Assembly (NCBI GenBank): GCA_025462735.1
Contig: JAOAPC010000002.1
Coordinates: forward strand, 1 to 62,530
DNA from: Acidobacteriaceae bacterium
GTDB taxonomy: Bacteria > Acidobacteriota > Terriglobia > Terriglobales > Acidobacteriaceae
DNA: 62,530 nucleotides
Direction of reading: 5' to 3'
Of this stretch, positions 1-62,530 are shown in pieces. Position 1 is the stretch's first letter; each line of letters begins with the position of its first letter. A model generated the notes under the pieces. That model was not told where the DNA came from, searched no databases, and worked only from the letters and a program-made list of their open reading frames with translations. Both the position numbers and the translations under genes were made by a program.

Positions 1-2
1 AC

Positions 3-590
3 GAGGCACTCTCCGCCATCCGTTCTCAGGCCGATGACGTTCTTGTAAAGCCAATCGGAATCGCCTCACTGCGGGATATCATCCACGAGAGACTCGCAAA
101 CCGCGTACCGCGCAAACCGTTTTCCACCAAAAGCGTGGCCTCCATACTAGAGCAAGACCTTGACGTTACCATTCAAGACTGGAAGAAACTGGTGGACAAT
201 GATGAAGAGTTGACTTGTATCCCGCTGAGCTTCGAGGAACGCACCGGCCACCTTCCTAATCTTCTTGCTGATTTAATTTATCGCTTACGAACTCCGCGCA
301 CCGCGACGGCCGAAATCTCCATCGCCGCACGCGAGCATGGAGGTCTGCGGCGCAGACAAGGCTACACCGCCGCCATGCTGGTGGAGGAATCTCGAATCCT
401 ACAGGTCAGCATCTTCAATACCTTGCAAAACAATCTGAGCAAAGTGAACTTCAGCGCGGTGCTGCTGGACGTGATCACTATCGCAGACGAAGTAGATTCG
501 CAATTGAAGCAGGCTATGCTCTGCTTCGTCGAGCGCGGGCCTAGGGTCCAACTGGCCGGCAGTCCCAAGGAAACGAACTTATACCACTAG
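3..590 (+). CDS. Response-regulator tail fused to an RsbRD N-terminal-like domain (5' truncated by window edge)
   Basis: The frame is open from the first bases, so the start lies off the left edge; a GTG at 135 is internal. The first ~35 residues read like the end of a CheY-type receiver: VLVKP contains the conserved Lys-Pro of beta5, followed by a final helix (SLRDIIHERL). The rest resembles the RsbT co-antagonist RsbRD N-terminal domain: an early Trp, then DLIYRLR, then an HG-GLRRRQGY stretch and an LVEESRIL helix. Family knowledge: such domains act as stress-sensing or signal-input modules. Inference: a phospho-receiver passes a signal through the RsbRD-like helical domain. It lies ~95 nt upstream of a hybrid histidine kinase on the same strand, so they may form one signalling unit. 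No kinase or DNA-binding domain follows. Confidence 0.6.
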   Translation, partial: EALSAIRSQADDVLVKPIGIASLRDIIHERLANRVPRKPFSTKSVASILEQDLDVTIQDWKKLVDNDEELTCIPLSFEERTGHLPNLLADLIYRLRTPRTATAEISIAAREHGGLRRRQGYTAAMLVEESRILQVSIFNTLQNNLSKVNFSAVLLDVITIADEVDSQLKQAMLCFVERGPRVQLAGSPKETNLYH

Positions 591-684
591 ACTCCTTGAG
601 GATAACGTTGCGCGGAATTTGTGATTCGCGCCACAGATCGTTCTTTGACATTCGCGAACCTGAAACATCGCAAAGGAGTTGAGT

Positions 685-3423
685 ATGGTCGGCACGTCAG
701 GACAAGCGACTACGCCTTTCAATGATCGCAAGGTCTCCCTGGAGGCGCTTGCAGAGAGTGAGCAGAGATCTAGAACACTTTTGGAAGCGTTACCTGATGC
801 CATTCTCGTTCATAGCGAAGACAAAATAGTCTTTGTGAATCCATTCTGTGCGCGATTACTGGGCGCGGCAGGACCGGAGCAACTCCTCGGTAAGGACATC
901 AACGAGATCGTCAATCCTGACGACCTGCCAGCAATAAGAAATCGAATCCAGGATTGTTACGCGAGCGGAACGGCGTCTCCTCCAATGGAGTCCGTTCTGA
1001 TCACCTGTGACGGGTCGTCCGTCGAAATCGAAGCTGTCGCGATCCCAATTTGCTGGAACGGAGCACCGGCGATCGAGGTGGTTGCACGCGATATCAGGGA
1101 TCGGAAACGGGCAGAGCGAGCAGTTCAAGATTGGCAAGAACGCTTGGTATTGGCACAGAAGGCTGGCCTTCGGATTGGACTGTGGGACTGGGACGCAGTG
1201 GCCAACACTGTGATCTGGTCGGACGAGACCTACCGCCAGTTCGGATACACGCGGGACACATTTTCCGGTCGGGTTGAAGATGCTGTTACAAGGATTCACC
1301 CGGAAGACCGGCCTAGAGTAGAAGATGCGATCCGAAAGGTGATCGCGGGCGGAGCCGAGTACGCACAGCAGTATCGGCTGGTGTGGCCGAACGGAACTAC
1401 GTGCTGGGTCGACGCGCACGGCGTGATGGTTAGTAATGGGTCCACTCACATGCTTGGCATAGGAGTGGATATTACCGACCTCAAGAAAACTGAACAGTCG
1501 CTGCAGGAGAGTGAAGAGAAATACCTGTTGCTGTTGAACTCGACCGCAGAAGCGATTTATGGCCTCGATTTAGAGGGAGATTGCACGTTCTGTAATCCTG
1601 CATGCCTACGTCTGCTTGGCTACGGGGCTTCCAAAGACCTGCTCGGAACGAACATGCATGAGCTCATCCATCACACGCGGGCGGATGGGACCCCCTATTC
1701 GAAACAAGATTGCGAAATCTATGTAGCCGTCCGCGAAGGTAGGGCCAGTCACCTCACCGATGAAGTGCTGTGGCGTGCCGATAGAACGAGCTTCCCGGCC
1801 GAGTATTGGTCTTATCCAATGTATAAAACCGGCGAACTCGTCGGTGCGGTGGTCTCTTTCCTCGACATATCCGATCGCAAGCAGTCAGAAGAAGCGCTGC
1901 GACAATCCGAAGAGAAGTATCGAGGACTATTCGAGAACGCAACCTACGGCATATTTCAATCAAAGTTGGACGGAGCTTTGCTGGACGTGAACCCAGCTCT
2001 AGTAGCCATGCTGGGTTACAGCTCAAAAGAAGAGTTGCTCACGCGGAATTTGAACCGCGACATCTATGAGGATCCGGCCGACCGCAGGTCGATTCTTGAC
2101 AGTTACGGGCCCAGTGGGCGCCTGAACGGGGAAGTCAATTGGAAACGCAAAGACGGCAAGATCATCGTCGTTCGTATAAGCGGAGGGGCTTTCCGCAGAC
2201 AGGATGGCTCGTACTTCGAAGTCATCGTGGAAGACATTACTGGACGACGGAGCCTGGAGGCACAATTCCGTCAGGCGCAGAAGATGGAAGCCGTGGGGCT
2301 GCTGGCAGCAGGAATTTCGCATGACTACAATAACCTTCTGGGCGTCATTCTCGGAAATGCTGACCTACTCCTCGAAACAACACCGACCGGAGTGCAGCAG
2401 CATTACACGGAGCAGATCAAGAAAGCCACTCGGCGTGCGGCTGAATTGACCCGGCGGTTGCTAGCCTTCAGCCGTAAGCAGATACTCCACCCGGCCATCC
2501 TGGACCTGAATGCGGTCGTTTGCGATGTCGGGAAGATCCTGCAACACCTAATTGGAGAGGACGTGCAGATTGTGACAGACCTGGAGACGAGCCTGGATTC
2601 AACCCGGGCTGATCCTGGACAAATTGAGCAGATCCTCATGAACCTGGCCACAAATGCGCGCGATGCTATGCCCAACGGTGGCACCTTCACGATCCGAACT
2701 CGGAATGCCGAACTGGGGCCAGACCATGTGGCCCTCCATCCCTACGCCAAGCTTGGGCGATATGTTCGCCTCTCGGTCAATGACACGGGAGTGGGGATGA
2801 CGGATGCCATACGGCACCGTGTGTTTGAGCCGTTCTTCACTACTAAGGCAGAGGGGCGCGGTACGGGGCTGGGATTGGCCACGGTCTATGGAATCGTTAA
2901 GCAGAGTACCGGATATATCTGGTTTTCGAGCGCGCCAGGAGCCGGTGCTACCTTCGACATCTATTTGCCGCGGGTAGATGAAAAAGCTCCGCCACTGGTT
3001 ACCGGCGTGGAAGAGCGAAGCGAGTATCCACGAGGCACAGAAACAATTCTCCTGTTGGAAGACGAAGAATCTCTGCGGCAAGTGACGTGCGAGTGTCTCA
3101 CCACGAACGGCTACAACGTCCTGCAAGCTGGTCGCGGAAATCATGCCATCGACGTGGCCGAGCAATACAAGGGACCTATTGCTCTGATCGTCAGCGATGT
3201 AGTGCTGCCTGACATGAATGGACCCTCAGTTGCGACGAAAGTGCGGGCGTTGCATCCGGAAGCGAAAGTCTTATACGTTTCAGGATATGCTGGAGTCCCC
3301 GTGGCTCAACAACTCATCGCGGAGGGAGCCATCCTCCTGCAGAAGCCGCTATCACGAGGTGACCTTCTGAGAAAAGTGGATGAGGTGCTCCATCGCCCTG
3401 CGGTTTCGAATAACTACACCTAG
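685..3423 (+). CDS. Multi-PAS hybrid sensor histidine kinase with C-terminal receiver
   Basis: I place the start at ATG 685, 6 nt after AAGGAG (673-678); the TTG at 679 is too close to that site. About 912 residues. There are four PAS/PAC units (roughly residues 25-140, 150-270, 280-400, 405-525). A HisKA box follows with the phospho-acceptor at His546 in GISHDYNN (most relatives have HDFNN). Next comes an HATPase_c domain with N box NLATNARDA, DTGVGM and GRGTGLGLATVYG. The C-terminal receiver has its phospho-Asp at 838 in SDVVLPDMNG and Lys in LLQKP. No transmembrane helix is evident, so sensing is probably cytosolic through PAS ligands. The built-in receiver implies an intramolecular phosphorelay or autoregulation; the output partner is not visible here. 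A 5' neighbour carrying a receiver tail on the same strand is a candidate partner. Confidence 0.9.
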   Translation: MVGTSGQATTPFNDRKVSLEALAESEQRSRTLLEALPDAILVHSEDKIVFVNPFCARLLGAAGPEQLLGKDINEIVNPDDLPAIRNRIQDCYASGTASPPMESVLITCDGSSVEIEAVAIPICWNGAPAIEVVARDIRDRKRAERAVQDWQERLVLAQKAGLRIGLWDWDAVANTVIWSDETYRQFGYTRDTFSGRVEDAVTRIHPEDRPRVEDAIRKVIAGGAEYAQQYRLVWPNGTTCWVDAHGVMVSNGSTHMLGIGVDITDLKKTEQSLQESEEKYLLLLNSTAEAIYGLDLEGDCTFCNPACLRLLGYGASKDLLGTNMHELIHHTRADGTPYSKQDCEIYVAVREGRASHLTDEVLWRADRTSFPAEYWSYPMYKTGELVGAVVSFLDISDRKQSEEALRQSEEKYRGLFENATYGIFQSKLDGALLDVNPALVAMLGYSSKEELLTRNLNRDIYEDPADRRSILDSYGPSGRLNGEVNWKRKDGKIIVVRISGGAFRRQDGSYFEVIVEDITGRRSLEAQFRQAQKMEAVGLLAAGISHDYNNLLGVILGNADLLLETTPTGVQQHYTEQIKKATRRAAELTRRLLAFSRKQILHPAILDLNAVVCDVGKILQHLIGEDVQIVTDLETSLDSTRADPGQIEQILMNLATNARDAMPNGGTFTIRTRNAELGPDHVALHPYAKLGRYVRLSVNDTGVGMTDAIRHRVFEPFFTTKAEGRGTGLGLATVYGIVKQSTGYIWFSSAPGAGATFDIYLPRVDEKAPPLVTGVEERSEYPRGTETILLLEDEESLRQVTCECLTTNGYNVLQAGRGNHAIDVAEQYKGPIALIVSDVVLPDMNGPSVATKVRALHPEAKVLYVSGYAGVPVAQQLIAEGAILLQKPLSRGDLLRKVDEVLHRPAVSNNYT

Positions 3424-3800
3424 TGTTCCAGATCACAGTGGAAATATCCCAATGAGTCGATGCTACCGCGCGACAACAGAAGTGAATCCCCGTGCCGTGT
3501 CTCTCATCGCCTGCAATTTGAACAGCTTTAATGTGTGGGCTGCTAATGAGTGAAAATGCCCGAGGGTGCTCACACAGATACGAAAATAGACAATTAAGAG
3601 GAGCGGAAATTAGGCTGGAGCTGAAGCTACCGAAAAAAACTTTCAGCGATACCACCAGCTCTAGCAGTTAAGCGACCGACCGTTCAGGCAAGCCCAGCAA
3701 CCTTCGAGTGTGCCTTTCTCGCTTAAGGATTTGACGATTTGTTGATTATCGTGGCGACAGGCGGCTTCAGCTACGTTCTTCACGCGGTGGCGTTCCACGA
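3424..3800. other. Intergenic stretch, 377 bp, no convincing gene
   Basis: Short frames on the minus strand here have no ribosome binding site and no recognisable protein character. The stretch holds copy 1 of a ~70-bp repeat (3665-3736), annotated separately, and otherwise nothing I can identify. It marks the boundary between the kinase gene and a block of orphan genes. Confidence 0.5.
3665..3736 (-). repeat. Copy 1 of a divergent ~70-bp repeat flanking the accessory block
   Basis: Read on either strand it aligns with 7112-7184. The shared core is CGACCGACCG followed by GCAAGCCCAGCAACCTT, then a looser match through CTTAAGGAT / CTTAGGGGTT. By eye identity is about 75-80%. On the minus strand the inner end reads TCA AAT CCT TAA (Ser-Asn-Pro-stop). 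The second copy contains the Ser-Asn-Pro-stop end of the metallophosphoesterase gene. This copy may therefore be the remnant of a second such gene end plus its 3' flank. Confidence 0.55.
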
Positions 3801-4472
3801 TTAACCGAAAAAGCCGGGCGCAACATTTGTGAGAACGACAATTGCGCGCGCCCACAAAAGTCCGGCTCCCCTTGGAGTATGCGTTCCATGGCCTATGTTG
3901 CGGACGGCAAAAGCGATGAGACAAGCAAAGCCCATAAGCATTGAAATTCCGGCTATCCATTCTGCAGCAACGACAAGTCCCCAGTTCCGCTTCACCTTTC
4001 GCTGATGATCGGTCAAACTACGTTGCCAGTCATCGCGGTTGGAACGGTTCACGGTTGTTTCGCGCTGGAGATCAAAAGGTTCGGCAGAATCGCTGTATCC
4101 GCCTATGATTCCCGAATTCATGATCTCAAGGTCAACATCCAAATACGCAATTTCCGATTCTGCCATCTTGGTCATGACATCAGACATCTGAAAATGTTGG
4201 TGGAACAGATTGCGCCCTAAACAGGCAGCCATCGCAAGCAGGATGAGACCCCAGGCGATGTAGAGAAATAGCGGCCACGACAGGCCCGATGTCAACCCCG
4301 CGTTACTCAACAGCGTGACGCTGAACGTAAGCGCCCCTGCATTTAACAGCGCCAATCGGTCGAAAAACGCCTCGCGGCGCGAGATAATTTCTATTGATGT
4401 ATCTGCCGCAGCCCGCCTGCGACGATTGAGCCTTTCAGCTTCATTTTTTCGTTTTTCAAGCAGCTCGTCCAT
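3801..4472 (-). CDS. Unrecognised three-helix membrane protein with N-terminal basic coiled-coil
   Basis: About 223 residues. It starts with a strongly charged helix (MDELLEKRKNEAERLNRRRR). Two adjacent hydrophobic segments follow near residues 45-60 and 68-88 (LFLYIAWGLILLAMAA). A polar ~80-residue middle part rich in Asp, Glu and Asn comes next. A third membrane segment near residues 172-195 (WIAGISMLMGFACLIAFAV) is followed by a short tail. I do not recognise the family. The coiled-coil plus paired membrane helices recall SLATT-type or other predicted membrane effectors of bacterial conflict systems, but this is only a resemblance of layout. It is minus-strand, next to the EACC1-like gene. 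Copy 1 of the 70-bp repeat lies just past its stop. Confidence 0.6.
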   Translation of the reverse strand: MDELLEKRKNEAERLNRRRRAAADTSIEIISRREAFFDRLALLNAGALTFSVTLLSNAGLTSGLSWPLFLYIAWGLILLAMAACLGRNLFHQHFQMSDVMTKMAESEIAYLDVDLEIMNSGIIGGYSDSAEPFDLQRETTVNRSNRDDWQRSLTDHQRKVKRNWGLVVAAEWIAGISMLMGFACLIAFAVRNIGHGTHTPRGAGLLWARAIVVLTNVAPGFFG

Positions 4473-4580
4473 AAAGCAAGTCTCGCGATTATCTTTAATG
4501 AGTAAATGCAGGAACGTAGTGTTGTTTCACTCCTCCTGTCACCAACAAAGCCGGGCGCGTTGCCGGGCGTGTGGGTTCAT

Positions 4581-4946
4581 TCAATTTGAATTCTTGTGCT
4601 GTTTCGCATATTCGAGCAATTGCTTAACTTCTTCGACGGTTTGTCCTTCAGCTTCAGTCTCGCCTATTTTGAGCCGAACTTTGCGACCGTACTTAGCATG
4701 AAGCCAGATACCGGCAGCAGTACATATGGGCACGACAATTACTTTCCCAAGTTCAAGGCTGAAACTACCTAACAAGAACGAATGGGACTCAGCAGATTCC
4801 TGAAAATGCATACCCATCGACGGATTCATGCCGTTCGCCTGCAACTCTTTGGCGAAGGCAGCCAGGGCCGCTTGACATTCGGCGCTTCGCAAGGGTTCGT
4901 CTTCGATAGAGGGCAGCAACTGTATGGACAACTTCTCTGACTTCAT
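4581..4946 (-). CDS. EACC1-like small protein (effector-associated constant component), tentative
   Basis: The ATG at 4946 is preceded by GGAGGAAGGAGC with good spacing, so I reject the longer start at 4988. The product is 121 residues. The N-terminal half is soluble. One hydrophobic stretch (LGKVIVVPICTAAGIWLHA) is followed by YGRKVRLKIGETEAEG and the helix VEEVKQLLEYAKQ. This order, a glycine-containing hydrophobic helix, a basic turn, a V-R-x-K-x-G strand and a final V-x-x-LL helix, is what I associate with EACC1 domains. Those are small constant partners of variable effectors in predicted conflict/defence systems. The assignment is from memory of the family and could be wrong. It could equally be an orphan single-helix membrane protein. 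It lies ~75 nt from, and divergent to, the HEPN-like gene at 5021. Confidence 0.5.
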   Translation of the reverse strand: MKSEKLSIQLLPSIEDEPLRSAECQAALAAFAKELQANGMNPSMGMHFQESAESHSFLLGSFSLELGKVIVVPICTAAGIWLHAKYGRKVRLKIGETEAEGQTVEEVKQLLEYAKQHKNSN

Positions 4947-5020
4947 TTTGCTCCTTCCTCCAGCTTTGAGACAGGGACTTATAATCAAAATACCTGGATT
5001 TTATCGAGGATGGAAGGGTA

Positions 5021-5713
5021 GTGAGCTTTCTCTGTAATTTTATGAATGAAGCGGAAACATCCAAAAGAACTGCATCCCTAATGGATGAAATTCGTCAAAG
5101 CCTCGACTTACTCGAAGCAAATCTTCCCAGGGAGATTGACGGCTTTGCCCTTTCGCAAAAGTCGAAGCTGCCCTGGAAACTTCTTCTATATCGTGAGGCG
5201 CTAACATGGCGTTTTGCGGAGTTGACTCGCAGTGCTTTTGACAGCCTCAGCAATGACAGACTTGTTTCAGGTATTGTGCTAACGCGCGCAGCAGTAGAGC
5301 CAAGTGCGGCGCTGTGGTATCTGTGTACGAAAGTCACCGCTGTTGTGGACACCAGAATGATTGGTGATTTTGATGAATACCTGACGAAGCTCACCATGGG
5401 TACAGCTACGGGAAATTGGCCAGAGGATTCCTCCCCCGATGATGAGATTAGGTTGCCCCGACCTGTCAGAATCGGCACATTTCTACAGCACGCAGAAAAA
5501 GACATTGAAGGGTACAGCCATCAGTACGGGATACTGAGCGAATATGCCCATCCGAATTGGGCAGGCACCGTTCTTCTCTACTCCAACACCGACAAACTTA
5601 CAGCCGTGACCGATTTTGGCCGGAACTTTCGAAAAGGCCATAATGCCAAGGGAGTTGGCAATCTAAGCGTGGGCCTTGAATATCTTCCAGGCGAAGTACA
5701 ACTGCATCTCTGA
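5021..5713 (+). CDS. Uncharacterised all-helical protein, possibly HEPN/DUF5677-like
   Basis: The GTG start at 5021 follows GAGGATGGAAGGG; an in-frame ATG at 5042 is an alternative start. Length is 230 residues, predicted mainly helical. Residues ~85-105 read LTRAAVEPSAALWYLCTK and residues ~165-180 read YGILSEYAHPNWAGT. An R/E-containing helix followed by a distant Y-x-x-L-S-x-x-x-H helix is typical of the DUF5677 / HEPN-like superfamily, whose members often turn up in defence and toxin loci. I cannot show an RNase-type R-x4-6-H motif with certainty, so nuclease activity is not claimed. The gene is divergent to the EACC1-like gene, inside the presumed island. Confidence 0.55.
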   Translation: MSFLCNFMNEAETSKRTASLMDEIRQSLDLLEANLPREIDGFALSQKSKLPWKLLLYREALTWRFAELTRSAFDSLSNDRLVSGIVLTRAAVEPSAALWYLCTKVTAVVDTRMIGDFDEYLTKLTMGTATGNWPEDSSPDDEIRLPRPVRIGTFLQHAEKDIEGYSHQYGILSEYAHPNWAGTVLLYSNTDKLTAVTDFGRNFRKGHNAKGVGNLSVGLEYLPGEVQLHL

Positions 5714-5753
5714 AGTTTTCCCGGCTTTCACGAATGTCTGCGAACAGGCGTAG

Positions 5754-5778
5754 AAAAAGCCCGGCATATCGCCGGGCT
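5754..5778 (-). terminator. Intrinsic terminator of the mini-HTH gene
   Basis: There is a perfect 8-bp stem AGCCCGGC/GCCGGGCT with a 5-nt loop (5758-5778). On the minus strand it is followed by a run of five T (complement of 5754-5758). It sits 22 nt beyond the stop of the minus-strand gene at 5801. Its stem is close in sequence to the hairpins bounding the transposase at 35.2-35.9 kb, so it could also be a dispersed REP-like hairpin used as a terminator. Confidence 0.6.
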
Positions 5779-5800
5779 GTGCTGGATTCGCGCGGAACTT

Positions 5801-5977
5801 TTAAGCAGCCTTGTACAAACCCGCCTTCGTCAGTAGGCTGCGAACCCGGTTCTGCCCATGCCCCTGCGGGTAGCCAATTAACCTGGCGATTTCCGCAACA
5901 GTTTTTCCTGCGCGATAGGCGCGGCGAATGCGCGCCGGATTCCATCGGACCTTTTTATATTTGGTAGCTGTAGCCAT
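5801..5977 (-). CDS. Small HTH protein (58 aa), DNA-binding-like
   Basis: The ATG at 5977 is preceded by GGAGGG at 4-5 nt spacing, so the longer minus-strand open frame upstream is not part of the gene. The product is basic (MATATKYKKVRWNPARIRR). It holds a helix-turn-helix-like segment, AGKTVAEIARLIGYPQGHGQNRV, residues ~23-45, in the style of resolvase/sigma-like HTHs that recognise DNA through a V-x-x-I-A motif. Its small size suggests a regulator or an accessory protein of the mobile block. A hairpin with a U-tract closes its transcript. Confidence 0.65.
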   Translation of the reverse strand: MATATKYKKVRWNPARIRRAYRAGKTVAEIARLIGYPQGHGQNRVRSLLTKAGLYKAA

Positions 5978-6017
5978 GCGGCCCTCCTGGTCGAGACGAC
6001 AACAGAGAAAGCCGGAA

Positions 6018-6551
6018 ATGTCCACCATAACCGTCGTAACATGCCACAGACAAGGTGCTCTGACAGAATTAGGCAGCGGAGGATTGTTTGGAATGAACCG
6101 CATTATTCGCAAAAGTTCCTGTTCAATGCACGTGGGATATTCCTCGGGCAATTTTTCAAACAACATGCGTGGCAGGAATTTTGCCTTTGGCGTGGTGGGT
6201 GGGCAAGCTTGCCTTACGGTTGATATGTCCGGCAACCTACGTGTCCAAAACAAAGCAGGGTATGAATATCTGGATGCGCGTGATTTTGTGCAACAGCACA
6301 ACAAAGTACAGCATATCCAAATCCCTGATGATGTCGTGAAGAAGTTCGCCCGGAACGCGCAATCGAATCGCATCGTGAAAAGCGCCGCCCCAACGGATTG
6401 GCTGTTGGAGTTGTACTTTGCCGATGAAAGCGATTTCTTGTATCGCGTATTGAACCTGGCGGTGGATACCGTCATTTTCGATGTGCGATTCCAGGGAAAA
6501 TTCCAGCGCCCGTCAGCGCGTGAAATGGAAGAATTCAACAGCCTGTTCTAG
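6018..6551 (+). CDS. Hypothetical protein of the accessory block
   Basis: I use ATG 6018; an upstream in-frame ATG at 5928 would overlap the HTH gene on the other strand. There is only a weak purine stretch before the start, so the exact start is uncertain. The 177 residues have mixed alpha/beta character (GRNFAFGVVGGQACLTVDMS, then VQHIQIPDDVVKKFARN, then WLLELYFADESDFLYRVLNL). No signal peptide, membrane helix or known motif was recognised. The opposite strand is also open across most of this stretch, but its translation is low-complexity and lacks a ribosome binding site. Confidence 0.5.
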   Translation: MSTITVVTCHRQGALTELGSGGLFGMNRIIRKSSCSMHVGYSSGNFSNNMRGRNFAFGVVGGQACLTVDMSGNLRVQNKAGYEYLDARDFVQQHNKVQHIQIPDDVVKKFARNAQSNRIVKSAAPTDWLLELYFADESDFLYRVLNLAVDTVIFDVRFQGKFQRPSAREMEEFNSLF

Positions 6552-6589
6552 GCCCGCCGATGATGCGTAAGTCGCAAAGGTCCTGGGCG

Positions 6590-6952
6590 TCAGAACGCCT
6601 GTGGGTTGTACCAAACACGCACGTGATGGTCGCCGATCCATCCGCCGCCGAACCACCGCCTAACATTGTGTTTATCAGTGTCGGAGTTGTCTAAGCGAAC
6701 GCCTGGCTTTTCCTGAAGAAGCTTCAAAGCATCTTCCGGCGTGAACGCCTTCGCATTGTGGATGTTGATCTCAAACCATTCACAGTAGTGATAGAAGCCG
6801 AGGCTTGTTCCTTCTAGTTCACATCTGTTTTCATAAGCGATGCTTGGGTATATGCGTGCAGCCCGTGATTGCATTCGTTCCGCAACGTCTTCGAACGTCA
6901 TATAACCATCTTCGGTCATTTGCGCGGTTGGAATTGTAGCCCAGTAGCCCAA
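6590..6952 (-). CDS. Hypothetical protein (120 aa)
   Basis: The sequence is compact and soluble, with many aromatic residues (LGFYHYCEWFEINIHNAK, and FGGGWIGDHHVRVWYN near the end). No clear ribosome binding site was found, and ATG 6922 is an alternative start. I do not recognise a family. It is the last gene before the tRNA-Asn fragment on its right, so it probably belongs to the integrated block. Confidence 0.5.
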   Translation of the reverse strand: MGYWATIPTAQMTEDGYMTFEDVAERMQSRAARIYPSIAYENRCELEGTSLGFYHYCEWFEINIHNAKAFTPEDALKLLQEKPGVRLDNSDTDKHNVRRWFGGGWIGDHHVRVWYNPQAF

Positions 6953-7020
6953 TTAAGGGCGAATTTCGGATTGGCGTTCCTTGTAAGCGACGGACAACAA
7001 GGCATTTGGATTTTTACCCA

Positions 7021-7072
<52 letters not shown>

Positions 7073-7111
7073 TCTTTCAAGAGATAGACGAAGCCACAAT
7101 CAGTGAACAAT

Positions 7112-7184
7112 CAGTTAAAACGACCGACCGATTCAGCAAGCCCAGCAACCTTTGCGTGCGCATCTCTCCCTTAGGGGTTCGAGA
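7112..7184 (-). repeat. Copy 2 of the ~70-bp repeat
   Basis: It matches 3665-3736 as described there. This copy contains the last four codons (Ser-Asn-Pro-stop, 7171-7182) and the 3' flank of the metallophosphoesterase gene. It begins 41 nt beyond the tRNA-Asn fragment. Read on the minus strand, the 3' flank contains GGTTGCTGGGCTTGC then CGGTCGGTCG. It could be a conserved 3' untranslated structure or a recombination scar. Confidence 0.55.
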
Positions 7185-8682
7185 CATAGATGAGGGATTT
7201 AATCCAAACCGCTTTGGTGGTGTCGTAGGTTTGCACCGCAACTCGGTGAACGCCTGATCCGGGCAGCTTAACCGTCGCGCCACCTGGCAACGCGCTCACA
7301 TTCAGGTAATCAGCCTGTTTTATTCCGTCCACGTAAATCTGCATGTGACTCGCACTATCCGGTCCGGAAGCCTTAGCTGAAATCCCAAATATCAGCGGAA
7401 CGTGGCTGCCGTCGAGCGGGCTGTTGATGTGCGTGATCTCGGTATCAGGCCCGCCAAACGTGGGGGGAAATTTCATGGTGAATTGATTATAGGTATCCGT
7501 CTTGAATGTTGGGATTCGCGCTGGGAAGTTTCCAGGTCGACTCGCAATGGACGGAGAGTAAGTGAACACACTTACCGTCTTCTTCGAAGGACTCACTGTC
7601 AGTATCCGCAGATAACCATATCCAAAGTAGCCGTTATTTCCTTGTCCTTGGAAATCAGAAAGAATCTGAATAGGCCGGTAGGGATTCGAGCAAAGGGTCG
7701 TCCAGGATTGCACGGTGCAATCCACATGGCCGACGCCGTTGTAATTGGGGACGTTTGGATAGTTCCCTGGGCTGGGATTTCGCACGTGCCCACTCACGGC
7801 CATAAAGACATTAGGATGAGCTCCAATCAAGCCGTACCACAGCCCAATTCCATCGGTGCCGCCACCGACCGGTCTGTAAGAATTCAGCGAATCCACCAAA
7901 CAATTGTAGATACCGCTCGGAAATCCGGAACACAGAGGGTACGCAGACCCCGCGGGAAATGTTGAGCCGAACGTGGGACCTGAGCCATCATTCGCGAGAT
8001 ACGCATGGGTCGAGACAATTACGGGCCCGGGAAAATTCGAAATCAAGTTGTTCGCCGCGTTCACTACCGAACTCCGCGGAAAAAGTTCTAGAGACAACAT
8101 CATGTAACTGGTCGACCCGATTTTCATGATTTTGTAAAAGTTAGGCGTGCGGTGTCCGGAAGAATCCAGAATGTATGCTGTCGGATTGATCGTCGGCGGC
8201 CCGAAGTAGTGGAAGTAATTCGTTGTCCCTCGTGGCTGTGGCCGATCACCCTCGCAGTCATAGTCATGATTCCCAATCGTGGGCTGAAAATAAATTCCAT
8301 GACTTGTCAGAATTTTGACCGCCGCCTGCGCCTGCCGCCACTGGGTTTGCCACGACGAGGACGGTGCCGTACCGCACGTACCGTTCACGTTGCCGTTGCT
8401 GTCGATGGGATAGCCTCCGCCATCGATGATGTCTCCCAGTCCGATCACCATTTTTATGTTCATTGCTGCCTGGTGCGCAACCACCCAATTCGCCTGGTCG
8501 CTGAACACGTAGGCATTCTGTGAGTTGTAGTATTGCGTGTCGGGGAACAACACGATGGAAAAGTCGGCGTCGGTCGACGAAATGGAAGCCGCGGCCGGCT
8601 GTTGCGCGCTGCTTAGAAAAAACTTCGGCGCCCAGACCGCGCTGCCAATAAGAATAAGTAGCACCAACGCAAGAAGCTTCAT
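7171..8682 (-). CDS. Secreted calcineurin-like metallophosphoesterase with C-terminal Ig-like domain
   Basis: The start is ATG 8682, placed 5 nt after GGGGAGG; the ATG at 8700 lies upstream of that site. About 503 residues. An N-terminal signal sequence (MKLLALVLLILIGSAVWA) is present. The metallophosphoesterase motifs follow in order: DTQYY at ~48, GLGDIIDGG at ~81, GNHDYD at ~137, a later STHAYL and a VSGHV. These bind a di-metal centre in this superfamily. The last ~80 residues (ITHINSPLDGSHVP... to VAVQTYDTTKAVW) resemble a bacterial Ig-like module. The protein is probably exported and cleaves phosphoesters outside the cytoplasm; the substrate is unknown. It is a monocistronic minus-strand gene just right of the tRNA-Asn fragment, so it likely belongs to the ancestral chromosome. 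Confidence 0.85.
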   Translation of the reverse strand: MKLLALVLLILIGSAVWAPKFFLSSAQQPAAASISSTDADFSIVLFPDTQYYNSQNAYVFSDQANWVVAHQAAMNIKMVIGLGDIIDGGGYPIDSNGNVNGTCGTAPSSSWQTQWRQAQAAVKILTSHGIYFQPTIGNHDYDCEGDRPQPRGTTNYFHYFGPPTINPTAYILDSSGHRTPNFYKIMKIGSTSYMMLSLELFPRSSVVNAANNLISNFPGPVIVSTHAYLANDGSGPTFGSTFPAGSAYPLCSGFPSGIYNCLVDSLNSYRPVGGGTDGIGLWYGLIGAHPNVFMAVSGHVRNPSPGNYPNVPNYNGVGHVDCTVQSWTTLCSNPYRPIQILSDFQGQGNNGYFGYGYLRILTVSPSKKTVSVFTYSPSIASRPGNFPARIPTFKTDTYNQFTMKFPPTFGGPDTEITHINSPLDGSHVPLIFGISAKASGPDSASHMQIYVDGIKQADYLNVSALPGGATVKLPGSGVHRVAVQTYDTTKAVWIKSLIYVSNP

Positions 8683-9161
8683 CAATCCTCCCCAATCCAC
8701 ACGAATCCGAGCCCACGACCGCGAAGTCGTGCCGGTTAATTCAAAAATTCAGGAAGGAGCCCCTAGCGCAAACCTACAAATGTTCCTGTACATCAACAAT
8801 CAGACGAATACCTTAAAACCATGTGCAAATCAGGTCACAGAAGGACATGTACGAAAGTCTGTGGAAGGAAGAATTGCGAAATCACCGCATAAACACTGGT
8901 CTTCCTTGCGCGCGAAGGATCTCGAAGGATGTGGTTGCGTGTGCACTTCCGACTAATATCAGGCTGTGTTCACCAAGCCCTTGTTCGGTTAGCTGAGGCT
9001 GAAAATCTTTCCTGAATGTGAGCAATCGCGCACAGATTAGAACGGCAAAGCGTGTCATCCTAAAACTTGCCGGAACTGCCGGGCGTAAACACTCCCTCAG
9101 GCCATTGACTGGCCAGTCGCGGAACAATCAGCCTTTGAGGAGAAAGAGCATTGGTCAGATT
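8683..9161. other. Intergenic stretch, ~480 bp, no convincing gene
   Basis: There is a short hairpin (CACGAC/GTCGTG, 8713-8730) just upstream of the metallophosphoesterase start. Otherwise the open frames are short, lack ribosome binding sites and have unnatural composition. The promoters of the two divergent flanking genes must lie here, but I could not pick out a convincing -35/-10 pair. Confidence 0.45.
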
Positions 9162-9365
9162 ATGGAAGCCAACCTTCGTCGGTTCCTTACTCGCTTACGT
9201 AGAAAGCTCGCCTTCATCACTGATTCGTTCACGAAGGTTCATGCGACGCTCAAACCGGAAGACGTGGATTTTAGACCGCAAAGGATGTGCCCGTTTTGCG
9301 GATTGATTACGTCACGCCAGAAAACGTGCTGCCTGGAATGCGGCAGGTCGCTCAAACCAGCCTAG
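9162..9365 (+). CDS. Small zinc-ribbon protein (67 aa)
   Basis: ATG 9162 is chosen over a start at 9018, because the upstream part is arginine-rich and unprotein-like. AGGAGAAAG lies somewhat far (about 13 nt) ahead. The N-terminal half is a basic helix (LRRFLTRLRRKLAF). The C-terminal 30 residues form a two-knuckle zinc ribbon: CPFCG, 10 residues, then CLECGRSL. Such mini-ribbons often bind nucleic acid or a protein partner; no function can be assigned. It stands alone, ~220 bp ahead of the glycosyltransferase. Confidence 0.6.
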   Translation: MEANLRRFLTRLRRKLAFITDSFTKVHATLKPEDVDFRPQRMCPFCGLITSRQKTCCLECGRSLKPA

Positions 9366-9585
9366 AGAGTCGCCAAATCACTGCTGAACTGCCAACTGGT
9401 CAATTTTGATCAGTCATCCTTGCCCAACAAGCTGATACTAAAGATTGAAGAATTGGTGTCCGCGAGACATTCCCGATAGGGCGAAATGAACCGTCATCGC
9501 CCACTCTTGATCCAACGCCGACGAGCGGGTACTCGTCCCGAAACCAACTTTCTCCACGCTAGCTCCGAGCAATCCAGGACATTCA

Positions 9586-11997
9586 TTGTCAGAAAAAACA
9601 GTAGCTTCGACCGGAATCCCCGAATTCGTCAAGAAGCACCCCATGGCTCCCTTTCGGCGGCATTCGGGTGCAGGGCTGCCCAGCCGGATCGCCGTGGTTG
9701 GCAACTACCTTCCCCGGCAGTGCGGGATCGGCACCTTTACCACCGACCTATGCGAAGCAATTTCTAGCGAATATGGCTCGGCGCGACTATTCGCGTTGGC
9801 TGTCAACGATACGGAATCGGGATATGCGTACCCCGCACGGGTGAGACTCGCCCTTCAGCAGGACGATCTATCGTCTTACGAGCAAGCCGCTGACTTCCTG
9901 AATTTCACAAATTTTGATTTGGTATGTCTGCAACACGAGTACGGAATCTTCGGAGGCCCGGCGGGCAGTCACATTTTAAGTCTGCTACGTCGCCTCAAGA
10001 TGCCGGTCATAACTACGCTGCATACGGTTCTTCGCGAACCGAATCCCGATCAACGGCTGGTGATGGAAGAAATTGCTGCAATATCGGACCGACTCATTGT
10101 CATGAGTCAGCTCTCATCCCAGTTCCTGCAGGAAATCTTTAAGGTGCCGGGCAGCAAGATCGACATGGTTCCCCATGGTGTTCCCGATTTGCCATTCCTG
10201 GATCCCAATTTCTACAAGGACCGCTTTGGCGTGGAGGGAAAAGCCGTCCTGCTTACGTTCGGCCTGCTCTCGCCGAACAAGGGAATCGAAAGTGTAATTC
10301 AAGCGCTGCCGCAGATCCTGGCGAAGCACAAGAACGTGGTGTACATAGTCGCAGGCGCGACCCACCCGCATATTCTCCGTCGCGAGGGTGATCGCTATCG
10401 AGCCTACTTGCAGACTCTCGCGAAGCGAGTTGGAGTCGAGTCGAATGTGATCTTCCATAACCGCTTTGTCAGCCCGGAAGAAATGGTCGAATTTATTGGC
10501 GCGGCGGACATCTATATCACTCCTTATCGCCACGAGGCCCAAGTCGTTTCAGGGACGCTTGCTTACGCGCTGGGTGCGGGCAAGGCGATCATCTCAACTC
10601 CGTACTGGCATGCGATCGAGTTATTGGACGCCGGCCGGGGTGCGCTGGTTCCTTTTCAAGACCCGGACGCGATTGCGCGGAAAACCGTCGAACTCTTGGA
10701 CACTCCGGCCATACGGCACGCTATGCGCAAGCGTGCATACGAGTACGCACGAGCTATGGTCTGGAAAAGTGTGGCGCAGGGGTACATGGCAAGTTTTGCT
10801 CAAGCTCGCACTGATCGCACGCGACAGCCGCACACGATGTTCGCGGACGGGTCGTTGGAAAAATACCTGAATCAGTTGCCCGAGTTAAAGCTGGATCACC
10901 TGCATCGATTGACCGACGAGACCGGCATGCTCCAGCACGCAACCTTTGCTGTGCCCAATTACAACGAGGGATACGCCACCGACGATAATGCCCGCGCGCT
11001 AGTTCTAACCGTTCTTATCGAGCAACTTGGAGGAATCGAGTCGGCAGGAATTGAAAAACTTGCCTCGCGGTACTTGGCATTTCTGGGGTATGCGTTCAAT
11101 CCAGAAAACGGAAGGTTCAGAAACTTCCTGACCTACGAACGCAAATGGACGGAGACAGCGGGCTCGGAAGATTGTCATGGGCGGGCACTGTGGGCGCTAG
11201 GAACTGTTCTGGGACGCTCTAAGAATGACGCACTCCGAGGTGCGGCAGGACGTCTTTTCGAAATTGCCGTTCCGGCTGTGATTGCCTTCACTAGTCCACG
11301 TGCGTGGGCATTCGCACTGCTTGGCATTCAGGAGTACCTCGACTCCTTTCCAGGAGATCGGGATGCTCAACAGACGAGATCGGTACTCGCGTCTCGGCTG
11401 CTCGAACTCTACGGTTCGAACCAGTCTCCAGAGTGGAACTGGTTTGAAGATGTTTTGGCATATTCAAACGCCAGACTGCCACAAGCGGTTTTGATCGCCG
11501 GCCGTCGCAGCTCGGATAACCTGATGATATCCGCCGCACTAGGAGCGCTGAATTGGCTGACCGAGATACAACATTCGCCAGAGCCGGAGAATAACCATTT
11601 TGTCCCCATTGGCTCGCAAGGGTTTTACCGTAAGGGGCGCGATAAAGCGCGCTTCGACCAACAGCCCGTGGAAGCCGGCGGAGCCGTTTCGGCGTGCCTC
11701 GAAGCTTATCGTGCGACTGGGGACGATCGTTGGCTCAAAGAGGCCTGGTCCGCCTTCAACTGGTTCTTGGGTGACAACGACTTGCAAATTGCCCTATACG
11801 ATCCCTCGACCGGTGGTTGCCGAGATGGTTTGCACCCTGAGCGAGTAAATGAAAACCAGGGAGCAGAGTCGACCCTCGCGTTCCTGATGGCAGTGGTCGA
11901 AATGCGTTCTCTCGAAGAAGTCGATCATCCGCGATCACAACGTGACCTATTCATCGCGCACAACAATAGTCTTGAGACCGTCGTAAATGTACTGTGA
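9586..11997 (+). CDS. GT4-type glycosyltransferase fused to a large C-terminal helical domain
   Basis: I use TTG 9586 with AGGA 6 nt upstream; ATG 9643 is an alternative. About 803 residues. Residues ~35-410 form a GT-B glycosyltransferase of family GT4: an N-terminal Rossmann strand with a glycine loop (AVVGNYLPRQCGIGTFT), PHGVPD, TFGLLSPNKGIESV, and a donor-site region HEAQVVSGTLAYALGAGKA. Residues ~430-790 are all-helical and resemble an (alpha/alpha) toroid (TDDNARALVLTVLI, DCHGRALWALGTVLG, AFALLGIQEYLD), as in glycoside-processing enzymes. Only 6 nt separate it from the GH130 gene, so they are co-transcribed. GT4-GH130 pairs suggest a mannose-containing glycan, or a phosphorylase/transferase pathway for an oligosaccharide. 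The acceptor is unknown. Confidence 0.85.
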   Translation: MSEKTVASTGIPEFVKKHPMAPFRRHSGAGLPSRIAVVGNYLPRQCGIGTFTTDLCEAISSEYGSARLFALAVNDTESGYAYPARVRLALQQDDLSSYEQAADFLNFTNFDLVCLQHEYGIFGGPAGSHILSLLRRLKMPVITTLHTVLREPNPDQRLVMEEIAAISDRLIVMSQLSSQFLQEIFKVPGSKIDMVPHGVPDLPFLDPNFYKDRFGVEGKAVLLTFGLLSPNKGIESVIQALPQILAKHKNVVYIVAGATHPHILRREGDRYRAYLQTLAKRVGVESNVIFHNRFVSPEEMVEFIGAADIYITPYRHEAQVVSGTLAYALGAGKAIISTPYWHAIELLDAGRGALVPFQDPDAIARKTVELLDTPAIRHAMRKRAYEYARAMVWKSVAQGYMASFAQARTDRTRQPHTMFADGSLEKYLNQLPELKLDHLHRLTDETGMLQHATFAVPNYNEGYATDDNARALVLTVLIEQLGGIESAGIEKLASRYLAFLGYAFNPENGRFRNFLTYERKWTETAGSEDCHGRALWALGTVLGRSKNDALRGAAGRLFEIAVPAVIAFTSPRAWAFALLGIQEYLDSFPGDRDAQQTRSVLASRLLELYGSNQSPEWNWFEDVLAYSNARLPQAVLIAGRRSSDNLMISAALGALNWLTEIQHSPEPENNHFVPIGSQGFYRKGRDKARFDQQPVEAGGAVSACLEAYRATGDDRWLKEAWSAFNWFLGDNDLQIALYDPSTGGCRDGLHPERVNENQGAESTLAFLMAVVEMRSLEEVDHPRSQRDLFIAHNNSLETVVNVL

Positions 11998-12003
11998 AAT
12001 CCT

Positions 12004-12981
12004 ATGAGCGTTGCCATAACAACTCGTTACGAACCCCTGCTGCTTCGGCATCCCGCCAACCCGATCTTAAGTGCCAAAGATTGGCCTTACTCGATCAACA
12101 GCGTCTTCAACGCAGGTGCGACATTGTTGGCTGATGGATCGACGCTGCTGTTGTGCCGGGTGGAGGACCGACGTGGCATTTCGCATCTTAATGCCGCCCG
12201 CTCCCGAAACGGCGTGGACGGATGGGAAATTGACAACGAGCCGACGTTACTGTCGAGCCCGAAGGAATTTCCCGAAGAGCTCTGGGGTATCGAGGACCCT
12301 CGGATCACTTTCGTGCCTGAACTGCAGCAGTATGCAGTTACATATACCTCGTATTCGCGCGGCGGCCCGGGAGTTTCTTTGGCCTTGACCAAGGATTTTC
12401 GCAACTTCGAGCGATACGGCGTCATCATGCCGCCGGATGATAAGGACTCCGCGCTTTTGCCGCGGCGAATTGGCGGATATTGGGCACTCATCCATCGGCC
12501 GATGACGCCACTCGGCTCCCACATGTGGATCTCCTATTCTCCTGACCTGCGCCATTGGGGCAGACACAGGCTCATATTGGAAGCGCGCCGCGGCGCCTGG
12601 TGGGACGCAAACAAGATTGGTTTGTCGCCGCCGCCCATAGAGACGTCCAGAGGATGGCTTGTCCTATATCACGGAGTACGGCACACGCCTTCTGGATGTT
12701 TGTACAGACTGGGCCTTGCATTGTTCGACCTTGAGAATCCGGAAAAGTGTTTGTCACGGGGCGATTCGTGGATCTTTGGGCCAGAAGCCGAGTATGAACG
12801 CCACGGCGACGTCGACGATGTTGTGTTCCCGTGCGGAAGCACTATGGACGCCGATGGTGACACTATCAATATCTACTACGGAGCTGCTGACTGCTCGATT
12901 GCCCTGGCTCGCAGCAGCGTAACGACCCTGCTGAACTGGCTGGATGCGAACGGAAGCTGCGATCGAAGGCGAGATCGATGA
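12004..12981 (+). CDS. GH130-family glycosidase / beta-mannoside phosphorylase-like protein
   Basis: A five-bladed propeller-type sequence of 325 residues. It has the GH130 hallmarks: HPANPIL near the N-terminus, VFNAGATLL, LLLCRVEDRRG, WGIEDPRIT (family acid Asp), AWWDANKIGLSPPPI and GWLVLYHGV. Family members phosphorolyse or hydrolyse beta-1,2- or beta-1,4-linked mannosides in the cytoplasm. No signal peptide is present. It starts 6 nt after the GT4 gene, so this is a two-gene operon. The exact linkage specificity cannot be read from the sequence. Confidence 0.88.
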   Translation: MSVAITTRYEPLLLRHPANPILSAKDWPYSINSVFNAGATLLADGSTLLLCRVEDRRGISHLNAARSRNGVDGWEIDNEPTLLSSPKEFPEELWGIEDPRITFVPELQQYAVTYTSYSRGGPGVSLALTKDFRNFERYGVIMPPDDKDSALLPRRIGGYWALIHRPMTPLGSHMWISYSPDLRHWGRHRLILEARRGAWWDANKIGLSPPPIETSRGWLVLYHGVRHTPSGCLYRLGLALFDLENPEKCLSRGDSWIFGPEAEYERHGDVDDVVFPCGSTMDADGDTINIYYGAADCSIALARSSVTTLLNWLDANGSCDRRRDR

Positions 12982-13075
12982 AACCCGGCAGGATTTGGAT
13001 AGCTGTTTAATCAGGCGATTTCATTCATAACCGCGTTTTGCGACTTTGATCCGTCTGTTCTGTTAGCCTATCGCC

Positions 13076-13267
13076 ATGCAGCAGCCTGTCAAAGAGCGCA
13101 TCGCAAAGATGCGGGAAGAAATAGCGCAAATCAGGGAAGCCAACCGGCTTTATGTGCAAGGCGGCAAAAAGATTCCCGGCGCCGGATCGGATCATGAACG
13201 TCGGCTCCAGAGATTGCAGGAAATTCTGGACGAACTGGTTTCGCTGACCGAGTGGAAAAAGCTGTGA
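13076..13267 (+). CDS. Small helical protein (63 aa), hypothetical
   Basis: The sequence is a charged two-helix hairpin: KERIAKMREEIAQIREANRL, a glycine-rich turn (VQGGKKIPGAGSDHE), then RRLQRLQEILDELVSLT. Composition and heptad-like spacing are natural for a coiled-coil, so I favour a real gene, although no ribosome binding site is seen. No known family was recognised. Confidence 0.5.
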   Translation: MQQPVKERIAKMREEIAQIREANRLYVQGGKKIPGAGSDHERRLQRLQEILDELVSLTEWKKL

Positions 13268-13599
13268 ATATTCCTCACCCACATACGCCTGAGAGCAGAA
13301 TTTCATTTTGCCGCTAATTAATCGGCGGAAGCTGCCGATTTGAAAGAAATCTCGACAATGCGGACCCTGTGGAGAATCAACCCAATACTCCCTTGCACTC
13401 TAAAGGCACTGCCCGACGTTGCCATCCTGAAAGGGTAAGGCCGAGTATACGAAGTTACGATAGTTGTTCTGGTGACAACGTCCCGATTGACCTTACCTAT
13501 CTCTCCGACCTAATATGCCTCCAAAACGTGCCACTTGGGTTTCGGACCGTCGTGCAATCGCTCGAACGTATACAGACGTCGATGTAACAGGAGGGTCTC
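13268..13599. other. Intergenic stretch, ~330 bp, no convincing gene
   Basis: There are short competing palindromes around 13311-13338 (CCGC...GCGG and CGGC...GCCG) without a U-tract on the plus strand. A 72-codon open frame at 13369-13587 has no ribosome binding site and unlikely composition. The 3' end of the stretch holds the AGGAGG site of the next gene (13588-13593). Confidence 0.45.
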
Positions 13600-15018
13600 A
13601 TGCTTCACATTCGGCTCGCCATCTCTTTGCTGCTGACCGTGGCTTTTTTACCACGAACACTCGAAGCCCAGTATTCCCGTGACTCCGGGCAGTACGTCAT
13701 TCTGAGCGCCCAGTACGGGACGGAGTGGCACCACGTTGATGTCACCGACCGACTTAAAGAGTTTGCTCGCCGAGATCTTATTTTCCGTATGGGTAACCGA
13801 GCTTTTGGCATCGATCCCGACCCGGGACGAGTGAAAGCGTTGCGGATTTATGCTCGCGGGGCAGATGGGCGTGAGCATATGTTCGAGTTTCGCGAAGGCA
13901 GCACCGTCGACGGTTCACAGTTCCGGGGCTGGGGACGAGGGGACTGGGGAAGAGAAGCCTGGAGCGGCCGATGGGAAGGCGGTGACGGCGGTGGTGGCGA
14001 CCGCGAGGCCGATGACTATGTGATTCTGAGCGCCCAGTACGGGACGGAACGCAACCACGTAGATGTTACCGACCGCCTGAAGCAACTCGCCCGTCAGGAC
14101 CGTACCTTCTTGATGGGTAACGACACTTTCGGGGTTGATCCCGATTACGGACGAGTGAAAGTGCTGCGGATTTATGCCCGTGGTCCGGATGGACGCGAAC
14201 GCATGTTCGAATATCGCGAAGGCACTCCGGTAGATGGTTCACAATTCCGCGGTTGGGGCGAGGGAGATTGGGGGAGAGAACGCTGGAGCGGCCGATGGGA
14301 AGGCGGCGGCGATCAGGGTGGCGATAACAGTGGCGATAGGCGTGACGACAACCGTGACTACAACCGTGGCGATAACCGTGACTCTGGTGAGTACGTGATT
14401 CTGAGCGCCCAGTACGGGACGGATCGCAACCACGTAGACGTTACCAATCGTCTGAAGGAACTTGCCCGCCAGGACCGTACCTTTTTAATGGGTAACAACA
14501 CTTTCGGAGTCGATCCCGATTACGGACGAGTGAAAGCGCTGCGGATTTATGCCCGCGGGCCTGACGGAGGCGAGCGCATGTTCGAATATCGCGAACGCAG
14601 CCTCGTCGACGGCTCACAGTTCCGGGGTTGGGGCCGTGGGGATTGGGGAACCGCACGCTGGAGTGGCCGCTGGGAAGGCGGCAATGATAACCGCGGCGAC
14701 AATAACCGTGGCGAGAATCGTGACACCGGTGAATACGTCATTCTGAGCGCGCACTATGGGACGCAGCACCGGCACGTGGACGTCACCGATCGCCTGAAAG
14801 AACTTGCCCGCCAGGATCGGAGCTTTGTGATGGGCAATAGCACTTTCGGAGTCGATCCCGAGCCGGGACGACGGAAGGCGCTAAGGATTCATACCCGCGG
14901 ACCGGATGGGCGCGAACGGACGTTTGAATTTCGTGAAGGCAGCACCGTGGATGGCTCACAGTTCCGCGGGTGGGGCCGAGGCGATTGGGGTAATGAGCAA
15001 CGAAGTGACCGCTGGTAA
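13600..15018 (+). CDS. Secreted protein with four tandem DUF3395-like repeats
   Basis: A strong CAGGAGGG site precedes ATG 13600. A signal peptide (MLHIRLAISLLLTVAFLPRT, cut near LEA-Q) is followed by four near-identical ~95-residue repeats starting at residues 32, 140, 265 and 379. They are joined by Gly/Asp/Arg/Asn-rich linkers. Each repeat runs YVILSAQYGT, HVDVTDRLKELARQD, TFGVDP, GR-KALRIYARGPDG, FEYREG, VDGSQFRGWG. The order ILxAxYG, DVT, FGxDP, K-x-L-x-I-x-Y resembles the DUF3395 fold known from DnaJC11-type proteins. Function is unknown. Export and tandem duplication suggest a cell-surface or periplasmic binding scaffold. It is a single gene, convergent with the PfkB gene. Confidence 0.85.
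   Translation: MLHIRLAISLLLTVAFLPRTLEAQYSRDSGQYVILSAQYGTEWHHVDVTDRLKEFARRDLIFRMGNRAFGIDPDPGRVKALRIYARGADGREHMFEFREGSTVDGSQFRGWGRGDWGREAWSGRWEGGDGGGGDREADDYVILSAQYGTERNHVDVTDRLKQLARQDRTFLMGNDTFGVDPDYGRVKVLRIYARGPDGRERMFEYREGTPVDGSQFRGWGEGDWGRERWSGRWEGGGDQGGDNSGDRRDDNRDYNRGDNRDSGEYVILSAQYGTDRNHVDVTNRLKELARQDRTFLMGNNTFGVDPDYGRVKALRIYARGPDGGERMFEYRERSLVDGSQFRGWGRGDWGTARWSGRWEGGNDNRGDNNRGENRDTGEYVILSAHYGTQHRHVDVTDRLKELARQDRSFVMGNSTFGVDPEPGRRKALRIHTRGPDGRERTFEFREGSTVDGSQFRGWGRGDWGNEQRSDRW
13693..15015 (+). repeat. Four in-frame tandem DNA repeats within the secreted repeat gene
   Basis: Units start at 13693, 14017, 14392 and 14734 and end near 13980, 14304, 14676 and 15015. The nucleotide sequences stay highly alike (for instance GATTCTGAGCGCCCAGTACG in units 2 and 3), which points to recent duplication or ongoing gene conversion. 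The linkers differ in length and include short GATAACCGTGAC-like iterations. Confidence 0.85.
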
Positions 15019-15039
15019 GGTTCTCGCGGGCATTATGTC

Positions 15040-15990
15040 TTACAAATCTCGAGCGTAAAAGGCGCGATGCTCTTCAAGGAAGCGTTCCCGGTGTCGAGCA
15101 TCGCGAAACGCTTCCGTGCCTCCGGCGCACGTAACCGAAAGCGCTCCTGCCAAGTTCCCTGCGGCCAGGCAAGAGTTCACGTCCGAGCCGCGCAGGTATT
15201 CGTGCAGGAATCCCGCATCGAAACTATCGCCGGCACCCACTGGGTCAGTCACTTCGATCCGCAACGCCGGACTGGACCACTGCTCATCCCTGCGGCGCGC
15301 CAGGGCGCCTTCGGACCCGAGTTTCACCACAACCAACGGAACTGTCCGCGCAAGTTCTTTCGCCGCGGTGTGCACGTCCTCTGATCGGGTGAGCCGCATA
15401 GCCTCGCGCGCATTGGGGAGGAAAACGTCCACATATCGCAGAGTCTCGCGAATTCCACCCTCCCATCGGTCATCGGGATCATCGTTGCAATCTAGCGATG
15501 TGGTGAGACCTGCGGATTTCATTTTCTTCAGAAGTATGGGCACATCTGGCCGTAGGCCCCGCTGCAGATAATAGGAAGAAAGATGGAAGTGTTTTGCGGA
15601 CGAAAGATAGTCTAAATCGAGACTCTCGATCCTCAAATCGAATATCGTGCCTGAATATGTGATCATATTGCGCCACGAATCGCGCTGCATGATGACTGTG
15701 AGTCCGGTCTTGCGATCCGGCAACGTGGAGACTTTGCTTACATCCACCTGAGCGGAGGCCAGGCGAGCGAGCGCCAGCTCTCCAAACGAGTCGTCGCCGA
15801 TGCAGGAAACGAATCCCACGCGGCTCCCGAGTGAAGCCAAATTGTGCGCTACGATCGCCGACGAACTGCCCAAAGTGAGATTCAAATCCGACGCCAGCAA
15901 CTCGCGTTCACGCGGGATCTCTTCGGGAACATCGTACAGAATTAAATCCAGGTTCAGCTCGCCGGCGATGGTCACATCGAACTGGCACAT
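15040..15990 (-). CDS. PfkB/ribokinase-family carbohydrate kinase
   Basis: AGGAGAGTAC precedes ATG 15990. The 316 residues begin with the PfkB opening (VTIAGELNLDLILYD) and continue through LGSSSAIVAHNLASLG and GFVSCIGDDSFG. The C-terminal signature is DPVGAGDSFDAGFL, with the catalytic Asp in GAGDS. The family phosphorylates sugars or nucleosides with ATP in the cytoplasm; the substrate cannot be told apart here. It is followed to the left (3') by the repeat protein gene in convergent orientation and stands ~50 nt after the CBM9-like gene's stop, on the same strand. Confidence 0.88.
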   Translation of the reverse strand: MCQFDVTIAGELNLDLILYDVPEEIPRERELLASDLNLTLGSSSAIVAHNLASLGSRVGFVSCIGDDSFGELALARLASAQVDVSKVSTLPDRKTGLTVIMQRDSWRNMITYSGTIFDLRIESLDLDYLSSAKHFHLSSYYLQRGLRPDVPILLKKMKSAGLTTSLDCNDDPDDRWEGGIRETLRYVDVFLPNAREAMRLTRSEDVHTAAKELARTVPLVVVKLGSEGALARRRDEQWSSPALRIEVTDPVGAGDSFDAGFLHEYLRGSDVNSCLAAGNLAGALSVTCAGGTEAFRDARHRERFLEEHRAFYARDL

Positions 15991-16041
15991 GTACTCTCCT
16001 GATGGCTTTTAGGATAGCTGCCAAGCGCAAGACCTGTGAAT

Positions 16042-16737
16042 TCATTTCAGCCGAAGCAGCCCGAAGCGCTCTGGCACATGAAACGTCTTGCCCATGACCG
16101 GCTGCCACATGATCTCTTTCGAATCTTGTGGCAATCCTTCGGTGCGAAAAAGATTCACGCGAAACGTGGTTCCCGGTGCGGGAGGGCGAGTGTCAAGCGC
16201 TGTGAACGGTATCCTCATCGCCACGTACCAAATGTGTTTCCCATTGTCGATGCGCGCCGAGTGCTCAAAACCGGAGTTCCACAACCATCCGTCTTCGTGG
16301 TGTGGCTTCTTAAGATCGATATCCAGATCAATCCATTCGTTCTGAGGCGAAACTTCGAACTCTTTGTAGCGTTGGATGTTTTTGAAATCTGAGCCGATGA
16401 ACACTTCGGCAACATTCCATTTCCACAACTCGTTAGTTTCATGCGCGGTATCCGGCCCCGGTTTGAGATAGAGATTCTTGTAAGGACAAATAAAAAGAAA
16501 ATAAATGTTATTGCTGGTCCAGCGGGTGCGAATTTCGGTTCGGTATTCGGGAACAACATGACCTGCGGTGTCTACCTCCGCATAGAAAGGACGAGAATCG
16601 CGCCAGAATGGCGCCGCTGGGTCGGTGTTCAAAGTAGCATCATGCTCAGCATGCAGGCTCTCGATGACGGGTTTATCTTTCCCGTGGCACCCCCCGATCG
16701 CAAGAAAGCAGAACAGCAGGCAGCAGGAAACTTTCAT
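16042..16737 (-). CDS. CBM9-like carbohydrate-binding lipoprotein
   Basis: I prefer ATG 16737, which opens directly into a lipoprotein signal (MKVSCCLLFCFLAIGGC; lipobox AIGGC). About 231 residues. The rest resembles a DOMON/CBM9-like beta-sandwich: FWRDSRPFYAEVDTAG, RTRWTSNNIYFLFICP, WNVAEVFIGSD, YKEFEVSPQNEWIDLDIDL, then GTTFRVNLFRTEG. Such domains bind sugars or occur in secreted oxidoreductases. It probably sits anchored in an outer or inner membrane leaflet. The neighbouring PfkB kinase on the same strand makes a shared sugar-related role possible but unproven. Confidence 0.75.
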   Translation of the reverse strand: MKVSCCLLFCFLAIGGCHGKDKPVIESLHAEHDATLNTDPAAPFWRDSRPFYAEVDTAGHVVPEYRTEIRTRWTSNNIYFLFICPYKNLYLKPGPDTAHETNELWKWNVAEVFIGSDFKNIQRYKEFEVSPQNEWIDLDIDLKKPHHEDGWLWNSGFEHSARIDNGKHIWYVAMRIPFTALDTRPPAPGTTFRVNLFRTEGLPQDSKEIMWQPVMGKTFHVPERFGLLRLK

Positions 16738-16889
16738 GAGCGATAGCGACCTTTCGGAGAAGTGGTCAGGCCGAAGCAAGAAGAAACCTACACCAAGAAA
16801 AAAGGAATGGTATCAGAATCTTCGATTCCTGCATCCCGACATGGTTTTTTGCTACTCTGAGGGTTCGCTCAGACATTTACGAGGTGTTT

Positions 16890-19034
16890 ATGTCAGGAGG
16901 CAGCCGATTGCTTCTGCTGGTGCTTTTCTTTGTTGTCTTTATCGTCGCGGTATTTGCTGATGATGCGTCCGTTGCCCCCTCGGTAGCAGAACCTCCTTCA
17001 ACCGACAAAAAAACGGTGGAAGAAGTTGTGCAAGGCCACACAATTGCCGACCCGTACCGCTGGCTTGAAGACGCAAAGAGCCCGGAGACGCAGAAGTGGG
17101 TGGGTGAAGAACTTACTTATACCCGCAGCCTTTTGGACCCGCTGCCGGGAAGGAACGAGCTGCACAAGCGCTTAGGCGAGCTACTCTCGATCGGCACGAT
17201 GTCCGCGCCCCAAATTGGCGGCAAATATTACTTTTACACGAAGCGACAGGGCACGCAGAATCAGCCAGTGCTTCTGGTGCGGGAGGGCGTGCAAGGCAAG
17301 GACCGTTCTCTAGTGGATGTGAATGCGCTCGCTCCGGACGGAATTATCGCACTCGATTGGTGGGCCCCGTCGGACGATGGCAAGTACGTTGCGTACGGCA
17401 CATCGCCCAGCGGTTCTGAAATCAGCACGCTGCACGTGATCGAAACGGAAACCGGCAAACGGCTTCCCGACTTGATTGAACGAACTCGCGCCGCCAGTCT
17501 CGCATGGAAGCTCGATAACTCCGGTTTTTACTACACGCGCTACCCAAAGAAGGGCGAAGTTGCCGAAGGGCAGGAAGCCTATAACCGGCACGTCTTCTAT
17601 CACGCCCTGGGCTCTGACTCCGCAAAAGATCCCCTAATCTTTGGAGAAGGCCGGAGCCCCGAGGACTGGCCCAACGTTGACGTTTCGAATGACGGCCGCT
17701 GGCTTCTGATCACGGTTGAAATGGGCTGGACGAAGTCCGAACTCTACTTGCAGGACCTGAAGGCCGGGACGCCGCCGATTCGGATCACGGAGGGCAAAGA
17801 CTTCGTCTATGGTGGCGAAATTGTAAATGGAAAAATTTATATCACTACGAATGAAGACGCTCCCCGTTATCGGGCTTTTGTTGCGGACACCAACTCACCC
17901 GCCCGGGTAAATTGGAAGGAACTAATTCCGCAAAGCGAAGCTGTGCTCCAGGGAGCCGCCGTGGTTAACGGGCTTCTGCTCGGGCAATACGAGCAGAACG
18001 CGAGCTCACAACTGAAATTGTTCGATACCCAGGGCAAACCACTCGGTGATGTTCAGCTGCCGGCAATCGGAACCGCTTTTGGACTTGGCGGCAAGTGGAA
18101 CCGCAAAGAAGTTTTCTTCGCATTTCACTCCTTCACCATCCCGGCTTCTGTTTACCAGATCGATCTAAAGGGAAGAGGCACTTCGCTGTGGAACAAGGTT
18201 GACGCTCCGGGAATCGATCCGGCGCGGTATGTAGTCAAGCAAGTCTGGTTTAACTCCAAAGACGGCACACGTGTGCCCATGTTCGTGTTTCACAAAAAGG
18301 GCTTGTCGCTTGACGGCAAAAACCCGACCCTGCTGACCGCTTACGGCGGATTCAACGTCAGCCTGACGCCCGGCTTTGTCGGAGATCGCTATTTGTGGTT
18401 GGAGCACGGAGGCGTGTTTGCTGTAGCGAATCTGCGGGGCGGCGCCGAATTCGGCGAAGATTGGCATCGCGCTGGGATGCTCGAGAAAAAACAAAACGTG
18501 TTCGACGATTTCATCGCTGCCGCCGAATATTTGATCTCGCAAAAATACACCGACAAGGACCATCTCGCAATACGCGGCGGGTCGAATGGCGGTCTGCTTA
18601 TGGGAGCCGCCCTAACGCAAAGGCCTGACCTGTTTCGTGCCGTCGTGTGCCAGGTCCCATTGCTCGATATGTTGCGTTATCAAAATTTCCAAATTGCCAA
18701 GCTATGGATCTCGGAATATGGGTCGTCTGAGGATCCTAAGCAGTTCGAATGGCTCTACGCTTACTCTCCGTACCACCACGTGAAGCCAGACCAGGAGTAT
18801 CCGGCGATTCTCTTTATGACAGCCGACACCGATACTCGTGTCGATCCCATGCATGCCAAGAAGATGGCAGCATTGATGCAAGCGGAAGCTGCCAACGGTC
18901 GCAGCCACGAGCGTCCAATCCTGTTGCGTATTGATACCAAAGCCGGACACGGCGCCGGTAAACCGATTGCAAAGCAAGTTGAAGACCTGACCGACATCTA
19001 TTCATTTCTGTTTTGGCAGTTGGGGATGAAGTAG
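16890..19034 (+). CDS. Prolyl oligopeptidase (S9A serine peptidase), exported
   Basis: ATG 16890 follows ACGAGG at 5 nt; the GTG at 16884 overlaps that site. 714 residues. A hydrophobic N-terminal export signal (RLLLLVLFFVVFIVAVFA) leads into the S9A N-terminal propeller (GHTIADPYRWLEDAKSPETQ). The alpha/beta hydrolase domain has the nucleophile Ser565 in RGGSNGGLLMGA, an Asp in MTADTDTRVDP and a His in KAGHGAGK. It cleaves short peptides after proline, probably in the periplasm. The length is normal for the family. The mutM gene follows ~85 nt downstream on the same strand. Confidence 0.95.
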   Translation: MSGGSRLLLLVLFFVVFIVAVFADDASVAPSVAEPPSTDKKTVEEVVQGHTIADPYRWLEDAKSPETQKWVGEELTYTRSLLDPLPGRNELHKRLGELLSIGTMSAPQIGGKYYFYTKRQGTQNQPVLLVREGVQGKDRSLVDVNALAPDGIIALDWWAPSDDGKYVAYGTSPSGSEISTLHVIETETGKRLPDLIERTRAASLAWKLDNSGFYYTRYPKKGEVAEGQEAYNRHVFYHALGSDSAKDPLIFGEGRSPEDWPNVDVSNDGRWLLITVEMGWTKSELYLQDLKAGTPPIRITEGKDFVYGGEIVNGKIYITTNEDAPRYRAFVADTNSPARVNWKELIPQSEAVLQGAAVVNGLLLGQYEQNASSQLKLFDTQGKPLGDVQLPAIGTAFGLGGKWNRKEVFFAFHSFTIPASVYQIDLKGRGTSLWNKVDAPGIDPARYVVKQVWFNSKDGTRVPMFVFHKKGLSLDGKNPTLLTAYGGFNVSLTPGFVGDRYLWLEHGGVFAVANLRGGAEFGEDWHRAGMLEKKQNVFDDFIAAAEYLISQKYTDKDHLAIRGGSNGGLLMGAALTQRPDLFRAVVCQVPLLDMLRYQNFQIAKLWISEYGSSEDPKQFEWLYAYSPYHHVKPDQEYPAILFMTADTDTRVDPMHAKKMAALMQAEAANGRSHERPILLRIDTKAGHGAGKPIAKQVEDLTDIYSFLFWQLGMK

Positions 19035-19119
19035 ATCAACTAGGTCAACGTTGAAGAATGAGGTTGCGGTCCCGTCGCCGCAACTGAATCTTGCTTGCGT
19101 CGCAATTGAAGATCTTCCC

Positions 19120-19947
19120 ATGCCCGAGCTTCCCGAAGTCGAAACCATCGCCCGCGGCCTCGACAAAAGAGTAACCGGAGACGTTATCGAGTCCGTGTGG
19201 CTGGGATCCAAACCTGAGCCGCTCAAGTCATCGGCTGCAGAAATCGACGCTGCTCTGCAATTCAAGACCATTTCCGGCGTGCGGCGCGTCGGCAAGCACA
19301 TCGTCTTCGATCTAACACCAGCCGCCAATGGTAAGCGCCATGCGGCTGAGACCCAATCCCAGTGGATCGTACACCTCGGAATGACCGGTAGCCTGCGGGT
19401 TTGCCCGGTAGACTCGGAAATTGAAAAGCACACCCACGCAATTTTGCGGCTTGCCTCGGGGCGGGAGCTAAGGTTCGTAGACCCTCGCCGTTTCGGGCGC
19501 CTGAGTGTAATTGAGAAATTCGAAGCTCCCGGCGCCGAACCGCTGCAAATCTCTTTCACGAATTTTGCCGCGCTTTTTCGCGGCCGCAAGACTCCCATCA
19601 AGAGCGCGCTGCTGAATCAGAAGCTGCTAAGCGGAGTGGGTAACATTTATGCCGACGAAGCTCTATTCCGGGCGGGCATCCGGCCACGCAGGCGGGCTGC
19701 TTCTCTCACACGTGACGAGTTGAAAAAGCTGCATTCAGCGCTCAAGAAAGTTCTGCGAGAGGCCATCCGGCTCGGCGGCTCTAGTATTTCCGACTACGTT
19801 GATGCCAATGGCGAAGAAGGTTTTTTTCAACTCAAGCACAGAGTCTATGGCCGGGAAGACGAGCCGTGCCTTGTCTGTAAAACTCCAATTAAACGAATCG
19901 TAATTGCGGGACGCAGCAGCCATTACTGCCCTCGCTGCCAGAAGTAG
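19120..19947 (+). CDS. mutM: Formamidopyrimidine-DNA glycosylase (MutM/Fpg)
   Basis: The start must be ATG 19120, because the enzyme needs Pro as its first residue after Met cleavage (MPELPEVETIARGL: Pro catalytic, Glu3). The frame is open further upstream to 19051 but this is not coding. 275 residues. Further marks are the VGKHIVFDL lysine, the helix-two-turn-helix with SGVGNIYADEALF, and the zinc finger CLVCKTPI-x12-CPRC. It removes 8-oxoguanine and formamidopyrimidines from DNA and nicks the strand. It ends 2 nt from the stop of the convergent MscS gene. Confidence 0.96.
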   Translation: MPELPEVETIARGLDKRVTGDVIESVWLGSKPEPLKSSAAEIDAALQFKTISGVRRVGKHIVFDLTPAANGKRHAAETQSQWIVHLGMTGSLRVCPVDSEIEKHTHAILRLASGRELRFVDPRRFGRLSVIEKFEAPGAEPLQISFTNFAALFRGRKTPIKSALLNQKLLSGVGNIYADEALFRAGIRPRRRAASLTRDELKKLHSALKKVLREAIRLGGSSISDYVDANGEEGFFQLKHRVYGREDEPCLVCKTPIKRIVIAGRSSHYCPRCQK

Positions 19948-19949
19948 TC

Positions 19950-20864
19950 TTAAGATGCTTTCCCGGTTCCCTGGTCCATAACGTAGATTTTTGCGGGGCC
20001 CGCGGCCTGGATATTATTCTTCTCGAAGCACCCTTTGATTTGTCGGCGTAGCTCGCGGCTCACGGCATACTGCTTGTTGGGACGCGTCTTAACCAACATT
20101 AGATACTCGGCTTCGCCATTTCCCACGCGGTCAATTCCCGGGACTTGAATATCGCTGACAATGTCGTTCTCGAAAGCAGGATCGTGCCGGACTGCTTCAC
20201 CAATTTCGTGCAGCAGCTTGATAATTCTGTCACTCGGCTCGTTGTAGGCGACGGTCACTCGCAGCGCTAGTTGCGACCAATCGCGCGTGGTATTCGAAAC
20301 GATCTGCACCGCGCTGTTGGGAACCAGATGGAGTGTGCCGTCGTCATCGCGAAGCACAGTCATCCTCAGGCTCATTCTTTCCACGGTCCCTTTTACACCG
20401 GCAATGCGCACCGTATCCCCAATGTCATATTGGTTTTCCAGCAAAATGAAAAAGCCATTGATGAAATCGTGTACCAGGGTTTGCGCACCGAACCCGATCG
20501 CCAGCCCAGCAATGCCCGCGCTGGCGAGCATTGGACCCAAATTCAGGCCCAGCAACGAAAGGATTTCCAGTGCCGCAACAAAGGAGATGATAAATACGCT
20601 GACGCTGGTCACTACGCTGGTGACAGTCCTGAACTGCTGGACACTCACTCCGGAAGGCAGCTTGCGAACGTGCATCTCGGCGCTCTTGCGCGCAATCGCG
20701 TGAAGTAACCGGGTCAGCACATAACTGGCAATCAAAACTAAGACTATTTTTGGCACGTCATGGCGCAGGAAGTTCATAGTGTCTTCGCGCCAGTCGCGTA
20801 GCAGAGCGGGAAAGTTGGTGCCGCTGGGAAGAATTGGTTTTTGTAGAATGTCTAACAGATTCAT
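19950..20864 (-). CDS. Small-conductance mechanosensitive channel, MscS family
   Basis: 304 residues. Three membrane helices lie near residues 38-55, 83-105 and 112-135. The pore helix reads SAGIAGLAIGFGAQTLVHDFING, with the MscS-typical Gly/Ala spacing. The beta domain follows (QYDIGDTVRIAGVKGTVERMSLR), then the conserved IPNS-like VPNSAVQIVSNTTRDW. It releases solutes under membrane tension. It is convergent with mutM with no room for a terminator between them. Confidence 0.92.
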   Translation of the reverse strand: MNLLDILQKPILPSGTNFPALLRDWREDTMNFLRHDVPKIVLVLIASYVLTRLLHAIARKSAEMHVRKLPSGVSVQQFRTVTSVVTSVSVFIISFVAALEILSLLGLNLGPMLASAGIAGLAIGFGAQTLVHDFINGFFILLENQYDIGDTVRIAGVKGTVERMSLRMTVLRDDDGTLHLVPNSAVQIVSNTTRDWSQLALRVTVAYNEPSDRIIKLLHEIGEAVRHDPAFENDIVSDIQVPGIDRVGNGEAEYLMLVKTRPNKQYAVSRELRRQIKGCFEKNNIQAAGPAKIYVMDQGTGKAS

Positions 20865-20952
20865 TTCACCGGTCGATTATAGCAATGCCAAACTGTCGGT
20901 TTGCCGCCCGGCCCTTATAATTTAAGCACTGTAAGATCCACTGAGGTCCACC

Positions 20953-21309
20953 GTGCGTAAAATTATCGGCTCTGTTTGCTTGCTCCTGGCGTTCTGTGCA
21001 CCGCAGCAGCTTTCCTCACGACAACAACAGCAACAGCCTGTGCCTCCACGGCTGGGCATGCCGCAGCCGGATGACCCCGACTCCGGCGTTCCTCCGCGAA
21101 TACAGAAGGACATGGAGAAAAAAGCGAACGAGCAACGCCAGGCGGAGCTTAAGCGCGATACCGACAAACTCCTCCGGCTCTCAACTGAACTAAAGGAATA
21201 TGTAGATAAAAGCAACTCGAACATCCTCTCTGTCGACGTAATCAAGAAAGCGGAGGAAATCGAGAAGCTGGCGCACAACGTGAAAACAAGAATGCGCGGC
21301 AGCAATTAG
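20953..21309 (+). CDS. Exported helical protein of unknown function
   Basis: A GTG start at 20953 after CTGAGG is likely. An export signal (KIIGSVCLLLAFCAPQQL) leads to a Gln/Pro-rich stretch and then a long charged helix (RIQKDMEKKANEQRQAELKRDTDKLL... VIKKAEEIEKLAHNVKTRM). About 118 residues. It is probably a periplasmic coiled-coil protein. I do not recognise a family. The Fur-family gene follows ~80 nt later. Confidence 0.65.
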   Translation: MRKIIGSVCLLLAFCAPQQLSSRQQQQQPVPPRLGMPQPDDPDSGVPPRIQKDMEKKANEQRQAELKRDTDKLLRLSTELKEYVDKSNSNILSVDVIKKAEEIEKLAHNVKTRMRGSN

Positions 21310-21389
21310 ACGCATCCTCGATAAGACATTTACTTTGACTTAGTGTGTTTTTAGACTATTGGAATTGAAAGTCTCGCAAGGAGCATCTT

Positions 21390-21842
21390 GTGCCATTGCC
21401 TCAAACCGAAGCGCCGGGTCACCTGCAGGCAGCTCTGACATCCCGCGGCGTGCGACTGACCCATCAGCGTCGGACCATTCTGAGCATTGTAGAAACCGCC
21501 AAGCAGCACCTGGATGCGTCACAGATTCTCCGCCATGCACGAAAAGTCGACCCGGGCATCGACCGAGTCACGGTTTACCGTACTTTAAAGCTGCTGAAGC
21601 GCTATGGACTTGTAGACGAACTTGACCTGATGCATATGCAAGGCGAGAAGCACTTCTATGAGCGGCGGCCGCAGCGCGATCACATTCATATGGCTTGTCT
21701 ACGTTGCGGAAAGATCGCCGAATTTGAAAGCGACTTATTCGACCGCCTCAAAGGACAGATCCAGCGCGAGTGCGACTTCCACATCCTCGTGAGCCGCCTT
21801 GAAATCGGCGGATACTGCGCTGAGTGCCGCCCAACGCAGTAA
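21390..21842 (+). CDS. Fur-family metal/peroxide-responsive repressor
   Basis: GTG 21390 is preceded by AAGGAG at 6-7 nt. 150 residues. The winged helix is GVRLTHQRRTILSIVE ... DRVTVYRTLKLLKRYGLVD. The C-terminal dimerisation domain contains HIHMACLRCGKIAEFE and a terminal CxxC (GYCAECR); these two CxxC pairs form the structural zinc site. It binds DNA in a metal-dependent way. Whether it is Fur, Zur or PerR cannot be settled from these residues. No Fur box was clearly seen around it. Confidence 0.88.
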   Translation: MPLPQTEAPGHLQAALTSRGVRLTHQRRTILSIVETAKQHLDASQILRHARKVDPGIDRVTVYRTLKLLKRYGLVDELDLMHMQGEKHFYERRPQRDHIHMACLRCGKIAEFESDLFDRLKGQIQRECDFHILVSRLEIGGYCAECRPTQ

Positions 21843-21878
21843 CGTGCGTCTGTTCGCAATCAGCCTGCTTCAGAATTA

Positions 21879-24386
21879 TTAATCTGCAGCTGCCCGCGCT
21901 TCTTTTCCTCGTACTTCCGCTCCGATCCGCATTCCGTAGAAGGAACGGTAGACAAAGAAGAACGAGATTAAAAAGAAAACCAGCGCCAGTACTCTGGTTA
22001 ATGTCGCATTCTTCGAAGCCAGCGACACGGCCAACTCAACTGCCAGAAGTCCAAATAACGTGGTGAACTTGATGACAGGATTCATCGCAACCGATGAAGT
22101 GTCTTTGAAGGGATCACCGACTGTATCCCCAATTACGGTCGCGTCGTGCAGAGGCGTTCCCTTCTGTTTGAGATCGACTTCAACAATTTTCTTGGCATTG
22201 TCCCAGGCACCGCCGGCGTTGGCCATGAAAATTGCCTGATACAGGCCGAATATGGCGATCGAGATCAGGTATCCGATGAAATAAAACGGTTCAACGAAGG
22301 CGAAAGCCAACGTCGCAAAGAACACCGCAAGGAAGATATTGAGCATGCCTTTTTGCGCATACTGGGTGCAGATTTGCACGACCTTCTTGCTGTCGGAGAC
22401 CGAGGCCTTTTCGACGCCATCCAGTCTGATGTTCGCCTTGATGAACTCGACCGCTCGATATGCGCCGGTCGTGACCGCCTGCGTAGATGCTCCGGTGAAC
22501 CAGTAAATCATGGCACCGCCGGTGATCAGGCCCAAAACGAAGGGCGCATGCAACAGAGATAGTTTTTCAACATCGGAAGTGAGCCCATTAGTCAGAGCCA
22601 TAATGATCGAGAAAATCATCGTGGTCGCGCCCACCACCGCGGTTCCGATCAACACCGGCTTAGCCGTCGCCTTGAATGTATTCCCGGCACCGTCGTTCGC
22701 CTCGAGCAGGTGCTTCGCGCGTTCGAAATTAACGTCGAGATTGAAGTCCCGCTTGAGTTCCGCTGTAGGCACGTTCTCAATCAAAGAAAGCTCATAGACG
22801 GACTGTGCGTTGTCGGTTACCGGGCCGTAAGAATCGACTGCGATCGTAACCGGGCCCATGCCGAGGAATCCAAATGCAACCAGTCCGAAGGCGAACACTG
22901 CGGGAGCGATCATGGTTGCGGCTTCGGCAAGTCCAAAGGTGCTGACGTAATAACCAATTCCCATCAGGATGACCATGGACAAGCCGAGATAATAGCCGGA
23001 AAAGTTTCCGGCAACGAAACCTGAGAGGATCCCCAATGACGCACCGCCTTCCTGCGCCGAGATCACGACTTCCCTGGTATGCCGGGATTCAACCGAAGTG
23101 AAAACCTTCACCAGTTCCGGGATAATCGCGCCCGCCAGGGTTCCGCAGGAGATGATCGAAGCCAGCTTCCACCATTGCGTGGTATCGTCCCCAACTTGCG
23201 GAATTATTAAATACGAAATCAAGTAGGTAAGTCCGATCGAAACCAGCGAAGTGATCCAAACCAGCGAAGTCAGCGGTGACTCAAAATTCATTTCGTTCTT
23301 ACCGTCGTAGCGCGCCTTAGCAATCGCACTGTTAAGGAAATAAGCGACCGCGCTGGCAACCAGCATCATGATGCGCATCACAAAAATCCAGACCAGCAGT
23401 TGGACCTGGACCGTCGGAGTTTTGACGCCGAGCAAAATGAAGGTGATCAGAGCGACGCCGGTCACGCCATAGGTTTCGAACCCATCTGCTGACGGCCCGA
23501 CAGAATCTCCAGCGTTGTCTCCAGTGCAATCGGCGATTACGCCGGGGTTGCGGGCATCGTCTTCTTTAATTTTGAATACGATCTTCATCAAGTCGGAACC
23601 GATATCCGCAATCTTGGTGAAAATTCCGCCCGCGATACGCAGCGCTGCGGCCCCCAGCGATTCGCCAATCGCGAAGCCGATGAAACATGGCCCCGCGTAA
23701 TCGCGCGGAATAAACAGCAGGATGAAGAGCATGATGAGCAGCTCGACGCTGATCAGCATCATGCCAATGCTCATGCCCGCCGAAAGTGGAATGCGGTAAA
23801 GCGGATATGGCTTGCCGCCGAGGCTGGCAAATGCGGTCCTGGAATTCGCGAAGGTGTTCACCCGGATTCCGAACCAGGCTACGCCATAACTGCCAGCGAT
23901 TCCGATCACGCTGAAAAGCAGGATCATCGGGAGCGTGGTTGAGACCGGCTTATTGGGAACGGGCGCGAGCACGCCAAAGTAGAGCACGATGATGACAGCT
24001 ATGAATGCCCAAAGCAGCAGCAGAAACTTGCCTTGCGTGACCAGGTAAGTCTTGCAGGTTTCATAAATAAGCTCGGAGATTTCACGCATGGAGCGATGGA
24101 CGGGCAGGTTCTTCAACCGCGAGTAGATCACCAGGCCAAATCCCAAACCAAAAATACAGAACAGAATACCAATCGTCAGCAGCTTGTGCCCGTCAATTGC
24201 CATTCCGATCCCATCCAGAAAAGTGACGCTGGAAAGGTCGGGCAATTTCAGATTGGCTTCGCCACTGACCGGTTCGGGTTGCGCTAGGGCCGCCGAGGCG
24301 CCAAGGGTGAGAAACAGAAATAAAGTTGCTGCCGATTGTGCAAAGCGGTGTGACGTAGACGCAATCCTATGCAAGCCGAGGCGCAT
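21879..24386 (-). CDS. hppA: Membrane-bound proton-translocating pyrophosphatase
   Basis: GGAGGAATTCC precedes ATG 24386. 835 residues with ~16 membrane helices. The substrate loops are visible: DIGSDLMKIVFKIKEDDARN (the usual DVGADLVGKVE region), DCTGDNAGDS, and GDTVGDPFKDTSS. The sequence GAGNTFKATAKP has Lys where K+-dependent enzymes have Ala (GNTTAA) and K+-independent ones have GNTTKA, so the pump is probably K+-independent. The N-terminus carries an extra signal-like stretch (ATLFLFLTLGASAALAQPEP). It couples PPi hydrolysis to H+ pumping across the inner membrane. It is a large monocistronic gene beside the Fur gene (convergent). Confidence 0.95.
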   Translation of the reverse strand: MRLGLHRIASTSHRFAQSAATLFLFLTLGASAALAQPEPVSGEANLKLPDLSSVTFLDGIGMAIDGHKLLTIGILFCIFGLGFGLVIYSRLKNLPVHRSMREISELIYETCKTYLVTQGKFLLLLWAFIAVIIVLYFGVLAPVPNKPVSTTLPMILLFSVIGIAGSYGVAWFGIRVNTFANSRTAFASLGGKPYPLYRIPLSAGMSIGMMLISVELLIMLFILLFIPRDYAGPCFIGFAIGESLGAAALRIAGGIFTKIADIGSDLMKIVFKIKEDDARNPGVIADCTGDNAGDSVGPSADGFETYGVTGVALITFILLGVKTPTVQVQLLVWIFVMRIMMLVASAVAYFLNSAIAKARYDGKNEMNFESPLTSLVWITSLVSIGLTYLISYLIIPQVGDDTTQWWKLASIISCGTLAGAIIPELVKVFTSVESRHTREVVISAQEGGASLGILSGFVAGNFSGYYLGLSMVILMGIGYYVSTFGLAEAATMIAPAVFAFGLVAFGFLGMGPVTIAVDSYGPVTDNAQSVYELSLIENVPTAELKRDFNLDVNFERAKHLLEANDGAGNTFKATAKPVLIGTAVVGATTMIFSIIMALTNGLTSDVEKLSLLHAPFVLGLITGGAMIYWFTGASTQAVTTGAYRAVEFIKANIRLDGVEKASVSDSKKVVQICTQYAQKGMLNIFLAVFFATLAFAFVEPFYFIGYLISIAIFGLYQAIFMANAGGAWDNAKKIVEVDLKQKGTPLHDATVIGDTVGDPFKDTSSVAMNPVIKFTTLFGLLAVELAVSLASKNATLTRVLALVFFLISFFFVYRSFYGMRIGAEVRGKEARAAAD

Positions 24387-24701
24387 GGAATTCCTCCGAT
24401 TTGACGTACACGATGACTACGCGTTCAGGCCTATTCTCCGCGCTCAGGCACGGGAATCGCCGCATTTCCGAACACGCTTCCACCATAATTGAAGGAGTGC
24501 TGATTTGGCCGCGTCGGACATTTTCTGCGTTCCGTCTGCAAGGTGGGAGGCTAGAATCTCCCTTGACGGACTCGCACAAAACTAGTCTTTATAGCATTCT
24601 GGCGGGGACAGCGTCAATCAGGAGCTTCTGCTACCACTTATGAACCAGGCTTACATTTTTGGCTTGAACACGGAGTCGAGAGAAGCTAGAGTGCAAGCGT
24701 T
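24387..24701. other. Divergent intergenic region upstream of hppA
   Basis: 315 bp between hppA (minus) and the gene at 24702 (plus). It contains a short hairpin GGGAG/CTCCC at 24545-24562. A TTGACG (24563) is followed by TTATAG at 20-nt spacing, too wide for a standard promoter. No gene is evident. Confidence 0.4.
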
Positions 24702-25094
24702 ATGGACGACACCCCGAAAGCGTTTCTTGAAGAACTGCGTTCGTCAGTTCTCAAGAAGAGGGTTGGCCAGATCGCCTTGGCAGTCGTACTCGCGCAGGCC
24801 GGCTGGCGTCTTCTGAACTCTTTTACTTGGTTTTTTATAATGCCGGTAATTAGCAGGTTTTTCTCAGGGCAAACAGAATCGGTGCTGTTCCCAGGTACGA
24901 GAGGGAAGCCGATCCCTTGGGAAAATCTTTTCGGATCATTCTTGGAGTTTCTGCTGACTGTGATTGTAGTTTTTTATATGAACCGTTGGATCAGCAAGAA
25001 ACCTCAACCTACCGAGGTCAGTACCGAGACAGAATATACGCTGGTTGGTGAACCTCAGGACCTCCCCGATATCCGCGGCACCATACAACGTTAA
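24702..25094 (+). CDS. Two-helix membrane protein, possibly a distant MscL-like channel
   Basis: 130 residues. One hydrophobic segment, AALAVVLAQAG-like near residues 22-35, runs into WFFIMPVISRFFSG. A second segment near 85-100 is SFLEFLLTVIVVFYMNRWI. A soluble tail follows. The layout, a helix ending in IMP and a hydrophobic glycine/proline turn, then a second helix and a charged tail, recalls MscL (VNDIIMP). The pore glycine pattern is poor, so the assignment is weak. No ribosome binding site is clear. It could also be an unrelated membrane protein. Confidence 0.45.
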   Translation: MDDTPKAFLEELRSSVLKKRVGQIALAVVLAQAGWRLLNSFTWFFIMPVISRFFSGQTESVLFPGTRGKPIPWENLFGSFLEFLLTVIVVFYMNRWISKKPQPTEVSTETEYTLVGEPQDLPDIRGTIQR

Positions 25095-25259
25095 ATTTTG
25101 GGATTGGCGAAATCAGCTTGGCTGCGCTCACGTGAGCGGGTTATCATTCTAAGTACACCTCTGCCCCGGCAATCCCTGATTCTTTGTTTCGGCGTAATGC
25201 TGCGGGCGTGTGTGTGTAAACCTAGAGAGTAGAACGTCAAGGGAGATTCAGGAGTCGCA

Positions 25260-26612
25260 TTGAAGAAAGGCAAAACGGCGGTAGTAGTCGGCGCCCAGTG
25301 GGGAGACGAGGGCAAGGGCAAGATTGTTGATGTGCTCTCTGAGCGGTTCTCCGTGGTGGCGCGCTATGCTGGCGGCCACAACGCCGGCCACACCGTCATC
25401 ATCAATGGCAAGCGATTTGTCCTGCAGTTAGTTCCGTGCGGGGTGTTGCGCGAGGGTTGCCGCAGTGTAATCGGTAATGGCGTCGTCCTTGATCCAATCG
25501 CCTTCCTCAAAGAGGTGTCCGCTCTGAGAGATGCGGGCGTAAAGGTTGATGACAACCTGTTCGTCAGTAATCGCGCGCACGTGATTCTTCCGTATCACCG
25601 GATGATTGAATTGGCCTCGGAGAACGCGCCAGGGCGGGTGAAAATTGGTACGACTTCTCGCGGAATCGGTCCTGCATACGAAGACAAGGCCGGACGCCGT
25701 GGATTACGAGTGATCGATCTGCTTGATCTCGACCTGCTCAAAAAGCATGTGGAGAATGCCTGCCGCGAAAAGAACATGATCGCGCACGCCCTTTTCAACT
25801 CCGAGCCGCTCGACGCGGACAAAATGTACACGGAATACGCTGAGGCATCGCGCAAGCTCGCGCCATTCGTCTGCGATACGGCCGTACTGCTGAACCGTGC
25901 AATTGCTGAAGGGCACTCGATCATGTTCGAGGGCGCGCAGGGCACAATGCTCGATATTGACCACGGGACTTATCCGTTTGTAACGTCTTCCAGCGCCATC
26001 TCGGGGGGCGCCGTGATCGGCACCGGGGTCGCTCCAACCGCAATCGATTCCGTGATTGGCGTGACCAAAGCATATTGCACACGTGTTGGCGAAGGACCAT
26101 TTCCAACGGAACTTTTTGACTCAGTCGGCGACCACATTCGCAAGCGGGGCAATGAATTCGGGGCAGTGACCGGACGCCCGCGCCGCTGTGGCTGGCTTGA
26201 CCTTCCTCTGTTGCGCTATTCGGGAATGATCAATGGCACTTCGTGGCTGGTCGTGACCAAGCTCGACGTGTTGGATGAACTAGACGAAATTCCTGTCTGC
26301 GTAGGATACAAAGTAAACGGACGTCACACCGATGAAATTCCGGCGGAAGCTAGCGGCTGGGACAAAATCGAATGCTTGTACAACAAGATGCCGGCGTGGA
26401 AATCTCCGACGCAAGGCATCACGGAACTAAAAAAGTTGCCGAAAGCGGCGCGCGAGTATTTGGCCTTCATCGAGAAAGAAGCAGGCGCGCGTATTGGAAT
26501 GGTTTCGACTGGGCCCGGTCGCGAGGAAACCATTTTTGTAGACGAGTTCGTGGATGAACTGGAGTCGGCGGCGAAGACTGGTCCTGTATCGTCGCGAGTT
26601 GCTTCGAAATAA
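25260..26612 (+). CDS. purA: Adenylosuccinate synthase
   Basis: The TTG start at 25260 is supported by CAGGAG upstream and by the family N-terminus immediately following (KTAVVVGAQWGDEGKGK). About 450 residues. GTP-binding and catalytic motifs include GDEGKGK, GHNAGHT, TSRGIGPAYEDKAGRRG and EGAQGTMLDIDHGTYP. The enzyme makes adenylosuccinate from IMP and Asp on the way to AMP, in the cytoplasm. It probably shares a transcript with the monooxygenase-like gene 12 nt downstream. Confidence 0.96.
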   Translation: MKKGKTAVVVGAQWGDEGKGKIVDVLSERFSVVARYAGGHNAGHTVIINGKRFVLQLVPCGVLREGCRSVIGNGVVLDPIAFLKEVSALRDAGVKVDDNLFVSNRAHVILPYHRMIELASENAPGRVKIGTTSRGIGPAYEDKAGRRGLRVIDLLDLDLLKKHVENACREKNMIAHALFNSEPLDADKMYTEYAEASRKLAPFVCDTAVLLNRAIAEGHSIMFEGAQGTMLDIDHGTYPFVTSSSAISGGAVIGTGVAPTAIDSVIGVTKAYCTRVGEGPFPTELFDSVGDHIRKRGNEFGAVTGRPRRCGWLDLPLLRYSGMINGTSWLVVTKLDVLDELDEIPVCVGYKVNGRHTDEIPAEASGWDKIECLYNKMPAWKSPTQGITELKKLPKAAREYLAFIEKEAGARIGMVSTGPGREETIFVDEFVDELESAAKTGPVSSRVASK

Positions 26613-26624
26613 GAAGGGGAGAAG

Positions 26625-26912
26625 ATGGTCGTTCTGGCAGTTACGTGGATGGCTAAGGCAGGGCGGGAGACAGAAGTTGCCGAACTGTTCAACAAGCTCA
26701 CCGCTGAATCGCGCAAGGAACCGGGCTGCGCAATATATCAAGTGCACCGTCACCGGACCGAGCCGCGCCGTTTCTTCATTTACGAGCAGTATAAGGATGA
26801 CGCCGCGCTCGAAGCTCACCGCGCCGCGCCACATTTCCTTCAGTTCGTCAAGAAAGAGTTGCCGAAGATCGGGGACCGGGTTGATGGCCAACTTTACGAG
26901 CCGCTGGGCTGA
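26625..26912 (+). CDS. Antibiotic biosynthesis monooxygenase (ABM)-fold protein
   Basis: 95 residues forming an ABM dimeric ferredoxin-like fold: VVLAVTWMAKAGRETEVAEL, EPGCAIYQVHRH, PRRFFIYEQYKDDAALEAHR, APHFLQFVKKEL. Family members act as quinol-type oxidations or heme-degrading/monooxygenase-like enzymes, but many are uncharacterised. It lies 12 nt after purA and is convergent with ndk. Confidence 0.85.
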   Translation: MVVLAVTWMAKAGRETEVAELFNKLTAESRKEPGCAIYQVHRHRTEPRRFFIYEQYKDDAALEAHRAAPHFLQFVKKELPKIGDRVDGQLYEPLG

Positions 26913-26948
26913 AAAGAGTTAGCCGCGCAGTAAGTGAAAGAGCTAGAG

Positions 26949-27374
26949 CTATTGCGCCAGCTCATATCCAGCGAAGAAGAAACTCAATTCAAATCGCGCA
27001 GTATCTTCCGCATCGGAGCCGTGAATCGCATTGTGCTCGATGCTCGAGGCCCATTTCTTTCGGATCGTGCCCTCTTCGGCGTTCGCCGGGTTGGTGGCGC
27101 CCATCAGCTTTCGTAAATCGGCTACCGCGTTCTCCTTTTCAAGGGCCAGAACGACGATAGGGCCGCTCGACATGAAATCAGTCAGCGAGTTGAAGAACGG
27201 CCTGTTGGCGTGCACCGCGTAGAATTGCGCCGCTTGGTGCTTGGAAATTTCGAGCATCTTCATCGCGAGAATGCGGAAATGATTTTTTTCAAACTGCTCG
27301 ATGATGTCGCCGATAGCGTTTTTGCGCACGGCATCCGGCTTGACTATGGTCAGAGTGCGTTGAAGAGTTTTCAT
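26949..27374 (-). CDS. ndk: Nucleoside diphosphate kinase
   Basis: 141 residues. The N-terminus is [18 protein letters not shown]. The loop with phospho-His is [12 protein letters not shown], and SFFFAGYE closes the C-terminus. It transfers the gamma phosphate of ATP to other NDPs via phosphohistidine. It sits 28 nt after sucD in a sucC-sucD-ndk operon on the minus strand, linking substrate-level nucleotide production to the nucleotide pool. Confidence 0.96.
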
Positions 27375-27402
27375 AAATCAGTTATCTGGTCGATAGTTCG
27401 TT

Positions 27403-28287
27403 CTAGGCGCTCACCTTTGCCGCCATCGCAGCCGCAACGGTCTCACCAATTTCAGCTGGGGACTTGCACACGCGAATTCCTGCCGCTTGCATGGCCTTGA
27501 TTTTTTCCGACGCGGTGCCATGCCCACCCGAGATGATGGCCCCAGCGTGACCCATGCGTCTCCCCGGAGGCGCGGTTTGCCCGGCGATAAAGCCGACCAC
27601 GGGTTTTTTCATCCGCGTCTTCACAAATTCAGCCGCGGTTTCTTCCGCATTGCCGCCGATTTCGCCGATCATCACCACCGCCTCGGTCTGCGGGTCGCGG
27701 TTAAATAGGTCAAGCGCGTCCAGGAAGTTCGTTCCGATGATCGGATCGCCACCTATTCCGATCGCTGTCGATTGACCAATGCCGCGGGTCGTCAACTGAT
27801 GCACCGCTTCGTAAGTCAGGGTCCCTGAGCGCGACACAATGCCGACGGGACCTTCGCGATGGATGTGTCCAGGCATGATTCCGATTTTGCATTTGCCCGG
27901 AGAAATAATTCCCGGGCAGTTCGGTCCAATTAGACGCGCGCGGCGTGTCTGTAGGAACTCCCACGCGCGGACCATATCCAGAACCGGAATGCCTTCGGTG
28001 ATGCAAATAACGAGTTCAATCTCAGCATCCGCGGCTTCCATAATCGCGTCGGCGGCAAACGGTGGGGGAACAAAAATCACCGAAGCGTCGGCGCCGGTTT
28101 TGTCCACCGCTTCCTGAACAGTGTTGAACACCGGAAAACCTTCGTGCGTGGTACCGCCCTTGCCGGGAGTGACCCCGCCAACGATCTTCGTCCCATACTC
28201 CGCGCACGCCTTCGCGTGAAACGTTCCTTCGCGGCCGGTGAGACCTTGCACGATTACCCGTGTCGATTTGTCTACCAGAATGCTCAT
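27403..28287 (-). CDS. sucD: Succinyl-CoA synthetase, alpha subunit
   Basis: 294 residues. The CoA-binding Rossmann fold opens with [27 protein letters not shown]. The second domain contains [17 protein letters not shown]. The phospho-His is in [18 protein letters not shown]. With SucC it turns succinyl-CoA, ADP/GDP and Pi into succinate, CoA and ATP/GTP in the TCA cycle. It starts 11 nt after sucC. Confidence 0.97.
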
Positions 28288-28298
28288 GTATTTGCCGG

Positions 28299-29471
28299 TT
28301 ACGACCCCGCTGCTGCGACCACTTTCTCGGCAGCGTCCTTCATCGTTTCAGCCACAATAAAATTCAGTCCCGACTGCTTGAGGATTTCCCTACCCTGCTC
28401 CACATTCGTTCCTTCAAGGCGCAACACGATTGGAAGCTGAATCTGCGTCTTGTTCGCGGCCTCGACAACTCCGCGCGCCAGCGTGTCCACGCGCAGAATG
28501 CCGCCGAAAATGTTGATCAGCACTGCTTTCACGTTCTTGTCACTCAGCAGGATTTCAAAGGCGTGGGTCACTTGCTCCACATTGGCGCCGCCGCCTACAT
28601 CGAGGAAATTGGCCGGCAGCCCGCCCGCATATTTAATGATGTCCATGGTGGCCATCGCCAGACCAGCGCCATTGACCATACAGCCGACGTTTCCGTCCAG
28701 CTTGATGTAATTCAGGCTGTATTTCGAAGCCTCGACTTCGAGCGGGTCTTCTTCCGTGACGTCACGCAATTCTTTCAGCTCCGGATGCCGGAACAATGCG
28801 CTGTCATCGAAGTTCATCTTCGCGTCGAGCGCGAACAGCCGGCCATCAGCGCATGTGATAAACGGATTGATTTCCATCAGCGAGGAATCGGTGTCCTCAA
28901 ATGCCTTATACAGTCCAGTCATGAACTGCACCGCCTGATTAATCTGCTGCGGCTTCAATCCAAGCTTAAAGGCCAGCTTTCTCGCTTGAAATGGCTCGAG
29001 CCCCATCCCTGGTGTGACGTACTCCTTGAGAATGGCATCGGGGTTTTCCTCGGCGACCTGCTCAATCTCCATGCCCCCGGCCTTCGACGCCATGAATACC
29101 GGCTTGGCCTCGGCGCGATCGATAACGATCCCGAGGTACAACTCTTTTTCGATCGGCAGAGTCTCTTCGATTAGGAGCCGACGTACCACTCGCCCTTCCG
29201 GCCCCGTCTGGTGCGTGATCAGCGTCATGCCCAGCATTTTTGCGGCGAGATCCGCGGCTTCTTCCACCGACTTTGCAATCTTGACTCCGCCACCCTTGCC
29301 ACGGCCTCCAGCATGAATCTGCGCCTTCACCACTACGCCGCTCGCGCCAGAGTCAAACAAACTCTTCGCGGCAGCCTCAGCCTGATCGCGGTTCTCCACC
29401 ATTTCTCCGCGAGGCACGGCCACACCATATTTTTTCAGAATTGCTTTAGCTTGATACTCGTGAATTTTCAT
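28299..29471 (-). CDS. sucC: Succinyl-CoA synthetase, beta subunit
   Basis: 390 residues. GGAAGCAGA precedes ATG 29471. The ATP-grasp domain opens with [17 protein letters not shown] and continues with [26 protein letters not shown] and [14 protein letters not shown]. The CoA-ligase part ends in [10 protein letters not shown]. It heads the sucC-sucD-ndk operon on the minus strand. Confidence 0.97.
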
Positions 29472-29624
29472 TCTGCTTCCCGAATCGGGTGGGGCACGCT
29501 TGCGGCTGAAAAACTTGCAGGCAGCAAACTCTCGATTCTATAGAAGAGAAACGGATCGGTAAAGCAAACCAGTACACTGGAGAACCTGAATTTAATGTAA
29601 GAAAAGCGATAGAAAAGAGATCAT

Positions 29625-30097
29625 ATGCAAAAATCACTCCATTTTTGTGGTTGGATGGCAAAGCCGAAGAGGCAATGAATTTCTACGTTTCGATTTTCAA
29701 GAACTCAAAGGTTGGACGGGTAACTCGCTACGGAGATGCCGGGCCCGGCCCCAAGGGGAGTGTCATGTCTGCAACCTTCCAGATCGAGGGACAAGAATTC
29801 TTCGCGCTGAACGGCGGTCCGCAATTCCAGTTCACGCCAGCCATATCGTTTTTCGTGAACTGCGATACTCAGCAAGAAGTGGACGAGCTCTGGGAAAAGC
29901 TCTCAGCAGCCGGAGAGAAAAACCGATGCGGGTGGCTGAGAGACAAATATGGTCTTTCGTGGCAAATCATTCCAACTGCGTTAGGTAAGATGCTGGGAGA
30001 CAAAGATCTTGTGAAAGCAAACCGGGTCATGAAGGCCATGCTTCAAATGGACAAGATTGACATCAAGGGTTTAAAGCAAGCGCACGACCAACCGTAA
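29625..30097 (+). CDS. VOC-superfamily (PhnB/3-demethylubiquinone methyltransferase-like) protein with a 5' frameshift
   Basis: The expected start MQKITPFLW is split. ATG 29625 gives M-Q-K, but the frame with ITPFLWLDGKAEEAMNFYV only resumes one base off, after a run of five A (29629-29633); six would restore it. In the main frame the first start would be TTG 29645, inside the first beta-strand. The protein is otherwise complete (~158 residues with the repair): YVSIFKNSKVGRVTRYG, then SVMSATFQIEGQEFFALNGG, then LRDKYGLSWQIIP. The family binds metal in a cupin-like glyoxalase fold; its function here is unknown. Either the A-run is a sequencing/assembly error, or the gene is damaged or uses slippage. 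Confidence 0.75.
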
Positions 30098-30171
30098 TGC
30101 GGCACAAGCCTGTTAGTTAGGGCGGGGTTGTGCTTCCGCCAAGGCACTGGGTCCGGCCCATCAGGTTTGCC

Positions 30172-30465
30172 TCAGTCGTGGTCGTGCTCGTTCCAGTCGC
30201 GATCCGTGCGCCAGCGGTGTTCGTGTTCATCCCACCACCGATGCTGCTCACGCCAGCAACGCTCCCGCGCATTGTGCAATTCACGACGCTCGTGATTTGC
30301 TTGCCGGCTGTGGCGTCCGTGTTTGTCGATTGCCTCGTGGAGTTCATGCTCCGCGTGAGCGACCCGGCGTTGACATCGGTCTTGGTCTTCTGCCTGAAAG
30401 CCGGGAGCTGCGCAAAGCAGAAACGCTGCGAGCGCGACGAGGTAGAGAAGCGATTTTCTGACCAT
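30172..30465 (-). CDS. Small exported His/Arg-rich protein
   Basis: 97 residues. A clear signal peptide (SLLYLVALAAFLLCAAPGFQA) is followed by a charged, His- and Arg-rich helical region (HAEHELHEAIDKHGRHSRQANH, then CWREQHRWWDEHEHRWRTD). It is probably periplasmic and may bind metal or an anionic polymer, but no family is recognised. The overlapping plus-strand frame lacks these features. Confidence 0.6.
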   Translation of the reverse strand: MVRKSLLYLVALAAFLLCAAPGFQAEDQDRCQRRVAHAEHELHEAIDKHGRHSRQANHERRELHNARERCWREQHRWWDEHEHRWRTDRDWNEHDHD

Positions 30466-30492
30466 GTTCGTTGATGGGCTCCGGTAGTGTCG

Positions 30493-30903
30493 CTACTTCT
30501 TGCAGGACTCGCTGACCATCTTCAGACTAGTGACCCGAAGATCGCCGGCTTCCTTGGCTTCTGCTTCCTTGCTCTCTTTCCCTTCTGTCTTTTCTTCTTT
30601 GGCTTCCTCTGCCTTGCTTTCGTGGTGGCGCACGCCGGTGACGGTCACGGTGTGGCCGACGTGCTCATCCAACTTGACGGTCTTACTACGTAGTTCCCAG
30701 GTCTTGCCATTCTTGCCCGTAATTGCAAATTCATCCGGTGAGTCGCCCTTTTGCAGGCAGCCGGTAACCGTAACCTTGGAGTGCATAGGCTTGGCAGTCT
30801 TTGCAGGTGCCGCGGTCTCCTGTGCTTGCAACGCGAACGAGCAGAGGCTAACGAACAAAGCGGCAATTAACCAAAATGAAAGCTTTGTAATCTTGTGGGG
30901 CAT
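30493..30903 (-). CDS. Exported OB-fold-like protein (DUF5818-like)
   Basis: The ATG at 30903 follows AGGAGGAAAG; an upstream extension to 30987 has no such site. 136 residues. After a signal peptide (LSFWLIAALFVSLCSFALQA), a compact OB-like module reads VTVTGCLQKGDSPDEFAIT, WELRSKTVKLDEHVGHTVTVTGV. A Lys/Glu/Ala-rich low-complexity stretch and a short tail follow. Such modules occur in many exported Acidobacteria proteins; the function is unknown. Confidence 0.65.
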   Translation of the reverse strand: MPHKITKLSFWLIAALFVSLCSFALQAQETAAPAKTAKPMHSKVTVTGCLQKGDSPDEFAITGKNGKTWELRSKTVKLDEHVGHTVTVTGVRHHESKAEEAKEEKTEGKESKEAEAKEAGDLRVTSLKMVSESCKK

Positions 30904-31145
30904 ATAGGCTTTCCTCCTAAATTTTTGTTTCTTGATCTGCGGTTCCCAACTGCTACAAACGAGCAGCGCGCAATGTCCAGCTAACATCGGATGGCATCCA
31001 GTGGTTTTTCGTTGCGCGGTTGCGTCCTAGAAGCCACGAGGAAGCGCGTCTGTTCAATTTTGGACAATCTGTTTGCTGGCTAATAGCCTAATCTAGCGAC
31101 CGATTTTCGCCGTCACCTTGCGAAGGGGCCAGCACAACCTGGCTG

Positions 31146-34100
31146 CTATTTCCCGGCCGGTACTTCGACCAGTGAGATATTTTCTTTTCGCACCAGGTCG
31201 TTAACGGCCGGCACGTCCGTTGCTGCAATTTGTTTCCACACGGCAACCTGTTTTTCCAGCCGGCCATGCAGTTGATCAAAGACCGCCAATTCGGCCTGAG
31301 TTGGCGTAGCGTCGGCACTCTCCAATGTTGCGCGGAAGGAATCGTACTGCTCATCCAGCATATTGGGGTAGCGAAGGTTCCCTTCCGAGCTCTGCATCTT
31401 CACCTGAATGAGTTCCTGCTCAACCGGCGACATCTTTTTCTCTAGCTCATTGCAAGCTGCAATCACGGGTTTGCCCTTCTCGCCTTCTTCTTCCAATCGC
31501 TTCTTGACGACTTCCATCTGAGATCGTACGCCGCGCAGCTGGTTTACCGCACTGTGCAATTCCTCGATATCGCCGCGAACTTTCATCTGCAAGTCGAATC
31601 GCTTTTGCAGATCAGCTGGCGAGGTCTTAAGGCGAGGATCGAGTCTCACCTCCAGCGGAACCGTCTGGCTCTTGCCGGCAACGGTCAGTTTGAGCGTGTA
31701 AGTTCCAGGCAGAACGTATGGGCCTTGCGGACCATTGCCCGCGTAGAATGCCCCGGGCAGCTCAGTTGGGCTTTCGTATCTCAGATTCCACGGGAAGCGA
31801 TTCATGCCAGCCGCTGTTGGCAACAACTCCGGCGGACGCTCCTGGTCAGGCCACTCCGGCGGCTGTTCGAATTTATTCTTTGGCTTGCTGGAATAGTGAC
31901 GCACCGGTTTTCCCGCGCTGTCGAGAACGTCTAGCGTGATCTCGTCCTTAGACTCAGCTTTCAAATAGTAGCTAACGATCGCGCCATTAGGCGGGTTCTC
32001 TCCTACAGGACGGCGCTTGTCCACCTGCTCGGGAAATTGCAGGCGATAGGTTGCCGCCGGCTTGTACAGGACTGCATCCTGGGTGGCGAGTTGCGGAGTC
32101 AGTTGGCGCAACGGATTCACATCGTCAAGGATCCAAAATGAGCGGCCGTTGGTCGCGACCGCGAGATCGTCGTCCTTGATTATGAGATCTGTGATCGGGG
32201 TCGTCGGCAGATTGAGCTGTAACGGCTGCCAGTGTGCTCCGTCGTCAAACGACACGTATACACCCAGTTCAGTGCCGGCGTAGAGCAGGTTCTTGTTCTT
32301 CGGATCCTGCCTCACCGCGTGAACGTAGGCCCCATCGGGAATTCCGCTAGCAATCTTCGTCCAAGTCTTGCCGAAATCGCTGGTCTTATAAATGTAAGCG
32401 CGCAGATCGTCATTCTTATGACGGTCGACTGCCGCATACGCCGTGCCCGCATCGTGCGGGGAAGCGTCAATCAGAGTGATCAAACTCCATTCCGGAAGCA
32501 GTTTGTTAGAGGGGGTCACGTTCGCCCAGTTCTTACCGCCATCTCTCGTGATGTGAATCAGGCCATCGTCCGTTCCTGCCCAGAGCAAGTCCTTCTGCAC
32601 CGGTGACTCCGCAACCGCGAAGACGGTGTCGTAGTATTCGACGCTGGTGATGTCGAGCGTGATCGGCCCGCCCGAGGGCTTTTGCTTGCTCTTGTCGTTG
32701 CGCGTCAGATCAGGACTAATCGCCGTCCAACTCATGCCATGGTCGGTGCTCTTGAAAACCACTTCGGCGGCCGTGTACAGCACGTCTGGATCGTGTGGTG
32801 AAAGTAAAACTGGCTCGGTCCACTGAAACCGGTGCTCCAACTCGCCGGCGCCGCGTCCCGAAGTGTCGAGCGGCCACGGAGAGATACTCTGCGCCTGCTC
32901 AGTTCGCTTGTCGAAGCGAGTGATTACGCCGCCGCCGTCGCCTGCATAGACGATGTTGCCGTCACGCGGATCGGGCGCGATATAGCCAGCCTCGCCGCCG
33001 CCCACGTCATACCAATCCTTATCTGAGATCACCCATTCGTCGGTATCACGGGTCGCAATCGCTATGGTTGTGTTGTCCTGCTGAGCACCGTACAGGTAAT
33101 ACGGAAACCGGTTATCCGCAATGACGTGATAGAACTGGGCGGTCGGCTGATTGTTCTGTTGCGTCCAGGCGCGCCCTCCGTCAACCGAAATCGTGACTCC
33201 GCCGTCGTTGCCGTTAATCAGCCGGTTCGGGTTCAGAGGATCGATCCAGAGTCCGTGGTGATCGCCGTGCGGCACTGGAAGCAGAGAAAAGGTTTTGCCT
33301 CCGTCGGTGGAACGGAACAGCCCGGTGTTAAGAACGTAAACCGTATCGATGGCCTTCGGATCGGCAAAGATGTGAGTGAAATACCAGGCACGCTGGCGAT
33401 AGCGCTCATCGTCATTCACCCGAATCCAGTGCTCACCAGCATCATCAGAACGGTAGAGGCCGCCCTTCTCCGCCTCGATCAGAGCGTAGACGCGACTCGA
33501 ATCGCCACCCGAGACGCTTACTCCGATTCTTCCCAGGACGCCGTCCGGCAGACCATTTCCCTCCAGGCGTTTCCAGGTCGTACCGCCGTCGCTGGACTTA
33601 TAGAGTCCGCTGCCCGGTCCGCCGCTGTCCAGGCTGTACGGAGTGCGCATCACCTGCCATAGCGAGGCGAATAGGACATTGGAGTTGTTAGGATCGAACA
33701 CCACATCGATTGCGCCGGTGTGGTCATCTTTGTAGAGAACCTTCTGCCAACTTTTGCCTCCATCGCGTGTGCGAAAAACGCCGCGCTCGGAATTGGGGCC
33801 GTAGGCGTGCCCCAACGCGGCCACGAATGCTACGTTAGGATCTCGCGGGTCAATGATGACCGCGCCAATGTGCTGAGTATCGCGCAGTCCAATGTTCTTC
33901 CAGGATTGGCCGCCATCAATCGACCTGAAAACCCCATCGCCGTAGGACATATTGCCGCGGATGCAGGCTTCGCCAGTGGCGGCGTAGATAACATTGTGGT
34001 CGGAGTCGGCAACAGCAATGGCCCCGATCGATGAAGTCGATTCATGTTCGAACAGCGGTTTCCAGTTCACGCCACCGTCCGTCGATTTCCATACCCCGCC

Positions 34101-34286
34101 CGCTACCGCGCCGAAGAAATAGGTATTGGGCTCGCCGGGAATGCCCGTAACGGCCAGCGCGCGCCCGCCACGAAACGGGCCAATGTTGCGCCAGTGCATT
34201 CCGCCGAAAAGTTTCTGGTCGTAAGTTTGAGAATTAAGCGCAATCGCGGTCAGGGAAAAGAGCAAAACTAGAAACACTCTTCTCAT
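31146..34286 (-). CDS. Large secreted BNR/VPS10-type beta-propeller protein
   Basis: GGGAGACC precedes ATG 34286. 1046 residues. A signal peptide (RRVFLVLLFSLTAIALNSQT) is present. Repeated Asp-box/BNR units follow, such as GGVWKSTDGGVNWKPL, GVFRSIDGGQSWKNIGL, GLYKSSDGGTTWKRL and GLFRSTDGGKTF, placed over the first ~720 residues. A final ~250 residues form a different, mainly beta and helical region (PGTYTLKLTVAGKSQTVPLEV, then a coiled-coil). These sortilin/BNR propellers are common in Acidobacteria, often annotated as glycosyl hydrolases, but no catalytic glycosidase residues are shown here. It probably binds a polymer or peptide outside the cell. Confidence 0.88.
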   Translation of the reverse strand: MRRVFLVLLFSLTAIALNSQTYDQKLFGGMHWRNIGPFRGGRALAVTGIPGEPNTYFFGAVAGGVWKSTDGGVNWKPLFEHESTSSIGAIAVADSDHNVIYAATGEACIRGNMSYGDGVFRSIDGGQSWKNIGLRDTQHIGAVIIDPRDPNVAFVAALGHAYGPNSERGVFRTRDGGKSWQKVLYKDDHTGAIDVVFDPNNSNVLFASLWQVMRTPYSLDSGGPGSGLYKSSDGGTTWKRLEGNGLPDGVLGRIGVSVSGGDSSRVYALIEAEKGGLYRSDDAGEHWIRVNDDERYRQRAWYFTHIFADPKAIDTVYVLNTGLFRSTDGGKTFSLLPVPHGDHHGLWIDPLNPNRLINGNDGGVTISVDGGRAWTQQNNQPTAQFYHVIADNRFPYYLYGAQQDNTTIAIATRDTDEWVISDKDWYDVGGGEAGYIAPDPRDGNIVYAGDGGGVITRFDKRTEQAQSISPWPLDTSGRGAGELEHRFQWTEPVLLSPHDPDVLYTAAEVVFKSTDHGMSWTAISPDLTRNDKSKQKPSGGPITLDITSVEYYDTVFAVAESPVQKDLLWAGTDDGLIHITRDGGKNWANVTPSNKLLPEWSLITLIDASPHDAGTAYAAVDRHKNDDLRAYIYKTSDFGKTWTKIASGIPDGAYVHAVRQDPKNKNLLYAGTELGVYVSFDDGAHWQPLQLNLPTTPITDLIIKDDDLAVATNGRSFWILDDVNPLRQLTPQLATQDAVLYKPAATYRLQFPEQVDKRRPVGENPPNGAIVSYYLKAESKDEITLDVLDSAGKPVRHYSSKPKNKFEQPPEWPDQERPPELLPTAAGMNRFPWNLRYESPTELPGAFYAGNGPQGPYVLPGTYTLKLTVAGKSQTVPLEVRLDPRLKTSPADLQKRFDLQMKVRGDIEELHSAVNQLRGVRSQMEVVKKRLEEEGEKGKPVIAACNELEKKMSPVEQELIQVKMQSSEGNLRYPNMLDEQYDSFRATLESADATPTQAELAVFDQLHGRLEKQVAVWKQIAATDVPAVNDLVRKENISLVEVPAGK

Positions 34287-34445
34287 GCGGAAGGTCTCCC
34301 AAGGGGAAGTGAAAAACGAACGCCTATCCTACACCGCACAGCGGAAAAGCTCCATGACAACATGAATCGGAACTGGGAGAAAATCGCCTGATTGCGTCCA
34401 GAATGCATTTGATGGAGGAGCCCGCACGGACCAGCCGAATTCCAT

Positions 34446-34970
34446 TCACGGTTGGATTTCCCCCGGCGTGCCATCGTCCACCAGAAGCCATATCTGTTCG
34501 ATCTCCTGGTTGGTAACAGCGATGCAGCCGTCAGTCCAATCGCGGGCGCGATGCGCGGCACCGATGAAGCCATAGCCATTTGGCAGGCCATGTATGAAAA
34601 TATCACCGCCGGTCACGACGCCCAATTTTCTTGCTCGCTCTTTGTCGGCAGTGTTGGGATAAGAAATGTGTAGCGAGCGGTGGAATTGGCTGTGCGCGTT
34701 TCTGCTATCGATCATGTACGCGCCTTCGGGCGTCCGATGATCACCTTGCCGCGTCTTCGCCCCGACCGGCTCTCCTCCGAGCGCGATCTTGTACGTCTTG
34801 ATCACTTGACCAGTACGCATCAGGGCCATCGTGCGGGCTTGCTTGTGCACGATGATGCGATCGGGCTTTGACTGGGCATGTAGAGGAATACTGATAAAAA
34901 GGCTAACCACCGCAGAGTAGACGATCTTCGACAAGTGCCAGCTAAGGCTTCGCCTTCTTGATGACCACAT
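34446..34970 (-). CDS. L,D-transpeptidase (YkuD domain)
   Basis: 174 residues. AGAGGATATAGGT precedes ATG 34970. A signal segment (IVYSAVVSLFISIPLHA) leads to a YkuD catalytic fold: IIVHKQARTMALMRTGQV, PEGAYMI, then GGDIFIHG with His127 and WTDGCIAVT with the catalytic Cys149. Such enzymes crosslink meso-DAP residues in peptidoglycan or attach lipoproteins to it. It is exported to the periplasm. The tiny KTSC gene lies 25 nt upstream on the same strand. Confidence 0.88.
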   Translation of the reverse strand: MWSSRRRSLSWHLSKIVYSAVVSLFISIPLHAQSKPDRIIVHKQARTMALMRTGQVIKTYKIALGGEPVGAKTRQGDHRTPEGAYMIDSRNAHSQFHRSLHISYPNTADKERARKLGVVTGGDIFIHGLPNGYGFIGAAHRARDWTDGCIAVTNQEIEQIWLLVDDGTPGEIQP

Positions 34971-34995
34971 ACCTATATCCTCTCGGTTTGAATAC

Positions 34996-35172
34996 TTAGT
35001 TCAGGTACGTACCTTTCGAATCGGCCGCCATAAAATCTCGGTACTCCTCGGCGGGAACGTCAAAGTACAGATACACATCGCCGCTCTGGCGAAATTCAAT
35101 CTCTAGCTCAAGGCTATCTGCGTCATAACCCATTGACGCGATAGTCGAGGAATCATCAGGTATTCTTTTCAT
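34996..35172 (-). CDS. KTSC-domain mini-protein (58 aa)
   Basis: The minus-strand frame from ATG 35172 to TAA 34996 gives a full-length KTSC pattern. It reads PDDSSTIASMGYDADSLELE, then FRQSGDVYLYFDVPAEEYRDFM, then AADSKGTYLN. KTSC units (named after the Lys-Thr-Ser-Cys signature of some relatives) are small solo domains that are common in bacteria and phages and of unknown biochemical role. This copy keeps the F-x-S-G-x-V-Y-x-Y-F-D-V-P core. It sits between the L,D-transpeptidase and the transposon element. Confidence 0.8.
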   Translation of the reverse strand: MKRIPDDSSTIASMGYDADSLELEIEFRQSGDVYLYFDVPAEEYRDFMAADSKGTYLN

Positions 35173-35228
35173 CGCTCAAAAGCAACTGTGTTCGGCGTGA
35201 AAGAGGCAATTCTAGCTCGTTGAGACTA

Positions 35229-35273
35229 GTGCCGCAGGCACGGAATAGGAAAGCCCGGCATGTAAATGCCGGG
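35229..35273 (+). repeat. Left palindromic end of the transposase element
   Basis: Two stacked hairpins: GTGCC-GCA-GGCAC and CCCGGCA-TGTAAA-TGCCGGG (35254-35273). Both are found inverted at 35857-35901. The core GCCCGGC...GCCGGGC is also related to the terminator hairpin at 5758-5778. Confidence 0.7.
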
Positions 35274-35375
35274 TACGCGAATTCAATGATCTCCGAGTCC
35301 CGTTTAGGGAAGGCACCTTACCCTTGTGACAGCTGGCACAGACACGCGTTCACCGGATGTGGATATTTTTGAGAC

Positions 35376-35819
35376 GTGGCGCATAAGTATCCCAACATCA
35401 TCATTCATTTCGTCTTCAGCACCAAGGGACGCGAGGACCTCATCCCGGCCGAATTGCTTCCGCGGCTTTGGAAATATTTCGCAGGGATTGGCCAGAATCA
35501 TGGAATTCCCGTGCTCGCGGCGGGCGGAACTTCGAACCATTCGCATTTATTGATTGTGCTTCCGTCCGATTTGGCACCGGCCAAAGCGGTTCAGGTTTTA
35601 AAGGCGAACTCGTCGAGATGGATTCGTCAACACGGAATTGCATTTACATGGCAAGAGGGATACGGAGCGTTCAGCGTAAGTAGTTCGAACAAGGCCGTGG
35701 TCGTGGATTACATTGAGCACCAAGCCGACCATCATCGCAGTCGTTCGTATGAAACGGAATTCGAGGCAATGGTCCGGAAATCCGGAATGCAGTTTGATAT
35801 CGAGGATGCATTGGGTTAG
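35376..35819 (+). CDS. IS200/REP-associated tyrosine transposase (Y1_Tnp)
   Basis: GTG 35376 opens ~147 residues matching the Y1 transposase fold: YPNIIIHFVFSTKGREDLIP, the metal-binding pair in NHSHLLIVLP (HxH, with Ser instead of the usual hydrophobic middle residue), KAVQVLKANSSRWI, QEGYGAFSVS, and the helix VVDYIEHQADHHRSRS, which carries the nucleophilic Tyr. The length is full. RAYT proteins cut and move single-stranded REP/hairpin DNA; here the gene is itself enclosed by hairpins. It is probably active or recently so, since no lesion is seen. Confidence 0.9.
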   Translation: MAHKYPNIIIHFVFSTKGREDLIPAELLPRLWKYFAGIGQNHGIPVLAAGGTSNHSHLLIVLPSDLAPAKAVQVLKANSSRWIRQHGIAFTWQEGYGAFSVSSSNKAVVVDYIEHQADHHRSRSYETEFEAMVRKSGMQFDIEDALG

Positions 35820-35856
35820 TCGCGTCCCTTCGGGACTCGGGCTCATTCTTCATCGC

Positions 35857-35901
35857 CCCGGCACTGACGTGCCGGGCTTTCCGATATCGTGCCTGCGGCA
35901 C
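35857..35901 (-). repeat. Right palindromic end of the transposase element
   Basis: CCCGGCA-CTGACG-TGCCGGG, then GTGCC-TGC-GGCAC. It is the inverted counterpart of 35229-35273, with changed loop sequences but conserved stems, which suggests the stems are the functional part. Confidence 0.7.
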
Positions 35902-35936
35902 TGGAACTGGTCGCCAGCTTTACACTACCCAAGGCC

Positions 35937-37130
35937 TCAAAACGCATCAATCCCGGTCACGCTCTGCCCAATGATCAGCGTGTGGATGTCGTGGGTGCCC
36001 TCGTAAGTCTTGACCGACTCCAGGTTGGCCATGTGGCGGAAGATGGGGTACTCGTCGGCGACACCGTTCGCGCCCAGGATGTCGCGCGACATGCGGGCGC
36101 ACTCGAGCGCCATCCAGACGTTGTTTCGCTTGGCCATCGAAATGTGCTGGTGCTTCACCTTCTCCTGATCTTTGAGCCGGCCGACTTGCAACACCAGCAA
36201 CTGCGCCTTGGTGACCTCGCTGATCATCCATGCCAGCTTCTCCTGAACCAGTTGGCGTGACGCGATCGGCTCATTGTGAAACTGCTTGCGGAAGAGCGAA
36301 TACTGCAGCGCGCAATCGTAGCAGGCCATGGCCGCGCCTATAGCTCCCCAGGCAATTCCGTAACGCGCTTGGTTCAAGCACATCAGCGGAGATTTAAGAC
36401 CGCCGCTTTTCGGCAGCAGGTTCGACGCGGGGATGCGCACATCTTGCAGCGAGAGGCTCGACGTAACGGACGCACGCAGCGACCACTTACCGTGAATATC
36501 TTCCGCGCGGAACCCAGGCCGGTCGGTCTCGACCAGAAATCCGCGAATGCTACTGCCGTCGTTGGCATCTTTCGCGTCCTCGGTTTTCGCCCAGATAACG
36601 GCGACATCGGCGATGGAACCCGACGTGATCCACATCTTCTCGCCGTTGAGCACGTACTCATTGCCGGACTTGCGCGCGCGGGTGCGCATGCCGCCGGGAT
36701 TGGAGCCGAAATCGGGCTCGGTGAGGCCGAAGCAACCTAGCTTTTCGCCCTTTTGCATCGCGGGCAGCCAGGTTTGCTTCTGCTCGTCGCTGCCGAACGC
36801 GTAAATGGGATACATCACCAGCGCCGACTGTACGCTGACAAACGACCGCACGCCGGAGTCGCCGCGCTCCAGTTCCTGCGTGACCAGACCATATTCAACG
36901 TTCGACATTCCGGCGCAGCCATAGCCCTTTAGGCTTGCGCCGAAGAATCCCAGATCGGCCATTGGCTTGACTAGTTCGCGCGGGAAGCGTCCGGCACGAT
37001 TGCACTCTTCGATGATGGGAATGAGATTGTCTTCGATGAAGCGGCGCGCCGTGTCGCGAACCAGGCGCTCGTCATCGGTAAGCAGAGTGTCGAACTCGAT
37101 GAAATCCACTCCGCGGAATTTTAGGGCCAT
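35937..37130 (-). CDS. gcdH: Glutaryl-CoA dehydrogenase-type acyl-CoA dehydrogenase
   Basis: 397 residues. The FAD/acyl-CoA dehydrogenase fold has GCFGLTEPDFGSNPGGM and NGEKMWITSGSIADVAVIWAK. The C-terminal signature YEGTHDIHTLIIGQSVTG holds the catalytic Glu and is typical of the glutaryl-CoA branch. It oxidises and decarboxylates glutaryl-CoA to crotonyl-CoA in lysine, tryptophan or aromatic degradation, passing electrons to ETF. It is a single gene on the minus strand next to the transposon's right end. The substrate call rests on the motif only. Confidence 0.88.
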   Translation of the reverse strand: MALKFRGVDFIEFDTLLTDDERLVRDTARRFIEDNLIPIIEECNRAGRFPRELVKPMADLGFFGASLKGYGCAGMSNVEYGLVTQELERGDSGVRSFVSVQSALVMYPIYAFGSDEQKQTWLPAMQKGEKLGCFGLTEPDFGSNPGGMRTRARKSGNEYVLNGEKMWITSGSIADVAVIWAKTEDAKDANDGSSIRGFLVETDRPGFRAEDIHGKWSLRASVTSSLSLQDVRIPASNLLPKSGGLKSPLMCLNQARYGIAWGAIGAAMACYDCALQYSLFRKQFHNEPIASRQLVQEKLAWMISEVTKAQLLVLQVGRLKDQEKVKHQHISMAKRNNVWMALECARMSRDILGANGVADEYPIFRHMANLESVKTYEGTHDIHTLIIGQSVTGIDAF

Positions 37131-37439
37131 AAAAAGCTCGATTCTGTTTTCCGGGGCTGGATCGGTCTCCTTCGTGATACTTCGTGTCCTTCGTGGTTAA
37201 TGCTTTCCAAAACAGAAACCACTAAGCACACAAAGGTGCACGAAGGAAAATGGGCAATTCAGTCGGACGAAACGTTTGACGTTAGCAGAGGCGCTGCAGC
37301 CGGTCAAACCGCTGACTTATGCCTTTCCCAATTCCGCACCTCAGCAGGCACTCACATCAGAGCACCCGCTTTAACAACTCTTTTACACGGATTGACACAG
37401 GAAGCCGAGCAGAACGCATCTATACTTATACGGCCCTGA
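37131..37439. other. Intergenic stretch with a short inverted repeat
   Basis: No gene is convincing here. The stretch carries an imperfect inverted repeat (37171-37246), annotated separately, and otherwise nothing recognisable. Confidence 0.4.
37171..37246. repeat. Imperfect inverted repeat with CTTCGTGTCCTTCGTGGTT arm
   Basis: The left arm (CTTCGTGTCCTTCGTGGTT, about 37180-37198) pairs imperfectly with the right arm ACCACTAAGCACACAAAGG then CGAAGG (37219-37246). From memory, this type of sequence is a dispersed intergenic motif in several soil bacteria. No ORF is involved. Confidence 0.5.
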
Positions 37440-38285
37440 ATGCAAAAGCGATTGCAACCTCAACTTACGATTGTGGCTTTGTTGTTGCTTTCATTGCCGG
37501 CCTTCGCCGCAACTGCCAGCCTTTCGCTGACCCCACTCGATCACGGTTTTCAACTCCTCTACAACCTGGATTTTGACCACGCGCACACGATTTTTGCGGG
37601 GTGGGAGCAGGGACATCCCGACGACCCGCTCGGCGCAACGTTCGATGCGGCGGGTTTGTTGTTTTCTGAGTTCCACCGCCTGGGAGTGCTGGAAGCGCAG
37701 TTCTTCGAAGATGACAAGAAGTTTGAAAACCGGGCCAAGCTGAGCCCAGATCCGGTGACCCGAGCGCGGTTTGACGCCGAAATTCAAAAGGCCCAAGCCG
37801 CAGCGCGGGCCCGCCTGGCGACAAACGCAAAAGATAAAGACGCGCTGTTTGCAATGACGCTGACCAGTGGCTTGCAAGCCGACTACGCGGCGCTGGTTGA
37901 AAAACGGAATCTCGCCTCATTGCACTACACAAAAGAAGCGACAGTTTGGGCCACACAGACGTTAGCGGTCGACCACGATTGTTACGACGCGCACATTGCC
38001 GGTGGCATAAGCAAATACATTATCGGCAGCATGGCGGCGCCAGTGCGCTGGCTAGTGCGCCTGGGCGGGGTTTCTGGCGACAAGAAGGCAGGAATCCAAG
38101 AGCTGCAACTGGTCGCCGACCGCGGACATTATCTTGCGCCCTTTGCGAATATTCTATTGGCGATTGCCTATGCGCGCGATCACGATAAGCCTCGCGCCCG
38201 CGAGCTGCTGGCATCTTTGCGCGACCAATTCCCTTCAAATCCCCTGTTCGCTGAGGAGATTGCAAGGCTCGACTCGAGTCACTAG
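37440..38285 (+). CDS. Exported TPR-like helical protein
   Basis: 281 residues. ATG 37440 opens into a signal peptide (TIVALLLLSLPAFAATA). The mature part is helical, with TPR-like amphipathic repeats: GFQLLYNLDFDHAHTIFAGW, DALFAMTLTSGLQADYAAL, then PFANILLAIAYARDHDKPRARELLASL near the C-terminus. It is probably a periplasmic protein-interaction scaffold. No catalytic motif is seen. Confidence 0.7.
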   Translation: MQKRLQPQLTIVALLLLSLPAFAATASLSLTPLDHGFQLLYNLDFDHAHTIFAGWEQGHPDDPLGATFDAAGLLFSEFHRLGVLEAQFFEDDKKFENRAKLSPDPVTRARFDAEIQKAQAAARARLATNAKDKDALFAMTLTSGLQADYAALVEKRNLASLHYTKEATVWATQTLAVDHDCYDAHIAGGISKYIIGSMAAPVRWLVRLGGVSGDKKAGIQELQLVADRGHYLAPFANILLAIAYARDHDKPRARELLASLRDQFPSNPLFAEEIARLDSSH

Positions 38286-38471
38286 CGAAGCCCGTGTCCC
38301 TGCGTGAAGAAGTCCGATTTCACTTCGCACTTTCATAATTCTTTAACACTTCCCAGCTAGATTCCTTATGAGATTAGAGGGGAGCGGCTGCTTTATACTG
38401 GTTATGGCGGCGCTGACTGAGCATACCTTTGGCGGCCTGCCACTTTCGCGTTACTCTCCTCAGATTACGTC

Positions 38472-40628
38472 ATGGCACGAACCTCAGTGGACAATCCGGC
38501 CTATTACATCAATCGCGAGCTTTCGTGGCTGCAATTCAATCATCGCGTGCTTGAAGAGGCGCAGGATGAAAATAATCCTCTGCTGGAGCGGCTGAAGTTT
38601 CTCTCCATCAGTGCCAGCAATCTTGATGAATTTTTTGAAGTGCGCCTAGCGGGCCTGGTGCAGCAGATAGAAGATGGCTACACCGAAGCTGGGCCTGATG
38701 GTCTCACGCTCACCGAGGAGCGTGACCTGATTTCGGAGGAAGTGCACAAGTTTATTGCCGAGCAATACCAGTGCTGGAACGAACAATTACGTCCGCAGCT
38801 TTCGGAAAAAGGAATTCGTGTCCTCAGCTTGAATGAGCTCGATGAAGATGCTCGTGCGTTTGTTGAAGATTATTGCGAACGGGAGTTGGATCTGCTGCTA
38901 ACGCCGGTGACAGTAGACCCTGCGCACCCGTTTCCGCGAGTCATCAACAAGGCATTATGCGTCGCATTTTTGCTGCGGCGCCGGCGGCGTTCTTCCCTGA
39001 CCTACACTGGTGTGGTCACGGTTCCGCGTGCGCTGCCAAGGTTGGTAAGGCTTCCTTCCAAAGACACCATCGACTTTATTTTTCTCGCCGACCTGGTTTC
39101 ATTTCACGCGTCGCGTATGTACAACGGGTATGACATTGTCTCTTCGGCCGCCTTCCGAGTCACGCGCAATAGCAACTTGTATCTAGCTGAAGAAGAGTCG
39201 CGCAATGTGCTCGAATCGGTACGTACCGAGCTGCACAATCGCCGCAAAGGCGATGCGGTCCGCTTGGAGATCGATGCCGATGCTGATCCGGAAATAATCG
39301 AGCGCTTGCGGACCAACTTTGGGCTGGAGCCCTGGCAGGTTTTTCGAGTCGATGGACCGGTCAATCTGCCGCGCCTATTCAACATCTACGAGCAGACCGA
39401 TCGTCCCGATTTGAAGTACAAACCGTTTGCTCCGCGCGAACTTCGGTTGACGGCGAAGTCGCAGGACCTGTACGAAGAGCTTCGCCGCCATGACGTGCTG
39501 CTGCACCACCCCTTTGATTCATTCGACGCCGTGGTTTCGTTTATTGAAGGCGCCACTGAAGATCCAAACGTGCTGTCGATCAAACAAACTCTCTACCGTA
39601 CCGGCGAAAATTCGAGGATCGTTCAAGCGCTCATTGCTGCCGCGGCAAAGAAAGAAGTCACGGCGGTTGTGGAGCTCAAAGCGCGCTTCGACGAAGCCTC
39701 GAATATCCGCTGGGCGCGAGATTTAGAGGATGCCGGGGTGCAGGTCTTCCATGGCCTGGTCGGCCTGAAAACGCATTGCAAGTTGGCGCTCATCGTCCGT
39801 AGAGATCCGGACGGAGTTTCTCGACGTTATGCGCACTTGGGAACCGGCAACTATAACTCCACCACCGCGCGCATTTATACCGACTGCAGCCTTCTTACCG
39901 CTGACCCGGAGACGACTGCGGCGGTGCATGACGTCTTTGCTTTCCTAACGGCCTACTCCGAGCAACCCAGCTATGCGCCGCTGATGGTCTCTCCGGTCAA
40001 TTTGGCGGAACACACATTGGACTTAATTGCCCGGGAAACCGAACATGCTCGGCTCGGCCGTCCGGCGCGCATCATCGCTAAAATGAATGCGCTGCTCGAT
40101 AAGAACATCATCGCGGCGCTGTATCGGGCGTCCCAGGCGGGAGTAGAAATCGACCTGATTATCCGCGGTATGTGTGCGCTTCGCCCTGGAATACGCGGGG
40201 TCAGCGATCGCATACGAGTGCGCAGCATCGTCGGGCGATTTCTCGAGCACAGCCGCATCTTCTACTTTGCTAATGGCGGGCAGGATGCCATTTACATTTC
40301 CAGCGCCGACTGGATGCCGCGCAATCTCTACGAACGCGTAGAAGTGATGTTCCCGGTGAAGGACCCAATGCTGCGCGACCGCATTCGACACGAAATACTT
40401 GACGCTTATCTGACGGACACGGTGAAGGCGCGAGTGCTCCGGAGCGATGGATCCTACGTCCGGGCATGGCAGGCCGCCGGCAAGCGGAAGCCTCCCGTAC
40501 CCGGCTTCAGTGCGCAGGATTTTTTGCTTGCCGTAGCAGAGGGAAAGCAGCCGCTTTCGTCTCTGCCTCAAGTGCCTGAGGAGAAACCGTCGAAACCACG
40601 GGCACGAAAGACAATCAGGACCTCATGA
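38472..40628 (+). CDS. ppk1: Polyphosphate kinase 1
   Basis: 718 residues. PPK1 domains run in order from residue 1: an N-terminal helical domain (RELSWLQFNHRVLEEAQDE), a head domain, and a phospholipase D-like core. The core has the phospho-His at 435 in KTHCKLALIVRRD and His593 in LEHSRIFYF, matching E. coli His435/His592 almost exactly. It makes polyphosphate from ATP reversibly. It overlaps sixA by 4 nt (ATGA), so they are translationally coupled; it faces ppx further right. Confidence 0.96.
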   Translation: MARTSVDNPAYYINRELSWLQFNHRVLEEAQDENNPLLERLKFLSISASNLDEFFEVRLAGLVQQIEDGYTEAGPDGLTLTEERDLISEEVHKFIAEQYQCWNEQLRPQLSEKGIRVLSLNELDEDARAFVEDYCERELDLLLTPVTVDPAHPFPRVINKALCVAFLLRRRRRSSLTYTGVVTVPRALPRLVRLPSKDTIDFIFLADLVSFHASRMYNGYDIVSSAAFRVTRNSNLYLAEEESRNVLESVRTELHNRRKGDAVRLEIDADADPEIIERLRTNFGLEPWQVFRVDGPVNLPRLFNIYEQTDRPDLKYKPFAPRELRLTAKSQDLYEELRRHDVLLHHPFDSFDAVVSFIEGATEDPNVLSIKQTLYRTGENSRIVQALIAAAAKKEVTAVVELKARFDEASNIRWARDLEDAGVQVFHGLVGLKTHCKLALIVRRDPDGVSRRYAHLGTGNYNSTTARIYTDCSLLTADPETTAAVHDVFAFLTAYSEQPSYAPLMVSPVNLAEHTLDLIARETEHARLGRPARIIAKMNALLDKNIIAALYRASQAGVEIDLIIRGMCALRPGIRGVSDRIRVRSIVGRFLEHSRIFYFANGGQDAIYISSADWMPRNLYERVEVMFPVKDPMLRDRIRHEILDAYLTDTVKARVLRSDGSYVRAWQAAGKRKPPVPGFSAQDFLLAVAEGKQPLSSLPQVPEEKPSKPRARKTIRTS

Positions 40629-41164
40629 TCATTTACATCGTCAGACACGCCAGCGCCGGCCAGCACCTCACCAATCCTAAAAAAGATGAGAAGCGTCCTC
40701 TCGATGCCGATGGTATAGAGCAGTGCGGGTTCGTCGGCCGAGCGCTTGCCGCACTGAATGCGCAACCGGATGTCATCATTTCAAGTCCGCTGAAGCGCGC
40801 GACACAGACGGCATCGCTGGTTGGCAATGAACTGGGCTACGAAGGAAAGCTGCTACTTGAGCCGGCATTGCGGCCCGAAGCTACGTTCGCCGATTTTCGG
40901 CGCATGCTAGACAAATATGCAAAGTACGAAGCAATTATGGTAGTCGGGCACAACCCCAGCATTTCAGAATTCTTGGCGCGACTGATCTCCAAGTCGGGAT
41001 GCGAAGCATTCGTCGATTTCAAGAAAGGGGCGGTAGCAAGAGTGGAAACCATACGCCATTCGGCGACTCTGAACTGGTTCTTTACTCCAAAAATTGCGCG
41101 GGAAATTCAGCTTGCGGCAGCAGCCGTGGCAAAAAAATCGACTCCAAAAACTTCGCGGAAGTAG
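40625..41164 (+). CDS. sixA: SixA-type phosphohistidine phosphatase (histidine phosphatase superfamily)
   Basis: 179 residues. The N-terminal IIYIVRHASAGQHL carries the catalytic His8. Later motifs are VIISSPLKRATQTASLV and MVVGHNPSISEF with the second His. SixA enzymes remove phosphate from phosphohistidine proteins. Its tight coupling to ppk1, whose intermediate is a phosphohistidine, is suggestive, but direct action on PPK is inference. Its 3' end overlaps the convergent ppx gene by 58 nt. Confidence 0.9.
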   Translation: MIIYIVRHASAGQHLTNPKKDEKRPLDADGIEQCGFVGRALAALNAQPDVIISSPLKRATQTASLVGNELGYEGKLLLEPALRPEATFADFRRMLDKYAKYEAIMVVGHNPSISEFLARLISKSGCEAFVDFKKGAVARVETIRHSATLNWFFTPKIAREIQLAAAAVAKKSTPKTSRK

Positions 41165-42645
41165 GGTTTTTCTTTCTCCACCGCCCACAATTCCAAATCA
41201 ACATTCAATGGGCGCTTCGGAACCAGTGTCAGGTTCACCGAGCCTTCACGAATTTTCACTTTGGTCGTTTTCAGCGCGCCGCTGCGGCCCAGATTAAGTC
41301 CCCACGCGAGCCTCAGCAGAAGCGAGGCTTTCTCGATCTGCTTCTGGTCCGACGGCGGCAGGACTTTGATGGGTCCATCTTCAGGCGAAGGCCGCGATTT
41401 TCCTAGATAGCGCGCGATGGCAGCAATAATTTTTCGCTGCTGCGGCGTATAACCCAGAATCTCCGAACGAGAAATGATGTAGTAGGTGTGCCGGTGGCGA
41501 CCGGTGCGGTTGAGGTAATCGCCCACCTCGCACAACATTGCGGCCGCGCTGATCCATTCTCGGTACTCGCCAGGAAGGCGATGAATGGCGCGCAATTCTG
41601 AGAATAGGTGAACCGCTGATTCACGCACCCGGTCGGCATGATCAAGATCGACGCAATAATGCTTGACCGCTGCCAAGATGGAGTCGCGGCGGTCGGATTC
41701 AATTTGCCTTCCGGAGCGGGTCGCATGATCGTAATCGGCTGCCATTTGTGCCAGCAGCCCATCCCGAAGACCGAGCGGAGAAAAGCGGAATCCACCGAGT
41801 TTGTAGCGCTCGAGTAGTTCGGCGTAAACCGCGGCTCCCGCGATAATAATTTCCGCACGGCGCACCCCAATACCCGAGACTTTTCTTCTCTCTTCTAACG
41901 ACAATCGCGCGACCATCTTGGCAATGCGGCGCATCTGCAGACGCGTAACCGTCATTCCGCGCTGACTTTTGGTTCGATAGAGCGCATGGCAAACCGCCGC
42001 CAGAGCTTCCGCGGTGCCTGATGTTGCGATCACCACCTTCGGCTTCGCGCCGGCAATGCGCCCGGCCACCCGGCCCACTTCGCGGACGATGAAGCTGCGC
42101 AGCTGCCTCATCTCAGATTTGCGGGGTGGATCGTGATGCAGGAAGTCGTTGGTCAGGCGCACCGCGCCGAGCGGAAGGCTTACGGTTTCGCGAATGTGGC
42201 CCCTGCTCGATATTGTCAATTCGCAACTGCCGCCGCCAAGGTCAATCATTAGCACCGGAGAAGCGTTCACCCGCATGCTTGCGGTCAAGCCAAGGTGAAT
42301 CAGGCGGGCCTCTTCTAAGCCCGAAATGATTTCGACCCGCCAGCCTGTCGCCGAGCGTACCCACTCAAGAAAAGCGCGGGAATTTCTAGCATCGCGCAAA
42401 GCGCTGGTCGCGACTACGCGTAGCGTGTCTGCACCCGCTTTCTGCACGGCACGATGAAAACGCCGCAACACCTTTACCGTAAGCGCAATTGCTTCGGGCG
42501 AAAGTAGTCCACTACGAAAAACGGATTCACCCAGGCGGGTAACTTCGCGGTCCTCGTGGATTTCAACCAGCCGGTGGCCAACAAGGCGAGAAATTTTCAG
42601 TCGGACAGAGTTTGAGCCAATGTCAACGGCGGCGAAGGTGGGCAT
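41107..42645 (-). CDS. ppx: Exopolyphosphatase / guanosine pentaphosphatase (Ppx/GppA)
   Basis: 512 residues. The actin-like ATPase fold opens with FAAVDIGSNSVRLKISR and includes VLMIDLGGGSCEL. A long C-terminal helical part resembles the HD-type domain of Ppx (residues ~330-480). It degrades polyphosphate from the ends or hydrolyses pppGpp. It converges on sixA with a 58-nt overlap of coding sequences. Its 5' end lies 73 nt from the CHAD gene. Confidence 0.9.
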   Translation of the reverse strand: MPTFAAVDIGSNSVRLKISRLVGHRLVEIHEDREVTRLGESVFRSGLLSPEAIALTVKVLRRFHRAVQKAGADTLRVVATSALRDARNSRAFLEWVRSATGWRVEIISGLEEARLIHLGLTASMRVNASPVLMIDLGGGSCELTISSRGHIRETVSLPLGAVRLTNDFLHHDPPRKSEMRQLRSFIVREVGRVAGRIAGAKPKVVIATSGTAEALAAVCHALYRTKSQRGMTVTRLQMRRIAKMVARLSLEERRKVSGIGVRRAEIIIAGAAVYAELLERYKLGGFRFSPLGLRDGLLAQMAADYDHATRSGRQIESDRRDSILAAVKHYCVDLDHADRVRESAVHLFSELRAIHRLPGEYREWISAAAMLCEVGDYLNRTGRHRHTYYIISRSEILGYTPQQRKIIAAIARYLGKSRPSPEDGPIKVLPPSDQKQIEKASLLLRLAWGLNLGRSGALKTTKVKIREGSVNLTLVPKRPLNVDLELWAVEKEKPYFREVFGVDFFATAAAAS

Positions 42646-42718
42646 TCAGCAACAAGTGTAGCCGATGTCACACAGTTCCCCGGAACACGATTTTTGCAGA
42701 AAATGGGAGGCCCTGCGG

Positions 42719-43600
42719 CTAGGCTACAGCAGTGCCTCGTGCAGTCGTATTCGAAGCCGCACCGTTATGTTGCACGTGCGCCGACGCCTTTGCCGGTTGT
42801 CGCCGCTGAGAGAGAGTCGTCACTGCCGTCATTAGCGCGTTATTGGCGCTGCGGAAGCGCGAGCGGCTAATGTTTTGGAGAATTGAAACCAGAGCAGATT
42901 CCGAAGCGCTTCCAAAGCGCTTCTCGGCCTTCTCTTTCAATTTCACAGCATCATGCCACTCACCAGCCGCATCCTGCGCGCGCTTCAACTCGTCTACAAA
43001 TAATTTTGCTTCGGGAGCTTCGACCGCGAGTTCTGCGAGATAGCGTGCTTGCTTCACGCCAATCCGGAAAGAATGCAGAGTCTTCTCTGTCAAAGGTACC
43101 TGGCTCGGCTTGGGGAGAGAGTTCAAAGCTAGTCGCAAAGGGTCAATTCCATCCAGCTTGATCTCGGCTTGCTCACGGCGCAGCCGTTTGCGGAGTTCCT
43201 GCAGCGCCGCGGAGTCGGCCGATTTGGATAATTTGCGCGAGCGTCGCGCGTGCTCTTCCGCCAGCAATTCGAGCATCTGAGCGCGATGGTTTTGGCGATC
43301 TGGGACCTTGAGGTTGTTTAAGAACGCGATCTGAACGTCAATGTCCCGCAGCTTACCCGCTCTGTTTCTGAGTTTGGCGACCAGCTTAAGGACTTTCTTC
43401 TTGTTCCGAGTATCCGGAGAAAGTTGTTCAATCAGAGCCTCGACCCGGCGGCCGTTGGTGCGGAAGCGGTGCACATTTTCCGGAGTAATGCTCTTCGAAA
43501 GTCGCCCAATGGAGCGGTTCATCCGTTCGAAGACAAGACGGCTCTGATTCTGCAGAACGCTCAGCTGCAGATGATTGTTAATTGATTCGTTGGATTGCAT
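42719..43600 (-). CDS. CHAD-domain protein
   Basis: 293 residues, all-helical, strongly basic. Conserved CHAD histidines and basic residues are in VHRFRTNGRRVEALIEQL and TLHSFRIGVKQARYLAEL, with KLRDIDVQIAFLNNL between. CHAD helices bind polyphosphate through these positively charged surfaces. The gene lies upstream of ppx on the same strand, in a polyphosphate cluster. A role in targeting or organising polyphosphate is inference from domain and context. Confidence 0.88.
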   Translation of the reverse strand: MQSNESINNHLQLSVLQNQSRLVFERMNRSIGRLSKSITPENVHRFRTNGRRVEALIEQLSPDTRNKKKVLKLVAKLRNRAGKLRDIDVQIAFLNNLKVPDRQNHRAQMLELLAEEHARRSRKLSKSADSAALQELRKRLRREQAEIKLDGIDPLRLALNSLPKPSQVPLTEKTLHSFRIGVKQARYLAELAVEAPEAKLFVDELKRAQDAAGEWHDAVKLKEKAEKRFGSASESALVSILQNISRSRFRSANNALMTAVTTLSQRRQPAKASAHVQHNGAASNTTARGTAVA

Positions 43601-43733
43601 ACGTTAGAAGCTGGGATCGGGGAACAGACAAACCATCCCCCGACTGGGTTAGTCATTCTAACATTCAGCTAACAATTCAGCGAGACTGCGGTATGTCCAA
43701 GACTGGCTTGAGGTTAGTTGCTCCCCTGAGTTG

Positions 43734-44720
43734 CTACCTGGCTCCATGGGCATTGGCGTCGGCAAAAGAAAAAGCCAGACTCACCTTTGAGAACTCCTTA
43801 CCATCGACTTCAGCGTAGGGGTACACAAAATAATTCAGTGGCTCACCCTGTTGCGCGGGATTGAGTTTTAAGTCCCGGCCCATCGAGAGTTGGATTCGGT
43901 TCGCATCATGGCCGCCGAAAAAATAATCCTTCTTCTCTGGGTGTTTCCAAGCCTCCGATATATCAACGGGGACCCATCCGTTTTGCGGATTGAAGAACTC
44001 GGCCCAGCAGTGATAACCGGCGATTTCTCCGGATGGCTTGTCAGCGGGTAATGGAAATCCAATTTCAAACCGCGCAGGAATCCCTTGCGAACGCGCCATC
44101 GCAATGAACAGAGAATGAAAGTCAGTGCAATTGCCTTTCTTTGCGTTGCACGCGTAGAGCACGTCGCCGTGTCCCCATCCCGTGCCGCTCTTGTCGTAGC
44201 TCATGTTCGCAAAAACGTAATCGTAAATAGCGCGAGCTTTCGTGAGTTGAGAATCCTTCCCGGCAGTTACCTGAGCTGCGAGGTCTGCAGGTACGCCGGT
44301 GATCGGAACTAGTTTATCCGCACTCAAATAAAGCCCGCTGTCTTTCTTATCGAGCGATGCATTTTGTAATCGCGGGCGGTTCAAACCAAGTGTCAGATGC
44401 TCATGGCGGACCACGTCATAAATCACTTCAAAATGCAGGTCACCGGCCTTTGCCTTCGAAGCCTCCGCGAAATAAATTTCATTTCCGAAGCGAGACTCGC
44501 GGCTTTTCTTCAGCGACAGGTCGCCCTTAGCGGAAACGACTCGCACCTGCTGATATTCATCGGAATGTGCGGCGGGAAACCAGATGCGCACCCGCTCTCC
44601 GGCAGGGACGTCCTTGAGCGTAAAACCGTAGTGAAAGGTGAAGTGCCGGCTCGCCTGAGCTGAAGCCAGGCAGTGAAGAGCCAGAAATAACACAAATGAA
44701 AACGCGATCCTGCGCGGCAT
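43734..44720 (-). CDS. Exported transglutaminase-like protein
   Basis: The ATG at 44720 follows AGGAGATG at 5 nt; the longer frame to 44789 has no site. 328 residues. A signal peptide (MPRRIAFSFVLFLALHCLASA) leads to an N-terminal beta domain and a transglutaminase-like core. The Cys198 region is KGNCTDFHSLFIAMAR, His237 is in AGYHCWAEFF, and Asp253 in GWVPVDISEA: the full Cys-His-Asp triad. It is probably a periplasmic peptidase or amidase-type enzyme rather than a crosslinker. Substrate unknown. Confidence 0.87.
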   Translation of the reverse strand: MPRRIAFSFVLFLALHCLASAQASRHFTFHYGFTLKDVPAGERVRIWFPAAHSDEYQQVRVVSAKGDLSLKKSRESRFGNEIYFAEASKAKAGDLHFEVIYDVVRHEHLTLGLNRPRLQNASLDKKDSGLYLSADKLVPITGVPADLAAQVTAGKDSQLTKARAIYDYVFANMSYDKSGTGWGHGDVLYACNAKKGNCTDFHSLFIAMARSQGIPARFEIGFPLPADKPSGEIAGYHCWAEFFNPQNGWVPVDISEAWKHPEKKDYFFGGHDANRIQLSMGRDLKLNPAQQGEPLNYFVYPYAEVDGKEFSKVSLAFSFADANAHGAR

Positions 44721-44896
44721 AAATTCATCTCCTGAGTGATCTGAAAGGGAAAATCTTCGGTTACTGACCTGGGGTTCGAAGACACACACGGTGCTCAGAA
44801 GGGATGATTCAGGTAAAGCCGCGGCGCGCGGTTCGCATCGCGTACATGATAACTCTCGGAGAAAGCGAATTGCCAGAGCAAGCGTGACCGATCGAG

Positions 44897-45496
44897 CTAA
44901 AGCTCTCGCCGACCTTCCATGGCTTTGAGCATCGTGATTTCGTCGGCATATTCGATATCGCTGCCAGCGGGGATGCCGGTGGCAATGCGCGTGACCTTCA
45001 ACCCGGCACGACGGAGTTGCCCGGAGAGATAAGTCGCGGTGGCCTCGCCTTCGACCGTGGGATTGGTCGCGAGAATGACTTCGTCCGCCTGCTCATCTTC
45101 CACGCGCTTCATCAGATTCGAAATTCTTAGTTGCTCAGGCCCAACACCGTGAATCGGCGAAATCGACCCGTGCAGGACGTGATAAACACCGTTGTAATGC
45201 CTCGTTTTTTCGACTGCTGCAATGTTCGTGGGTTCCTCGACAACGCAAATCAGGCGCTGGTTGCGCGTAGGACTGGAGCAGTAAACACACGGATCAACAT
45301 CGGTAATGTTGTTGCAAACCGAGCACAGGCGCAGGCTGGCTTTCACTTCGTGAATCGCGCCTGCCAACGCAGAGGCATCCTCTTCACTCGAGCGCAGGAT
45401 GTGAAATGCCAACCGCTGGGCAGACTTACTCCCAACGCCCGGAAGTTTCTTCAGCTCGTCAATGAGACGAGCCATAGGTTCAGCGAAACGAGACAT
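44897..45496 (-). CDS. recR: Recombination protein RecR
   Basis: I use ATG 45496, which opens the usual RecR N-terminus (ARLIDELKKLPGVGSKSAQ). The frame upstream runs into an AT-rich inverted repeat, not coding. 199 residues. A helix-hairpin-helix is followed by the zinc finger CSVCNNITDVDPCVYC and a Toprim domain (LICVVEEPTNIAAVEKT). RecR loads RecA with RecFO at gaps. It is the last gene of the dnaX-ybaB-recR operon. Confidence 0.94.
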   Translation of the reverse strand: MSRFAEPMARLIDELKKLPGVGSKSAQRLAFHILRSSEEDASALAGAIHEVKASLRLCSVCNNITDVDPCVYCSSPTRNQRLICVVEEPTNIAAVEKTRHYNGVYHVLHGSISPIHGVGPEQLRISNLMKRVEDEQADEVILATNPTVEGEATATYLSGQLRRAGLKVTRIATGIPAGSDIEYADEITMLKAMEGRREL

Positions 45497-45503
45497 AGAT
45501 GGA

Positions 45504-45589
45504 TTGAGTAATTTGGAAATTGAGTAATTTTGTAATTGATAAACCCGAGAGAGCGTCGATTGCAAATTACACGATTTCCAGATTACACA
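45504..45589. repeat. AT-rich imperfect inverted repeat between ybaB and recR
   Basis: The left arm 45504-45532 (TTGAGTAATTTGGAAATTGAG...) and the right arm 45563-45589 (...GATTTCCAGATTACAC) match as reverse complements over ~27 nt with few changes. There is a ~30-nt loop between. The left arm also contains ATTGAGTAATTT twice in tandem. It looks like a REP- or MITE-like insertion inside an operon. Confidence 0.65.
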
Positions 45590-45593
45590 GTCA

Positions 45594-45899
45594 CTACATT
45601 CCCGGTATCCCCATTCCTCCGAGCATTCCGCCCATCACCGATTGCATGCTGTCGTCCACTTTTTTGCCGGCGCCATTGATGGCGGCCGTGATTAGGTCCT
45701 GCAACATCTCGACGTCACCCGACTTAATCGCTTCGGGATCGATTTTTATGCTCAACACCTGCTTGCGGCCATCCATCTTTACCGTGACCGTTCCACCGCC
45801 TGCCGAGCCTTCTACCACCGTCTCCTGCATTTTCTTTTGCAGGACCTCGTATTGTTGCTTGGCCTGGGACATCAATTCCTGGAAATTGAATCCGCTCAT
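45594..45899 (-). CDS. ybaB: YbaB/EbfC family nucleoid-associated protein
   Basis: 101 residues. Marks are FQELMSQAKQQYEVLQKKMQ, then a conserved glycine-rich core VEGSAGGGTVTVKMDGRKQ and LQDLITAAINGAGKKV. It forms a DNA-binding dimer. It sits 6 nt after dnaX and upstream of recR, which is a very common gene order. Confidence 0.93.
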   Translation of the reverse strand: MSGFNFQELMSQAKQQYEVLQKKMQETVVEGSAGGGTVTVKMDGRKQVLSIKIDPEAIKSGDVEMLQDLITAAINGAGKKVDDSMQSVMGGMLGGMGIPGM

Positions 45900-45905
45900 G
45901 ATTGC

Positions 45906-47702
45906 CTACTTATTCTTTCGGTAGTCGATGACCGTTCTGATTTCCGCGCCGAACTTCTCTTTCATTCGTTGAACCACCGGCTCTTGTTCGGCACGGGCAC
46001 GGCTGCTTCCGTTGGCGAACGAAGGAGTGGATTTTCCCGGCATCATTACAGGATTTGCGCCTGGCACAATCTGCAACTTCATGGGACGTCCCATCGCTCC
46101 GCTGGCGCCGGCGATGATCAGTCGCTTCGCCTCGACGCTCACAGACATCTCAACCAGCGCCGCGGACGCTGCAATTGAAATAATCAACTGACTTCCCTCG
46201 ACCTTCCACTCTCCCGCATCGAGCATGGAGCAGAGAATGCTCTGATCGGCCTTCGCAAGCGCGTTCATTACTGCAAGACGAACCTGCTCGACGCCGCCGG
46301 GGTGCGGTCCAGTTTCTTTTTCCGGTGCCGGTTGCGCGGCCACGGCTGGTGCTGCTGATCCCATAACTATCGGCATCGTAACGGTCGCGGCAGTCGAAGG
46401 TCTAACCGTAGCTCCACTATTTTCGGCAGAAAACTCCGATCGTGGTGTTCCCTTACGCGCCGAATCAGCCGCGAATGGAGAGACGAAGGGCCGCGAAGGG
46501 ACTGGCGGTTCCGATTTCTTCGGCTCCGGCGCAAGTGTCAGTTTGCGTTCGGTGATAGCGCCTCGATTCGCTTCAACTCCACTAAGCAACTGTTCCAGCG
46601 GCAGCAGGCGTTGGGCATGTGCAAGTTTTAAGAGTCCCAGTTCCAGATGGAAACGCTGCTCCTGCCTGTAGCCAAGCTCAGAGTGAGTCCGCAGCATAAT
46701 TTGCAGATGTCGCGCCAGGTCCTCTTCGCTGAAGAGTTCGGCAACTCGGGCGACGCGAGCGCGCTCGTCCGACGAAATCTGGAGCAAGGAAGAGTCGGTG
46801 CCCGCAACTCTAGCTACGGTCGCATTGCGCAGAAACCGTACCAATTGCCGGGCGAAATGTACCGGATTCTGTCCATCGGCTAGCAAGCGGTCAACCGTCT
46901 GCAAAATATCTTGGCTCGAACTCCGCGCCACCGCCTGCATGATTTCTTCGAGAACTCCTGAAGGCGCGACTCCGATCAACTGCCGCACTGAATCTGCGGA
47001 CAACTTACCTTCGCTCGAAGCAATGGCCTGATCAAGAATGGAAAGCGCATCTCGCATCGACCCGTCACCGGCCTCGGCTAGGAGGGCCAGCGCGTCTTCA
47101 TCTGCCTGAATGTTCTCCCGGCCGCACAAGTCTCTAAGCTGCTCTACGATTTGCTCGAACTTCACTGCGCGAAAACTAAAATGCTGGCAGCGCGAACGGA
47201 TGGTCTGGGGAATGTCCTCCGGCTGAGTTGTAGCCAGCATGAAGACAACGTGGCTCGGCGGCTCTTCCAGGGTTTTGAGGAGTGCATTAAACGCCGCATC
47301 GGTGATCTGATGGGCCTCGTCGAGAATGTAAATTTTGAACCGGTCCCGGGCAGGCCGATAACGAGCTGCCTCACGCAGTTCGCGAATCTCGTCGATGCCG
47401 CGGTTGGTGGCAGCGTCAATTTCAATTACATCGACAGCATTGCCTGCGCGAATTTCGGTGCATGAGTCGCACACGCCGCATGGTTCCGATACTGGCTTAT
47501 CCGACGAACGGCAGTTCAGGGCCATCGCCAAAATGCGGGCGACAGTCGTTTTGCCGATCCCGCGATGCCCGCTGAAAATATAGCCGTGAGCGATCCGCTC
47601 CTGCTCGATGGCATTCTTCAGGGTGCGGGTGACGTGCTCCTGCCCGATGACCTCGGAAAACTTCTGCGGACGGTACTTTCTGGCAAGGACCTGGTAGCTC
47701 AT
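45906..47702 (-). CDS. dnaX: DNA polymerase III subunit gamma/tau
   Basis: 598 residues. The AAA+ clamp loader domain opens with YQVLARKYRPQKFSEVIGQ and includes Walker A GHRGIGKTTVAR. The zinc module is CRSSDKPVSEPCGVCDSC, Walker B is LDEAHQ, and domain III follows. A proline/alanine-rich linker (residues ~390-470) leads to the C-terminal tau-like part. It starts 145 nt from the divergent STAS gene. Confidence 0.95.
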   Translation of the reverse strand: MSYQVLARKYRPQKFSEVIGQEHVTRTLKNAIEQERIAHGYIFSGHRGIGKTTVARILAMALNCRSSDKPVSEPCGVCDSCTEIRAGNAVDVIEIDAATNRGIDEIRELREAARYRPARDRFKIYILDEAHQITDAAFNALLKTLEEPPSHVVFMLATTQPEDIPQTIRSRCQHFSFRAVKFEQIVEQLRDLCGRENIQADEDALALLAEAGDGSMRDALSILDQAIASSEGKLSADSVRQLIGVAPSGVLEEIMQAVARSSSQDILQTVDRLLADGQNPVHFARQLVRFLRNATVARVAGTDSSLLQISSDERARVARVAELFSEEDLARHLQIMLRTHSELGYRQEQRFHLELGLLKLAHAQRLLPLEQLLSGVEANRGAITERKLTLAPEPKKSEPPVPSRPFVSPFAADSARKGTPRSEFSAENSGATVRPSTAATVTMPIVMGSAAPAVAAQPAPEKETGPHPGGVEQVRLAVMNALAKADQSILCSMLDAGEWKVEGSQLIISIAASAALVEMSVSVEAKRLIIAGASGAMGRPMKLQIVPGANPVMMPGKSTPSFANGSSRARAEQEPVVQRMKEKFGAEIRTVIDYRKNK

Positions 47703-47847
47703 GGAAGGAGATCAACTGATTATACGTGATCTCAAAACGGCCATTGGTGATGGATTGTCGGCTCGCCGCGGGGCCATTTCCGCCATAAACTGCTTGCCTA
47801 TCGGCTGGTTTGGAGCTACCCTTCTTGTCTCAGAAGAGAGGCCTGCC

Positions 47848-48207
47848 ATGCAACTAAAGCTGAATACCCGCAAACTCGATGATGGAATCGTCGTGGTGGA
47901 TTGTTCCGGACGAATTGTGTTCGGCGAAGAGACTTCCGAACTGCGGGAGCGCGTGAAGGCGCTGATTTCGCAAGGCAGCCGGGTGGTGCTGAATCTCGGC
48001 GAAGTGACCTACATCGATAGCGGCGGGTTAGGGACGCTGGTGGCGCTTTACACCAGCGCGCGCAGTTCTGGAGGATCTATCAAACTGGCCCGCTTGACGC
48101 GCCGGGTCGGTGACCTGCTGCAAGTTACGAAACTGCTGACCGTGTTTGACGTGTATGACACGGAAGAAGAAGCCATTCAATCATTCCGCAAAGGTGTTGC
48201 GGCATAG
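47848..48207 (+). CDS. STAS-domain anti-sigma-factor antagonist-like protein
   Basis: The ATG at 47848 has AGAGAGG upstream; the longer frame to 47701 overlaps dnaX and is not used. 119 residues with the STAS core and phosphorylatable Ser in YIDSGGLGTL, in the SpoIIAA/RsbV style. It probably binds a serine kinase/anti-sigma factor and is controlled by phosphorylation; its partners are not in the window. The next gene's start overlaps its 3' end. Confidence 0.85.
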   Translation: MQLKLNTRKLDDGIVVVDCSGRIVFGEETSELRERVKALISQGSRVVLNLGEVTYIDSGGLGTLVALYTSARSSGGSIKLARLTRRVGDLLQVTKLLTVFDVYDTEEEAIQSFRKGVAA

Positions 48208-48562
48208 CGATTTGGCACGAAGCGCCCGTACGAAAACTCCTTCGCCGATTCACGCGAGCATTCGGGCAGCGATCAGGCAAATACCTCGCGGCAAAGTCTC
48301 GACTTATGGCGCGGTAGCACGCGCCGCAGGATTTCCTGGCTCGGCGCGCCAAGTGGCCCGCACCCTTCACTCCTCTTTTGGATTGCCGTGGCAGCGCGTT
48401 CTAGGCGCTGGCGGCGAAATCAAACTGCGCGGCGATTCAGCTATGGAACAGCGCTTCCGGCTGGAAGCTGAGGGGGTACGCTTTCGAGGGAAGAAGGTCG
48501 ACATGAAGGCGTACGAATTCCGGTTCGCTACGGCTAAGAGCAGACGAAAAACTCAGACGTGA
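48155..48562 (+). CDS. Alkyltransferase-like protein (ATL), DNA-damage recognition
   Basis: The start is uncertain: an ATG at 48155 within the STAS gene, or a GTG near 48194. The conserved part is complete: AAIRQIPRGKVSTYGAVARAAG, SARQVARTLHSS and PWQRVLGAGG. The active-site Cys of O6-alkylguanine transferases (PCHRV) is replaced by Trp (PWQRV), so it should bind but not repair alkylguanine and hand it to excision repair. It is probably co-expressed with the STAS gene. Confidence 0.85.
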   Translation: MTRKKKPFNHSAKVLRHSDLARSARTKTPSPIHASIRAAIRQIPRGKVSTYGAVARAAGFPGSARQVARTLHSSFGLPWQRVLGAGGEIKLRGDSAMEQRFRLEAEGVRFRGKKVDMKAYEFRFATAKSRRKTQT

Positions 48563-48566
48563 AGAA

Positions 48567-49115
48567 TCATCTCTGGCTGGCTTCTCCGGCCAGCACTCTG
48601 CGATTGAACTCTGCAGATTTATTCCGCGGCACGCTCAGCGTCTTCCAGCTATTTCCCTTGAGGTGCTTGGCCAAAAATACGATCTGTCCGCAGTGATAGG
48701 CGTAATGCGCGATCTGTCGGCTTATGGCCTGCATCACCGAATGCGGCTCGCCGCGGATGAAAACCTCGCGTTCAAGGTCCTTGTTGGATAAGGGTTCCAG
48801 CGCCTGAAAGATTCTCTCCCAGCCATCGTTCCAGATTTGCATTAAGTCTCCGCGAGTTGACGGCGGCGCGACGAACTCAGTGTCGCGGTTGCGGTCCGGT
48901 TTCTCTCCGTCGGAACTCAGGAAGTCCGTCCATCGCGAGCGCATGTTGCCCGCCATGTGCTTCACAATGATGGCGATCGAATTCATCTCTTCGTGGAGCG
49001 CGGTGAACAATTGCTCGTCCGACACCTGCTCCATCGCACCCTCGGCAAGCTTCTTGTAGTAGCGAAACAGCGACAGAGAATCTTCGATGTATGCAGTGCT
49101 GAACTTGTGTGCCAT
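48567..49115 (-). CDS. DinB-superfamily protein (DUF1572-like)
   Basis: 182 residues. GAGGTTGATAC precedes ATG 49115. It is a four-helix DinB-like bundle with metal-type His residues: SIAIIVKHMAGNMRSRW, then SRQIAHYAYHCGQIVFLAKHL. Family members are Zn/Ni-binding proteins, often thiol-linked transferases, with unclear substrates. The next gene downstream of its start, AhpD-like, lies 17 nt away on the same strand. Confidence 0.8.
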   Translation of the reverse strand: MAHKFSTAYIEDSLSLFRYYKKLAEGAMEQVSDEQLFTALHEEMNSIAIIVKHMAGNMRSRWTDFLSSDGEKPDRNRDTEFVAPPSTRGDLMQIWNDGWERIFQALEPLSNKDLEREVFIRGEPHSVMQAISRQIAHYAYHCGQIVFLAKHLKGNSWKTLSVPRNKSAEFNRRVLAGEASQR

Positions 49116-49132
49116 GTATCAACCTCGAATAC

Positions 49133-49528
49133 CTACACCTTGAATTGCTGGTCAACTTCAATCTGATAGCCCGCAGATAGACTATTGGTCTCGTTCGCCA
49201 TGCCGACCACGGCCATCAACTCGCGAAACATATCATCCGTCATGCCCTTTTTCCGTGCCGAGGCAGTGTGCGATGCAATGCAGTATCCGCACTGGTTGCT
49301 GACGCTCACGGCGACGTAGACGAGTTCCTTGGTTAATGGGTCCAGCGCGCCCGGCGCCATGATCTGCTTAATGTCTTGCCAGGTTCGCTTGAGCGTGACT
49401 GGATCGTTAGCGAGCGCCTTCCAGAAATTATTGATCCAGTCGGTCTTGCGTGTCGCCATGATGTCGTCATAGACGGCACGGACTTCGGGGCTCGCCTCTT
49501 TGTATTCGATTAGGCCGAGGGTGGCCAT
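49133..49528 (-). CDS. Carboxymuconolactone decarboxylase / AhpD-like protein
   Basis: 131 residues. GGAGACATGA precedes the start. The catalytic CxxC-x-x-H is visible: VSNQCGYCIASHTASARKKG. AhpD-like proteins reduce peroxiredoxins, and CMD enzymes act in aromatic degradation; this cannot be told apart here. It is followed 17 nt later by the DinB-like gene, so they form a short operon. Confidence 0.85.
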   Translation of the reverse strand: MATLGLIEYKEASPEVRAVYDDIMATRKTDWINNFWKALANDPVTLKRTWQDIKQIMAPGALDPLTKELVYVAVSVSNQCGYCIASHTASARKKGMTDDMFRELMAVVGMANETNSLSAGYQIEVDQQFKV

Positions 49529-49596
49529 TCATGTCTCCGATCTTCCAAGCTCAATTCCTGCTCCAAATCTCTTGTGCTCTCTGACCCGTTCGGAGG

Positions 49597-49899
49597 CTAT
49601 TTATAAAGCCAAGAAAGGAATACCGAGATTCCAACCCCAGCGCCTACTATGCTACTAACCAACCACACCAGGAGGTCTCCCCTCGAACGCTCCTCTTCAT
49701 TCTTCATGAGCCCCGCACCCGAGTTTTGGTCCTTCGCCCCTTTGATCCCGATATATAAAAAGCAGGCTGCACCGAAAAGACCGATAACGGCAACCACGCC
49801 ATCTGAACATGCTCGCACGGTGGAGTGAGCCGCATGAACATAAGCTTGTCGGCCACTTTCCGCAGCGAGAAGAAGCATGATTAGGCCAGGGAGTACCAT
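49597..49899 (-). CDS. Small membrane protein downstream of the Ycf46-type ATPase
   Basis: I use ATG 49899; the longer frame overlaps the ATPase end. 100 residues with two hydrophobic helices near residues 38-58 (VVAVIGLFGAACFLYIGI) and 80-98 (LVWLVSSIVGAGVGISVFLS), a charged stretch between them and a short cytoplasmic-like tail. It lies 26 nt downstream of the ATPase on the same strand, so it is probably co-transcribed. No family is recognised. Confidence 0.5.
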   Translation of the reverse strand: MVLPGLIMLLLAAESGRQAYVHAAHSTVRACSDGVVAVIGLFGAACFLYIGIKGAKDQNSGAGLMKNEEERSRGDLLVWLVSSIVGAGVGISVFLSWLYK

Positions 49900-49925
49900 T
49901 ATTGGCTTTTCATCTTCGTCTAAGT

Positions 49926-51518
49926 CTAAGCTGACTCGCCCATCGTGCTCTGCGCCGACGCGGGGACAGCCCGCGTTTTCGCCCATGCCCGTTGTGCCTC
50001 GATCTCTTCTGCCCGTGTAATTGAAAGCGGAACGGTTTTTGTGAGCACGTCGAGCAACATCTCCGTGGTCAGTTCTCGTTTCCCGCTGTAGGCAGCGAAG
50101 AGCGCACTCTGGACTGCTGCGCCAATTTCGGCGCCGGAAAATCCACGCGTTTCGTTCGCAAGGCGGTCCAAGTCAAAGTTCGCAGCATCGTGTTTGTGCC
50201 GGTTCAATTGGAGCGTGAATATCTGCTTGCGCTCGGACTGGTTCGGTAAATCGACGAAGAACAATTCGTCAAACCGGCCTTTCCGAATCAGTTCGGGAGG
50301 AAGAGCCGTCACATTATTGCAGGTTGCAGCCACAAATACCGGCGCTTTCCGCTCCTGCATCCACGAGAGAAACGATCCGAGGATGCGAGAAGAAACGCCG
50401 GCGTCAACGGAGGCAGAATCGGGCCCGCTTCCAGCAAAAACCTTTTCCAGTTCATCGATCCATAAGACGCAAGGCGCCAAGGCCTCTGTGACACGAAAGA
50501 CCTTCTGGATATGCTTCTCGGTCTCGCCGATGTACTTATCAAATATTGCTGCGCTGTCGAATTTAACCAACGGGATCTTCCATTCGCCGGCAATCGCCCG
50601 CGCACAAAGCGACTTGCCACAGCCCTGCACTCCCATAATAATGACGCCGCGCGCCGACTCGATACCAAATTGCCTCGCCGACTCTTCCCACGATCCGCTA
50701 CGTTGCGCTAGCCACTGCTTCAAGTTTTCGAGCCCGCCAACCCCTGCCATATTCTCTGAAGCATCTACAAACTCGAGGGAGCCTGAATGCCGCAGCAAGT
50801 CTTCCTTTGCTCGGAGCACGTCAGTGACGGTTTCCTGCGTTAGGCCGTAGCGTGACATGATTGAATGCGATATCGCGCGATCAGCCTCCTCCTCGGTTAA
50901 ACCACGCAAATTCTCGGCCACCGCATCCAAGCCGGCCGCGTCCAAGGTTCGGCGAAGGCTGTGGGTCTGCGTCAGGCGCGTAAAAACCTCATCAATAAGC
51001 TGACGTAGTCGCTCTTTGTCTGGCAGCGGTAGCTCCAGGAACTCTACTAAATTCGACAGTTCGGGCGGAACTTCAACAGCGGGCGCGGTAATCACGATCG
51101 TCCGGCGGTTCGTCGAAAACTTCTGCCCCACATCGCGCAGCTTCCTCACGACCACCGGATCTGCCAGATGGCGATGGAAGTCCTTCAAGATGAAGACCGC
51201 TTCGGTGGAAATTGCCTCGAGATTACTCAGCGCTTGCGCAGGATCACGGCTGTTATAGATTGCTTGCGCGCCCTGGTCTGCCGCGGAGTCCGCTGCCGAG
51301 CCATGTGGTCTCGCCGGAAACCGGGGTTCATGCATGACCGCTTCGGTTCCGCAACGAACCAGACCAGTCGCGATCGTCCACTCAAAGACCGCAAGGTTCA
51401 GCGGCGAAGCGGCTGCACGAATCAGTCGGACAGCGCGCATCTCCTCCACCGTCTCCATGATTATGATGGGCGCTGAAGAATCCAGTAATTGTTTTAATCG
51501 CTCGAGGACATCAGGCAT
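49926..51518 (-). CDS. Ycf46-type AAA+ ATPase
   Basis: About 530 residues from ATG 51518; ATG 51533 is an alternative. The N-terminal half (~240 residues) is a Ycf46-like domain (NLAVFEWTIATGLV, then FILKDFHRHLADPVVVRKLRD). An AAA+ module then contains Walker A GVQGCGKSLCARAIAG, Walker B VLWIDELEKVF, sensor CNN and the Arg-finger region RKGRFDELFFVDLP. Such ATPases are uncharacterised remodellers, found in bacteria and plastids. The small membrane protein follows 26 nt later. Confidence 0.88.
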   Translation of the reverse strand: MPDVLERLKQLLDSSAPIIIMETVEEMRAVRLIRAAASPLNLAVFEWTIATGLVRCGTEAVMHEPRFPARPHGSAADSAADQGAQAIYNSRDPAQALSNLEAISTEAVFILKDFHRHLADPVVVRKLRDVGQKFSTNRRTIVITAPAVEVPPELSNLVEFLELPLPDKERLRQLIDEVFTRLTQTHSLRRTLDAAGLDAVAENLRGLTEEEADRAISHSIMSRYGLTQETVTDVLRAKEDLLRHSGSLEFVDASENMAGVGGLENLKQWLAQRSGSWEESARQFGIESARGVIIMGVQGCGKSLCARAIAGEWKIPLVKFDSAAIFDKYIGETEKHIQKVFRVTEALAPCVLWIDELEKVFAGSGPDSASVDAGVSSRILGSFLSWMQERKAPVFVAATCNNVTALPPELIRKGRFDELFFVDLPNQSERKQIFTLQLNRHKHDAANFDLDRLANETRGFSGAEIGAAVQSALFAAYSGKRELTTEMLLDVLTKTVPLSITRAEEIEAQRAWAKTRAVPASAQSTMGESA

Positions 51519-51584
51519 ATTTCGGCAGGCCAAACTTGGGCAGAGTGCGAAACTGGCTCAGAGTACCACAGCTTAGATCAGGCT

Positions 51585-52694
51585 TTAAGTTATCCAGCCG
51601 CCGCCCACGACGATATCGTCATCGTAGAAAACCGCCGCCTGGCCGGGCGTAACCGCGCGCTGCGGCTCGTCGAACATAACGACAATTTCATCAGCGCCAG
51701 TCTTTTCGATCGTTGCCGCGGCGGGCTCGTGACGATGCCGAATCTTCACGCTGACCCGCGTGGGTTCCCGCAATTCATCTGTTGAGATGAGATTGGTTCG
51801 CCGCGTCAGTAGAGTGCGCGAGTAGAGATTCTCCTGCTCACCGACAACCACTTGGTGCTTATCGCCCTTAATCTGCAAGACATACAACGGCGAGCCGGTC
51901 GCAACCCCAAGTCCCTTGCGCTGTCCCACCGTGAAGTTGTGAATCCCGCCGTGCTCGCCGATTACTCGGCCATCTGTAGTGACCAGTTCTCCGGCAGTAT
52001 CCGGAAGCGAGTCGCCTTGCTCGGAAAGGTAAGCATCCAGAAACTTCTTGTAATCGCCGCCTGGAACGAAACAAATCTCCTGCGAGTCGGGCTTCTCGGC
52101 CAACGCCAAGCCGTACCTGCGGGCAAGCGCGCGTACTTCGGGCTTGGTCATTCCACCAAGCGGAAACAAAGTTCGGCTAAGCTGCTCCTGCGTGAGGCCG
52201 AATAGAAAGTACGTCTGGTCCTTGGAACGGTCTGTAGGACGCTTCAGCAGCCACCGATCTCTGCTCTCATCGAACTCGACGCGCGCGTAATGCCCTGTCG
52301 CAACTGCATCGGCGCCAATTTGCTGCGCGATTGCGATCAACTGATCGAACTTCAAATGGTTGTTGCAAAGGCTGCACGGAATCGGCGTGCGGCCGGACAA
52401 ATACTCCTGCACAAACGGACGGACCACATCGCGCTCGAAGCGGTCTTCATGATTCACCACGTAATAAGGAATGCCGATGGTCTCGGCGACGCGGCGTGCA
52501 TCGTAGACGTCATCCAGTGAGCAACAGCGCCCCTGGACGGACTCTGGCATACCCTCGCGTCCGGCAAGGCGCCGCTGGTTCCAAAGCTGCATAGTCAAAC
52601 CGATGACGTTCGAGCCCTCGGCGCGGAGCATGGCCGCAACGGTCGAGGAGTCAACTCCTCCCGACATGGCAACGGCGATGGTGTTTGAGTTCAT
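51585..52694 (-). CDS. mnmA: tRNA-specific 2-thiouridylase MnmA
   Basis: The ATG at 52694 opens the ATP pyrophosphatase signature AVAMSGGVDSSTVAAML (SGGVDSS). 369 residues. The two catalytic Cys are in PIPCSLCNNHLKFDQL and SQEICFVPGGDYK. It thiolates U34 of tRNA Lys/Glu/Gln, with sulfur delivered by a cysteine desulfurase; nifS is 91 nt upstream on the same strand, so they form one unit. Confidence 0.95.
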   Translation of the reverse strand: MNSNTIAVAMSGGVDSSTVAAMLRAEGSNVIGLTMQLWNQRRLAGREGMPESVQGRCCSLDDVYDARRVAETIGIPYYVVNHEDRFERDVVRPFVQEYLSGRTPIPCSLCNNHLKFDQLIAIAQQIGADAVATGHYARVEFDESRDRWLLKRPTDRSKDQTYFLFGLTQEQLSRTLFPLGGMTKPEVRALARRYGLALAEKPDSQEICFVPGGDYKKFLDAYLSEQGDSLPDTAGELVTTDGRVIGEHGGIHNFTVGQRKGLGVATGSPLYVLQIKGDKHQVVVGEQENLYSRTLLTRRTNLISTDELREPTRVSVKIRHRHEPAAATIEKTGADEIVVMFDEPQRAVTPGQAAVFYDDDIVVGGGWIT

Positions 52695-52708
52695 CGTTCG
52701 GGGATCAA

Positions 52709-52730
52709 CAACGGGCGAGGACGCCCGTTG
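52709..52730. repeat. Perfect 9-bp palindrome between nifS and mnmA
   Basis: CAACGGGCG-AGGA-CGCCCGTTG, 15 nt ahead of the mnmA start. It has no T-run on either side. It could be a REP-type unit or a structure reducing downstream translation. A related palindrome with the same GGGCG...CGCCC core occurs at 58676-58695. Confidence 0.6.
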
Positions 52731-52785
52731 CTCCACAATCCAATTGTACCTAGGACGACGTGGGCAAACGTGTGAATGTCAGAGG

Positions 52786-53955
52786 CTATACAGCCTGGGT
52801 AGCGTTCTTATTGTACAAAGGCGACAACTCGCGCAGTCGCGCCACAGACGCGGGAACCAGTTCGATGGCAAAGTCCACATCATCGCCCGTATTCTGCTTG
52901 CCCAAGCTGAAGCGGATGCTGGCACGGGCACGATCAGGCCGCAGTCCCATCGCGGTCAACACGTGCGAAGGCTCGATTGCACCGGAGGAGCAAGCTGCGC
53001 CGGTCGAAACTGCTAGTCCTTTTAGGTCCAGCGAAATGATCAATGGTTCGCCTTCGATATAGTCGAAGTAAATATTCGAAGTATTTGGAACCCGCGGAGC
53101 GCCCTTGCCATTTACCTCTGCTGCTTCGACCCGATGCAAAATTGCCGCCTCCAGACGATCCCGCAACGCCGCAATCTCGCGATCTTCTCTCGTTTCAAAA
53201 CCTTTTAGAGCCAGTTCGGCAGCTTTGCCCAGGCCGACAATTCCGGGCACGTTCTCGGTTCCGGCGCGTCGCGAGCGCTCGTGACTCCCGCCAAAGAACC
53301 GGGGTTCCAGGGTCGTTCCCTTGCGCACGAAAAGCGCGCCCACGCCTTGCGGAGCATGAAATTTGTGCCCCGAGATGGAAAGCAGATCGCAACCGATTTG
53401 CTTTACCCGGATTGGCACTTTCGAAGCCGCTTGCACTGCATCGGTATGGAAATAAACGTCTGCTTCCGCGCAAATCTTCCCGATTTCCTCGATCGGCTGC
53501 AAAACGCCAGTCTCGTTGTTGGCCATCATGATCGTGACTAGTTGTGTGTTCGGACGCAGCGCGCGACGAACATCGTCGGGATCAACCAGACCACGGCCAT
53601 CCACCGGCACATACGTAACATCAATCCCCTTCTCTTGAAGATGCTTGCAGGAATTGAGGACCGCATGATGCTCGATGGTCGAACTGATGACGTGATCTCC
53701 CGGACGAACCAATCCAAATATCGCCAGATTGTCACCTTCCGTGCCGCCGCTGGTGAATACCACCTCGGCCGGCCGGCAACCGAGCAGAGCGGCCACTGAT
53801 TCCCGCGCACGTTCCACGGCCGCACGCGTCTCCTGTCCATGGTGGTGAATAGATGATGCGTTGCCAAAACGCTCGCCAAAATACGGTCGCATCGCCTCCA
53901 GGACTTCCGGTAGGACGGGCGTCGTGGCGTTATTGTCCAGGTAGACCCGGCGCAT
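52786..53955 (-). CDS. nifS: Cysteine desulfurase (NifS/IscS family)
   Basis: The ATG at 53955 gives the family start RRVYLDNNATTPVLPEV; the longer frame upstream is noncoding. 389 residues. PLP Lys is in LSISGHKFHAPQGVGAL. The active-site Cys is in STGAACSSGAIEPSHVL. It takes sulfur from cysteine for Fe-S clusters and tRNA thiolation. It lies 91 nt upstream of mnmA. Confidence 0.94.
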   Translation of the reverse strand: MRRVYLDNNATTPVLPEVLEAMRPYFGERFGNASSIHHHGQETRAAVERARESVAALLGCRPAEVVFTSGGTEGDNLAIFGLVRPGDHVISSTIEHHAVLNSCKHLQEKGIDVTYVPVDGRGLVDPDDVRRALRPNTQLVTIMMANNETGVLQPIEEIGKICAEADVYFHTDAVQAASKVPIRVKQIGCDLLSISGHKFHAPQGVGALFVRKGTTLEPRFFGGSHERSRRAGTENVPGIVGLGKAAELALKGFETREDREIAALRDRLEAAILHRVEAAEVNGKGAPRVPNTSNIYFDYIEGEPLIISLDLKGLAVSTGAACSSGAIEPSHVLTAMGLRPDRARASIRFSLGKQNTGDDVDFAIELVPASVARLRELSPLYNKNATQAV

Positions 53956-54131
53956 GTCTCTATTGTATTCCCAGCATTGATTAACGGGCTGTGCTGAGCG
54001 TTGGCGCGCCCAGAACGGTGCTCTGGGATGCTGCCAAATCCGTCCTGAGCACGCCAGCATGGGAGACAAAGAATAGACAACAAATCCGCCTCAAAAGTGT
54101 TCTAATTAGGATGGTTTTCGCGGAGGCGCGT

Positions 54132-55511
54132 ATGTCCAGCCCCAACTCCCACATCAGCAATATCCTGGTTGCAACTCTATTTGCCGTAGCCGCTTCTCTT
54201 CCCTCTATCGCCGATTCGCATGTACGCATCGTGCGTTTGAGTTATATCGAAGGCGGCGTGCAGATTTCCCGTGGCGCCGGTCAGACCTACGAAAAAGCGA
54301 TAGTCAACTTGCCTATCGCGGAAGGCGCAAAACTCAAGACCTCCGACGGGCGTGCAGAGGTGGAGTTTGAGGACGGGAGCACGCTGCGCATCGTTGCCGA
54401 CAGCGTGGTCGAATTCCCGCAGCTGTCTTTGAGGGACTCAGGCGCAAAAGTCTCAGTCGTGGAAGTGAAGAGCGGAACCGCCTACGTCAATTTCGCCGGA
54501 ACGAAAGACGATGAATTTTCCGTTCGATTCGGCGACGAAAAGATCATGGTTTCCCATGCCGCACATTTTCGTATTGCTCTTGAAGATAAGGATTCGTCTG
54601 TCGCTGTTTTCAAAGGGCTCGTCCAGCTTGACAGTCCTTCAGGCGCCATCGAAGTAAAGAAGAACCAGACCGTCACCTTCGACTTAGAGAGCAACCAATA
54701 CAAGTTGGCGAAGAACATTCACGAAGCGCCTTGGGATTCGTGGGACGATCAGCAAAACGAATACCACGCTCGCTATGCCGCAAAGTCTAATAACAACTAC
54801 TCGCCCTACGCCTACGGCACAAGCGATCTTGCCTATTATGGAAACTTCTCCAATGTTCCCGGCTACGGCATGATGTGGCAACCGTACTTGGCCGGCATGG
54901 GATGGGATCCGTTCATGAATGGCGCGTGGGCATTCAACTCGGGCTTGGGATTTGGGTGGGTCTCGGCGTACCAGTGGGGATGGACGCCCTACCATTACGG
55001 ATCGTGGGTGTTCGTCCCCGGATACGGCTGGGGATGGCAGCCCGGAGGTGCTTGGAACAACTGGTACGCGCAACCGCGAGTACTAAACGCGCCGAAAGGA
55101 TTTACAGTTCCACGTGCCCCCGCAACCGGAACCAACACGGTGGTTGTTAATCGTGGGACGGCGTCGACATTTACCGGAAACAAGCTAGTGGTGCGGAACA
55201 ACTCCGCGGGCTTAGGGGTTCCCCGCGGCCAGCTTGGGAATCTGGCAAAGGTATCGCAGAAAGCGCAGAGCCGGGGAGAGGTGACCCAAAGCATGCCGAC
55301 GCAATCGGTGGCAATGCCTCCATCGGGAGGGCGAGGGGGAAGCTCGTCAGGGGCACAGCCGTCGTCCGGAGCGCCAACGGGAGGCTCGTCACGAGGTTCG
55401 CAACCTACGGCTCGCTCGTCACCCATGCCGCGCTCGGAACCCATGCCTCGTGGGTCAGGAATGTCAGGTCCGAGTTCTCGCACTTCCGGAGGAGCACCGC
55501 CTCACAGGTAA
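54132..55511 (+). CDS. Exported FecR-domain protein with Trp/Tyr/Gly-rich repeat region
   Basis: The ATG at 54132 has GCGGAGG 5 nt upstream. About 459 residues. A signal peptide (ILVATLFAVAASLPSIADS) leads to a FecR-like beta domain (VRLSYIEGGVQISRG, KTSDGRAEVEFEDGSTLRI, VEVKSGTAYVNF). Then ~120 residues of repeated W/Y/G pattern follow (GMMWQPYLAGMGWDPFMNG, GWVSAYQWGWTPYHYG, GYGWGWQPGGAWNNW). A Ser/Gly/Pro/Arg-rich low-complexity tail ends the protein. It is exported; the aromatic repeats suggest cell-surface or carbohydrate interaction. A transport role is not shown. Confidence 0.8.
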   Translation: MSSPNSHISNILVATLFAVAASLPSIADSHVRIVRLSYIEGGVQISRGAGQTYEKAIVNLPIAEGAKLKTSDGRAEVEFEDGSTLRIVADSVVEFPQLSLRDSGAKVSVVEVKSGTAYVNFAGTKDDEFSVRFGDEKIMVSHAAHFRIALEDKDSSVAVFKGLVQLDSPSGAIEVKKNQTVTFDLESNQYKLAKNIHEAPWDSWDDQQNEYHARYAAKSNNNYSPYAYGTSDLAYYGNFSNVPGYGMMWQPYLAGMGWDPFMNGAWAFNSGLGFGWVSAYQWGWTPYHYGSWVFVPGYGWGWQPGGAWNNWYAQPRVLNAPKGFTVPRAPATGTNTVVVNRGTASTFTGNKLVVRNNSAGLGVPRGQLGNLAKVSQKAQSRGEVTQSMPTQSVAMPPSGGRGGSSSGAQPSSGAPTGGSSRGSQPTARSSPMPRSEPMPRGSGMSGPSSRTSGGAPPHR

Positions 55512-55521
55512 GATCATTAGG

Positions 55522-56664
55522 TCAGCGCTTGTCTATTGGCACCCAGTGCTGGGGATAAGCGGGGCCAATATAATCGGCACGGGGTCGGATCAATCGATTG
55601 TCATCGAGTTGCTCGATAACGTGCGCGCTCCAGCCGCTGATTCTTGACACCGCAAAAATTGGCGTGAACAGATCTACGTTTATTCCAAGCACATGATAAG
55701 TAGATGCTGAGTAGAAATCCACATTGGCATTCAGCTTCTTCTCGGATTTAATAAACTGCTCAATCTTGCGCGACATTTCAAACCACTTCGGCTGGCCGCT
55801 GGACTTGCAAAGATCTTCTGACATTTTGCGCAGGTGCGTGGCCCGCGGGTCTTCGGTGTGATAAACCCGGTGCCCGAATCCTGAAATCTTCTTCTTTTGC
55901 GCCAGCAGTTCGCGTACGTACTCGACCGGATCAGCCTTGCGCGAATCGATATCCTCAAGAATATGGAAAACGGCTTCGTTCGCTCCACCGTGCAGCGGCC
56001 CTTTCAGCGTGCCTATGGCTGACGTAATTGCCGAATGCATATCTGAAAGCGTTGCCGCAGTCACTCGTGCGGCGAACGTGGAAGCGTTCAGTTCGTGATC
56101 GGCATGAAGAATGAGGGCAATATCCAGCGCTCGCTCGGCGGTATCCGAAGGCGGCACGCCATTCAGCATCAATAGGAAATTTGCTGAGTGCGAAAGTGAC
56201 GGATCTGGTTTGACCACGTCTTTTCCCTTTCGCAAGCGGTCGTAGGCAGCCACTAGCATCGCGATTTGCGATGTCAGCCGAATCGACTTGCTCACATTTG
56301 CTGCGTGATCACCTTTTTTCTGCTCAGGATCATAAAGACCAAGTGCAGAGACCGCTGTGCGCAGCACGTCCATGGGCATGGCGCCTTTGGGTAAGCTGCG
56401 GAGCATGTCTATGATCGCGGGATCCAGCTTGCGTTCCGCCGCCAGGCGCTCATGCAGTTCCTTGAGCTGGCTTTTTGTGGGTAATGCTCCATTCCAAAGC
56501 AGGTAGCAGGTTTCTTCAAATGTGGAGTGGTCGGCCAGTTCGTGAATGTCGATCCCACGATAGGCGAGGACCCCCTGTTCGCCATCGATGTAGCAAATTT
56601 TCGAGGTAGTGGCGACCACGCCCTCCAGCCCTTTGGGCGCGTGCGTCATAGTCAGGCTGGACAT
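55522..56664 (-). CDS. gltA: Citrate synthase
   Basis: 380 residues. GAGGAACA precedes ATG 56664. Active-site motifs include HADHELNASTFAARV, LKGPLHGGANEAV and KISGFGHRVYHTEDPRA. It condenses acetyl-CoA and oxaloacetate in the TCA cycle. The length and sequence look like the dimeric, bacterial type-I-like short form. It is a single gene on the minus strand, tail to tail with the FecR gene. Confidence 0.95.
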   Translation of the reverse strand: MSSLTMTHAPKGLEGVVATTSKICYIDGEQGVLAYRGIDIHELADHSTFEETCYLLWNGALPTKSQLKELHERLAAERKLDPAIIDMLRSLPKGAMPMDVLRTAVSALGLYDPEQKKGDHAANVSKSIRLTSQIAMLVAAYDRLRKGKDVVKPDPSLSHSANFLLMLNGVPPSDTAERALDIALILHADHELNASTFAARVTAATLSDMHSAITSAIGTLKGPLHGGANEAVFHILEDIDSRKADPVEYVRELLAQKKKISGFGHRVYHTEDPRATHLRKMSEDLCKSSGQPKWFEMSRKIEQFIKSEKKLNANVDFYSASTYHVLGINVDLFTPIFAVSRISGWSAHVIEQLDDNRLIRPRADYIGPAYPQHWVPIDKR

Positions 56665-56840
56665 TGTTCCTCGCTGGGTAGCTGAATTCGTTGTTGGTCA
56701 CACGGGAAATTAGACGTCCCGACCAACTAACTCTTATACGCCAAAAAGCAGCAAGTTTCCAAGCAGTCGGCGTTCCACGAAGGTACAGGTGCCTTTTGAA
56801 ACATGGCTTTGCAGCCGGTGTTCCCGGTTACAATCGTGAG

Positions 56841-58673
56841 ATGCGTTGGGCCTGCGGCGTCGTTGTGTCCCTGCTTGTCTCCGCTCTCTTGAGCGCTCAG
56901 ACTCATGCCCCACTGCTTCCCTGCCCTGAAGGGGCCAGCGAGAGTCAATGCAATCCGTCGAAAAAAGAGATCAAACAGGCCCGGGCTGCATTTAGTCGTG
57001 GAATGAAGCTCCAGGGAGGCGCTCCCGATGCCGCCTTCGAGGAGTTCAGCCGCGCAGCTGAACTCGTCCCACGGAACGTCGAATATATGACGACACGGGA
57101 GGTGGCGCGGCAGCAACTGGTTTACAACCACATTCAGCGCGGAAATTCGGAACTGCAAGCAGGTAAGCAAGCAGAGGCGCTGGCCGACTTTCGGGCCGCG
57201 GTAAATCTTGATCCGAGCAACCGCTTCGCGCAGGAGCGAATGAGAGATGCCCTCGGCGATTCAGCGCCGAAGCCGCCGGCTTTGCCGACAGTGGTTGACG
57301 AGTCGCCGGAAATCCAAGTTGCGCCGTCGAAGACTCTAGCTAGCTTTCATTTTCGCGGCGAGAGCAAGGAATTACTTACGACGATTGCACGCTCCTATCA
57401 GGTTTCGGCACAGATTGAGGATTCAGTGCAATCTCGCCGTGTGTTTTTTAATATCGACAACGTCGACTTTTTCAAAGCGATGATGGCTGCGGGCGCGGTA
57501 ACCAAGACGTTCTGGTCGCCGCTCGGCGAGAAGCAAATTCTGGTCGCTGCCGATACCCCCGAAAATCGGCGCCAGTATGAGCGCATGGCCATGCGCACGT
57601 TCTACATTCCTGGCGTGGACACGCCCGCTGTAATGACCGATATCGTAAACCTGCTGCGAAACCTCTTAGAGATCAGGTTCATTACCCCCAATGCGGCTTC
57701 GGCGACCATTGTGGTCCGAGCGCCGCAAGCTGTACTGGATGCTGCCACCCAGTTGCTACGAAGCCTCGATACTTCCCGGCCTGAGGTCATGCTCGATGTG
57801 CATGTCTACCAGGTGAGCCACACTTTCGCGCGTAACATCGGAGTGCACATTCCCAACGACTTCAACTTGTTCAACATTCCCGCCGGCGCGCTGGCAGCTC
57901 TAGGCGGGCAAAATATTCAGAGCTTGATCAATCAATTGATCTCGAGTGGCGGCATCAACCAGGCAAATAACACGGCGATTTCGGCGCTACTAGCCCAGTT
58001 GCAGAGCCAGCAAAGCTCAAGTTCGATCTTCAGCCAGCCGCTTGCGACCTTCGGCGGCGGAAAGACGCTCACCGGCGTGAGCCTGGACCACCTTTCGGCC
58101 GAGTTGTCCTTGAACGAAGGCTGGGTCAAGACATTAGACCAGGCGACGCTGCGGGCGTCGCAGGGAAATGACGCCACTTTCCGGATGGGATCGCGCTACC
58201 CGATCCTTAATGCGAGTTTCGCTCCGGTATTCAACAGCGCTGCGATTTCACAGGTGCTGCAGAACAACAGTTTTCAGGCGGCATTTCCTTCCTTCAACTA
58301 TGAAGACCTGGGGCTGACTGTGAAAGCGAAAACGGCAATCACTTCAGACACCAATGTAAACCTGCAGCTCGAAATTAACCTGCGCGCGCTCGCCGGCCAG
58401 TCCGTTAACGGCGTGCCGATTATCGGGAACCGCGAGTACAAAGGCAGCATTAATCTGCAGAATGGTGAACCAGCGGTGGTCGCGGGCCAAGTCAGCCGCA
58501 GCGAAACCCGCGACCTGAGCGGGATTCCGGGGTTGAGCCAAATCCCTGGCCTCGGCAAGCTTACAGGAACCAACAGCAAACAGGTTCAGGATGACGAACT
58601 GCTCGTAGTGATCACGCCCCACATTACGCGGCGCGCCATGGGGCAGGCTACAGAAGTGTATTTGCCCAAGTAG
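56841..58673 (+). CDS. PilQ/GspD-like secretin with N-terminal TPR
   Basis: The ATG at 56841 opens a signal peptide (MRWACGVVVSLLVSALLSAQ). 610 residues. TPR-like helices (AFEEFSRAAELVPRNVEYM and QAGKQAEALADFRAAVNLDP) come next, then secretin N-domains (LLTTIARSYQVSAQIEDS) and a secretin beta-barrel domain. The final part is VVAGQVSRSETRDLSGIPGL, then DDELLVVITPHITRR. It forms an outer-membrane channel for type II secretion or type IV pili. No partner genes are in the window, so the system is not known. Confidence 0.88.
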   Translation: MRWACGVVVSLLVSALLSAQTHAPLLPCPEGASESQCNPSKKEIKQARAAFSRGMKLQGGAPDAAFEEFSRAAELVPRNVEYMTTREVARQQLVYNHIQRGNSELQAGKQAEALADFRAAVNLDPSNRFAQERMRDALGDSAPKPPALPTVVDESPEIQVAPSKTLASFHFRGESKELLTTIARSYQVSAQIEDSVQSRRVFFNIDNVDFFKAMMAAGAVTKTFWSPLGEKQILVAADTPENRRQYERMAMRTFYIPGVDTPAVMTDIVNLLRNLLEIRFITPNAASATIVVRAPQAVLDAATQLLRSLDTSRPEVMLDVHVYQVSHTFARNIGVHIPNDFNLFNIPAGALAALGGQNIQSLINQLISSGGINQANNTAISALLAQLQSQQSSSSIFSQPLATFGGGKTLTGVSLDHLSAELSLNEGWVKTLDQATLRASQGNDATFRMGSRYPILNASFAPVFNSAAISQVLQNNSFQAAFPSFNYEDLGLTVKAKTAITSDTNVNLQLEINLRALAGQSVNGVPIIGNREYKGSINLQNGEPAVVAGQVSRSETRDLSGIPGLSQIPGLGKLTGTNSKQVQDDELLVVITPHITRRAMGQATEVYLPK

Positions 58674-58675
58674 GA

Positions 58676-58695
58676 GGCGGGCGTCCACGCCCGCC
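58676..58695. repeat. Perfect palindrome GGCGGGCGT-CC-ACGCCCGCC
   Basis: A 9-bp perfect stem, 3 nt past the secretin stop and 23 nt before the stop of the convergent DsbA-like gene. No T-run is seen. It may work as a bidirectional structure or be a REP unit, similar in its GGGCG/CGCCC core to 52709-52730. Confidence 0.6.
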
Positions 58696-58717
58696 CGCAC
58701 CATGCCGATGATCGAAC

Positions 58718-59617
58718 CTATTTCTCGCTTGCCGCAAAATCTACAATCTGTTTCAGCACGTCGTAATTGTTGCCATTCACGCCAACCGGCCGGCCATTAA
58801 TAAACAAAGTCGGAGTCGCGTTCACGTCGACCGATTTGCCAAGATTGACCGAGGCATCGACTCGCGATTGGCTTTCGGGCTTGGCCGCGCAAGCAGCGAC
58901 ATCTTTACCACTCACGCCGGAAGTCTCGGCGAGATCAGTCAACTTCTGGTCGGCATTTTCTGCAGTAATGTCGGATTGCGCGCCATAAACGCTGGAAATG
59001 AATTTCCAGAATGCATCGTTGGAGGTTTGGCCGACACAATCTGCGTACTCAGCAGCCTTCCGCGCCCAATTGTGCATGGGCAAAGGAAAATTCTGGAAAA
59101 CAAAGTGAATGTTCGGATTTTCCGTCAGCAGTCTCTCAATCGTCGGGCCCGCTTCTTTGCAGTGAGGGCATTGCAGATCGCTAAACTCAACGACGGTGAC
59201 TGGGGCACTCGCTGGTCCACGCGCCGGACCTGTAGCTTTCTTCTGCAGCAGTTCACGGGTTTTGTCGAAAGGATGAGGTCCGAAAGGAATAACATCGCCG
59301 ACCACGGCGTGTTTACCGTCCTCCGTAACGAAAAACTTCTGCTCGCCCTGGCCCTGTGGGCCGCTGATCTGCACAGTCACCTCCGCCAGACCTTCCGCCT
59401 GGCTCGGCCTGACGCCAGTAATCTTCCAGGTCAGCTGCGGATCGTAGCCAAAGGTCTCATGCAGGAATGCATTCACATCCTGTTCCGAGGGTAAGTTCGC
59501 GGTTGCGTGTGTGCCCAGCTGGTCTGCGGACTTTGTCTTCGTTGCCGGCTTCTGTTGTGCCGCAGCGAAGATCGAAAGCGCCAGCAGCGCCACAAATAGT
59601 TTCGACCGGTTGCGCAT
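58718..59617 (-). CDS. Exported DsbA-like thiol:disulfide protein
   Basis: The ATG at 59617 is placed 6 nt after AAAGG; the ATG at 59623 is too close. About 299 residues. A signal peptide (SKLFVALLALSIFAAAQQ) and an N-terminal ~100-residue extension are followed by a thioredoxin-like DsbA domain. The active site is CPHC in EFSDLQCPHCKEAG, and the cis-Pro is in NATPTLFING. It oxidises or isomerises disulfides in the periplasm, or reduces as a DsbG-type. Confidence 0.9.
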   Translation of the reverse strand: MRNRSKLFVALLALSIFAAAQQKPATKTKSADQLGTHATANLPSEQDVNAFLHETFGYDPQLTWKITGVRPSQAEGLAEVTVQISGPQGQGEQKFFVTEDGKHAVVGDVIPFGPHPFDKTRELLQKKATGPARGPASAPVTVVEFSDLQCPHCKEAGPTIERLLTENPNIHFVFQNFPLPMHNWARKAAEYADCVGQTSNDAFWKFISSVYGAQSDITAENADQKLTDLAETSGVSGKDVAACAAKPESQSRVDASVNLGKSVDVNATPTLFINGRPVGVNGNNYDVLKQIVDFAASEK

Positions 59618-59702
59618 GTCCATCCTTTATGTGCAAATTTCTTTCGGAGGCTTCGCGCGCATGCCGGCACCGGCAGATGCCCGCGCCTCCACGAATGCCT
59701 TC

Positions 59703-61343
59703 TCAGATATCCGTCTTTGCAGCGATTGGAAAACGCCGTCCATAGCCAAAGGCCTTGGGAGAAATTTTTATTCCGGGAGCCGCCTGCTGACGCTTGTACT
59801 CAGTTCGCTCCACCATGCGGATCACGTCCTTCACCAGCGCCAAATCAAACCCGTGGCTGCGCGAAATTTCCTCCGCCGAGTGCGAATCCTCAACGTAGTC
59901 TTCCAGAATAGCATCGAGAACTTCGTAAGGAGGCAGGCTGTCGGTGTCTTTTTGGTCGAGGCGTAATTCAGCTGAAGGCGGCTTCTCTAACGTGGCTTGC
60001 GGAATTACGGGATTGCGCGAATTTGCATATCGGCTCAGGCGATAGACCAGCGTTTTGGGAACGTCGTTTATTACCGCAAGCCCGCCTGCCATATCGCCGT
60101 AGAGAGTGCAGTAACCCACGGCCATTTCGCTCTTGTTGCCGGTGCTCAAGACCAGCGCGCCAAACTTGTTCGATAGGGCCATGAGCAGCGAACCGCGAAT
60201 CCGCGATTGAATATTTTCCTCAGTCACATCTTCCGGATATCCCTTGAAGACATCATGCAAAGTAGATTTGTAGTTTTCAAAAATGTCGGTGATTTTTAGC
60301 ACCTCGAAGCGGATCCCGAGCTTTTTTGCCAGATCCCGAGCATCGCTGACGGAACCCTCCGAAGAATATGGCCCCGGCATTCCTACGCCAATCACGTTTT
60401 CCGGACCGATAGCGTCGGCCGCAATCACCGCGGTCAAAGCCGAATCAATTCCCCCGCTAAGGCCAATAATGACTTGCCGGAAGCTGCATTTGCGTATGTA
60501 GTCACGAGTGCCCAGCACCAGCGCGGCATAAATACTTGCTTCCTCGCCTTCGATCTGCTGATGCATCTCTCCGGTCAGAGTGTCTGAGTCGAACAAGATT
60601 AAATCTTCTTCGAACGACTTACCTTGTGCGATGACATTCCCCTGCCGGTCGAAGACCATGCTGGAGCCGTCGAACACCAAGCTGTCGTTTCCGCCGACCT
60701 GATTCACGAAGACGACCGGCACACGATCATTCTTCGCAATCGTGGCCAGCATGTCTCTTCGCAGCTCCCGCTTCCTCGCCCAGAAAGGCGACGCGGAAAT
60801 GTTCAGCACGAAATTCCCTCCCGCACGCACCAGCGCTTCGACAGGATCCACGCTGTAGAGTTGCCGGTTCCAAAAGTGCTTGTCATTCCACGCGTCCTCG
60901 CAGATGGTCAGCGCCATTTGCTTTCCGCAGAATGGAAACAGCACTTGGCTCCTGGCGGGAGCAAAATTACGCATCTCGTCAAAAACGTCATAAGTGGGCA
61001 GCAGCATTTTGGATTGAACGAACTTGATGCGACCATCCAGCAGAAGGGCAGCGGAGTTCATCACCGATTTGCCGGTCTCCGCATGCGCCGGGGTCACGAG
61101 GCCGCAGATCACAGCGATGCCTGGGGTTTCAACGGCAATACGCTCGGCAGCTTCGCGGTTGTGACTCACAAAGGAAGCGCGTTCGACTAAATCTCGGGGA
61201 GGGTAACCGCACACCGATAATTCCGGGAAGAGAATGAGCCCAGCGCCTTGCGACTTCGCTCGATTCGCGTAGTCGATAATTTTCGCCGAATTACCCGCAA
61301 AGTCTCCGACGATCGGATTGATCTGGCCCAGCGCAATCTTCAC
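59703..61343 (-). CDS. nadE: Glutamine-dependent NAD+ synthetase
   Basis: 546 residues from a GTG start at 61343 after CTGGAA. The N-terminal nitrilase-type glutaminase domain has Glu in LILFPELSVCGYPP and Cys in LTICEDAWND. The C-terminal synthetase domain has the P-loop IGLSGGIDSALTAVIAAD and NIQSRIRGSLLMALSN. It makes NAD+ from NaAD with ammonia taken from glutamine. A single minus-strand gene; its divergent neighbour is the TetR gene. Confidence 0.95.
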   Translation of the reverse strand: MKIALGQINPIVGDFAGNSAKIIDYANRAKSQGAGLILFPELSVCGYPPRDLVERASFVSHNREAAERIAVETPGIAVICGLVTPAHAETGKSVMNSAALLLDGRIKFVQSKMLLPTYDVFDEMRNFAPARSQVLFPFCGKQMALTICEDAWNDKHFWNRQLYSVDPVEALVRAGGNFVLNISASPFWARKRELRRDMLATIAKNDRVPVVFVNQVGGNDSLVFDGSSMVFDRQGNVIAQGKSFEEDLILFDSDTLTGEMHQQIEGEEASIYAALVLGTRDYIRKCSFRQVIIGLSGGIDSALTAVIAADAIGPENVIGVGMPGPYSSEGSVSDARDLAKKLGIRFEVLKITDIFENYKSTLHDVFKGYPEDVTEENIQSRIRGSLLMALSNKFGALVLSTGNKSEMAVGYCTLYGDMAGGLAVINDVPKTLVYRLSRYANSRNPVIPQATLEKPPSAELRLDQKDTDSLPPYEVLDAILEDYVEDSHSAEEISRSHGFDLALVKDVIRMVERTEYKRQQAAPGIKISPKAFGYGRRFPIAAKTDI

Positions 61344-61473
61344 ACTTCCAGTTTAACGGTGCGGGATTTGCGCGCCAAGTCGAGGGTCGGCCGCGCTATT
61401 CAACAGCCCTTTCCTTTGCACAGACCGTCCAGCGCCCCCATGTCCGCGGCCCCTCCGATCGTGTTATGCTCAT

Positions 61474-61493
61474 AGTTAGTTAGCTGACTGACT
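61474..61493. promoter_or_regulatory. Putative TetR operator (near-palindrome)
   Basis: AGTTAGTTAGCTGACTGACT, centred on AGCT, with repeated (T/A)AGT/ACT(G/A) half-sites, 9 nt ahead of the TetR start. TATGCT at 61464-61469 is a possible -10. The position is typical for an autoregulated TetR gene. Binding has not been shown. Confidence 0.5.
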
Positions 61494-61502
61494 TTCATTT
61501 TT

Positions 61503-62066
61503 ATGCAAAAGACCAAAACCGACAAGCGATCGCGGCTAATTCAGACCGCAGCCAAACTTGCCCACCGGCAGGGGTTCCGGAAGACCACTCTTGCGGATAT
61601 CGCCGAAGAAGCGCAAGTGCCGCTGGGCAACGTTTACTACTACTTCAAAACGAAAGACGAACTCGCAGCAGCGATTGTCGAGCACCGTCTGAAGCAACTG
61701 GAAACATCGCGGCAATCGTGGGAAGAAATGGACTCTCCCAAAGAACGGCTATGTGCCTGCGTGCAGACGACAGCCGAAAACGCACAGGCGCTCGCGCGAG
61801 GCGGTTGTTCAGTCGGAACGCTCTGCACCGAACTGCGCAAGGAGGGGGGAGCACTCGCTAAGCTGGCCGCGGTGCTCTTTACAGAGCACTTGGCGTGGAT
61901 CGAGGTACAGTTCCGCGCGATGGGCGGTAACGACGACGTGCGGGGTCTCGCGATTCATCTGTTGTCGGCCTTGCAAGGCATAGCTGTGCTGTCGAACAGC
62001 TTCCAGGAGCCCACTCTGGTCGCGCTAGAGACTGGGCGGCTCAAAGACTGGATTCGCGCGATGTAA
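61503..62066 (+). CDS. TetR-family transcriptional regulator
   Basis: 187 residues. The N-terminal HTH is RSRLIQTAAKLAHRQGFRKT, then TLADIAEEAQVPLGNVYYYFKTKDELAAA, the TetR signature. The C-terminal ligand domain is helical and contains Cys residues (ERLCACVQTTAEN, GGCSVGTLCTELRK). It probably controls itself and the SDR gene 104 nt downstream via the palindrome before it. The inducer is unknown. Confidence 0.9.
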   Translation: MQKTKTDKRSRLIQTAAKLAHRQGFRKTTLADIAEEAQVPLGNVYYYFKTKDELAAAIVEHRLKQLETSRQSWEEMDSPKERLCACVQTTAENAQALARGGCSVGTLCTELRKEGGALAKLAAVLFTEHLAWIEVQFRAMGGNDDVRGLAIHLLSALQGIAVLSNSFQEPTLVALETGRLKDWIRAM

Positions 62067-62169
62067 GGGCGGGTCGGAATTTACCGCCGAGGACGCGGCA
62101 GAGCATAACGAACGACGAGGAACGGCATGGAAAACAATGCCATGAGAAAACTTACGGGGGTATTTAATT

Positions 62170-62530
62170 ATGAAGCTCAGGAGCAATACGATTTTGATCA
62201 CCGGCGGTGCCAGCGGCATCGGATACGAACTCACCAAACAACTCACGGCACTGGGTAACACGATTCTTATCACGGGCCGCGATCAAGCTAAGATGGACCG
62301 TGCGAAAGCGGCCTTTCCAAACATTCACACCTTTCGAAGCGACGTTTCCGATCCGAAAGCGATCGCCACTCTTTACGAAACGGTCACCAAACAATTTCCT
62401 GAGCTCAACATTTTGATCAACAACGCCGGCATCATGCGTGAGATCAATGTTCACGACAAAGCTGGAAGCCTCGAAGACATCACTCGCGAGATTGAAATCA
62501 ATTTGAGCGGGTCGATTCGCATGGTGAAAC
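62170..62530 (+). CDS. Short-chain dehydrogenase/reductase (3' truncated by window edge)
   Basis: The ATG at 62170 opens ~120 residues that run off the right edge. Cofactor motif TGGASGIGYELTKQL and the LINNAGIMR structural motif identify an SDR, DltE-like in style. NAD(P)H preference cannot be judged; the catalytic Tyr-Lys lie beyond the edge. It follows the TetR gene on the same strand and is the likely target of that regulator. Confidence 0.9.
   Translation, partial: MKLRSNTILITGGASGIGYELTKQLTALGNTILITGRDQAKMDRAKAAFPNIHTFRSDVSDPKAIATLYETVTKQFPELNILINNAGIMREINVHDKAGSLEDITREIEINLSGSIRMVK

Follow-up and report, generated by a model that had tools for sequence, protein, structure and literature searches.

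Insertion sequences of the IS608 type have unmirrored ends, with the two hairpins on the same strand. In Table 1 of the published classification of Y1 transposases (PMC6006769), copies of IS subclass 1.1 average 99.4% identity, and subclass 1.2 is listed with the motifs YIKNQKEHH and WQ, a length of 148 aa, no REPs and a distribution mostly in Cyanobacteria and Bacteroidetes; for class 3 the same paper gives YV[VI]xEQ, W[TA] and a median length of 178 aa. TIRtrons (TIRYT) are Y1 genes lying in long inverted repeats, some self-complementary and some belonging to repeated families (PMC3733652). Three TIRtrons were reported in Koribacter versatilis, and the TIRs of one of them form a repeated family (Di Nocera et al., 2013, PMC3733652); Quentin suggested that TIRYT correspond to subclass 2.1 (PMC6006769). 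In the open RAYT, REP and IS200 literature, represented here mainly by titles and the openings of abstracts, no description of REPs of subclass 1.2 or of a three-hairpin unit was found.

The DNA analysed here (the window, 62,530 nucleotides) corresponds to positions 1 to 62,530 of contig JAOAPC010000002.1 of an Acidobacteriaceae bacterium (GCA_025462735.1). An element with mirrored hairpin ends had been predicted at 35229-35901, and these coordinates proved exact. The outer inverted repeat is 46 nt long (35228-35273 and 35857-35902, complementarity 87%). As single-stranded DNA both ends fold better than shuffled sequences (left, z = -5.22, 0 of 200 shuffles as good; right, z = -3.56, 1 of 200); the 36-nt stretches around the inner hairpins, folded alone, gave z values of 0.14 and -1.76, with no clear gain over shuffles. 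Sequence and fold give three hairpins per end in place of the two originally counted. Their order is C, A, B, with stems of 5, 8 and 5 bp, 12 nt between C and A and about 20 nt between A and B; B adjoins tnpA at both ends, and the right end mirrors the left. The internal second pair described earlier is present at 35297-35310 and 35824-35836, but it is the third hairpin of each end unit and not a separate pair.

The left unit (35227-35316, + strand; R1 match, with borders from 32 own-genome units) reads C-A-B toward the gene. Mini-hairpin C (35229-35241, +) has a 5-bp stem and a GCA triloop of the GNA form, and hairpin A (35254-35273, +) has an 8-bp stem, a GTAA loop of the GNNA form and AAAG as its 5' foot, both being assigned from sequence and DNA fold. 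Mini-hairpin B (35297-35310, +), assigned from sequence and lying within the R1 match, follows a CCGA foot (35293-35296), is followed by GGCAC and has a mismatched closing pair. The gene tnpA (35376-35819, +) has a GTG start and encodes a Y1 HUH transposase of 147 aa according to Pfam, NCBIfam, alignments and AlphaFold2. The right unit (35820-35903, - strand; R1 match) also reads C-A-B toward the gene and comprises, from sequence and DNA fold, mini-hairpin B (35824-35836, -; GAA triloop, CCGA foot at 35837-35840), hairpin A (35857-35876, -; GTCA loop of the GNNA form, AAAG 5' foot) and mini-hairpin C (35889-35901, -), identical to the left C. The suggestion that loops differ between the ends holds clearly for the inner hairpin B only; the outer hairpin C is identical, its GCA loop included, and A differs in one loop base, together with one compensated stem pair (T-A versus C-G). 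A search of the 62,530-base window with the unit covariance model R1 returned two sites at E <= 1, both of them the ends flanking tnpA (35224-35318, +, E = 1.9e-16; 35817-35906, -, E = 1.7e-17); both ends belong to the 38 training rows of R1, and units serving as model rows match their own models by construction.

Searched with a pattern for B and its foot, the own genome yielded 15 sites, against none for the reversed control; most of the 15 carry the whole triple unit, with one exception by eye (L018). R1 gave 56 matches in the own genome at E <= 0.1 and 51 at E <= 1e-5, a lower bound, as 150 of 1416 first-look candidates were scored. The 51 units consist of the two window ends, four beside paralogues on contigs C7 and C24, and 45 elsewhere; the family genes on C2 and C7 are flanked by units at both ends, the one on C24 only downstream. 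In 32 own-genome units (window ends included) the borders are sharp, conservation being at background within 1-2 bases outside them; they lie to the left of the CA-stem C and to the right of B-GGCAC. The A-B spacer looks weakly conserved between these copies. Solo copies of the ends had been anticipated, and the three-hairpin architecture does recur solo, but the exact outer hairpin has no element-type solo copy and what repeats is therefore the architecture, not that sequence. The outer hairpin as a sequence family was accordingly rejected: the exact 13-mer occurs three times in the genome, at the two ends and once inside a gene reading by eye as thioredoxin.

The architecture was described from 40 units taken from tnpA loci and solo places in the family, using a script that required three hairpins within set distances. 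C has a 5-bp stem and a GNA triloop in 34 of the 40, and the C-A linker measures 12-13 nt in 35. The 8-bp stem of A carries a GNNA loop in 26 units (counted from printed loops), GNCA and GNTA forms being included, and A is separated from B by 16-27 nt (script limit 15-27). The 5-bp stem of B carries a GNA loop in 27 units and GNNA in six others; its foot is CNGA in 21, and GRCA follows it in 28. The GNA and GNNA loops appear on the strand read toward the gene. Such loops on at least two G-C pairs are described as extraordinarily stable DNA mini-hairpins in PMC4686876, and this stability hints at folding of the C-A-B strand in single-stranded form. DNA folding energies for the two strands of the mini-hairpins were indistinguishable; the parameters seem blind to GNA loops. 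Among 70 strict units the four nucleotides before A are TTAG (22), ATAG (19), GTAG (12), AAAG (5) or others (12), an NTAG foot thus being present in 53; both window ends have AAAG.

Covariation was assessed in three alignments, each against 500 shuffles. A1 consists of 38 units (36 of the 40 and the two window ends), A3 of the own-genome matches aligned to the model (35 distinct rows), and A5 (cross-phylum) of 44 units (33 of 48 named and 11 family units; the 15 named units that we chose to omit are irregularly spaced or have an atypical middle hairpin). Cells changed on both sides of a pair numbered 89 in A1 (25.0 ± 4.1 shuffled), 54 in A3 (16.4 shuffled) and 168 in A5 (42.8 shuffled), and no shuffle reached these values (0/500 each); further pair types in A3 showed no excess (13, with 12.5 in shuffles). 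Pairing in A1 is 99.0% of 684 cells, and when partners were slid by 1-3 columns it fell to 37-48% in A1, A3 and A5. Since the rows of A1 and A5 were chosen for their hairpins, the percentage paired is inflated, and the evidence lies in how varied the compensated pairs are. The stems change by compensation, as structural constraint predicts.

tnpA is intact, and its GTG start aligns with the starts of homologues. The protein carries H55, H57, W92, Y112, Q116 and H119-H120, the Y motif being YIEHQADHH. It matched Pfam PF01797 (Y1_Tnp) with E = 3.6e-23 and NCBIfam NF033573 (IS200/IS605 transposase) with 59.3 bits (cut-off 55). A profile of 28 homologues searched against solved structures found the TnpA of ISDra2 (2xm3, 3.6e-14) and of IS608 (2a6m, 3.2e-13), and the RAYT structure 4er8 was absent from the ten matches at E <= 1. 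In a Foldseek search with the AlphaFold2 model of TnpA (pLDDT 92.8), rows 1-29 were IS200/IS605-type transposases by title and 4er8 followed in row 30. By motif, profile and predicted fold, TnpA is of the IS200/IS605 class rather than a RAYT, the clade with which a comparison had been suggested. Within this class, the motifs, the length of about 148 aa and the low copy number of subclass 1.2, as given in the published Table 1, are all found here (147 aa, three copies). Y---NP of class 2 RAYTs is missing from TnpA, and Y----Q and W[TA] of class 3 are replaced by Y---Q and WQ. Class 3 of Quentin had first been suspected, given the CnGA foot and the occurrence in Acidobacteria, and was ruled out by these protein motifs.

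The homologue set comprised 112 genes, including the window gene and its paralogues, of which 110 were readable; L101 and L128, with internal stops, were excluded from the motif count and from alignment A4. WQ occurs in all 110 and Y[ILVM]xxQxxHH in 109. The HxH motif was caught by a simple pattern in 102 of the 110 (eight missed), and both of its histidines are invariant in a 79-row alignment. The serine reported in the HxH of TnpA is indeed there (H-S-H); it is ordinary variation, found in two of the 102 motif-caught homologues, the middle residue being otherwise V, I, A, L, C or M (one row seems misread).

An ordinary autonomous insertion sequence of the IS200 group, with ends mirrored by chance and solo units that are decayed ends, would fit the class of the protein. 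It would also fit two same-genus homologues (72% identical, and 77% over 122 residues), which lie without the window's neighbours. We regard this explanation as unlikely: IS608-type ends are unmirrored, and 45 solo units stand against three genes. Moreover, the two other tnpA copies of the own genome are 50% and 42% identical to the window TnpA, compared with the mean of 99.4% for subclass 1.1 in PMC6006769; the near-identical multiple copies that mark that subclass are absent among the three. We infer that tnpA behaves as a low-copy, diverged resident in the manner of RAYTs and not as a proliferating insertion sequence. One same-genus homologue (L028, G126:C111) seems to have a frameshift close to its start, tblastn giving two pieces in different frames, with at least one end still recognizable.

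The neighbours of tnpA in the window, an L,D-transpeptidase-like ORF and an acyl-CoA dehydrogenase, went unmatched in a comparison with the flanks of 29 homologues, which reached up to 1.5 kb. The dehydrogenase locus in eight relatives carries no unit; beyond the gene it could not be aligned with the window, and in one of the eight the sequence ends there, so that no empty site was readable in them. Seven near-identical inverted unit pairs in genome G154 were considered as fresh transposition of units and rejected. These pairs (L225-L231, on contigs C58, C103, C190, C312, C699, C753 and C309) sit inside seven near-identical copies of one element, about 304 bp long and bounded by inverted TCAGGACTCCTGATCC ends of its own, and they probably moved with that element.

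Twelve Y1 genes were found in the own genome, three of the tnpA family and nine others, all nine with Y---NP. The presence of these nine would allow the units to be mobilized by class 2 RAYTs of the same genome and not by the window TnpA. No unit occurs at any of them, R1 giving one unit about 1.3 kb from one of the nine; at least two (L204 and L209, on contigs C17 and C12) have another hairpin type adjoining (GGGCACGA..TCGTGCC, by eye); and the units accompany the window tnpA family across phyla, as set out below. We consider mobilization by these RAYTs very improbable. Several REP-like systems may coexist in this genome.

A tnpA homologue at E <= 1e-10 was present in 63 of 150 sampled family genomes. 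Units were counted in 30 family genomes of our choosing, 14 of the 63 with tnpA and 16 of the 87 without (names were given for 20 of these 87), at most 143 candidates being scored per genome. The genomes with tnpA gave 136, 17, 39, 73, 48, 71, 110, 90, 10, 17, 27, 39, 16 and 9 units and those without it 0, 8, 56, 0, 4, 12, 0, 0, 0, 0, 7, 8, 1, 12, 18 and 1; numbers are higher with tnpA (Mann-Whitney p = 5e-5). The genome with 56 units (G004) has no tnpA of the window family at E <= 1e-10; it may have lost the gene, its units perhaps being an orphan repeat population. 

In a collection of species genomes at least 585 relatives were found, and the best 80, those nearest to the acidobacterial query, were kept as named loci. 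Their labels are Acidobacteria, Planctomycetes, Verrucomicrobia, Bacteroidetes, Deltaproteobacteria, Calditrichaceae, Lentisphaerae, Chloroflexi, Zixibacteria and others; none of the 80 is labelled cyanobacterial. With the cross-phylum model R2, a unit was found within 300 nt on either side at 76 of the 80. The nearest upstream unit points toward the gene at 60 loci and away from it at 11 and is absent at nine; downstream the figures are 57, 7 and 16. Mirrored pairs point toward the gene at 52 loci and away at three or four. This first tally lacks two of 233 rows (L093 1-33 and a partial match, L148 2971-2993), and with the latter L148 counts as away on both sides, the upstream figures becoming 60, 12 and 8, with four pairs away. 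The 33 R2 rows taken from named loci stem from 24 of the 80; in a count that takes in this partial match, the 56 loci that gave no row include 52 with a unit, 32 pairs toward the gene and three away. As a control, 36 stretches not chosen for tnpA (458 kb) gave one match, a known unit of G128; L210 was kept out of this control, as a unit had already been seen there. Of 18 genomes that we chose from the 80, 17 had 6-149 units by R2 (at most 150 candidates scored in each), and Aequorivita, which bears tnpA, had none. The ends are thus conserved in related elements, as had been expected, with units at most sampled homologous loci. Because solo copies also exist, neither of the outcomes named beforehand as contrary to the original prediction (hairpins without other copies, or unconserved ends) was found.

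A strict hairpin detector gave 70 units toward the gene, 13 away and none in 1115 shuffled flanks. It superseded a first detector limited to perfect stems and loops of 3-5 nt, with which triples pointing toward the gene were found upstream at 18 of 32 family and 41 of 79 named loci and downstream at 15 of 32 and 51 of 79; those pointing away numbered 7 and 17 upstream and 9 and 22 downstream, with three in 222 shuffled flanks. The upstream flank aligned with the inverted downstream flank above the 99th shuffle percentile at 27 of the 32 family loci and 69 of the 78 named ones (median scores 73 and 66.5; two of 112 loci were left out, their flanks being too short). Same-direction alignments also exceeded this percentile, in 18 of 32 and 49 of 78 (medians 25 and 30), as did 84 of 330 flank pairs from different loci, because the loci share hairpin types and some contain arrays. 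In the 14 named loci compared, stems at the left and right ends match far more often than in permuted pairs (0 of 2000 permutations for each of A, C and B), and shared descent of both ends could also explain this match; in the window's family the test covered three loci only and was uninformative. At named loci, C and B of the same unit have identical stems in 48% of cases, versus 8% when permuted; in the window's family there is no excess (14% versus 13%).

Unit orientation was compared with the replichores in complete chromosomes. In Planctomycetes bacterium Pan216, 94 units at E <= 1e-5 form 43 clusters, 28 of them of one orientation: 10 on + and 1 on - before 3.8 Mb, 2 on + and 15 on - after it (25 of 28 consistent; Fisher p = 5e-5). 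Sampled GC skew before 3.8 Mb is mostly positive. If positive skew marks the leading strand, the GNA strand in Pan216 has the sequence of the lagging-strand template, which single-strand transposition would predict. Neighbouring genes show no replichore bias (25 with and 31 against, by crude ORF calls). The second complete genome, G128, showed none for its units (11 of 29 clusters on the leading-like strand); all 40 units found in it lie between 5.3 Mb, via 0, and 2.1 Mb, with none from 2.1 to 5.3 Mb, and its GC-skew minimum is at about 1.1 Mb. G095 and G032 (four and nine matches) had too few units for the replichore test. In the own genome the relation to contig GC skew has the opposite sign (5 of 30, i.e. 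25 of 30 on the C-rich strand; means of one to nine windows), local skew giving 11 of 30. Of 18 pairs of adjacent units on a contig, 15 agree in orientation, a value reached in 91 of 20000 permutations; judged from crude ORF calls, the units mostly run with the neighbouring genes (36 to 11). The Pan216 result therefore does not generalize: G128 is unbiased, and the own genome is opposite and gene-linked. By crude ORF calls, the upstream neighbour gene is co-oriented with the unit at 21 of 26 solo units in G000 and 19 of 28 in G160. In G160, tandem arrays lie at 5287996-5289239 and 7235957-7237374, with four inverted pairs at a 346-bp period and six direct units.

The 36-to-11 co-orientation with genes would suit units that are RNA elements (3'-UTR stabilizers, or processing or terminator-like hairpins), with the transposase a bystander that uses them as landing sites, and covariation suits RNA as well as DNA. 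Several observations weigh against this. The mirrored placement at 52 of 80 genes and the link between unit counts and tnpA would need another cause, as would the replichore bias of Pan216 without a gene bias, and the loops of A include GNCA and GNTA, outside the GNRA loops of RNA. To this explanation we assign a small probability.

An intact gene, mirrored units of about 85-90 nt, their solo recurrence, their flanking of tnpA in several phyla and the covariation of their stems are all present at the level of sequence. The reading that we consider likely on this basis is that the locus is REPtron-like and built on a Y1 transposase of the IS200/IS605 class (similar to subclass 1.2) that handles three-hairpin units as single-stranded DNA. 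On the model of IS608/ISDra2 and TnpAREP, as far as these are covered by PMC6006769 and PMC8266576, a unit would become single-stranded and fold into its three hairpins. TnpA would bind one strand of the exposed unit, recognizable by GNA loops on the mini-hairpins and GNNA on the middle hairpin, docking on A and perhaps also on the mini-hairpins. The bases 5' of A (usually TAG, AAAG here) might act as a guide selecting the cut, much as tetranucleotides do in IS608 and GTAG does in REPs. Tyr112, with a metal ion held by the HUH motif, would make the cut and form the covalent bond, and a unit or pair of units would be moved; in this way TnpA may have seeded the genome with units.

More tentatively, and at somewhat less than even probability, we propose a cross-phylum lineage of REP transposases, with a TnpA of IS200 type and distinct from the RAYTs, that reads a shape code in single-stranded DNA: a GNNA hairpin with an NTAG foot, placed between two direct GNA mini-hairpins. 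The stems would drift by compensation, each enzyme keeping its own set, and units would be copied as single strands at the replication fork. If this is right, there is a second enzymatic source of REP-like repeats beyond the RAYTs, a candidate maker is at hand for many palindromes in Acidobacteria, Planctomycetes, Verrucomicrobia and Bacteroidetes, and the GNA/GNNA DNA mini-hairpins of oligonucleotide chemistry have a natural use. Dozens of natural enzyme-repeat pairs, in which stems differ while geometry and loops are kept, make structure reading by Y1 enzymes directly testable.

With IS608 and ISDra2 the locus shares the transposase class, the HUH-Y-Q core and hairpin ends; it differs in having mirrored ends of three hairpins each and a low number of diverged copies. 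With subclass 1.2, as given in PMC6006769, it shares WQ, YIxxQxxHH, a length of about 148 aa and a low number of diverged copies; that subclass is listed there without REPs or terminal structures, whereas the window family has units at 76 of the best 80 loci, several from Bacteroidetes included. Class 3, in the same source, likewise occurs in Acidobacteria and Planctomycetes, with atypical hairpins having a CnGA foot and a high copy number in Solibacter. The CNGA foot of B in 21 of 40 units recalls these hairpins; the class 3 proteins have Y----Q, W[TA] and 178 aa, in contrast to Y---Q--HH, WQ and 147 aa here. TIRtrons resemble the locus in arrangement, a Y1 gene inside long inverted repeats; a three-hairpin unit, covariation, a loop rule or a strand rule was not found in the portions of PMC3733652 compared, and the TIRtrons of Koribacter may be an earlier sighting of a system of the window type. 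The arrangement of a REPtron is present, tnpA being flanked by repeats that recur in the genome as inverted pairs or solo. Class 2 RAYT REPtrons have in common with it a low-copy Y1 HUH gene, inverted hairpin repeats recurring solo or as inverted pairs, and a short guide-like tetranucleotide at the hairpin foot. They differ in protein, Y---NP against the Y---Q--HH of the window TnpA, which is nearer to IS200/IS605 in sequence and fold, and in repeat, a REP being a single hairpin of 20-40 nt with a GT[AG]G tag and the window unit a three-hairpin composite of about 85-90 nt. The scatter of such units through the genome and their place beside related genes in several phyla point to a widespread, little-described relative of REP-repeat systems.
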